Assembly: GCA_001314685.1 (NCBI GenBank)
Contig: LJNT01000148.1
Span: forward strand, 1-45,646
DNA from: Rhodobacteraceae bacterium HLUCCA09
GTDB lineage: Bacteria; Pseudomonadota; Alphaproteobacteria; Rhodobacterales; Rhodobacteraceae
DNA: 45,646 nucleotides
Reading direction: 5' to 3'
Below are positions 1 to 45,646 of the stretch, piece by piece. The notes beneath the pieces are model-generated. The model ran no database searches, was not told the origin of the DNA, and saw only the letters and a list, made by a program, of their open reading frames with translations. The position numbers and the translations under genes were made by a program. Every line of letters starts with the position of its first letter. Positions within the stretch are counted from its first letter, which is position 1.

Positions 1-99
1 TGGATGACCATCGTGTTGGCGGTGGGGATGTCGAGGCCCGACTCGACGATCGTCGTGGCCAGCAGCACGTCGTACTTGCCATCGTAGAAGGCGTTCATC
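1..99 (-). CDS. mfd: Fragment of transcription-repair coupling factor Mfd (helicase motif region), running off the left edge
   Basis: Reverse strand reads [32 protein letters not shown], which matches the Mfd helicase motif; the upstream part is replaced by unrelated sequence at about 98. Confidence 0.75.
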
Positions 100-417
100 A
101 GCACGACACTTTCCCCACCGGATCCGACCAGCAGGAACCCCATGTCGAAGGGAGATGTGTGCGAGAATCCGTCCAGCGCCGCGGTGCCCGAGGTGGTAGC
201 CCCCGAAAGCCCCGAGACGAGGATCTCCGACGGATAGAGCGACGCCGGCCCCGACGAGCCCGAGCCCGGCAGGGTCAGCGCGGTCGTGTTCGCGGAGGCG
301 CTAGCGGCCTGCAGCTACAGCGCCGCCGTCGCGGCGAGCAGGGAAGGTCGCGGCGAGCAGGGACGCAAACCCGACCGCAAACGCGCGATGCGCCCGAACT
401 TGCCGAAGCGCGCGCAT
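99..417 (-). pseudogene. Remnant of secreted protein with proprotein-convertase P-like domain, fused in frame to the mfd fragment
   Basis: Reverse strand reads [73 protein letters not shown], resembling P-domain NGFSHT.P.D...LLVGP.G..V.LM; in-frame TAG in the signal peptide and a 19-bp tandem duplication upstream. Confidence 0.55.
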
Positions 418-472
418 GTCCGGCGATTTCCAATCCGGGAAAGAGGTCATCGGCGGGTGGTGTCCGTCATCA

Positions 473-494
473 CGTTTCCGGGATCCCGGAAACG
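473..494. promoter_or_regulatory. 22-bp perfect palindrome CGTTTCCGGGATCCCGGAAACG (operator or terminator stem)
   Basis: Direct reading; followed on + strand by GTTTTC. Confidence 0.6.
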
Positions 495-583
495 GTTTTC
501 TTCGGCGCCCCATGCTTGTCGCCGGAGCTTCGGCAGCGTATCTTCCCTCAAGAAACGCTTGGAAATTCTCGCCCGGAGGCCCC

Positions 584-913
584 ATGGCCGACACCCTCAC
601 CCTGCCCCCCACCGTCACCGACCGCGCCTTTGCCCGGCTTTCCGAGATCGGCGCAGCGCCAAAGGCGCTGCGCGTGGCGGTCAAGGGCGGGGGCTGCTCG
701 GGCTTCGAATACGAGATCACGCTCGACGACCCGGCCGACGACGACCTGATCCTCGAGAGGGACGGGCAGATGGTGGTGGTCGACGAGGTATCGCTGCCGT
801 TCCTCGAGAGCGCCACGATCGACTTCTCCGAAGAACTGATCGGCGCGCGCTTCACCATCGACAACCCCAACGCCACCTCGTCCTGCGGCTGCGGCACGTC
901 GTTCTCGATCTGA
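584..913 (+). CDS. erpA: HesB/IscA-family iron-sulfur cluster insertion protein (ErpA-like)
   Basis: [19 protein letters not shown]...[10 protein letters not shown]...[11 protein letters not shown]; conserved Cys and CGCG motif; RBS cggagg upstream of ATG 584. Confidence 0.88.
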
Positions 914-1141
914 GCCGGCCCGGCACGGCGCGCACGGAAACGACCGATCGGCGCAGGTCGCGCTCGGTGCCGGCCGGCCGGCCCGCCGGATGGCACCTGC
1001 CACGGCCGCCCTCCGCTGCGGCGCAGGGGCGCGGTTTACATCCCGCGCGATGCGCTTACGCTGGCGACGCATCCATCGTGCACCCGCGCAGACACGCGGC
1101 CACGACGAATCCACCCCCGATCACAGACACCGGAGGCAGCC

Positions 1142-1570
1142 ATGACCACCGTCAAGGCAGGCGACACCGTACGCATCCACTACACCGGCACCCTCGCCGA
1201 CGGCACCACCTTCGATTCCAGCCAGGGCCGCGAGCCACTGGAATTCACCGTGGGCTCGGGCCAGATCATCTCCGGTCTCGACAGCGCGCTGCCGGGCATG
1301 GAGGTCGGCGACCAGAAGAAGGTCGAGATCGCCGCCGACGAGGCCTACGGCCAGAAGGACCCGGCGGCGATGCAGCCCGTCCCCCGTGGCGAGATCCCGG
1401 ACAACATCCCGCTCGACATCGGCACCCAGCTACAGGTGCAGGACGGGTCGGGCCGCGTCGCTCAGGTCCAGGTGGCCGAGGTCACCGACGAGACGGTGGT
1501 GCTCGACATGAACCATCCGCTCGCGGGCGAAGACCTCACCTTCGACATCGAACTCGTCGAGAAGGTCTGA
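1142..1570 (+). CDS. FKBP-type peptidyl-prolyl cis-trans isomerase (SlyD-like)
   Basis: MTTVKAGDTVRIHYTGTLADGTTFDSSQGREPLEFTVGSGQIISGLDSALPGM... Confidence 0.93.
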   Translation: MTTVKAGDTVRIHYTGTLADGTTFDSSQGREPLEFTVGSGQIISGLDSALPGMEVGDQKKVEIAADEAYGQKDPAAMQPVPRGEIPDNIPLDIGTQLQVQDGSGRVAQVQVAEVTDETVVLDMNHPLAGEDLTFDIELVEKV

Positions 1571-1627
1571 CCGCCGGCCCGGGCCGGGAGCACGAACCGC
1601 GTTCCAGTGGGCACGACGGCCCGCCCA

Positions 1628-1656
1628 CCCGGCGATCCCTCGCCTGCGCGCGCCGC
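1628..1656. repeat. 29-nt dispersed repeat cccggcgatccctcgcctgcgcgcgccgc, copy 1
   Basis: Exact match to 40621..40649; both adjoin a GAAGAAG-type intergenic element. Confidence 0.85.
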
Positions 1657-1663
1657 GCCCGCC

Positions 1664-1744
1664 CTTCTTCTTGCTAGAAATATCCCCGCCGGAGGCCCTG
1701 CCCCGCCTCCGGCGGGGCAACTTGGAGGAGTGCGCCGAAGGCGC
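1664..1744 (-). repeat. Structured intergenic element copy A (hairpins + GGATATTTCTAGCAAGAAGAAG)
   Basis: Reverse strand: GCGCCttcGGCGC...GCCCCGCCggaGGCGGGGC...GCCTCCGGCGGGGATATTTCTAGCAAGAAGAAG. Confidence 0.8.
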
Positions 1745-1827
1745 TCCGCTGCATGGGCCGGTGATCGGCGGGGCTTGCCCTCGCCGGCCGGGCGCGAGAT
1801 GACGGGGGCGACCCGCGGGAGGCCCCG

Positions 1828-2610
1828 ATGAAGATCGCCACCTTCAACATCAACGGCATCAAGGCGCGGCAGGCCGCACTCCTCGACTGGCTCGAGGCGG
1901 CCGCGCCCGACGTGGCCCTCCTGCAGGAGATCAAGTCGGTCGACGGCAATTTTCCGACCGAGCCCTTCGAGGCGCGCGGCTACCATGTCGCCACCCACGG
2001 GCAGAAGGGCTTCAACGGCGTGGCGATCCTGTCGAAGCGGCCGCTCGAGGACGTCTCGCGCGGCCTGCCGGGCGACGAGGCCGACGAACAGGCCCGCTGG
2101 ATCGAGGCGACGGTGGCGGGCGAGAGCCGGCGCGTGCGCCTGTGCGGCCTCTACCTGCCCAACGGCAACCCCGCGCCGGGGCCGAAATACGACTACAAGC
2201 TCGCCTGGATGGCGCGGCTGAAGGCGCGCGCCGAGGCGCTTCTGGCCGACGAGGCACTGGCGGTCATGGCGGGCGACTACAACGTCATCCCGCAGGACGA
2301 GGACGCCGCCCGCCCCGCGGCCTGGCGGGCCGACGCGCTCGCCCTGCCCGACAGCCGCCGCGCCTTCCGCTCGGTGCTCAACCTCGGCTTCACCGACGCC
2401 TTTCGCGCCCGCGTGCAAGGCCCGGGCCACTACACGTTCTGGGATTACCAGGCCGGCGCGTGGGACCGCGACGACGGCATCCGCATCGACCATGCCCTGC
2501 TCACGCCCCAGGCGGCCGACCTGCTGACGGGCGTGGGCATCGACCGCGACGTGCGGGGCCGCGAGAAACCCTCGGACCACGTCCCGCTCTGGATCGAGCT
2601 CGACGCCTGA
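1828..2610 (+). CDS. xthA: Exodeoxyribonuclease III
   Basis: MKIATFNINGIKARQAALLDWLE...DVALLQEIKS...GDYNVIP...YTFWDYQAGAWDRDDGIRIDHALL...KPSDHVPLWIEL. Confidence 0.95.
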   Translation: MKIATFNINGIKARQAALLDWLEAAAPDVALLQEIKSVDGNFPTEPFEARGYHVATHGQKGFNGVAILSKRPLEDVSRGLPGDEADEQARWIEATVAGESRRVRLCGLYLPNGNPAPGPKYDYKLAWMARLKARAEALLADEALAVMAGDYNVIPQDEDAARPAAWRADALALPDSRRAFRSVLNLGFTDAFRARVQGPGHYTFWDYQAGAWDRDDGIRIDHALLTPQAADLLTGVGIDRDVRGREKPSDHVPLWIELDA

Positions 2611-2661
2611 GCGCTGCAGGGACGCCCGGCGCGCTCCGCGCGATCGTCCGGCTCTGGCGGA

Positions 2662-2743
2662 GCGCCTTCGGCGCGCACCCCCTTGTGGCCCCGCCTGCGG
2701 CGGGGCGATGCCTCCGGCGGGATACTTGCAGCAAGAAGAAGCA
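2662..2743 (+). repeat. Structured intergenic element copy B
   Basis: GCGCCttcGGCGC...GCCCCGCCtgcGGCGGGGCGATGCCTCCGGCGGGATACTTGCAGCAAGAAGAAG. Confidence 0.8.
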
Positions 2744-2906
2744 AGAGGCGCGCGAGGATACGTGTGCACGCGGGCCGGGCGGGGGCGTGCCTCCCGCGGC
2801 CATGGTTGCGCTGCCTCGGCATTCTGTTGCAGGCTCGCACCGTGCGGCGCCTGTCCGAGCGCACGGCACGGCACGGCACGGCATGGGCGCCACGCACCGC
2901 CCGCCT

Positions 2907-3572
2907 TCAGGCCTCGAGGCCGAGCTTGCCGCGCAGGAATCCCACCGCCTGGCCCAGCCCGTCGGGGGCGATGCCGTGGCCGGTGCCCTGCATCGTGTAG
3001 GTGTAGGTCTCGAAGCCCCCGCGCGCGAGGTGGCCCGCCGCGTCGTCCATCGAGGCATGGGGCACCACGTCGTCGGCGTCGCCGTGCAGGAGCAGCACGG
3101 GCGGTTTCGAGACTGCCTCGCCCAGCCGCTCGGGCACCAGCAGGCGCCCCGAGAAGGCGGCGATGGCGGCAACCGGCCCGGCCCGGCGGGGGGCGACGTG
3201 CAGGCTCATCATGGTGCCCTGCGAAAAGCCCACCAGCGCCAGCCGGTCGGGGCTCAGCCCCTCTGCCTCGAGCACATGGTCGAGGAAGGCGTCGAGATCG
3301 GCCGCCGCGCGCTCGAGCCCGGCCAGCGACTCCGCCTCCGACGAGCCGTCGATCCACGGGATCGAGAACCATTGCCGCCCCATCGGCGCGGCCGCGCAGG
3401 GCTCTGGCGCATCGGGTGCCCAGAAGGCGGTGCCGGGCAGGTGCGGCGCGAGCGGATCGGCGAGGCCCAGGAGGTCGGCGCCGTCGGCGCCGTAACCGTG
3501 CAGGAACACCACCGCCTGACGCGCCTCGCCCGCCGCCGCGCCCCGGCGCCCCGCCTGCAAGTCCCGCGTCAT
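2907..3572 (-). CDS. Phospholipase/carboxylesterase family alpha/beta hydrolase
   Basis: VVFLHGYGADGADLLGLADPL...LVGFSQGTMMSLHVAPRR...VLLLHGDADDVVPHASM; GFSQG nucleophile elbow. Confidence 0.88.
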   Translation of the reverse strand: MTRDLQAGRRGAAAGEARQAVVFLHGYGADGADLLGLADPLAPHLPGTAFWAPDAPEPCAAAPMGRQWFSIPWIDGSSEAESLAGLERAAADLDAFLDHVLEAEGLSPDRLALVGFSQGTMMSLHVAPRRAGPVAAIAAFSGRLLVPERLGEAVSKPPVLLLHGDADDVVPHASMDDAAGHLARGGFETYTYTMQGTGHGIAPDGLGQAVGFLRGKLGLEA

Positions 3573-4222
3573 GTCATCCCCTCGCGCGATTTCTCGACGT
3601 GGAAGTACGCCCAGAGCAGCCGCGCCGCAACCGCCCGCCAGGGCGACCACGCCTCGGCCATCCCGCGAAGCGCGCGCTCGCTGGGGCGCTCGGACAGGTC
3701 GAACAGCAGCCGCGCCGATTCCCGCAGGGCGAGGTCACCCGGGGCGAACACGTCGGCCCGTCCGAGCGAGAACATCGCGTAGATCTCGGCCGTCCAGCGT
3801 CCGATCCCGGGCACCGCGGTGAGCGTCGTGACCACCTCCGCCTCCGGTGCCGCGCGCAGGGCGGTGTAGTCGATCTCCGCCTCGGCGAGCGCGCGGGCAT
3901 AGCGGATCTTCTGCCGTGACAGCCCGCAGGCGCGCAGCGCGTCGTCACCCGCGGCCGCCACCGCCGTCGGCTCGGTCAGCCCCGCCGCCACGAGCCGGCC
4001 CCATATGGCGCGGGCCGAGGCGACCGAGACCTGCTGCGACACGATCGCCGACAGGAGCGCGCCGTAGCCGTCCTGGCGCAGCCTGAGCGGCACCTGACCC
4101 GCCCGCTGCAGCGCGTGGGCGAAGCGCGGCTCGCGCGCGGCGAGCCATTCCGCTCCCTCGGCCACGCAGGCGGCCCCCCGGATCACGCGGCCGATACAGT
4201 CACTCTCTTGCATCGTTGCCAT
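3569..4222 (-). CDS. DNA-3-methyladenine glycosylase II family (AlkA-like HhH-GPD)
   Basis: GYGALLSAIVSQQVSVASARAIWGRL...TTLTAVPGIGRWTAEIYAMFSLGRADVFAPGDLALRES; stop overlaps start of next minus-strand gene (ATGA). Confidence 0.9.
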   Translation of the reverse strand: MATMQESDCIGRVIRGAACVAEGAEWLAAREPRFAHALQRAGQVPLRLRQDGYGALLSAIVSQQVSVASARAIWGRLVAAGLTEPTAVAAAGDDALRACGLSRQKIRYARALAEAEIDYTALRAAPEAEVVTTLTAVPGIGRWTAEIYAMFSLGRADVFAPGDLALRESARLLFDLSERPSERALRGMAEAWSPWRAVAARLLWAYFHVEKSREGMT

Positions 4223-4287
4223 ACCTGCCCTTTCCGACCGGTCGTGGCGTGTGGTATCGTGACGCGGCAACCGGAGTTGTGACCGCC

Positions 4288-4884
4288 ATGGCTTTCGACG
4301 CGCTTCCCTCGGGCGTCCGACTGCTGCCCGAGCTCATCACCGAAGAGCAGGAGTCCGCCCTCGTGGCGGCGCTCGACGATGGCGTGTGGGAAGACGGCGG
4401 GCGCGGCGACGGGTACCGCTCGCAGCAATTCGGCTGGTGGCGCCCGCAGCTGCTGGCGCAGTCGGGCCAGCCCGACCGTTTCCTCGGCGCCCTGCCCGAC
4501 TGGGCCGCGCCGCTGGTCAGCCGCCTGCACGTGCTCGCGCCGTTCGACTACGCCCCCGATCACCTCGTGGTGCGCGAGCTGGTCCCGGGTGCCAGCCCCC
4601 AGTTGCGCAAGGGCGAGGGGCGCACGGTGGCGACGCTGGCGCTGCTCAACGACCTGCCGGTGCGCTTCCGCAAGCGCGAGGGCTCGGGCGACTGGCATCT
4701 CAGCCAGCCGCGCCGCTCCCTTCTGGTGCTGACCGAGCGCTTCGACCGGTCGTGGGATCGCACGATCCTGCCCACCGGCCTGCCGGAGGGGGGGCAACCG
4801 CACGTCACGGTCGAGGGGCACCCTGCCGGCATCCCCTCCGGCCGCCTGCTCACCCTGACCTTCCGCCGCGTCTCCGAGAGCTGA
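4288..4884 (+). CDS. AlkB-like fold protein apparently lacking the HxD...H iron ligands
   Basis: LPSGVRLLPELITEEQESALVAAL...QQFGWW...PLPDWAAPLVSRL...PDHLVVRELVPGASPQLRKGEGRTVATLALL...PRRSLLVLTERFDRSWDRTILP...GRLLTLTFRRV; AlkB-like order, PHVD replaced by PQLR and WxHxI by WDRTI. Confidence 0.65.
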   Translation: MAFDALPSGVRLLPELITEEQESALVAALDDGVWEDGGRGDGYRSQQFGWWRPQLLAQSGQPDRFLGALPDWAAPLVSRLHVLAPFDYAPDHLVVRELVPGASPQLRKGEGRTVATLALLNDLPVRFRKREGSGDWHLSQPRRSLLVLTERFDRSWDRTILPTGLPEGGQPHVTVEGHPAGIPSGRLLTLTFRRVSES

Positions 4885-4932
4885 GGCGCGCGCTGACGGG
4901 CGCGCCTCACCGTCACCCTGCCCCCGGACAGA

Positions 4933-4964
4933 CGAAAAGGGGCGCAGCACCCGGCCGCGCCCCT
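4933..4964 (-). terminator. Intrinsic terminator of the minus-strand bioY gene
   Basis: Reverse strand: aggggcgc-ggccgggtgct-gcgcccct followed by tttcgtc. Confidence 0.65.
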
Positions 4965-5004
4965 CCATGCATCTCCGCGCGTGCCCGCGCGCGCGCGCCC
5001 CGGG

Positions 5005-5658
5005 TCAGGTGCGCGCCCGGCCCACCACCGCCCAGGCGGCCGGCAGCACCAGCGCCGCGAGCGCCAGTTTCATCGCGTCGCCGATCAGGAACGGCGTCAG
5101 CCCCCAGGCCAGCGTTTGCTCCCACACGGTCGCGTAGGCATCGGGGCGGAACATGCCCTGCTCGATCAGCAGGCCCAGCCAGGCGAGGCCGGGGACGTAG
5201 AGAACGAGGTTGCCGATCAGCATGGCGAGCGCCATCCACAGGACCGAGCGGTCCCAGCCGCGGCGGGCCAGCCAGCCCATCGCGCCCACCGCCAGGACAT
5301 AGCCCACGAGGTAGCCGCCGGTCGTGCCCATCATGTAGTCGAGGCCCGCAAGCTCGGCCGTCGAGCTCTGGAACACGTCGAAGCCGACCGCGCCGATGCC
5401 CATGTACACGAGGATTGTCGCAAGCCCGAGGCGAGGCCCGTAGGTCGCGCCGATCGTCAGCACCGCGAAGGTGCCGAGATTGACGGCCACCGGCGAGGGC
5501 GGCACCGCCACCTTGATCTGCGCCGCCAGCGTCAGCAGCGCCACTCCCAAGGCCACCAGAGCGGCCTGCTTGGTGCGCAGCCCCAGGCCCTGCCGCGGCC
5601 CCAGCGCCTCCGCCAGCGCCATTCTGCCGTAAACCCCCTGATCCGTCACGGTCGCCAT
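5005..5658 (-). CDS. bioY: Biotin transporter BioY
   Basis: LAAQIKVAVPPSPVAVNLGTFAVLTIGATYGPRLGLATILVYMGIGAVGFDVF...GTTGGYLVGYVLAVGAMGWLA. Confidence 0.9.
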   Translation of the reverse strand: MATVTDQGVYGRMALAEALGPRQGLGLRTKQAALVALGVALLTLAAQIKVAVPPSPVAVNLGTFAVLTIGATYGPRLGLATILVYMGIGAVGFDVFQSSTAELAGLDYMMGTTGGYLVGYVLAVGAMGWLARRGWDRSVLWMALAMLIGNLVLYVPGLAWLGLLIEQGMFRPDAYATVWEQTLAWGLTPFLIGDAMKLALAALVLPAAWAVVGRART

Positions 5659-5746
5659 CTGCCCGCCTCCCTTGCCGGTGTCACTTTCCCAGCGTGTCCT
5701 GCCGCAAACCCGCCCCCCGCGCAAGCGCGGCCCGCAGCGCCGTGCC

Positions 5747-6199
5747 TCAGGCCGGCTCGTAGCGAGACACCATCCGGTAGTCCTTCCGCGGCCCCCGCAC
5801 CTCCCACACCGCGTTCCACCGGGGCCACGCGGAGAAGTCGTAGGCGACGCGATAGACGTCGGGCGGGCAGTCGTGCACCGCCCCGGGCCGTGCCTCGCTT
5901 GGGTCGAAGTCGTGAAACGTCCGCCCGTCGCCGAAGAGCACCCCGACGCGCCCCGCGCCGACCCGCCAGAGATACCGCCGCTCCGCGCGCATCGGGGTCT
6001 GCCCGGCCAGATGCAGCTCCCCCGCCTCCGAATAGGCCAGCCCCGCCCCGACTGGCACGAAGGTCGCCACGCCCTCGAAGCACCCCGCCGTGCCCGCCCG
6101 CCGGTCGTCGATCTCGCGCCGGAGCCGCCACGCCCCGGCAAGAGCGGCCAGAAGCGCCTCGGCCGCATCGGCGCCCGCCCCCGGCTTCTTCTTGCTCAA
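5747..6199 (-). CDS. DUF6314-like protein; start uncertain (in-frame TTG at 6199 lies inside a repeat element)
   Basis: LAGAWRLRREIDDRRAGTAGCFEGVATFVP...RRYLWRVGAGRVGVLFGDGRTFHDFD...HDCPPDVYRVAYDF...WNAVWEVRGPRKDYRMVSRYEPA. Confidence 0.65.
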   Translation of the reverse strand: MSKKKPGAGADAAEALLAALAGAWRLRREIDDRRAGTAGCFEGVATFVPVGAGLAYSEAGELHLAGQTPMRAERRYLWRVGAGRVGVLFGDGRTFHDFDPSEARPGAVHDCPPDVYRVAYDFSAWPRWNAVWEVRGPRKDYRMVSRYEPA

Positions 6200-6219
6200 A
6201 ATATCCCCGCCGGAGGCAT
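6185..6219 (-). repeat. Intergenic element copy C (core motif)
   Basis: Reverse strand ATGCCTCCGGCGGGGATATTTTGAGCAAGAAGAAG. Confidence 0.75.
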
Positions 6220-6301
6220 CCGCCCTCTCCACCCGCGCGGCGCTGGACGTGCCCGCCCCCCCCGGTCTAGGAGCGGCGCCGAGGCAAGAAAAGAGGCGCA
6301 C

Positions 6302-7606
6302 ATGATCCCCCGCTATTCCCGCCCCGAGATGGTCGCGATCTGGTCGCCCGAGTCGAAGTTCCGCATCTGGTTCGAGATCGAGGCCCATGCCTGCGACGCG
6401 CAGGCCGCGCTCGGCGTGATCCCGAAGGCGAACGCCGATGCGGTCTGGCGGGCGCAGGACGCCCGGTTCGACGTCGCCCGCATCGACGCCATCGAGCGCG
6501 AGACGCGGCACGACGTGATCGCCTTCCTCACCCATCTGGGCGAGATCGTGGGGCCCGACGAGGCGCGCTTCGTCCACCAGGGCATGACCTCGTCCGACGT
6601 GCTCGACACCTGCTTCAACGTCCAGCTCACCCGCGCCGCCGACCTGCTGATCGCGGGCACCGAGCGACTGCTCGCCGCCCTGCGCGCCCGCGCCTTCGAG
6701 CACCGCCACACGGTGCGCATCGGCCGCTCCCACGGCATCCACGCCGAGCCCACGACGATGGGCCTGACCTTCGCGCGCTTCTACGCCGAGATGGACCGGG
6801 CGCTGTCGCGCCTGCGCAACGCGCGCGCAGAGGTGGCCACCGGCGCGATATCGGGTGCGGTCGGCACCTTCGCCAACATCGACCCGGCCGTCGAAAAGCA
6901 CGTCTGCACGCGGATGGGCCTCGTGCCCGAGCCGATCTCGACGCAGGTGATCCCGCGCGACCGGCACGCGATGTTCTTCGCCACGCTCGGCGTCGTGGCC
7001 TCGAGCCTCGAGAACATCGCCATCGAGGTCCGCCACATGCAGCGCACCGAGCTGCGCGAGGCCGAGGAGTTCTTCGCCAAGGGGCAGAAGGGCTCTTCCG
7101 CCATGCCCCACAAGCGCAACCCGGTGCTGACCGAGAACGTGACCGGCCTCGCCCGGCTGGTGCGTTCGGCGGTGGTGCCGGCGCTCGAGAACGTGGCGCT
7201 CTGGCACGAGCGCGACATCTCGCATTCCTCGGTCGAGCGGGTGATCGGCCCCGACGCGACGGTGACGCTCGACTTCGCGCTGCACCGGATGGCGCAGGTC
7301 ATCGAGCAGCTCGTGATCTACCCCGAAGCCATGAAGCGCAATCTCGAGGCGACGCGCGGCCTGATCCACTCGCAGCAGGTGCTGCTGGCACTCACGCAGA
7401 AGGGACTGTCGCGCGAGGCGGCCTATGCGGCGGTGCAGGGCGCGGCGATGCGGGTGTGGGAGGGGGGCGGCGACTTCCTGTCCGAGATCTCGGCCGACCC
7501 GCAGGTGAGCGCGGTGCTGCCCGGCCCGGAGCTCGCCGCGCTGTGCGACATCGGACCCCACCTGCGCCACGTCGACACGATCTTCGCCCGCGTCTTTCCG
7601 GAGTGA
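6302..7606 (+). CDS. purB: Adenylosuccinate lyase
   Basis: MIPRYSRPEMVAIWSPESKFRIWFEIEAHACDAQA...GSSAMPHKRNPVLTENVTGLARLVR signature. Confidence 0.97.
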   Translation: MIPRYSRPEMVAIWSPESKFRIWFEIEAHACDAQAALGVIPKANADAVWRAQDARFDVARIDAIERETRHDVIAFLTHLGEIVGPDEARFVHQGMTSSDVLDTCFNVQLTRAADLLIAGTERLLAALRARAFEHRHTVRIGRSHGIHAEPTTMGLTFARFYAEMDRALSRLRNARAEVATGAISGAVGTFANIDPAVEKHVCTRMGLVPEPISTQVIPRDRHAMFFATLGVVASSLENIAIEVRHMQRTELREAEEFFAKGQKGSSAMPHKRNPVLTENVTGLARLVRSAVVPALENVALWHERDISHSSVERVIGPDATVTLDFALHRMAQVIEQLVIYPEAMKRNLEATRGLIHSQQVLLALTQKGLSREAAYAAVQGAAMRVWEGGGDFLSEISADPQVSAVLPGPELAALCDIGPHLRHVDTIFARVFPE

Positions 7607-7772
7607 GGCCGCCACGAAGCGCGGGCCGCGCCCCGTCGTGAGGCGAGGTGCCTGCAAAGCGGGCAGTCGCGAAACGCTTGGGACGGTTGGCATGCGGCTG
7701 CAGCAAGATTCTTGCTTGGCAGGTGCCTCGGGCGTGCTACCCTTCCCCGTGCCAACAGAACGGGAGTTACCC

Positions 7773-7940
7773 ATGAAGCTGAAAGCAACTGCCGTGGCCG
7801 TCGTCCTCGCCGCGATGCCGACGATGGGCTTTGCCCAGTGCAACTGGGACAAGACGCCGGCCTCGACGGCCTCGACCTGCCCCGAGGGCCAGACCTACGA
7901 CGCGCCCTCGGGCACCTGCGTGACGCAGGCCACGTCGTAA
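7773..7940 (+). CDS. Small secreted cysteine-containing peptide (55 aa)
   Basis: MKLKATAVAVVLAAMPTMGFAQCNWDKTPASTASTCPEGQTYDAPSGTCVTQATS; signal peptide; RBS cgggag; followed by a strong terminator. Confidence 0.7.
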   Translation: MKLKATAVAVVLAAMPTMGFAQCNWDKTPASTASTCPEGQTYDAPSGTCVTQATS

Positions 7941-7965
7941 GGCCCCACGACCGAGCCTTTTCCAG

Positions 7966-7999
7966 CGCCCCGCCGGTCAGCTCCGGCGGGGCGTTTTCG
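7966..7999 (+). terminator. Intrinsic terminator
   Basis: cgccccgccgg-tcagct-ccggcggggcg perfect 11-bp stem, then ttttc. Confidence 0.85.
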
Positions 8000-8169
8000 C
8001 TTTCAGGGGGCCGCGCCATGGCGCACCGCGCGCCGGGCCATCGCCACCGGCCGGGGCACGGCGTGGTAAGCCGCGCAGGCGCGCCTTCCGCGGCGACAGA
8101 TCGGAACCCGCCAACCCTCTGTTAAGCCCGCCCCTCTAGCAAGGGGCGACCACCGCCCGGAGCGTCGCC

Positions 8170-9228
8170 TTGCCGTCGGATCTGCCCTCGCTCGCCCTCC
8201 CCGGCCCCGCCGCGCCCGCCGGCGTGCCTGCGCCCCTCACGCAGAAGCAGAAGGCCGCCGTGATCGTGCGGCTGCTGATCGCCGAGGGCGCGCAGCTGCC
8301 GCTCGACCGGATGCCCGACGAGATGCAGAGAGAGCTGACCGCGCAGCTCGCCGCCATGCGCCGGATCGACCGCGACACGCTGCGCGCCGTGGTCGAGGAA
8401 TTTGCCGACGAGCTCGATTCGATCGGCCTGCACTTTCCCGGCGGGCTGGCCGGCGCGCTCGGCCTTCTCGAGGATCATCTCTCGCCCGCCACGGCCGCGC
8501 GGCTGCGCCGCGAGGCCGGTGTCGCCGCCAAGGGCGACCCGTGGGAGCGGATCGCCGGCCTCTCGCCCCAGCGGCTCCTCCCCGTGCTCGAGGAGGAGAG
8601 CACCGAGGTCGGCGCCGTTCTGCTCGCCAAGCTCGAGACGAGGCGCGCCGCCGAGCTGCTTGCGCTGCTGCCCGGGCCGCGGGCGCGCGAGCTGTCCTAC
8701 GCCATCTCCAAGACCGGCGCGGTCGATCCCGACACGGTGCGCCGGATCGGCCTCGCGCTCGCCGGCCAGCTCGACGCCGAGCCGGTGCGCGCCTTCCCCG
8801 ACGGGCCGGTGCAGAAGGTGGGCGACATCCTCAACGCCGCCCGCACCACGACACGCGACGACGTGCTCGAGGGGCTCGAGGAGCAGGACTCCGAGTTCGC
8901 CGCCGAGGTGCGCCGCGCCATCTTCACCTTCGCCAACATCCGCACCCGCATCGCCGGGCGCGACGTCGCGCGCATCGTCAAGGCGATCGACCCCGACACG
9001 CTGCGCACCGCTCTCGCCTATGCCGGCCAGTCCGACGATCTCGTGCCGGCCCGCGACTACGTGCTCGACAACATGTCCAAGCGCATGGCCGAGGGCCTGC
9101 GCGAAGAGATGGCCGAGGCCGATCCGCCCACGACCGATGCCGGCGAAGAGGCGATGGCGGTCATCATCGCCGAGATCCGCCGCATGATCGACGCGGGCGA
9201 CCTGCTGCTCGTGGCCGAGGACGGCTGA
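8170..9228 (+). CDS. Solitary FliG-family protein (flagellar motor switch protein FliG paralog)
   Basis: [14 protein letters not shown]... N-terminus, [41 protein letters not shown]... and [18 protein letters not shown]...[20 protein letters not shown] match FliG organisation; no other flagellar gene in the window. Confidence 0.75.
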
Positions 9229-9278
9229 GGCCCCGCCCCGCGCCCCAAGCACCGGGCGCCGATGCCGGCGCGGGGCGA

Positions 9279-9327
9279 CAGGATCCCACCCAACGGGGCG
9301 CCTCGCAGGATCCGACCCAAAGGGGCG
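9279..9327. repeat. Two-copy direct repeat, 22-nt unit caggatcc(c/g)acccaa(c/a)ggggcg
   Basis: 9279..9300 and 9306..9327 differ at 2 positions. Confidence 0.7.
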
Positions 9328-9561
9328 TCGCGCCGGCTGGCCCCGGCGGGGCGAAAAGCAGGCGGGCGCCACCCCGACGCGTCCGCTCCCGGCCTGTCCG
9401 GTCCCGACCGGTGGGCGCCCGCCCCTGGTCGTGCCGGCCGCCGCCTCGCCTCCGCGCACTCCGCACCGCGCGCTGCGCAGCGCCGCCGGTGCCGTCGACT
9501 TCGCGCCTGCCCTTGCCCCCGCGCCGGCCCCGGCCTACCCCTGCGCCGCCGGGAGAGGGAC

Positions 9562-10551
9562 ATGGCGAACGAGACAGGCGCCGGCAGCGGCGCGCAGCAG
9601 TCCGACGAGAGCGAGGGCGGGCGTGTCGATGCCGCCGACCGGGCGGCGGATCTCGCGCTGCGCGCCCTCGTGGGGGTGGCGCGGACACTGCCTTACGGCG
9701 CACGCATCCGCTTCGGCGGCGCGGTCTTTGCCCGCGCCGTGGCCCCGCTGACGCGGATGGGCGCGCGGATCGACGAGAACCTCTCCTACATCTACCCCGA
9801 TCTCTCCGACGCGGCCCGCCGGCGGCGCGCCCGTGCCGCCGCGCGCCAGGCCGGGCGGCTGCTGATGGAGAACTATTCCTCGACCGAGCTCGCGCGCCGC
9901 ATGGCCTCCGTCGCGCCAACCGGCCCCGGCCTCCCGGCGCTCGCGGCGGCGCGGGACGAGGGGCGGCCCGTCCTGCTGCTGACGGGGCACTTCGGCAACT
10001 ACGAGGCGGCCCGCGCCTGCCTCGTCGCGCAAGGCTACGAAATCGGCGGCCTCTACCGGCCGATGGCCAACGCGCTGGTCAACCGTCACTACGTCGCCAC
10101 GATGCAGGCGATCGGCGGCCCGATCTTTCCCCAGGGCCGCGCCGGCACCAAGGGGCTGATCGCCCATCTCAAGCGCGGCGGCATGGCGATGATGCTCAAC
10201 GACCTCTACACCGGCACGGGCGTGACGCTGCCCTTTCTCGGGCGCCCCGCCATGACCTCCCCCCACCCCGCCGAAATCGCGCTGCGCACCGGGGCGGAGG
10301 TGGTCTGCGTTTTCGGCACGCGGCGGGGCGACGGTCTGTCCTTCGATGTCGAGGTCGAGGCGCCCCTGCCCCGCACCGACGCGCTAAAGATGACACGCGC
10401 CTACAACGACGCCGTCTCGGCGCGCATCCGCGCCCATCCCGAGCAATGGTTCTGGATGCACCGCCGCTGGAAGCGGAAGTGGAACCGCGGCGAGGGGATG
10501 GAGCCGGGCCTGCACCCCGCCGAGCTGCCCAGCCGCCGCTCGCGCCTCTGA
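9562..10551 (+). CDS. Lysophospholipid/lauroyl acyltransferase (LpxL/HtrB family)
   Basis: [40 protein letters not shown]...[17 protein letters not shown]. Confidence 0.9.
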
Positions 10552-10563
10552 GCGCGCGCATGT

Positions 10564-10588
10564 TGCGTATTTGGAACAGAAAGAAGCA
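10564..10588 (+). repeat. Intergenic element variant copy D (GCGTATTTGGAACAGAAAGAAGC)
   Basis: Shares GCGTATTTG..ACAGAAAGAA with copy E. Confidence 0.55.
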
Positions 10589-10739
10589 GGGCGCCGCAGC
10601 CCGCCCGCCTCGCCGCCCCCCGACCGTGGCCCTCGCGCCAGGGCGGCGGCGCGGAGGGCCGCAGGCGCGCAAGGACGCGACACGCGGCAGCGGCAGACCG
10701 GGGCTTCACAGGCGGGGCTTTGCCCGCTACCTCGGCTCC

Positions 10740-12089
10740 ATGGCACGAGAGCTTCACATCGTGGGCGGGGGCATGGCCGGGTCGGAGGCCGCATGGCAGG
10801 CGGCCGAGGCGGGCGTGCCGGTCGTCCTGCACGAGATGCGCCCCCGCGTGGGCACCTTCGCACACAAGACGGGCGACCTCGCCGAGATGGTCTGCTCCAA
10901 TTCCTTCCGCTCCGACGACGACGAGAACAATGCCGTCGGCCAGCTCCACTGGGAGATGCGGGCGGCGGGCGGCCTCATCATGACCACCGCAGACGCCCAT
11001 GCCCTGCCCGCCGGCGGCGCGCTCGCCGTCGACCGCGAGCCCTTCGCGCAGGAGGTGACGCGCCGCCTGCGCGCCCACCCGAACGTGCGTGTGGTCGAGG
11101 GCGAGATCACCGCCCTGCCCGATGCGCCCGCCATCGTCGCGACCGGGCCGCTCACCTCGGGCGCGCTGGCCCAGGCCATCGCCGCCGAGACCGGGCAGCA
11201 GGCGCTCGCCTTCTTCGACGCCATCGCGCCGATCGTCTACGCCGACACGATCGACATGGGGGTGGCGTGGCGCCAGTCGCGCTACGACAAGGGCGACACC
11301 GAGGAGGAGCGCACCGCCTACATCAACTGCCCGATGACGCGCGAACAATACGAGGCCTTCGTCGACGCGCTGCTGGCCGCCGACGTGACGACCTTCAAGC
11401 CCGGCGAGACGGCCCAGTATTTCGACGGCTGCCTGCCGATCGAGGTGATGGCCGAGCGCGGCCGCGAGACGCTGCGCCACGGGCCGATGAAGCCGGTGGG
11501 CCTGACCAACCCGCACCAGCCCGAGGTGAAGCCCTGGGCGGTGGTGCAGCTGCGCCGCGACAACGCGCTGGGTACGCTCTACAACATCGTCGGCTTCCAG
11601 ACCAAGATGCGCTACGGAGCCCAGTCGCAGGTGTTCCGCATGATCCCGGGGCTGGAGGAGGCGCGCTTCGCCCGCCTCGGCGGCATCCACCGCAATACCT
11701 TCATCAACTCGCCCACCCTGCTCGACGGCCAGATGCGGCTGCGCTCGCGGCCCGACATCCGCTTCGCCGGCCAGATCACCGGGGTCGAGGGCTATGTCGA
11801 ATCGGCCGCGATGGGCCTGCTTGCCGGCCGCCTCGCCGCGGCCGAGCTGCAGGGCCGCGGCCTGCCGCCCGTGCCCGACGTGACGGCGACCGGCGCGCTT
11901 CTCGCCCACATCACCGGGGGGGCCGAGGCCAGGACGTTCCAGCCGATGAACGTCAATTTCGGCCTGTTCCCTCCGATCGAGGCGAAGGGCGGGCGCAGGG
12001 GCCGGCGCGAGCGCTACCGTGCCTATACCGATCGCGCCAAGGCTGCCTGGCAGGACTGGCTGTCGGCCGACCGGCAGGCGGCGGCCTGA
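10740..12089 (+). CDS. trmFO: Methylenetetrahydrofolate-tRNA-(uracil-5-)-methyltransferase TrmFO
   Basis: [32 protein letters not shown]...[12 protein letters not shown]...[13 protein letters not shown]. Confidence 0.95.
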
Positions 12090-12140
12090 GCCCGGCACCG
12101 GGGTTCCTGTGACCGCTCGTCCGTGATACGTCCTGCTGCC

Positions 12141-12752
12141 ATGCACAAGAAATTTCTGGACGAGGTCTACGCGGCTGATAGGCCGCGCTCGGTCGTCGAC
12201 CTGTATGACGCATGGGCCGATACCTACGAGTCCGAGCTCGCCGAGGCCTCCTACGCCACGCCCGCCCGAATCGCTGCCGCACTGGCGGGGACAGACACCT
12301 CGCTCGACACGCGCGTGCTCGACATCGGCTGCGGCACGGGGCTTTCCGGTCAGGCGCTGGTGGCCCACGGCTTTACCCTCGTCGACGGAACAGACGTGTC
12401 GGCCGCGATGCTGGCCGAGGCGGAGGCCAAGCAGATCTACGGTCGGCTGTGGCAGACCGACCCCGCCGCGCCGCTCCCTGTGAGCTCCGGCGAATATGGC
12501 GCGGTCGTCGCCGCCGGCGTGGTGAGCCCCGGCGCGGCGCCGGCCTCGCTGCTGGGCGACATGGCCGGCCTGCTCGACACCGGCGGGCGCCTCGCCTTTT
12601 CCTTCAACGACCATGCGCTGGCGGACGACGACTACCTCGCCGCCCTGCGCGCCCTGGCCGACAGCGGCCTGCGCCCGATCTTCGAGGAATACGGCGACCA
12701 TCTGCCGGCCCGCCGCCTCAATGCCACCGTTTACGTCTTCGAGCAGGCGTGA
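12141..12752 (+). CDS. Class I SAM-dependent methyltransferase
   Basis: LDIGCGTGLSGQALVAHGFTLVDGTDVSAAMLAEA; motif I and post-I. Confidence 0.85.
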   Translation: MHKKFLDEVYAADRPRSVVDLYDAWADTYESELAEASYATPARIAAALAGTDTSLDTRVLDIGCGTGLSGQALVAHGFTLVDGTDVSAAMLAEAEAKQIYGRLWQTDPAAPLPVSSGEYGAVVAAGVVSPGAAPASLLGDMAGLLDTGGRLAFSFNDHALADDDYLAALRALADSGLRPIFEEYGDHLPARRLNATVYVFEQA

Positions 12753-13594
12753 GCGCGGTCACCCGCTTCGCGCCCAGCCCCACGGGGCCCCTTCATCTCG
12801 GCCACGCCTTCTCGGCGCTCACCGCCTTCGCCCGCGCCAAGGCGGCGGGCGGCAGGATGCTCCTGCGCATCGAGGATCTCGACCGGAGCCGCGCGCGCCC
12901 CGTTTGGGAGGCGCTGATCGCGGAGGATCTCGCGTGGCTCGGCCTGACCTGGCCCCGCCCGGTCATGCGCCAGTCCGAGCGCGGGCCGGCCCACGAGGCG
13001 GCACTGGCGCGGCTGTGGAGGGCGGGGCTGCTCTATCCCTGCACCTGCGCGCGCCGCGACATCGAGGCCGCGGCCGGCGCCCCGCAGGAGGGTGCGCCGC
13101 TCCACGGGCCGGACGGAGTGATCTATCCCGGCACCTGCCGCGCCGACGCCACGGGGCCGATCCCGGCTGACGGCGCATTGAGGCTGCACATGAGGAAGGC
13201 CGCGCTGATAACTGACTCGATACAGTTTTCCGAGACCGGATGCGCGACCCTTGGCACCGTGACCGTCGTGCCAGAGACCCTGGTCGCGCGAATTGGCGAC
13301 GTGGTCCTGCGCCGGCGCGACGGGGCGGCCGCCTACCACCTCGCCGTGGTCGTCGACGACGCCGCGCAGGGGATCACCGAGGTCGTGCGCGGGCAGGACC
13401 TGTTCGAGGCGACCGCGATCCATGTCGTGCTTCAGCGCCTGCTCGGCCTGCCCACGCCCGCCTACCACCACCATCGGCTGATCCGCGACGACCACGGCGC
13501 GCGACTGGCCAAGCGCGACGACGCGCGCGCCCTCTCCACCCTGCGCGCCGAGGGGTGGACACCGCCGGACGTGCGTCGCGCAGTCGGCCTCTAG
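12749..13594 (+). CDS. gluQRS: Glutamyl-Q tRNA(Asp) synthetase (GTG start, GTGA overlap with upstream gene)
   Basis: [44 protein letters not shown]...[10 protein letters not shown]...[17 protein letters not shown]. Confidence 0.92.
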
Positions 13595-13971
13595 CCTTCC
13601 GGCGCCATGAGCTCGACCTCCGCCCCGTCGCGGATCGCGGTGTAGAAGCACGTTCGCCGCATCGTGTGGCAGGCGGGGCCGGTCTGCTCGACCAGCAGCA
13701 GCAGGCAGTCGCGGTCGCAATCCACCCGCAGCTCGACGAGGCGCTGCACGTGACCCGAGGTCTCTCCCTTTTTCCATAGGGCATTCCGCGAGCGAGACCA
13801 ATAGGTTGCGCGGCCTGTCTCAAGCGTCTCCCGAAGACTTTCGGCCGACATCCAGGCCATCATCAGCACCTCGCCCGTCGCCGCGTCCTGCGCGATGGCG
13901 GGGATCAGGCCGCGGTCGTCCCACGCCAGCGTCGCGGGATCGAACACGTCTCCGTGTGGCGATGCAGGCAT
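13591..13971 (-). CDS. hisI: Phosphoribosyl-AMP cyclohydrolase
   Basis: [68 protein letters not shown]. Confidence 0.95.
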
Positions 13972-14033
13972 GGGCGCTCCTTTTCATCCGGGCCGCCCGC
14001 GCCTATTCTCCCGCAGGCAAGCGGGAGGGACGC

Positions 14034-14480
14034 ATGGCCACCGAGACCGACCTCGTCAAGCTCTATTCCGGGCGCATTCTCGCGCTCGCCGCCGACATCC
14101 CCCATGTCGGCCGGCTGGAATGCCCGATGGCCACCGCGCGTCGCCGCTCTCCGCAATGCGGCTCGACGGTGACGGTCGACCTGACGGTGCAGGACGGCCG
14201 CATCGCCGGCTTCGCGCAGGACGTGCGTGCCTGCGCGCTCGGCCAGGCATCCGCCTCGGTGCTGGGACGCCACGCGGTCGGGTGCACGCGGGCCGAAATC
14301 GAGGCCGCACGCGACGCCCTAACCGCCATGCTCAAGGACGGCGCCCCACACCCCGACGCGCCGTTCGAGGCGCTCGAGGCGCTTGTCGCGGCCCGCGACT
14401 TCGCCAACCGCCATCCCTCGATCCTTCTGGCGTGGGATGCCACCTGCGAGGCCTTGGCCGAGGCCGAGAAGGCCGCGTAA
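14034..14480 (+). CDS. NifU-N/IscU-like iron-sulfur cluster scaffold family protein
   Basis: LYSGRILALAADIPHVGRL...CGSTVTVDLTVQDGRIAGFAQDVRACALGQASASVLG; RBS gggagg. Confidence 0.8.
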   Translation: MATETDLVKLYSGRILALAADIPHVGRLECPMATARRRSPQCGSTVTVDLTVQDGRIAGFAQDVRACALGQASASVLGRHAVGCTRAEIEAARDALTAMLKDGAPHPDAPFEALEALVAARDFANRHPSILLAWDATCEALAEAEKAA

Positions 14481-14492
14481 GCTCCTACGTTG

Positions 14493-14531
14493 ACAAAGAA
14501 AAAGCCGCCGCGCCCGAAGGGCTGCGGCGGC
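14493..14531 (-). terminator. Intrinsic terminator for the minus-strand small ORF 14655..14771
   Basis: Reverse strand GCCGCCGCaGCCCttcGGGCGCGGCGGC followed by TTTTTCTTT. Confidence 0.75.
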
Positions 14532-14654
14532 AAGTGGCGAATCTGCGTCTCCGGAGAACGGTCCGCGCGGGGACATGCGCGAACGACAGGCAGGTGCAGC
14601 GCCGCGGTTGGGGGCGCGGCGCGGCCGGACGACAGACCGCAGGCAGAGACCCGG

Positions 14655-14771
14655 TCAGACGAAGAGAGGCAGGTGCAGCCCGGCGTAGAGCGCCACCATC
14701 AGGGCAACCGCGCCGAGCGCGTCGGCCGCCATGCGGCCCGAAAGGGCGATCCGCTTGACCTCGTTGAGCAT
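14655..14771 (-). CDS. 38-aa putative SOS-regulated small inner-membrane protein (not in ORF track)
   Basis: Reverse strand: MLNEVKRIALSGRMAADALGAVALMVALYAGLHLPLFV*; RBS GAGGGAG upstream; one hydrophobic segment; SOS-type box 57 nt upstream; terminator downstream. Confidence 0.72.
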   Translation of the reverse strand: MLNEVKRIALSGRMAADALGAVALMVALYAGLHLPLFV

Positions 14772-14827
14772 TACCGTCTCCCTCGTCTAAGTTGCCCATT
14801 TGTTCTCACACAAGGGGCGCCCTGTAA

Positions 14828-14842
14828 AGAACTTTTTAAGAA
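14828..14842 (-). promoter_or_regulatory. Putative LexA/SOS box GTTC-TTAAAAA-GTTC upstream of the 38-aa ORF
   Basis: GAACTTTTTAAGAAC on + strand; abuts a TTTACA -35-like hexamer on the minus strand; a third GAAC at 14849..14852. Confidence 0.7.
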
Positions 14843-14880
14843 CATTCGTGAACGAAGTGCGTCTTTGGGAGGCTTGACCG

Positions 14881-16971
14881 CTAACCTACTGCGATCATTC
14901 GGATCGCCCGATCCTGGTCCAGCAGCCACAGCAGCACCCGCGCCGCGCGGCCGCGATCGCTCTCCAGCGTCGGGTCGTCGGCGAGCAGGCGGCGCGCGTC
15001 GGACTGCGCCATCGCCATCAGCGCGGTCTGCCGCTCGAGGTCGCCGATCCGGAACCGCGGCAGCCCGCTCTGGGCCGTTCCGATCAGGTCGCCCGCACCG
15101 CGCAGGGCGAGATCCTCCTCCGCGATGCGAAAGCCGTCTTCGGTTTCTCTCAGTGTTTCCAGTCTCCTGCGGGCCGTCTCACCCAACGGTCCACGATACA
15201 TAAGCAGGCACGTCGACCGGGCCGCGCCGCGCCCGACCCGGCCCCGCAGCTGGTGGAGCTGTGCCAGCCCGAACGATTCGGCGCGTTCGATCACCATGAT
15301 CGAGGCATTGGGCACGTTGACCCCCACTTCGATCACCGTGGTCGCCACAAGGAGCGGCACGTCGCCCGCCACGAAGCGCGCCATCGCGGCGTCCTTCTCG
15401 GCGAGCGGCATCTGCCCGTGCACCAGCGCCACCCGCCCCTCGCCCAGCCGCATGCGCAGGTGGCGAAACCGCTCCTCCGCCGCGATAAGGTCGGTCGCCT
15501 CGCTCTCCTCGACCAGCGGGCAAACCCAATAGGCTTGTTTTCCCTCGGCAATTGCCTTGCGCAGGTGCTCCACCACCTCGTCGAGCCGACCGGTGGAGAC
15601 GAGGCGCGTGACGACAGGCGTGCGCCCCGGCGGCTTTTCGTCGAGCACCGAGAGATCGAGGTCGCCATACTGCGAGAGCGCCAGCGACCTGGGGATCGGC
15701 GTCGCCGTCATCACCAGCACGTCGACCGCCTCGCCCTTGGCGCCCAGTTCCATCCGCTGCGCGACGCCGAAGCGGTGCTGCTCGTCGATAATGGCCAGCC
15801 GCAGGTCGCGGAACGCCACGTCGGCCTGGAACACCGCGTGGGTGCCGATCAGGATCTGGATATCGCCTGACTCCAGCGCCGTGAGCTTGGCGGCACGCTC
15901 CGGCCCCTTGTCGCGCCCGGTCAGCACCTCGGCGACGATCCCGGCAGCTTCGATCAGGGGCCGGATCGAGTCGAGGTGCTGGCGGGCGAGGATCTCGGTC
16001 GGGGCCATCAGCACCGCCTGCCCCCCCGCCTCGGCCGCGGCGCACATCGCCAGCACGGCGACCAGCGTCTTGCCCGCGCCCACGTCGCCCTGCAGCAGCC
16101 GCATCATCCGCTTGCCTGCGGCCATGTCGGCGGTGATCTCCGCCACCGCCCGCTCTTGTGCGTCGGTGGGCGAAAACTCAAGTGATCCCAGAACCTTGGC
16201 GGCGAGGCGGCCGTCACCCACCGTCGGTCGGCCGGAGCCGAGGCGCATCCCCGCGCGGGCCAGCGCAAGCGTCAACTGGTGGGCGAAAAACTCATCGTAG
16301 GCAAGACGTTGGCGGGCCGGGGCGTGGGGCGCCATCTCTTCCAATCCCAGCGGCGCGTGGGCGGTTTCGAGGGCCGGGCGCCAGCGCGGCCAGCCCTCGC
16401 GCGCCCGCAGCGGCTCGTCGATCCATTCCTCGAGTTCGGGCGCGCGCTCCAGCGCCGCCTGTGCGGCCTTGGCCATCACCTTCTGCGAAACCCCTGCAGT
16501 CAGGGGATAAACCGGCTCGAACGGGGGGATCTCGCCGGCCTCCTCGGGGGCCAGGACGTGGTCGGGATGGGCCATCTGAGCCACCCCGTCGAACAGCTCC
16601 ACCTTGCCCGAGACGACACGGCGCTGTCCGGTGGGCAAGAGGCGGCCGAGATAGCGGGGATCGGCATTGAAATAAACGAGCTGGAAGGTGGTCTGCGCGT
16701 CCTCCACCTCGACCCGGTAAGGTCCGTTCCGGCGCGAGGGCGGCCGGTGGCGGCCGACGACCACCTCGACGGTGGCGACGGTGGGCGGCTGAACGGCCCG
16801 GATCGAGGCGACGTGTCGGCGGTCGATGCCGGAATGGGGCAGCGTGAACAGCAGGTCGCGGGGCCGGGTGATGTCGATCGCCGCGAGCCGCTCGGCGAGG
16901 CGCGGGCCGATCCCCTGCAGCGTCTCGATCTCCGCGAAGAGCGGGTAGAGGACGGGGGGCCGCGTGCTCAC
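14881..16971 (-). CDS. recG: ATP-dependent DNA helicase RecG
   Basis: QGIGPRLAERLAAIDI...RLLQGDVGAGKTLVAVLAM...IIDEQHRFGVAQR...MTATPIPRSLALSQYGDLDLSVLDEKPPGR...QLRGRVGRG. Confidence 0.97.
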   Translation of the reverse strand: MSTRPPVLYPLFAEIETLQGIGPRLAERLAAIDITRPRDLLFTLPHSGIDRRHVASIRAVQPPTVATVEVVVGRHRPPSRRNGPYRVEVEDAQTTFQLVYFNADPRYLGRLLPTGQRRVVSGKVELFDGVAQMAHPDHVLAPEEAGEIPPFEPVYPLTAGVSQKVMAKAAQAALERAPELEEWIDEPLRAREGWPRWRPALETAHAPLGLEEMAPHAPARQRLAYDEFFAHQLTLALARAGMRLGSGRPTVGDGRLAAKVLGSLEFSPTDAQERAVAEITADMAAGKRMMRLLQGDVGAGKTLVAVLAMCAAAEAGGQAVLMAPTEILARQHLDSIRPLIEAAGIVAEVLTGRDKGPERAAKLTALESGDIQILIGTHAVFQADVAFRDLRLAIIDEQHRFGVAQRMELGAKGEAVDVLVMTATPIPRSLALSQYGDLDLSVLDEKPPGRTPVVTRLVSTGRLDEVVEHLRKAIAEGKQAYWVCPLVEESEATDLIAAEERFRHLRMRLGEGRVALVHGQMPLAEKDAAMARFVAGDVPLLVATTVIEVGVNVPNASIMVIERAESFGLAQLHQLRGRVGRGAARSTCLLMYRGPLGETARRRLETLRETEDGFRIAEEDLALRGAGDLIGTAQSGLPRFRIGDLERQTALMAMAQSDARRLLADDPTLESDRGRAARVLLWLLDQDRAIRMIAVG

Positions 16972-16988
16972 TGTCCCACGGGCCGCGC

Positions 16989-19121
<2,133 letters not shown>

Positions 19122-19195
19122 TTAGGGCGGTTGCGGGCGCTGGTCCAGCGCGCCGAAACCGCCTAGGCTCGCCCCGCCTTGACGGAGGGACCGGA

Positions 19196-20410
19196 ATGCA
19201 TGTGAGCCCCGCGATGGCGGCCTGCGAGGCGCCGCCGGTGATGGAGGCGCGGCGGTGGGTCGAGGGGGTGAGCTTCCCCGCGGGCCGCCCGCTGATCAAC
19301 GTGAGCCAGGCCGCCCCGGTCGAGCCGCCGCCCATGGCCCTGCGCGAGGCGATGGCGCAGGCGGTGATGGAGGACGAGTCCGCCCATCTCTATGGCCCCG
19401 TTCTCGGCCTGCCCGAGCTGCGGGCGGAAGTGGCGGCGCAGGTCTCGGCGGACTACCGGGGCCGGATCGCGCCCGGACAGGTGGCGATCACGGCGGGCTG
19501 CAACCAGGCCTTCGCGGCGGCGATGTCGACGCTGGCGGGGCCGGGCGACGAGGTGCTGCTGCCGACACCCTGGTATTTCAACCACAAGATGTGGCTCGAC
19601 ATGGCGAGCGTGCGGGCGGTGCCCCTGCCCCCCGGGCCGGGCCTGATCCCCCGCGTCGAGGACGCCGGGGCGGCACTCACCGAGCGGACGCGCGCCATCG
19701 TGCTGGTGACGCCCAACAACCCCGCGGGGGTGGAATACCCGGCCGAGACGGTCGCCGCCTTCGCCGAGCTCGCCCGCGCGACGGGCCTCGCCCTGATCGT
19801 CGACGAGACCTACCGGGATTTCGACTCGCGCCCCGGCGCCCCGCACGCCCTCTTCGAGCGCGACGACTGGGACGAGACGGTGATCCAGCTCTACTCGTTC
19901 TCCAAGGCCTACCGGCTGACCGGGCACCGCGTGGGAGCGATGGTAGCCTCGCAGGCGCAGCTGGCGCAGGTCGAGAAGTTCCTCGACACGGTCGCCATCT
20001 GCCCGCCGCAGATCGGCCAGCGCGCGGCGCTCTGGGGGATGCGGAACCTGCGCCAGTGGCTGGCGGGCGAGCGGGCCGAGATCCTCGACCGGCGCGCGGC
20101 GATCGGCGAGGCGTTCGGTGAAACCTCTGGGGCGCTCGCCGCGCAGGGCTGGCGCCTCGACGGCGTCGGCGCCTATTTCGCCTATGTCCGCCACCCGTTC
20201 GACGCGCCGTCGGATGCGCTGGCGAGGCGGCTGGTGGCCGAGGCGGGCGTGCTCTGCCTGCCCGGCACCATGTTCATGCCCGAGGATGGCGGGCATGCGC
20301 ACCTGCGGCTCGCCTTCGCCAATGTCGACCGCGCGGGCATCGGGCGTCTGGCCGACCGTCTCGCCGCCGTGACCGGCCCGCGCCTTGCGAGCCGGGCGGG
20401 CAGCGTCTAG
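19196..20410 (+). CDS. Pyridoxal-phosphate aminotransferase class I/II
   Basis: LYGPVLGLPELRAEVAAQ...ITAGCNQAFAAAM...VTPNNPAGVEYP...LYSFSKAYRLTGHRVGAM. Confidence 0.92.
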   Translation: MHVSPAMAACEAPPVMEARRWVEGVSFPAGRPLINVSQAAPVEPPPMALREAMAQAVMEDESAHLYGPVLGLPELRAEVAAQVSADYRGRIAPGQVAITAGCNQAFAAAMSTLAGPGDEVLLPTPWYFNHKMWLDMASVRAVPLPPGPGLIPRVEDAGAALTERTRAIVLVTPNNPAGVEYPAETVAAFAELARATGLALIVDETYRDFDSRPGAPHALFERDDWDETVIQLYSFSKAYRLTGHRVGAMVASQAQLAQVEKFLDTVAICPPQIGQRAALWGMRNLRQWLAGERAEILDRRAAIGEAFGETSGALAAQGWRLDGVGAYFAYVRHPFDAPSDALARRLVAEAGVLCLPGTMFMPEDGGHAHLRLAFANVDRAGIGRLADRLAAVTGPRLASRAGSV

Positions 20411-20440
20411 GACGCCGCGAACAGCGCCGGGAGGGAACAC

Positions 20441-22307
20441 ATGGCGGAAAGCGTCGGCAAGAAGGCGAGCAAGGTCTTCGTGTGGATCCTGCTCGCGCTG
20501 CTGATCGTGGGCCTCGCGGGCTTCGGCATCGGCTCGTTCGGCGGCTCGACCACGGCGGTGGGCCGCGTGGGGGGCCAGGAGATCACGGCGCAGGCCTATT
20601 TCCGCGCGCTCGACCAGGCGATCCGGGCCGAGCGGCAGGCGACCGGCGGGCGAGCCGGTAACGCGGGCGCGCGCCGAGGCGACGGGGCTGATGGCCGAGG
20701 TGCAAGGGAGCCTTGCCGGCCAGGCCGCGCTCGACGGCGAGGCCGCCGATCTGGGGCTGTCGGTCAGCGACGACGTGGTGGGCGAGCGGATACTGCAGAC
20801 CCAGGCGTTCCTTGGGCCGAACGGGGCGTTCGACCGGCAGACCTACGAGTTCGTGCTGCGTCAGAACGGCTGGACGGTGCCCGAATACGAGGAAGAGGTG
20901 CGCGCCGACCAGACCCGCGCGCTGCTGCAGTCAGCCGCGGCGGGCGGCATCGCCGCGCCCGATGCCTTCACCGACACGGTGATGGGCTACGTGGGCGAGC
21001 GGCGCAGCTTCGCGTGGCGGCGCTTCGGCCCCGAAGATCTCGACGCGGCGCTGCCCGAGCCCACCGACGCCGACCTGCAGGCGCAGTACGAGGCGGCTGA
21101 AGACGCCTATCGCCTGCCCGAGACCAAGCGCATCACCTACGCCTGGCTGACGCCCGCGGCGCTGGCCGACACGCTCGAGCCCGAGGAGGGCGCGGTCGAG
21201 GCGCTGTACGAGGAGCGGATCGACGAATACGTGCAGCCCGAGCGCCGGCTGGTGGAACGGCTCGTCTTCGAAAGCGCGGCGTCGGCCGAGCGCGCCTCGG
21301 CCGCGCTCGAGGCGGGCGAGATCGATTTCGGCGCGCTGGTGCGCGAGCGGGGCCTGACGCTGGAGGATGTCGATCTCGGCGACGTGGCGCGCGACGATCT
21401 GGGCGCGGCGGCCGAGCCGGTGTTCGCCCTCGACGGCCCCGGCGTCGTGGGGCCGGTCGAGACCTCGCTCGGACCCGCTCTGTTCCGCGTCAATGCAATC
21501 CTCGACGCGCGCGACATCCCGCTCGCGGAGGTGCGTGACGAGCTGGCCCGCGAGGCCTCGATCGAGCGTGCACGCCGGATGATGTCGGACATGGTCGACG
21601 AGTTCGACGACCGTCTCGCCGCGGGCGCGACGCTCGAGGATCTGGGCGACGAGACCGCAATGGACGTGGGCACGCTCGACTGGTTCCCCGGTGTCGGCAC
21701 CGAGGCGGGCGAGATCGTGGGCTACGAGCGCTTCCGCGAAGCGGCCGACGCCGCGCAGGAGGACGACTTTCCGCAGATCGACATCCTCGGCGACGGCTCG
21801 CTCTTCGCGCTGCGCGTCGACGAAGTGGTGCCGCCCCGCCTGCCCCCGCTCGCCGACATACGCGCGACGGTGGCCGACGACTGGCGCGCGGCCGAGCGCA
21901 CCCGCCGCCTCGCCGCGCAGGCCGAGGCGGCGCTCGCCGACCTGACGGGCGGCGACGAGCTTGGCGCGTCCGGTGCGGCCGTGGAGACGACCGAGGGGCT
22001 CACCCGCGACGCCACGCTCGACGGTGTGCCGCCGGCGCTGATCGCCCGCGCCTTCGAGATGGAGCAAGGCGAGCGCACCGTGGTCGAGGGCGACGGCGCG
22101 GCCTACCTGCTCGAGCTGCGCGAGATCGCCCCGCCCGACGAGGAGAACGAGCGCGTCGCGCTGCTGCGGCAGGCCCTCGAGAGCCAGGCGGCGCAGGGCA
22201 TGGCGAACGACGCGCTGCAACTCTACATTCGAGGGCTCATGGCGCGCGAGGGTGTCAGCTTTGACCAGCCCGCGCTCAACTCCGTCCATTCCCAGGTCTT
22301 CAACTAG
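20441..22307 (+). CDS. SurA/PpiD-type periplasmic peptidyl-prolyl isomerase, apparently frameshifted near 20645-20652
   Basis: Frame 1 MAESVGKKASKVFVWILLALLIVGLAGFGIGSFGG...RALDQAIRAERQATG continues only in frame +1 as EPVTRARAEATGLMAEVQGSLAGQAALDGEAADLGLSV... to VFN; tandem ggcgggcg at the switch. Confidence 0.8.
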
Positions 22308-22308
22308 G

Positions 22309-23823
22309 ATGGTCGCGCTCGCGCCCGGCTACGACGACTTTGCCCGCGGGTGGGCCGCGGGCGAGAACCAGATCGTCTATGCGCGCCTCGCCGCCGATCT
22401 CGACACACCGGTCTCGCTGATGCTCAAGCTCGGCGGCGCGCGGGCGGATTCCTTCATGCTCGAATCGGTGACCGGCGGCGAGGTGCGGGGGCGCTACTCG
22501 ATCGTGGGGCTCAAGCCCGACCTCGTGTGGCGCTGCCGGGGCAGCCGGGCATGGATCAACCGCGAGGCGCGCTACGATGCCGACGCCTTCGTCGAGGAGG
22601 CGCGCGACCCGCTCGCCTCGCTGCGGGCGGTGCTGGAGGAGAGCCGCATCGCCCTGCCCCGCGGCCTGCCCTCGGCCTCGGCCGGTCTCTTCGGCTATCT
22701 CGGCTACGACATGGTGCGGCTTGTCGAGCACCTGCCCCACGTCAACCCCGACCCGCTCGGCCTGCCCGACGCGGTGCTCCTGCGCCCATCGGTGGTGGCG
22801 GTGCTCGACGGGGTGAAGGGCGAGGTGATCGTGGTCGCGCCCGCCTTCATCGCCTCGGGCCTGACCGCGCGGGCGGCCTACGCGCAGGCGGCCGAGCGGG
22901 TGGCCGACGCGGTGCGCGACATCGAGGGCGGCGTTCCGGGCGAGCCGCGCGCGCTGGGCGAGGCGGCCGAGGTGGGCGCGCCGGTGTCGAACTTCACCAG
23001 ACCCGCCTATCTCGCCGCCGTCGAGCGGGCGAGAGACTACATCCGCGCCGGCGACATCTTTCAGGTCGTGCCGTCGCAGCGCTGGGCACAGCACTTTCCG
23101 CTGCCGCCTTTCGCGCTCTACCGCTCGCTGCGGCGCACCAACCCCTCGCCCTTCCTGTTCTACTTCGATTTCGGCGGCTTCCAGGTCGTGGGCGCCTCGC
23201 CCGAGATCCTCGTGCGCGTCCGCGAGGGCGAGGTGACGATCCGCCCCATCGCGGGCACCCGCCCCCGCGGCGCCTCCGAGGAGGAAGATCGCGCGCTCGA
23301 GGCCGATCTGTTGTCGGACCAAAAGGAGATGGCCGAGCACCTGATGCTGCTCGATCTGGGGCGCAACGATGTCGGGAGGGTCGCGAAGATCGGCACGGTG
23401 CGGCCCACCGAAGAGTTCGTGATCGAGCGCTATTCCCATGTGATGCACATCGTCTCCAACGTGGTGGGCGAGATCTCAGACGAGCACGACGCGCTCTCGG
23501 CGCTCCTCGCCGGGCTTCCGGCCGGGACTGTCTCGGGCGCGCCCAAGGTGCGCGCGATGGAGATCATCGACGAGCTCGAGCCGGAAAAGCGCGGCGTCTA
23601 CGGCGGCGCGGTCGGCTACTTTTCGGCCGACGGCGACATGGACATGTGCATCGCGCTGCGCACCGCCGTCGTGAAGGACGAGACGCTGTATGTGCAGGCG
23701 GGCGGGGGCGTGGTCTACGACAGCGACCCCGCGGCCGAGTGGCAGGAGACGGTGAACAAGGCCCGCGCGCTGCGCGCCGCAGCCGAGGATGCCGGCCGCT
23801 TCGTGCGCCGGGGCAATGGCTGA
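22309..23823 (+). CDS. trpE: Anthranilate synthase component I
   Basis: GRYSIVGLKPDLVWR...DIFQVVPSQRW...NPSPFLFYFDFGGFQVVGASPEILVRV...IRPIAGTRPRG...AGTVSGAPKVRAMEIIDELEP. Confidence 0.96.
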   Translation: MVALAPGYDDFARGWAAGENQIVYARLAADLDTPVSLMLKLGGARADSFMLESVTGGEVRGRYSIVGLKPDLVWRCRGSRAWINREARYDADAFVEEARDPLASLRAVLEESRIALPRGLPSASAGLFGYLGYDMVRLVEHLPHVNPDPLGLPDAVLLRPSVVAVLDGVKGEVIVVAPAFIASGLTARAAYAQAAERVADAVRDIEGGVPGEPRALGEAAEVGAPVSNFTRPAYLAAVERARDYIRAGDIFQVVPSQRWAQHFPLPPFALYRSLRRTNPSPFLFYFDFGGFQVVGASPEILVRVREGEVTIRPIAGTRPRGASEEEDRALEADLLSDQKEMAEHLMLLDLGRNDVGRVAKIGTVRPTEEFVIERYSHVMHIVSNVVGEISDEHDALSALLAGLPAGTVSGAPKVRAMEIIDELEPEKRGVYGGAVGYFSADGDMDMCIALRTAVVKDETLYVQAGGGVVYDSDPAAEWQETVNKARALRAAAEDAGRFVRRGNG

Positions 23824-23871
23824 GCCGGCCCGCCTCCGGCCCGGCGGCGCCCCCGGCGGGGCCGTGGCGAT

Positions 23872-23894
23872 GGCGTATTTGCGACAGAAAGAAA
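23872..23894 (+). repeat. Intergenic element variant copy E (GGCGTATTTGCGACAGAAAGAAA)
   Basis: Similar to copy D at 10564. Confidence 0.55.
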
Positions 23895-23910
23895 CCGGGG
23901 GCGCCACACC

Positions 23911-24051
23911 TTGACCGACCGGATCGCGCTGTGGCTCGCCGGGCTGCTCGCGGTGGCGGCGGCGGCGAACTTCCTCTTCGGATGGGAGTTGCACCTGTTC
24001 CTCGGGCGCCGCCTCCTCGGGCTGATCGAGTGGCTGGCTTTCTGGCGTTAG
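23911..24051 (+). CDS. 46-aa hydrophobic small protein upstream of gap (TTG start; not in ORF track)
   Basis: M(TTG)TDRIALWLAGLLAVAAAANFLFGWELHLFLGRRLLGLIEWLAFWR*; two hydrophobic segments. Confidence 0.6.
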   Translation: MTDRIALWLAGLLAVAAAANFLFGWELHLFLGRRLLGLIEWLAFWR

Positions 24052-24144
24052 GCCGCAGCGCGCGCGGTTGACGCGGGCGGCGCGAGACGATTGGAAGACC
24101 GCGACCGGCCGCGTGGCGCGGCGCCAGACATGGGAGAGACGACG

Positions 24145-25146
24145 ATGGCGGTAAAGGTGGCGATCAACGGCTTCGGCCGGATCGGGCGCAACGTGCTGCG
24201 CGCGCTGATCGAGACGGGGCGCACCGACGTGGAGGTCGTGGCGATCAACGACCTCGGACCCGTCGAGACCAACGCGCACCTTCTGCGCTACGACAGCGTG
24301 CACGGCCGCGCGCCCTTCGAGGTGAAGACCACCGGCGAGGGCATCGACGTGGGCCGCGGGCCCATCGTCGTGACGTCCGAGCGCGACCCCGCGGCGCTGC
24401 CATGGACGGATGTCGACATCGTGCTCGAATGCACCGGCATCTTCACCGACAAGGAGAAGGCGCAGGTGCATCTCGAGAACGGCGCCTCGCGCGTGCTGGT
24501 CTCGGCGCCCTCGAAAGGCGCGGACAAGACCATCGTCTACGGCGTGAACCACGGCACGCTCACGAAGGACGACCTCGTGGTGTCGAACGCCTCGTGCACG
24601 ACGAACTGCCTCGCCCCGGTCGCCTACGTGCTGAACGGGGCGCTCGGGATCGAGCGCGGCTTCATGACGACGATCCACTCCTATACCGGCGACCAGCCGA
24701 CGCTCGACACCATGCACAAGGATCTCTACCGCGCCCGCGCCGCGGCGATGTCGATGATCCCGACCTCGACGGGCGCGGCGCGCGCCGTGGGCCTCGTGAT
24801 GCCCGAGCTCGACGGCAAGCTCGACGGCGTGGCGATCCGGGTGCCGACGCCGAACGTCTCGGTCGTCGACCTTACCTTCGAGGCCGGGCGCGAGACCTCG
24901 ACCGACGAGATCAACGAGGCGATCCGCGCGGCGGCGTCGGGCGAGCTGAAGGGCATCCTCGGCGTGACCGACGAGAAGCTCGTCTCGACGGACTTCAACC
25001 ACGACCCGCATTCGTCGATCTTCGCCACCGACCAGACCAAGGTTCTGGAGGGCAAGCTGGTGCGCGTGCTGTCGTGGTACGACAACGAGTGGGGCTTCTC
25101 CTGCCGGATGCTCGACACCGCGGCCGAGATGGGCAAGCATCTCTGA
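24145..25146 (+). CDS. gap: Type I glyceraldehyde-3-phosphate dehydrogenase
   Basis: MAVKVAINGFGRIGRNVLRAL...VSNASCTTNCLAPVAYVL...SWYDNEWGFSCRM. Confidence 0.97.
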   Translation: MAVKVAINGFGRIGRNVLRALIETGRTDVEVVAINDLGPVETNAHLLRYDSVHGRAPFEVKTTGEGIDVGRGPIVVTSERDPAALPWTDVDIVLECTGIFTDKEKAQVHLENGASRVLVSAPSKGADKTIVYGVNHGTLTKDDLVVSNASCTTNCLAPVAYVLNGALGIERGFMTTIHSYTGDQPTLDTMHKDLYRARAAAMSMIPTSTGAARAVGLVMPELDGKLDGVAIRVPTPNVSVVDLTFEAGRETSTDEINEAIRAAASGELKGILGVTDEKLVSTDFNHDPHSSIFATDQTKVLEGKLVRVLSWYDNEWGFSCRMLDTAAEMGKHL

Positions 25147-25171
25147 GTTCGGGTGACGATCCGAACCGGCG

Positions 25172-25208
25172 GCGCCGCGCTCCCCCGGGGGCGCGGCGCT
25201 TCTCTTTG
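25172..25208 (+). terminator. Intrinsic terminator downstream of gap
   Basis: gcgccgcgc...gcgcggcgc stem followed by ttctcttt. Confidence 0.7.
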
Positions 25209-25212
25209 GGGA

Positions 25213-25245
25213 TGACGCCGGCGTCAAAGCCATGCATTCGATGCA
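25213..25245. promoter_or_regulatory. Adjacent palindromes TGACGCCGGCGTCA (25213-25226) and TGCAT-tcg-ATGCA (25233-25245)
   Basis: Direct reading; upstream of the DUF1127-like ORF. Confidence 0.45.
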
Positions 25246-25342
25246 AGCCCGGATCACGCAATCGGGGGATTGTTCGGAAGGGCGTTAGCGCCAACATCTG
25301 ACCGGACGCAGCAATGCACAGCGCACCCGAGAGGACAGACCA

Positions 25343-25528
25343 ATGACCGACCTGATCGCCCGCATCCGCGAGATCGCCCACCGCCGCGCCCGCTACGCCC
25401 GCACCGTGCAGGAGTTGCGCTCGATACCGCTCGACGTGGCGCTGGACCTCGATCTCTACACCGGTGACGCCGAGCGCATCGCCCGTGCCGCCGTCTACGG
25501 CGACGCCGGCGGCAAGAGCCTTCGATAA
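25343..25528 (+). CDS. DUF1127-like small protein (61 aa)
   Basis: MTDLIARIREIAHRRARYARTVQELRSIPLDVALDLDLYTGDAERIARAAVYG; Arg-rich helix and short length typical of the family. Confidence 0.65.
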   Translation: MTDLIARIREIAHRRARYARTVQELRSIPLDVALDLDLYTGDAERIARAAVYGDAGGKSLR

Positions 25529-25562
25529 GGCTCTTGCAAATCCCTTTCTTGAAGGGATTTGC
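25512..25562. other. Two overlapping perfect 11-bp-stem hairpins
   Basis: GCAAGAGCCTT-cgat-AAGGCTCTTGC (25512-25537) and GCAAATCCCTT-tcttg-AAGGGATTTGC (25536-25562) share the GC at 25536-25537. Confidence 0.9.
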
Positions 25563-25651
25563 CCCCGGCTCCGCCCGCGCGGTTTTCCGTCTGCACCAGC
25601 CCGCCGGCGCGTCCGCCCCTCTCCGCCGGGCTGTTCGATTCCCGTCGCCGG

Positions 25652-26149
25652 TCAGGCGCGGCCGACCCGCGCGAGAAGGGCCTCGCGGACGGCGGGGGTG
25701 ACGAACTTCGACACGTCGCCCCCCAGACGGGCGATCTCCTTGACCAGCTTCGACGCGATCGCCTGGTGCTCTGCCTCGGCCATGAGGAACACCGTCTCGA
25801 TCGTGTTGTCGAGTTGGCGGTTCATGCCGACCATCTGGAACTCGTACTCGAAATCGGCCACCGCCCTCAGGCCGCGGACGATCAGCCTGGCGCCCACGTC
25901 GTTGGCGCAGTCGATCAGCAGGTTCTCGAAGGGGTGCGCGACGATCTCGCAGCCCGTGCGCTCGGAAATGGCGGCGACCTCGCGCTCGATCATCTCCACC
26001 CGCTCCTCGAGGGTAAAGAGCGGGCCCTTGTCACGATTGATCGCCACACCGATCACCAGCCGATCGACCAGCACGGTCGCCCGTGTGATGATGTCGAGAT
26101 GCCCGTGGGTGACGGGATCGAAGGTGCCGGGATAGAGGCCGGTGCGCAT
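25652..26149 (-). CDS. coaD: Phosphopantetheine adenylyltransferase
   Basis: MRTGLYPGTFDPVTHGHLDIITRA...LIVRGLRAVADFEYEFQMVGMNRQL. Confidence 0.97.
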   Translation of the reverse strand: MRTGLYPGTFDPVTHGHLDIITRATVLVDRLVIGVAINRDKGPLFTLEERVEMIEREVAAISERTGCEIVAHPFENLLIDCANDVGARLIVRGLRAVADFEYEFQMVGMNRQLDNTIETVFLMAEAEHQAIASKLVKEIARLGGDVSKFVTPAVREALLARVGRA

Positions 26150-26245
26150 GGGTCACGTTCCCCTGAGCCGCGTTCCGGCGCGCAGGTGCCGCAGCCGGGC
26201 CCCGAGCGCAACCCGATGGCATGCGCCGGTCCCCGCTCCGTTGCG

Positions 26246-26686
26246 CTAGAACCCCATGATCATGCCTTCGAGGGCGTCCTTCTCCATCGCCAGTTCCTCG
26301 AGCCGGTACTTCACCACGTCGCCGATCGTGATGAGGCCCACGAGCCGGCCGTTCTCGACCACGGGCATGTGGCGGAAGCGCTGTTCTGTCATCGTGCCGA
26401 GCACCGAAACCGCCTTGTCGGCGCGCGTGCAGCTGACGATCTTTCTCGTCATGAGCTTCTCCACCGGCTCGGCCAGGACAGCGGCGCCGCGACGACCCAC
26501 CTCGCGGACGATGTCGCGCTCCGACAGGATGCCGATGGGCGTGCCCTCGCCGTCGGCCACGACCAGCGAGCCGAAGCGCTTTTCGGCGAGTCGGCGGGCC
26601 GCTTCGAGCGCGGTGGCCATGGGCCCGATCGTCTCGACATGGGTGCTGCCCTTGGATTTCAGGATGTTGGCGACGGTCATTCTCAT
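26246..26686 (-). CDS. CBS-domain protein
   Basis: Two CBS repeats: RFGSLVVADGEGTPIGILSERDIVRE and RFRHMPVVENGRLVGLITIGDVVK. Confidence 0.92.
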   Translation of the reverse strand: MRMTVANILKSKGSTHVETIGPMATALEAARRLAEKRFGSLVVADGEGTPIGILSERDIVREVGRRGAAVLAEPVEKLMTRKIVSCTRADKAVSVLGTMTEQRFRHMPVVENGRLVGLITIGDVVKYRLEELAMEKDALEGMIMGF

Positions 26687-26867
26687 TCCTCCCGGGGTCT
26701 CCCTGTGACGCAGCGTCGGGGCCGGCGGGCCTGTCTGTCAACGGGAATACCGTCGCATGCCGCGCGGGGAGGCGCGCGGCGCGCCGGGGCGCGCCGGGGC
26801 GAAACCCCGCTTCCAGCCGCCGGACGGCTCCGCTAGGGTGCGCCCGAACCGGCGAAGGGAGGGAGCG

Positions 26868-28364
<1,497 letters not shown>

Positions 28365-28613
28365 GGGAGAGGTTTCGGACCGGGTTTTTGAGACACACAA
28401 ACCCTTGAAGACGTTGGGTCATTTAGTACCGTGCCGGCAAGCGACCGGTTTTGCGTCAGGGCTTCTCACAGCATAAGCTCTCAGTGCTATTCCTTTCAAC
28501 ATAACATCCCTTAGCCATCTCACGACCTGACGCCGCCGCTTCCCCTCCCCGCTTGCGCCGCACCTCGCCGCTTGCCACTCTCGCCCCGACGCAAGGGCAC
28601 GGGGGACGGGCGG

Positions 28614-29747
28614 ATGGCGGAGGTGGCGCCGGCATTCACGCTGGGGATCGAGGAGGAATACCTGCTCGTCGACCGCGGGTCGGGCGAGCTCGTCGCGGCC
28701 CCCCAGGCACTGATGGAGGAGTGCGCGAACGCCATCGAGGGGCAGGTCTCCCCCGAGTTCCTGCAATGCCAGATCGAGATCGGCACCAAGGTCTGCCCCG
28801 ACATCGCCAGCGCGCGCGACGACCTGCGCAAGCTGCGCCGCACCGTGGCCGAGTGCTGCGACGCCCACGGCCTCGCCCCCATCGCCGCCTCCTGCCACCC
28901 CTTCGCCGACTGGAAGGCGCAGCACCACACCGACAAGGCGCGCTACAACCAGCTCCGTTCCGACCTCGCGGGCGTGGCGCGGCGGATGCTGATCTGCGGG
29001 ATGCATGTCCATGTGGGCGTCGAGGGCGAGGAGCTGCGCATCGACCTGATGAACCAGCTCGCCTATTTCCTGCCGCACCTTCTGGCGCTCTCCACCTCGT
29101 CGCCCTTCTGGCAGGGCGAGGATACGGGGCTGTCCTCCTATCGGCTGACGGTGTTCGACAACCTGCCGCGCACCGGCCTGCCGCCGCAGCTCAACTCTTG
29201 GGCCGCCTACGAACGCACCACCGGCGTGCTCGTCGATCTCGGGATCATCGAGGACCAGTCGAAGATCTGGTGGGATCTGCGCCCCTCGGCCCGCTTCCCC
29301 ACGATCGAGACGCGCATCTGCGACGTGCCGCCCCGGATGGAGGACACGCTGACACTGGCGGCCCTCGTCCAGTGCATCTGCCGGATGCTGTGGCGGCTGT
29401 CGCGCCTCAACCAGCGCTGGCGGGCCTACGACGGCTTTCTCGTGGGCGAGAACCGGTGGCGGGCGCAGCGCTACGGCACCTCCGCCGGCATGATCGACTT
29501 CGGCGCGGGGCGCATCAAGCCGTTCGACGCGCTGGCCGAAGAGCTGATCGGCCTGCTCGCCGAGGATGCCGAGGCGCTGGGCTGCCTGGCCGAGGTGGAA
29601 CGCGTCCACGAGATCGTGGCCGGCGGCACCGGCGCCGACCGGCAGCGCGCGGTGCGCGCCGCCGCGCTGGAGGCGGGCGCCACCGAGGACGGGGCGATGC
29701 GCGCTGTCGTCCGCCGCCTGGTCGAGGAGTTCCGCGAGGGCCTCTAG
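28614..29747 (+). CDS. Carboxylate-amine ligase (YbdK/GCS2 family)
   Basis: [20 protein letters not shown]...GMHVHVGV...[29 protein letters not shown]. Confidence 0.9.
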
Positions 29748-29908
29748 CGTGGCGGGCTCTGGTGCCGGGCTCCGGGTGGCGTGCTCCGGCGTGGCGGGAG
29801 CCTCACATCGTCGAGAGCGGCGCGCCAACCGGCTGGACCGCGACCCGCCATCGTGGCAATTGAAACTCGGGATTGCCGACAGAAGCGAACCGGAATCGAG
29901 CGAGCAGA

Positions 29909-30505
29909 ATGACCGACACGACACGTCTCACCCGACGCCGCCTCATGGCCGCGGCCGGCGCCGCCCTGCCCCTGATGGCCGCGCCCGCGATCCTGCGCGC
30001 GCAGGACGCCGCCGACCCTCTGGTGCAGTCGGGCCCCGCACCACGCCGAAACGTCTCGAGCTTCGTCCGGCAGGACTGGCGCGAGCATTTCGACCAGCTC
30101 GGCAAGGGCGCCATCGTCTGCGACACGCGCAGCCGCGCGCTGCACTACTGGTCGGGCGACGAGACGATCTACAAGCTCTACCCGACATCGGTGCCCCTGA
30201 CCGAGGAACTCACCCGCCGCGGCTACACCGAGGTCGTGCGCAAGAAGGTCGGGCCCTCGTGGACGCCCACCGCCTCGATGCGCGAGCGCGACCCGACGCT
30301 GCCCGACTTCATGCCGGCGGGGCCGGGCAACCCGCTCGGCACCCACGCCATGTATCTCTCGTGGCCGGCCTACCTCATCCACGGCACCCACGACACGCGC
30401 AAGATCGGGCGCCGCTCGTCGTCGGGCTGCATCGGCCTCTACAACGAGCAGGTGGAAGAGCTGTTCGCGCTGGTCGATGTCGGTACGCAGGTGCGCCTGA
30501 TCTGA
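29909..30505 (+). CDS. Tat-exported L,D-transpeptidase (YkuD domain)
   Basis: TRRRLMAAAGAALPLMAAPAILRA signal; YLIHGTHDTRKIGRRSSSGCIGLYNEQVEELF (HxGT...S.GC). Confidence 0.9.
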   Translation: MTDTTRLTRRRLMAAAGAALPLMAAPAILRAQDAADPLVQSGPAPRRNVSSFVRQDWREHFDQLGKGAIVCDTRSRALHYWSGDETIYKLYPTSVPLTEELTRRGYTEVVRKKVGPSWTPTASMRERDPTLPDFMPAGPGNPLGTHAMYLSWPAYLIHGTHDTRKIGRRSSSGCIGLYNEQVEELFALVDVGTQVRLI

Positions 30506-30530
30506 TCGCGCCGCCAGGCGGCGACCGAAG

Positions 30531-30592
30531 CGGGGGCGCTGCCCCCGTCGCCTTCGGCGACTCCCCCAGGGATATTTTCAGCAAGAAGAAGG
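30531..30592 (+). repeat. Structured intergenic element copy F
   Basis: CGGGGGC-gct-GCCCCCG / GTCGCC-ttc-GGCGAC / TCCCCCAGGGATATTTTCAGCAAGAAGAAG. Confidence 0.8.
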
Positions 30593-30652
30593 GCCGGGAC
30601 GGGCCAGGCCCCTCTGGCGGGAATCGGTTGCGGGCGCGAGCGGTTTCCTCCA

Positions 30653-30674
30653 GAATTGAACGCATGATCAATTC
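30653..30674. promoter_or_regulatory. Inverted repeat GAATTGA-N8-TCAATTC, candidate operator of the valine-catabolism genes
   Basis: Direct reading; 18 nt upstream of ATG 30693. Confidence 0.5.
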
Positions 30675-30692
30675 GCCGGAAGGGAGGCGGCG

Positions 30693-31832
30693 ATGGATTT
30701 CGCGCTGAGCGACGAGGCGCGCGCGATTCAAGATATGGCGCGCGCGGTGGGCGAGGCCGAGATCGCGCCCTACGCCCGCGACTGGGAGACGGCGGGCACC
30801 ATCCCGCGGGCGCTGTGGCCGAAGCTGGCAGAGCTGGGCTTTGGCGGGCTCTACGTCGCCGAGGAATCGGGCGGGTCGGGGCTGTCGCGGCTCGAGGCGA
30901 CACTGGTCTTCGAGGCGCTGTCCCGGTCGTGCGCCTCGGTCGCCGCGTTCCTGTCGATCCACAACATGTGTGCGGCGATGCTCGACCGGTATGGCTCGGA
31001 CGGCCTCAAGGCGCGCTTCCTCGGCCCCGCCATCGGGATGGAGACGGTCTTCTCCTACTGCCTGACCGAGCCCGGCTCGGGCTCAGACGCGGCCGCGCTG
31101 CGCACGAAGGCCGAGCGGACGAACGAGGGCTGGCGGCTGACCGGAACCAAGGCGTTCATCTCGGGGGGCGGCTATTCCGACGCCTACATCGTGATGGCAC
31201 GGTCAGGGCCCGAGGGGCCAAAGGGGATCTCGGGCTTCGTGGTCGAGGACGGGGCGGCGGGCCTGTCGTTCGGCGCGCTCGAGGACAAGATGGGCTGGCG
31301 GTCGCAGCCCACGCGGCAGGTGCAGCTCGACGCCTGCCCCGTGCCGGCGGCGAACCTGCTGGGCGAGGAGGGGCGCGGCTTTTCCTACGCGATGGCCGGG
31401 CTCGACGGCGGGCGGCTCAACATCGCGGCCTGTTCGCTCGGCGCGGCGCAGGCGGCGCTCGACCAGACGGTGGCCTACATGCGCGAGCGGCGCGCCTTCG
31501 GTCAGGCGCTGACCGAGTTCCAGGCGCTGCAGTTCCGCCTTGCCGACATGGAGATCGAGCTGGAGGCCGCGCGCACCTTCCTGCGCCAGGCGGCGTGGAA
31601 GCTCGACCGGGGCGCCCCCGACGCCACCCGCGCCTGCGCCATGGCCAAGAAGCTGGTGACCGAGGCGGGCAGCCGCGTGGCCGATCAGTGCCTGCAGCTG
31701 CATGGCGGTTATGGCTATCTCGCCGATTACGGGATCGAGAAGATCGTCCGCGACCTGCGGGTGCACCAGATCCTCGAAGGGACGAACGAGATCATGCGGC
31801 TGATCGTGGCCCGCTCGATGCTGACGCCATGA
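30693..31832 (+). CDS. Acyl-CoA dehydrogenase (probable isobutyryl-CoA dehydrogenase)
   Basis: MDFALSDEARAIQDMARAV...YCLTEPGSGSDAAALRTKAERT...QLHGGYGYLADYGIEKIVRDLRVHQILEGTNEIMR; context with mmsA/mmsB. Confidence 0.93.
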   Translation: MDFALSDEARAIQDMARAVGEAEIAPYARDWETAGTIPRALWPKLAELGFGGLYVAEESGGSGLSRLEATLVFEALSRSCASVAAFLSIHNMCAAMLDRYGSDGLKARFLGPAIGMETVFSYCLTEPGSGSDAAALRTKAERTNEGWRLTGTKAFISGGGYSDAYIVMARSGPEGPKGISGFVVEDGAAGLSFGALEDKMGWRSQPTRQVQLDACPVPAANLLGEEGRGFSYAMAGLDGGRLNIAACSLGAAQAALDQTVAYMRERRAFGQALTEFQALQFRLADMEIELEAARTFLRQAAWKLDRGAPDATRACAMAKKLVTEAGSRVADQCLQLHGGYGYLADYGIEKIVRDLRVHQILEGTNEIMRLIVARSMLTP

Positions 31833-32878
31833 GCGCGGCCGAGGCGGACATCCGCAGGGAAGGCCGCGTCGGCCGGATCACGGTGAACCGGCCGAAGGCG
31901 CTGAACGCGATCACCCACGACATCGTGCGCGCGGTGTCGGAGGCTCTGCCCGCCTGGGCGGCCGACGACGACATCGCGATGCTGGTGATCGACGCGGTGG
32001 GCGAGAAGGCGTTCTGCGCCGGCGGCGACCTGATGGAGATCTACCGCGCCGGGGTGGCGGGCGACTTCGAGCCCGCCCGCGCCTTCTGGCGCGACGAATA
32101 CCGGATGAACGCCGCGCTGTTCCGTTTTCCCAAGCCCGTCGCATCGTTCCTGCACGGCTTCACCATGGGCGGCGGCGTGGGCCTTGGGTGCCACGGCTCG
32201 CACCGGGTGGTGGGCGACACCAGCCAGATCGCCATGCCCGAGACCTCGATCGGCCTCGTGCCCGACGTGGGCGGCTCGCTCCTGCTGGCGCGGGCGCCGG
32301 GGCGGCTGGGCGAATACCTCGCCACGACCGCCCGGCGGATGGGGCCGGGCGATGCGATCCATGCCGGTTTCGCCGACTACTACCTGCCGGAGGCGAGGTG
32401 GGAGGCGCTGAAGGCGGAGCTGGCCGAGACCGGCGACTGGGAGGCGCTCGACCGCGCGGCCGAACCCCCGCCGGAAAGTCCTCTCGCGGCGATGCAGCCG
32501 CAGATCGACCGGCATTTCGCGGGCGACACGCTGGGCGACATCCTGCGCGCGCTCCGGGCCGAGGGGGGCGATTTCGCCGAAGAGTCGCTTCAGCGGATGG
32601 AGCGGAACGCGCCGCTCGCCATGGCGGCGGCCGTCGAGACGGTCCACCGGATGCGGGGGGCGGCGGCGACGATCGAGCGCGCGCTCGGCCTCGAGCACCG
32701 CTATACGTGGCGCGCGATCGCGCAGGGCGACTTTCTCGAGGGCATCCGGGCGATGATCGTCGACAAGGACAGGACCCCGCGCTGGACGCACACGCCCGAC
32801 GCCGTGCCGCTGGCGGCGGTGGCGCAGATGCTCATGCCGCTGGGGGAGGCGGCGCTCGACCTGGGAGGACGGACATGA
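31829..32878 (+). CDS. Enoyl-CoA hydratase/isomerase family, probable 3-hydroxyisobutyryl-CoA hydrolase
   Basis: ITVNRPKALNAITHDIV...KAFCAGGDLMEIYRAG...GFTMGGGVGLGCHGSHRVV...MPETSIGLVPDVGGS. Confidence 0.92.
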   Translation: MSAAEADIRREGRVGRITVNRPKALNAITHDIVRAVSEALPAWAADDDIAMLVIDAVGEKAFCAGGDLMEIYRAGVAGDFEPARAFWRDEYRMNAALFRFPKPVASFLHGFTMGGGVGLGCHGSHRVVGDTSQIAMPETSIGLVPDVGGSLLLARAPGRLGEYLATTARRMGPGDAIHAGFADYYLPEARWEALKAELAETGDWEALDRAAEPPPESPLAAMQPQIDRHFAGDTLGDILRALRAEGGDFAEESLQRMERNAPLAMAAAVETVHRMRGAAATIERALGLEHRYTWRAIAQGDFLEGIRAMIVDKDRTPRWTHTPDAVPLAAVAQMLMPLGEAALDLGGRT

Positions 32879-33753
32879 AGGTGGGTTTCATCGGCCTCGG
32901 CAACATGGGCGCGCCGATGGCCGCCAACCTGGCCAGGGCCGGGCACGAGGTGAGGGGCCATGACCTCGCCGCGCCCTGCCCCGAGGGCGTGACATGGGCC
33001 GCGAGCGGGGCGGAGGCAGCGCGCGGCGCCGAGGTGGTGATCACCATGCTGCCCGACGGGGCGATCCTGCGGACGGTGGCGGCCGAGCTGATCCCGGCGA
33101 TGGACAAGGGCGCGATCCTGCTCGACTGCTCGACGGTCGACGTGGACAGCGCCCGCGCCGTGGCGGATCAGGCCGCGCAGGCCGGCCTCATGGCGCTCGA
33201 CGCGCCCGTGTCGGGCGGCGTCGGCGGCGCACAGGCGGGCACCCTCACCTTCATGGTCGGCGGCCCCGAAGAGGCCCATGCCCGCGCCCTGCCCCTCCTC
33301 GAGATCATGGGGGCCAGGGCCGTGCACTGCGGGCCGGCGGGCGCCGGGCAATCGGCCAAGATCTGCAACAACATGATTCTCGGCGCGACGATGATCGTCA
33401 CCTGCGAGGCCTTCGCGCTGGCAGACAAGCTGGGCCTCTCGCGACAGGCCATGTTCGACGTGGTCAGCACCTCCTCGGGGCAGTCGTGGTCGCTCACCAC
33501 CTACTGCCCGGCGCCGGGAGTGGGGCCGACCTCGCCCGCCGACAACGACTATCGCCCGGGCTTTGCCGCCGACCTGATGCTGAAGGATCTGCGCCTGTCG
33601 CAGCAGGCCGCCGAAAGCCACGATGCCGACACGCCCCTCGGCTCGGCCGCGATGACGCTCTACGCGAGGTTCGTCGAGGAAGAAGGCGGAACGGGAAAGG
33701 ATTTCTCGGCCATGCTGCCCCGCTTCGAGGGGCGGGGGCGCGGCGACGGCTGA
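32875..33753 (+). CDS. mmsB: 3-hydroxyisobutyrate dehydrogenase
   Basis: MKVGFIGLGNMGAPMAANLARAGHEV...DAPVSGGVGGAQAGTLTFMVGG...SAKICNNMILGATM. Confidence 0.95.
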   Translation: MKVGFIGLGNMGAPMAANLARAGHEVRGHDLAAPCPEGVTWAASGAEAARGAEVVITMLPDGAILRTVAAELIPAMDKGAILLDCSTVDVDSARAVADQAAQAGLMALDAPVSGGVGGAQAGTLTFMVGGPEEAHARALPLLEIMGARAVHCGPAGAGQSAKICNNMILGATMIVTCEAFALADKLGLSRQAMFDVVSTSSGQSWSLTTYCPAPGVGPTSPADNDYRPGFAADLMLKDLRLSQQAAESHDADTPLGSAAMTLYARFVEEEGGTGKDFSAMLPRFEGRGRGDG

Positions 33754-33786
33754 GCCGCGTTCAGGCCCGGCGGGGGCGCGCCGGGG

Positions 33787-34698
33787 TCAATCGTCGAGCC
33801 GCTGGAGCATTGCGGCGCCGGCCTCGACCAGCGCCCGGCCGGCGTCGATCGCCTCGGCCGCGCGGTCGAGTTCGAGCACGCCGATATGGCCCAGCTCCGC
33901 CGCGAGAAGCGCGTCGGGCGGGTCGGCGGCCAGCCGGGTGGCGCAAAGATAGCCGGTCAGCATGTCGATGGAGGCGCTGATCACCTGGAGATAGTCGGGC
34001 GCGGCAGTGTCGTCCGGCCCCTCCTCCGCGCCGGGCGAGAACATGCCCCGAAGGGCCTCGGGCAGACGCGCCACGACCGCGGGCGCGGCCAGATGCGGCC
34101 AGAGCCCCCCGCCCTTCGGCCGCGTCCAGAGCGGCTGGGCGCCGCGGGCATTGGGGTTGACGCCCAGGATGCGGCGAAAGCCGAGCGCGCGCACCGCCGA
34201 GACGGGCACCGGGTTGGTCAACCCGCCGTCGAGCAGCCAGCGCCCCTCGATGCGATAGGGACGGAACACGCCCGGAATGGCGATCGAGGCACGCACGGCG
34301 GCGCGAAGGTCACCGTCGGCGATCCAGATCTCGCGGCCGGTCTCCATGTCGGTCGCCAGCAAGACGAGCGGCCGGTCGAGATCCTCGATCCGCTCGGGCA
34401 CCTCGAGGTGGTCGAGAATCCGCCAGACGGCGCGGCCTGCGACGATGCCGCCCTGCCCGAGTCCCAGATCTACGTAGGAAAGCACCTGCGCGCGCGTCAG
34501 CCCGCGCGCCCATACCTCCAGCGCCTCGAGCTTGCCGGCCGCCCACGCCGCGCCGACGAGCGCGCCCATCGAGCACCCGGCGGCACCGCCGGGCGACCGC
34601 CCGTTCGCTTCGAGAGCGCGCAAGACACCGACATGGCACCAGCCGCGCGCCCCGCCGCCCCCCAGGGCCACGCCGAACCCGTCGCGCGACGCATCCAT
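33787..34698 (-). CDS. Patatin-like phospholipase
   Basis: ALGGGGARGWCHVGVLRALE...GCSMGALVGAAWA...LLDGGLTNPVP. Confidence 0.93.
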   Translation of the reverse strand: MDASRDGFGVALGGGGARGWCHVGVLRALEANGRSPGGAAGCSMGALVGAAWAAGKLEALEVWARGLTRAQVLSYVDLGLGQGGIVAGRAVWRILDHLEVPERIEDLDRPLVLLATDMETGREIWIADGDLRAAVRASIAIPGVFRPYRIEGRWLLDGGLTNPVPVSAVRALGFRRILGVNPNARGAQPLWTRPKGGGLWPHLAAPAVVARLPEALRGMFSPGAEEGPDDTAAPDYLQVISASIDMLTGYLCATRLAADPPDALLAAELGHIGVLELDRAAEAIDAGRALVEAGAAMLQRLDD

Positions 34699-34802
34699 GG
34701 TGCCCTCTCTCCCGATGCTCCGTCGGGGCGAGGGCTAGGCGAGCGGGTGCGCCACGTCCAGAGGCACGTGATCGCGCCGCCGGTCCTGGCGAACGATCAG
34801 CC

Positions 34803-37667
<2,865 letters not shown>

Positions 37668-37734
37668 GAGTCCCACCTCTCTGCTCGCCCGCACAAGGTA
37701 GGGGATATGGGGGTGCGGGCCAACGAGAAAATGA

Positions 37735-37749
37735 GAACAGAAAATGAAC
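37735..37749 (-). promoter_or_regulatory. Putative LexA/SOS box GTTC-ATTTTCT-GTTC upstream of uvrA
   Basis: GAACAGAAAATGAAC on + strand, 68 nt upstream of the uvrA start. Confidence 0.8.
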
Positions 37750-37862
37750 ACCGGGTGCGTGGCACGAATTTCGCGCGGCGCGGGCGGGTGAACGGCCGCG
37801 CATCGCGCCTGTCGCCGTCAAGACGCCCGACCGACCAGTGGCGGGCTGATCGAGAGCTTTGC

Positions 37863-39071
37863 TTACCGTTGGTAGGCCCTGTCCCCGCGCGCCCTTGCCA
37901 GCAGGGCCTGGCCCGCGGCGCCGAGCACGAGCGCCAGAGCGAGCGGCCAGACGAGACCGGCAAAGCCGAAGGCCGCGATGCAGGCGGCCAGCACCGGCAC
38001 GCCGAGGGTGTTGCCGAGGTTGCCGGTCTGCGCGAGCCCGCCATTGGCGAGCGCCCGGTCGGCCGGCGCGGCATTGAGCTCGGGGACCGCGGCGAAGCCC
38101 GCCCCCTGCACCAGCCCCAGCGCCGCCGCCACCGCGAGGCAGAGCGCGGGGTGGCCCGGCGCCGCGAGGAAGGCGAGCGCCAGCGCCGCCGCCGCCACGA
38201 ACCCGATCTGCATGACCGCGACCGCCGACATCCACCGCAGGAGCGCGACGCCGAGGGTCAGCGACGACGCGATGGAGACCAGCGGCATGGCTGTCAGCGT
38301 CGCTGTCCGCGCCGCCTCGGGGACGTGCGGGCCGATCAGCGTCAGGAGCGCCACGAAGGCAAAGGTGTAGAACAGCCAGCCCGCCGCCGGCGCCCCGATG
38401 CGGGCCGAACGATAGATCCGCGCGCTACGGGCCATCAGATCGCCCGAGCGCGGCAGCCACGGGCCGTCGGTCGTCTCGTCCACCGGCAGCAGCGCCGCGA
38501 GCACCGCCGCGAAGGCCGCCATCCAGACCGCATGGGCAAGGAACAGCGCCGGCACGCCGTGCCGCTCGGCCAGCGGAACGCCGAAGGCCGCGATCCCGGC
38601 GAAGGCCACACCGAAGAACGTGCCCCACAGCGTCAGCGTGACGGGCCGATGCCGCGGCGCCGAGAGCTGCGAGATCAGCGTCGGCGCGGCCACGACGATG
38701 GCCAGGTGAAACGCCCCCTCCACCACCCGCAGGCCGAGGAACACCCAGAGCGGCAGGGCGAACGCCTGCAGCGCAGACAGCGCGGCGCCGCCCGCCAACC
38801 CCGCCAGCATCGCCCGGCGCAGCCCGACCGACGAGACGACGACGCCCGCCGCAACGCCCAGCACGATGCCCACGACGCCCACGAGCGACACCGCCCAGCC
38901 AAGCACCGCGCCCGCGCCGGGGTAGAGCGTGGGCAGCATGTCGTAGATCAGTGCGACCTTGCCGTATTGCCCGGCGGCACCGAGGCCGGCCCCCCAGAGC
39001 GCCAGCACCAGCCAGACCCGCGTCGCCCCCGCCTCGTGCGGCGGGGCGGCCGGGTCAGATGTGGATGACAC
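37863..39071 (-). CDS. MFS transporter
   Basis: About 12 hydrophobic segments; GVVVSSVGLRRAMLAGLAGGAALS. Confidence 0.85.
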   Translation of the reverse strand: MSSTSDPAAPPHEAGATRVWLVLALWGAGLGAAGQYGKVALIYDMLPTLYPGAGAVLGWAVSLVGVVGIVLGVAAGVVVSSVGLRRAMLAGLAGGAALSALQAFALPLWVFLGLRVVEGAFHLAIVVAAPTLISQLSAPRHRPVTLTLWGTFFGVAFAGIAAFGVPLAERHGVPALFLAHAVWMAAFAAVLAALLPVDETTDGPWLPRSGDLMARSARIYRSARIGAPAAGWLFYTFAFVALLTLIGPHVPEAARTATLTAMPLVSIASSLTLGVALLRWMSAVAVMQIGFVAAAALALAFLAAPGHPALCLAVAAALGLVQGAGFAAVPELNAAPADRALANGGLAQTGNLGNTLGVPVLAACIAAFGFAGLVWPLALALVLGAAGQALLARARGDRAYQR

Positions 39072-40452
39072 GGTCGTAGGCGTCGAGCACGCTCTCGTGC
39101 ATCATCTCGGAGAGGGTCGGATGCGGGAAGACGGTGTGCATCAGCTCTTCCTCGGTCGTCTCCAGCGTCTGGCCCACGGCGTAGCCCTGGATCAGCTCGG
39201 TCACCTCGGCGCCGACCATGTGCGCGCCCAGGAGCTCGCCCGTCTTCGCGTCGAACACCGTCTTGACCATGCCCTCGGGCTCGCCCAGCGCCAGCGCCTT
39301 GCCGTTGCCGATGAAGGGGAAGCGGCCGACGCGCACCTCGTGCCCCCTTTTCCTGGCCTGCGCCTCGGTCAGCCCGACGCTCGCGATCTGCGGCTGGCAA
39401 TAGGTGCAGCCCGGGATGCGCTCGGGCGGAACAGGGTGCACGTCGTTCTTCCCCGCGATCAGCTCGGCCACCATGACGCCCTCGTGGGACGCCTTGTGGG
39501 CGAGCCAGGGCGCGCCCGCGAGATCGCCGATGGCCCAGACGCCCTCGACACCGGTGCGGCAATACGGGTCGGTCTTCACATGGCTCTTCTCGACCGTCAC
39601 GCCCAGCTTCTCGAGGCCCAGCCCTTCGGTGTTGCCGACGATGCCCACCGCCGAGATCACGGTGTCGAACTCGACCTGCTCAACCTTGCCCTCGGCCTCG
39701 ATATGGGCGGTCACCTTGCCCTTGCCGCGCTCGAGGCCCTTGACGATCGCCTTCCTGCGGATCGTCATGCCCTGCTTCTCGAAGCTCTTCTGCGCGAAGG
39801 CGCTGATCTCTTCATCTTCAACGGGCAGGATGCGGTCCATCACCTCGACGACGGTCACGTCGGCCCCGAGCGCGTTGTAGAAGCTGGCGAACTCGATGCC
39901 GATGGCGCCCGAGCCGATCACGAGCAGCCTCGATGGCATCCGGGGCGGCACGAGGGCGTGCCTGTAGGTCCACACCAGATCGCCGTCGGCCTCCAGCCCG
40001 GGCAGCTCGCGCGCCCGCGCTCCGGTGGCGAGCACGACGTGCTTGGCGGTCAGCTCCTGCGTGCCCTTGTCGGTCCTGACCGAGACGCGCCCCCTTGCCG
40101 GCACGCTCGCCTCGCCCATGATCGCGGTCACCTTGTTCTTCTTCAGCAGGTGGCCGACGCCCGAGTTCAGCTGCCTGGCGATCCCGCGCGAGCGCTTCAC
40201 CACCGCATCGAGGTCGTAGCCGATGCCGTCGGCCTTGAGCCCGTAATCCTTCGCCCGCTCCATCAGGTGGAACACCTCGGCCGAGCGCAGCATCGCCTTG
40301 GTCGGAATGCAGCCCCAGTTCAGACAGATGCCGCCCATGTGCTCGCGCTCGACGCAGGCGACCCTTAGGCCCAGCTGCGCGCCGCGGATCGCGGCGACGT
40401 AGCCGCCGGGCCCGGCGCCGATCACGATCATGTCGAAGTCCTGCTCAGCCAT
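39055..40452 (-). CDS. lpdA: Dihydrolipoyl dehydrogenase
   Basis: MIVIGAGPGGYVAAIRGAQLGLRVACVEREHMGGICLNWGCIPTKAMLRS...HPTLSEMMHESVLDAY. Confidence 0.97.
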   Translation of the reverse strand: MAEQDFDMIVIGAGPGGYVAAIRGAQLGLRVACVEREHMGGICLNWGCIPTKAMLRSAEVFHLMERAKDYGLKADGIGYDLDAVVKRSRGIARQLNSGVGHLLKKNKVTAIMGEASVPARGRVSVRTDKGTQELTAKHVVLATGARARELPGLEADGDLVWTYRHALVPPRMPSRLLVIGSGAIGIEFASFYNALGADVTVVEVMDRILPVEDEEISAFAQKSFEKQGMTIRRKAIVKGLERGKGKVTAHIEAEGKVEQVEFDTVISAVGIVGNTEGLGLEKLGVTVEKSHVKTDPYCRTGVEGVWAIGDLAGAPWLAHKASHEGVMVAELIAGKNDVHPVPPERIPGCTYCQPQIASVGLTEAQARKRGHEVRVGRFPFIGNGKALALGEPEGMVKTVFDAKTGELLGAHMVGAEVTELIQGYAVGQTLETTEEELMHTVFPHPTLSEMMHESVLDAYDRVIHI

Positions 40453-40620
40453 GTCCTGCCCTCCCGGGGCTCCTGTTCACGCGTCTCGGCCCAGACCTAC
40501 CGCATCGCGCGGCCCGGCCCAACCCGGCCGCCCCGCGCCCCGCCGCCGCGCCCTCCCCGATCCGCGGCCCCCCGATCCGCAGGCCGCGTGGACCTCGTGC
40601 TACGCACATCGGCCCACCCG

Positions 40621-40649
40621 CCCGGCGATCCCTCGCCTGCGCGCGCCGC
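40621..40649. repeat. 29-nt dispersed repeat, copy 2 (identical to 1628..1656)
   Basis: cccggcgatccctcgcctgcgcgcgccgc. Confidence 0.85.
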
Positions 40650-40704
40650 CCTCGGCACGCGACGCGGCAGACAGGCGAGCGGGGCCCCGGATGCGATTCC
40701 CCGG

Positions 40705-40768
40705 CTTCTTCTTGCTCCAAGTATCCCGGGGGGAGTCGGCCGGATGGCCGACGGGGGGCTGGCCCCCC
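40705..40768 (-). repeat. Structured intergenic element copy G
   Basis: Reverse strand: GGGGGG-ccag-CCCCCC / GTCGGCC-atcc-GGCCGAC / TCCCCCCGGGATACTTGGAGCAAGAAGAAG. Confidence 0.8.
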
Positions 40769-40782
40769 GCCCCCCTCCCCGG

Positions 40783-41373
40783 TCAGGCGGCTTCGGGCTG
40801 CAGCTCGCGCACGACGGCGCCGTAACCGCCCCCCGCGAGGAAGGCCTGCTCCGCCGCGGTGCTTCGGCGCCCCAATGCGGCGTTGCGGTGGGGGAACCGG
40901 CCGTGGCGGCGGATCACCTCGCGGTGGGCGCGGGCGTGGAGCAGGTTGTCGGCCCCCGTCCGGGGCATTCGCGTCAGGATCAGACGCAGCGCGTGTTCCT
41001 GGTCGGCGAGCACCTCGGAATGCATCAGCGGCAGGTAGAAGAACTGGCGCTGGGGCTCGGCCACCCGCGTGTCCCAGCTCTGGCCGATGGCGCGCAGGGC
41101 CGCGCGTCGCGCGAGCCGGTCGGTGGCATAGGCGCGGCCGTCGTCGCCGCGGAACATGTTGCGCGGAAGCTGGTCGGTCACGATCAGGTAGGCGAGCGAC
41201 GCCTGGGGCCCGCAGAGCCAGGGCGACAGGCCGCCCCCGCGCGCCGCCGTCCACGTCTCGGCGAAGCGGTCGCGGATCGCAGCGTCGACCGCCTCGTCGA
41301 CCCGGTACCAGCCGGCCGGCCCGACCTCTTCGACCCAGAACGAGACCACCTCCGCCGGCGTCGCGATACCCAT
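40783..41373 (-). CDS. DUF924 family protein
   Basis: EVVSFWVEEVGPAGWYRVDEAVDAAIRDRFAETW...YLIVTDQLPRNMFRGDDGRAYATDRLA...FFYLPLMHSE. Confidence 0.9.
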   Translation of the reverse strand: MGIATPAEVVSFWVEEVGPAGWYRVDEAVDAAIRDRFAETWTAARGGGLSPWLCGPQASLAYLIVTDQLPRNMFRGDDGRAYATDRLARRAALRAIGQSWDTRVAEPQRQFFYLPLMHSEVLADQEHALRLILTRMPRTGADNLLHARAHREVIRRHGRFPHRNAALGRRSTAAEQAFLAGGGYGAVVRELQPEAA

Positions 41374-41562
41374 GCCCCTGCCCTCCCCGTGACCGCTCCG
41401 GAGCGAGCGTGCCAACAGGCGCCCGCCGCGGCAAGGCCGCGTCGCTGCCGCGGCCGGGCACGGTGAGCGGAAAGGCGCCGGGCCCGGCTCGCGGGGGAAA
41501 TACGGCCCGCCCCGGCGGGCGCCTCCGCTCATGATGCGCGCTCAGGCCACGCTCAGCCGCGC

Positions 41563-42867
41563 TCAGGGCACGCCGCGGCCGTCGCCGCCCTCCGCCTCCT
41601 GCGCCTCGGCGGCAAGCTCCTCGGCCGCCTCGACGTAGAGCTCCTGCGCCGCCTCCACCGCGACGGGCGAGGCGGTGGGCGTGATCGGCGCGTAGGAGAC
41701 GGCTTCGTAATCCTCCTCGGCGGCGTAGGCCGAGGGCCGGCGCGTCATCCGCCACGCGGCGTAGAGCGAAACGGCCGCCATGATCGCGGTCATGAACATC
41801 CAGAACCCCGCGGGCCCGAACGCCGAGAGCATCCAGCCGATGGCGAGCGGACCCGCGATCGCGCCGACGCCATTGACGAAGAGCAGTCCCGCCGAGCCGC
41901 CCGCCATGTCCTCGGGCGCGAGGTAGTCGTTGGTGTAGGCGATGAGCAGGGAATAGAGCGGCTGGCCCAGCCCGCCGTTGAGGAAGGCCACGCCCACCAG
42001 CACCCAGAACACCCCGCCCATGAAGATGCCTACCGCCGAGACCGCCGCGCCGAGGCCCGCCACACCGAGGATCAGCAGCCGCCGGTCCATCCGGTCCGAC
42101 AGCCAGCCGATCGGATATTGCAGCACCATCGCGCCGAGGAAGATGGCGGCGATGAAGGCCGAGATCTGCGGCACGCTCAGCCCCGCCTCGGTGGCGTAGA
42201 CCGAGGCCATGCCGAACTGCCCGGCGAAGACGCCCCCCATGAGCAGCATCCCCACCATGCCGAGCGGCGAGACGCGGAACAACTCCCGCAGACCCAGCGA
42301 GCGCGTCGCCTCGAAGGCCGGCGTGGGCTGGATCGACAGCAGGATCGGCGCGAAGGAGAGCGAAACGAGCACCGAGGGGATGATGAACAGGATGTAGCCC
42401 GCCGGGTCGGCCAGCGTCAGGATGCCCTGCGCGGCGACCACCCCCATCATCTGCACGATCATGTAGGCCGAGAGGGTCTGTCCCCGCGTCTCGTTCGTGG
42501 TGGTATTGTTGAGCCACGACTCCGCCGTGATGTAGACGCCCGACAGGCAGAAGCCGATCAGCACGCGCAGCACGATCCACGCCCAGGGGATCGTCGCGAC
42601 GGGATAGAGGATCAGCACCGCCGAGATCAGCGAGCCGAGGAAGGCGAAGACGCGGACATGCCCCACCCGGCGGATGATGTGCGGCGTCACCCGGCTGCCG
42701 CCGAGAAAGCCCAGGAAATAGGCCGAGGTCACCAGCGACAGCTCGAAGGTCGAGAAGCCCTCGATCGCGCCCCGCACGCCCATCAGCGTGCCCTGCAGGC
42801 CGTTGCCCACCATCAGCAGGCCCATCCCCAGCAGCAGGGCCCAGGAGCCCGCGATCACCTTGAGCAT
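41563..42867 (-). CDS. MFS transporter with acidic Ala/Glu-rich C-terminal tail
   Basis: MLKVIAGSWALLLGMGLLMVGNGLQGTLMGVRGAIEGF... 12-TM pattern; tail AVEAAQELYVEAAEELAAEAQEAEGGDGRG. Confidence 0.9.
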   Translation of the reverse strand: MLKVIAGSWALLLGMGLLMVGNGLQGTLMGVRGAIEGFSTFELSLVTSAYFLGFLGGSRVTPHIIRRVGHVRVFAFLGSLISAVLILYPVATIPWAWIVLRVLIGFCLSGVYITAESWLNNTTTNETRGQTLSAYMIVQMMGVVAAQGILTLADPAGYILFIIPSVLVSLSFAPILLSIQPTPAFEATRSLGLRELFRVSPLGMVGMLLMGGVFAGQFGMASVYATEAGLSVPQISAFIAAIFLGAMVLQYPIGWLSDRMDRRLLILGVAGLGAAVSAVGIFMGGVFWVLVGVAFLNGGLGQPLYSLLIAYTNDYLAPEDMAGGSAGLLFVNGVGAIAGPLAIGWMLSAFGPAGFWMFMTAIMAAVSLYAAWRMTRRPSAYAAEEDYEAVSYAPITPTASPVAVEAAQELYVEAAEELAAEAQEAEGGDGRGVP

Positions 42868-43043
42868 CGACCGTCTCCCCTTTTGCCGGTGCGTCCCGCC
42901 TAGCCCGGTCGAGCCGTGGCAGGACCGCGCGATTGCGGCATACCGGCGTCGCGTTAAAGCACTTTGTCGCCGCGCCGGCGCATGGCGGGATTGCGCAAGA
43001 TGCAGGTCGGCCGCGCGGCATCGAGGCGGGCCACGCGGGGCGC

Positions 43044-44105
43044 TCAGCCGTCGCGCCGCTCGGGGAACAGGAGCGAGGCGTCGCCGTAGGAGAAGAAGCG
43101 GTATCGCTCTTCGATGGCGTGGGCGTAGAGCTCCATGATCCGCTCGCGCCCCATGAGCGCCGAGACAAGCATCATCAGCGTCGATTTCGGCAGGTGGAAG
43201 TTGGTCATCAGCCCGTCGGCCACGCGAAAGTGGAAGCCCGGGTAGATGAAGATGTCGGTCTCGCCGCGCCAGGGCGTGATGCCGCTGTCGGTCGCCGCGC
43301 TCTCGATCAGGCGCAGCGCGGTGGTGCCGACGGCAATGATCCGGCCGCCCTCGGCCCTGGCGGCGTTGATCGCGGCGGCGGCCTCTTGCGTGACCTCGCC
43401 CCATTCGGCGTGCATCCTGTGGGTGGTGACGTCGTCGACCTTCACCGGCAGGAAGGTGCCCGCGCCGACATGCAGGGTGACATGGGCGAAGCGCACGCCG
43501 CGGCGCGCGATCTCGTCCAGCAGCGCCGCGTCGAAGTGGAGCGAGGCGGTGGGCGCGGCCACCGCCCCGGCGCGGCGGGCGAAGACGGTCTGGTAATCCT
43601 CGCGGTCCTGTTCGTCGGCCGCGCGGCGGGCGGCGATGTAGGGGGGCAGCGGCATCGCTCCGGCGGCGTTGAGCGCGCGGTCGAAATCCTCGCCCGAGAG
43701 CGAGAAGGCGAGGTGGAGCTGGCCCTCGCCCCGTCCCGTCACCTCGGCCGAGAGGTCGGGCGAGAACACGATGGTCTCGCCGTCGCGCACCTTCTTCGCC
43801 GGTTTCGCCAGCGCCGCCCACGTCCCGTCGGCGCGCGCCTCGAGCAGCGTCACTTCGATCTTCGCCTGCGTGTCGCCCTGCGCCGTGGCGCGGCTGCGCG
43901 TGCCGGTCAGCCGCGCGGGGATCACCCGGGTGTCGTTGAGCACCATCAGGTCGCCCGGGCGCAGGAGATCCGGCAGGTCGTACACGTGAAGGTCGCGTGT
44001 CGCCTCGCCCTCTGCGAGCAGCAGCCGGGCCGAGCTGCGCGGCCGGGCGGGGCGCGTGGCGATCAGCGCTTCCGGCAGGTCGAAGTCGAACTCGGACAGT
44101 TTCAT
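43044..44105 (-). CDS. queA: S-adenosylmethionine:tRNA ribosyltransferase-isomerase
   Basis: [30 protein letters not shown]...[16 protein letters not shown]...[15 protein letters not shown]...[15 protein letters not shown]. Confidence 0.97.
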
Positions 44106-44277
44106 GCCGATACCCGAATGGCGCTCCGGCCGAAGGTGCGGGAGACGACCGGCCCACGACCAATCCGTTCCCCCCCGCCGGCCGGGCCGCGTCCCCCCCT
44201 CCCCCGGATCGGGTGCGGCACTCCGCGATGCTGGGCGCGCTGCATCGCGAGGCAGGGCGCATCCGCGCCGCGCCCCA

Positions 44278-45646
44278 TCACCGGCCCTCCGGCCGGTCGG
44301 GAGGCGCGGCGCGGAAGATCTGGCGGAAGGCCCCCGGCGTCAGGATCGACAACGGGTTTACCGTGACGGCGGGTGCCCCCGCCGGCCCCCGCACCCGGTA
44401 GTTGAAGCCGAACAGCCCCTCGCCCTCGCGCGACACGATCTGCCCGATCGAGTTGACGAAATAGATCGGCGAGAGCACGCCCTGGATGTCGACCTGATCG
44501 TTGGCCATGTCGTAGATCCCGTCCGCCGAGATGCCGAGCGCCGGCCCGACCGCGGAGGCGGATGTGAGCCGCACCGCCCCGGGCGTCAAGCGGAACGACG
44601 CCTCGATTGCGGAGAAGAGCAGGCCCGGCCCGTTCAGCCGCTCGAGCAGGCCCACCACCGACAGCGTGTTGAACAGCGCCGCGAGGCCCGGCGCGGCGGT
44701 GACGCGGATCTGGGCGACCTCGAGCGCGCCGCGCCACGCGCCCGACTGCCCCTCGGGCGTGAGCGTGAGCGTCAGCGTGCCGCCCCGAGCCGCCTCGAAG
44801 GCACCGGCGGCCGCGAGCGCGCGGCCCGCATCGCCCGTCTGCACGCGCACGCTGGGGCGGCCGCCCTGACCGGGACCGAGCTCTCCCGTCACCGGCGGCC
44901 CGCCGTCGAGGCGGCCTCGGAAGGACCCGGCCAGGGCCCCGCCCGCGGGCGCGAGATCGGCCGTCACGCCGGTCAGCGCCACGCCCTCGGCCAGCGTCAG
45001 CCGGTCGAGCCGGCCCGAGACAGGGGGTGGCCCGCCGCCGCTGCCGCCTGCGCCCCCGCCGCCGAAGCCTGCGGCGGCGAGATCGAGGGTGCCGCCCGAG
45101 AGCACCACCGCGGGCGGCCGCCCCGCGCCGCGGCCGACGAGCGCCAGCGCCCCGTCGAACCAGCCGCCGAGCCGCACCGTCTGGAGTGTCAGCCGGTCGA
45201 GCCCGCCGCCCGGGGCGAGCGCCAGCCGCCCGCGCGCCACCAGCCCAGGCGCCTCGAGCGCCACGGTGTCGAAGGCGGGCGGCGCGCCCTGAAAGCCGAG
45301 CCGCCCCGCGAGCTCCAGACTGCCCGATGCGGCCGCCGGCTTCGACCAGCCGAGGTCGGGCAGGCGCAGCGCCAGCCCCTGCAGCGTCGAGGCGAGAGCG
45401 AGCTCCGGTGCCCTGCCGCGCCCGAGCGTGAGGGCGACCTCGGCGTCGGCCTCTCCCGACAGGGCGCCCGGCGGCAGGGCCACGCCGAAGGTGCTGGCCG
45501 TCTCGGCCGAGAGGGGGGCGCGGGCGGTCACCCCGGCCGGCCCGGCATCGGGGCCGATGGGCAGGCGGAACGCGCCCGAGAATGGCACCCCGTCGAGCGC
45601 CGCGCGCCCCTCGAGCAGCAGCCCGGTCGGGTCGACGGCGAGCGCG
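44278..45646 (-). CDS. AsmA-like / YhdP-DUF3971-type envelope protein, C-terminal part, truncated by right edge
   Basis: Repetitive beta-rich sequence; C-terminus [85 protein letters not shown]; open to 45646. Confidence 0.82.

Follow-up and report, generated by a model that had tools for sequence, protein, structure and literature searches.

In Rhodobacteraceae bacterium HLUCCA09, a short gene lying behind recG is proposed to encode a LexA-repressed inner-membrane microprotein of the Rhodobacteraceae that acts as a SidA-like brake on cell division and whose mRNA ends in a regulatory 3' UTR; we hold this explanation as a whole with about even confidence. Judged from the anatomy of the locus, the gene product most likely inhibits division during the SOS response in the manner of SidA, and an sRNA from the 3' UTR possibly assists it.

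The features of the locus are collected in Table 1, in coordinates of the window, that is, the whole stretch of 45,646 nucleotides that was analysed (contig LJNT01000148.1). The earlier note on this DNA, made from the letters alone, had described a LexA box, which is present one base away from the position given (14843..14829 instead of 14842..14828). The TTTACA abutting the box, the GAGGGAG ribosome-binding site, the translation of the 38-aa ORF and the GC-rich hairpin are all found on the minus strand as described. The second site of the operator pair, the third GTTC and the structured 3' UTR were absent from that description.

Table 1. Features of the microprotein locus and its neighbours in the window.
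Feature	Position	Strand	Basis or remark
Core LexA box GTTCTTAAAAAGTTC (GTTC-N7-GTTC)	14843..14829	minus	exact pattern match
Upstream LexA-type operator array GTTC-N6-GTTC-N7-GTTC	14829..14853	minus	sequence and conservation across homologous loci
Third GTTC of the upstream array	14853..14850	minus	
-35-like hexamer TTTACA, adjoining the operator	14828..14823	minus	predicted promoter role
Predicted extended -10 region TGAGAACAAA	14799..14808	minus	conservation; predicted promoter role
Second, inverted LexA-type operator GAACAAATGGGCAAC (GAAC-N7-CAAC)	14805..14791	minus	over the -10/start region
Ribosome-binding site GAGGGAG	14784..14778	minus	
ATG ORF, predicted 38-aa single-TM microprotein MLNEVKRIALSGRMAADALGAVALMVALYAGLHLPLFV	14771..14655	minus	profile matches, dN/dS, predicted helices
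Structured 3' UTR	14531..14654	minus	motif enrichment, loop placement, stem tests, folding z
CTGCCTG motif of the 3' UTR	14646..14640	minus	
CTGTC motif of the 3' UTR	14635..14631	minus	
CTGCCTGTC motif of the 3' UTR	14593..14585	minus	
Intrinsic terminator, GC-rich hairpin and T-run TTTTTCTTT	14530..14495	minus	
recG, conserved upstream neighbour	14881..16971	minus	Pfam RecG domains
Second GTTC-N7-GTTC of the window, GTTCATTTTCTGTTC	37735..37749	minus	82 nt before the UvrA ATG

The box alone had been called weak evidence, on an estimate of about 0.6 copies per window, and shuffling agrees: 0.72 exact GTTC-N7-GTTC copies are expected per shuffled window and two are observed. ORFs of the 38-aa size class are, moreover, common within the window, and both points speak for a chance box in front of a chance ORF of no function. 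The probability of such a coincidence is nevertheless practically nil, as the ORF, the box, their spacing and their position are conserved across about 200 genera and dN/dS is about 0.18; family-wide conservation of the gene and its operators together with this ratio refutes it. Both copies in the window stand at SOS-type promoters, the other one preceding the gene for UvrA, which was identified from its sequence. The uvrA gene is a classical SOS gene, and the box before it is an internal positive control, at the level of sequence, for the operator pattern.

An exact GTTC-N7-GTTC lies within 150 bp upstream of the start codon in 110 of 111 homologous loci (here and below, counts of loci are not counts of independent events), which removes the doubt over a chance box. 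This conservation is not circular, since 80 of the 81 profile-found loci that were not used for building the profile also carry the box. An inverted site, GAAC-N7-[CG]AAC, is additionally present in 100 of the 111 loci, and the spacing between the two operators is 38 bp in 93 of them. The first operator adjoins the -35-like TTTACA and the second overlies the predicted -10/start, the promoter consensus over the 111 loci being GTTC-aCaaaT-GTTC-TyAAAAA-GTTC-TTTACa-(about 15 nt)-TGAGAACAAA-gg.g-CAAC, in which the TTTAC positions are 87-99% conserved and those of TGAGAACAAA mostly 86-97%. A terminator-like hairpin with a T-run is found in 107 of the 111 loci. A transcription unit of its own behind recG, under a LexA-type promoter, has strong in silico support, as first suggested in the earlier note.

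A regulator other than LexA is not favoured, because the same operator class occurs at recA and lexA, with GAAC-N7-GAAC upstream of both in 14 of 14 Rhodobacteraceae genomes, and at uvrA in the window. A LexA domain is encoded in the window's own genome (G000). LexA control of the microprotein gene is well supported at the sequence level, and we infer both LexA binding and induction by damage. At the recA operators (L047-L060), a single GTTC lies 22-33 bp upstream of GAAC-N7-GAAC in most of the 14 genomes, a layout that resembles the facing-site arrangement of the peptide promoter. Further AT-rich GTTC-N7-GTTC boxes, such as GTTCTCTTTATGTTC, occur at other loci (L002-L005, on contigs C11, C18 and C33 of the window's genome), where they precede ORFs on small contigs resembling a radical-SAM protein and a DNA methyltransferase; these ORFs are possibly further LexA-controlled genes or mobile elements.

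The promoter signature was also scanned in one genome per species across 85,462 species. Among the at least 80 matches listed, every record title points to the Rhodobacteraceae or to an unclassified alphaproteobacterium, recG is immediately upstream in 77, and the peptide accompanies the signature in 79, the one exception ending directly behind the promoter. The signature has no match in 2.9 million viral contigs, and this, together with the stable synteny behind recG, led us to reject a mobile or phage origin of the gene.

Searching with the single peptide gave matches in 58 of 249 genomes of the same family, and a profile built from 30 members gave matches in 217 of the 249 Rhodobacteraceae genomes (genera), with about 204 matches reaching E<=1e-5. 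For 25 of the 32 genomes that have no profile match, the sequence following recG was examined; about 13 of these 25 have, as judged by eye, a small TM-type ORF in place that keeps D/E-x-x-G or a close variant, in most cases with a LexA-type or half-degenerate box. Outside the family, the profile search of 338 genomes of the class returned two marginal matches only, and the box was found behind recG in none of 28 alphaproteobacterial genomes of other families; an extension of the gene to other alphaproteobacteria was rejected on these two results. The gene is therefore near-universal in, and apparently restricted to, the Rhodobacteraceae. The earlier note had proposed a check of conservation and synteny downstream of recG, and the ORF with its box proves to be family-wide with recG nearly always adjacent: among the first 30 loci, recG precedes the gene with few exceptions, and no other gene-neighbourhood link was found across the loci examined.

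Genomes in which the peptide is not detected are also more often without LexA. In counts that ignore shared ancestry, LexA is absent from 5 of 32 genomes without the peptide vs 5 of 217 with it (p=0.004), and, among high-quality genomes, from 3 of 27 without the peptide vs 1 of 189 with it (p=0.006). A few high-quality Rhodobacteraceae genomes (including G029, G060 and G167) have no detectable LexA DNA-binding domain, and most of them also lack the peptide; in G167, recG is present and LexA, the box behind recG and the peptide are all absent. Five sampled genomes keep the peptide without a detected LexA domain, four of them incomplete and one (G151) complete.

The ORF shows a dN/dS of 0.17 against a congener, with a median of 0.18 over 37 pairs, and the differences between orthologous ORFs are concentrated at third codon positions. 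An elevated dN/dS had been named beforehand as grounds for doubting the gene; the value of about 0.18 is one of purifying selection, and a real, conserved coding gene is strongly supported by these sequence comparisons. When 30 members were compared with Pfam and NCBIfam, each family that came up did so for a single member at most, and always weakly. In 193 distinct sequences, D17 is conserved at 99%, G20 at 98%, and L32 and P35 at 96% each, and the sixth aligned position is K or R in 88%. The net charge is +1.3 over the first 16 residues and K/R are absent from the last seven, so that an N-in/C-out topology is expected from the positive-inside rule, and it is this topology that we infer for the peptide. 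AlphaFold2 predicts helices at residues 2-10 and 13-37 with a mean pLDDT of 87. Hydropathy, charge and the helix model agree on the small single-TM protein described earlier, with a predicted membrane location. The near-invariant residues at both predicted membrane edges suggest a specific partner.

These residues bear on the question of what such a peptide would do. The main named rival is a LexA-controlled toxin of the TisB/DinQ type, which, by depolarising the membrane or compacting the nucleoid, could impose dormancy after damage and would be restrained by an RNA antitoxin. A small hydrophobic single-TM peptide under a tight LexA-type promoter would suit that role, and TisB and DinQ of E. 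coli are likewise LexA-controlled tiny single-TM peptides, DinQ having 27 aa and an antisense RNA, agrB (PMC3567139). TisB and DinQ are, however, type I toxins with antisense RNAs (PMC3567139). No counterpart of these RNAs was seen upstream of the operators here, though one may lie opposite the 3' UTR. The interval between recG and the operators holds no conserved element for a divergent antitoxin RNA, the 5' leader is short and poorly conserved, and membrane-edge residues kept nearly invariant throughout the family are more easily explained by a specific partner than by unspecific harm to the membrane. We consider a toxin distinctly unlikely, and the anatomy, as we read it, favours a protein partner and division inhibition over it.

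Many bacterial microproteins of about 40 aa regulate membrane complexes, and the possible targets of a short TM peptide in the membrane are numerous. The partner may be an inner-membrane protein outside the divisome, such as an FtsH-like protease, a respiratory complex, a transporter or the competence/gene-transfer machinery, whose activity the peptide would modulate under SOS conditions. For this unlikely alternative speaks the tie of LexA to gene-transfer-agent and competence genes in Rhodobacteraceae (PMC6473078); the sole gene-neighbourhood link, recG, speaks against it.

Behind the stop codon, the transcript continues into what is, by sequence comparison, a conserved, structured RNA element with strand-specific CUGCCUG/CUGUCCC loop repeats. 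Over the 220 nt that follow the stop codon, the 111 loci contain 134 copies of CTGCCTG vs 4.2 in shuffles, and 129 copies of CTGTCCC vs 4.3; their positions are mostly in the first 130 nt, and both are depleted on the antisense strand. Clusters of three or more motifs are present in 41 of 80 of these UTRs, whereas the rest of the 1.26 Mb of strand scanned has none, and this confinement to the 3' UTR does not support a general DNA signal. In 25 genomes, the two-motif pattern falls mostly at the recG locus, with scattered single matches about as frequent as those of the reversed control.

Folding agrees with the repeats. The mean unpaired probability is 0.72 for motif bases vs 0.39 for other bases, and the mean folding-energy z is -2.4 for the 3' UTRs vs -0.8 for recG coding sequence, the window's own copy having -2.14. 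As the MAFFT alignment is too loose for a covariance model, stems were assessed by a motif-anchored search with 3' flanks swapped between loci as the control. Stems of at least 5 bp close 47% of the CTGTCC motifs vs 19% with swapped flanks, and they vary in sequence (GCATC/GATGC, CATTGC/GCAATG and CGCGTC/GACGCG among many); the two ends of the UTR pair in a closing stem of 9 bp or more in 37.5% vs 11% in the swapped control. Typically, CUGCCUGC close to the stop codon comes first, followed by a hairpin with a CUGUCCCAA loop, a GACA-CUGCC-UGUC hairpin, a hairpin with a CUGCCUC loop, the closing stem and the terminator. A known RNA family was rejected, there being no Rfam match at gathering score: none in 10 loci, and only sub-threshold chance matches in the window. 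Some loci have few or no CUGYC motifs (for example L019, L028 and L029) with the ORF still present, which means that the RNA element is not shared by all loci.

Multi-loop sponge or anti-SD sRNAs, such as those of the CsrB type and the Rhodobacter CcsR type, use GGA or CCUCC motifs. The 3' UTR is like them in repeating a short motif in several hairpin loops and unlike them in that its motif is CUGCC/CUGUCC and is embedded in a coding mRNA. It is probably an RNA regulator, either a released sRNA or a binding platform. To our knowledge, no described LexA regulon combines a checkpoint protein and a regulatory RNA in one conserved transcript. We put forward tentatively, and with clearly less than even confidence, a family-wide dual-function SOS transcript, made up of a membrane checkpoint protein and a new multi-loop (CUGYC) regulatory RNA that would act on RNA or protein partners.

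A close precedent for the RNA is DinR of Klebsiella pneumoniae, an sRNA that comes from the 3' end of dinI, a LexA-controlled mRNA for a small protein, and that represses ftsZ (PMC10907235). The Rhodobacteraceae transcript likewise has, by sequence comparison, a conserved structured 3' end with a terminator of its own, and this RNA may act in the way of DinR or as a multi-loop sponge; DinR differs in pairing with ftsZ mRNA through a Klebsiella-specific region, whereas the RNA here is family-wide, multi-looped and built on repeated CUGYC (PMC10907235). By this comparison, the 3' UTR might be the main product, an SOS sRNA with the peptide secondary to it. Between congeners the 3' UTR is about 94% identical (counted from the alignment) and is conserved as strongly as the ORF, and its strand-specific loop motifs and control-tested stems would agree with such a priority. 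The clear purifying selection on the ORF and its survival in the loci poor in motifs stand against it, and we find a primarily RNA function very doubtful.

We return to the division inhibitor as the preferred reading, in which the choice of a division protein as target and the role given to the RNA are proposals of this analysis. In undamaged cells, LexA on two facing operators, one abutting the -35 and the other covering the -10/start, would shut the promoter, which damage would release through RecA-driven cleavage of LexA. The peptide would insert N-in/C-out, its short basic N-terminal helix staying in the cytosol and its single membrane helix starting with D-x-x-G and ending in L-H-L-P at the periplasmic face. 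It would then bind an inner-membrane division protein of the FtsW/FtsI/FtsN class and delay septation until repair is complete, as SidA does in Caulobacter, while the transcript would run on into the structured 3' UTR, whose CUGYC hairpin loops make it a probable RNA regulator.

The SOS proteins of Caulobacter crescentus include SidA, an inner-membrane protein of 29 aa that acts on FtsW (PMC4211646), and it is through sidA that lexA mutants of Caulobacter form filaments (PMC12700426). Compared by anatomy, both are very short, predicted or known single-TM inner-membrane proteins of alphaproteobacteria whose genes have a LexA promoter with GTTC-N7-GTTC (PMC4211646, PMC12700426). The Rhodobacteraceae peptide differs in its length of about 40 aa and in having D-x-x-G and L-H-L-P, two operators, a structured 3' UTR and a restriction to one family. 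YneA of Bacillus and SosA of Staphylococcus are reported to be LexA/SOS-induced, membrane-associated division inhibitors that share no common ancestry; they are longer proteins and come from Gram-positive bacteria (PMC13396833, PMC6851548). The main text of an in silico LexA study of Dinoroseobacter shibae contains neither recG nor a division inhibitor (PMC6473078). In the open-access literature we found no Rhodobacteraceae SOS peptide or LexA-controlled sRNA, which may be described under another name.

The Rhodobacteraceae (Rhodobacter, Paracoccus, Roseobacter, Ruegeria and others) comprise model organisms and bacteria of major ecological weight, and the literature searched yielded no SOS division inhibitor described for this family. 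The microprotein gene is a concrete candidate for one, present in most genera with a tightly conserved operator pair and without a Pfam or NCBIfam model. With it, R. sphaeroides, R. capsulatus, Paracoccus or Dinoroseobacter can serve for direct tests of the family's DNA-damage checkpoint.
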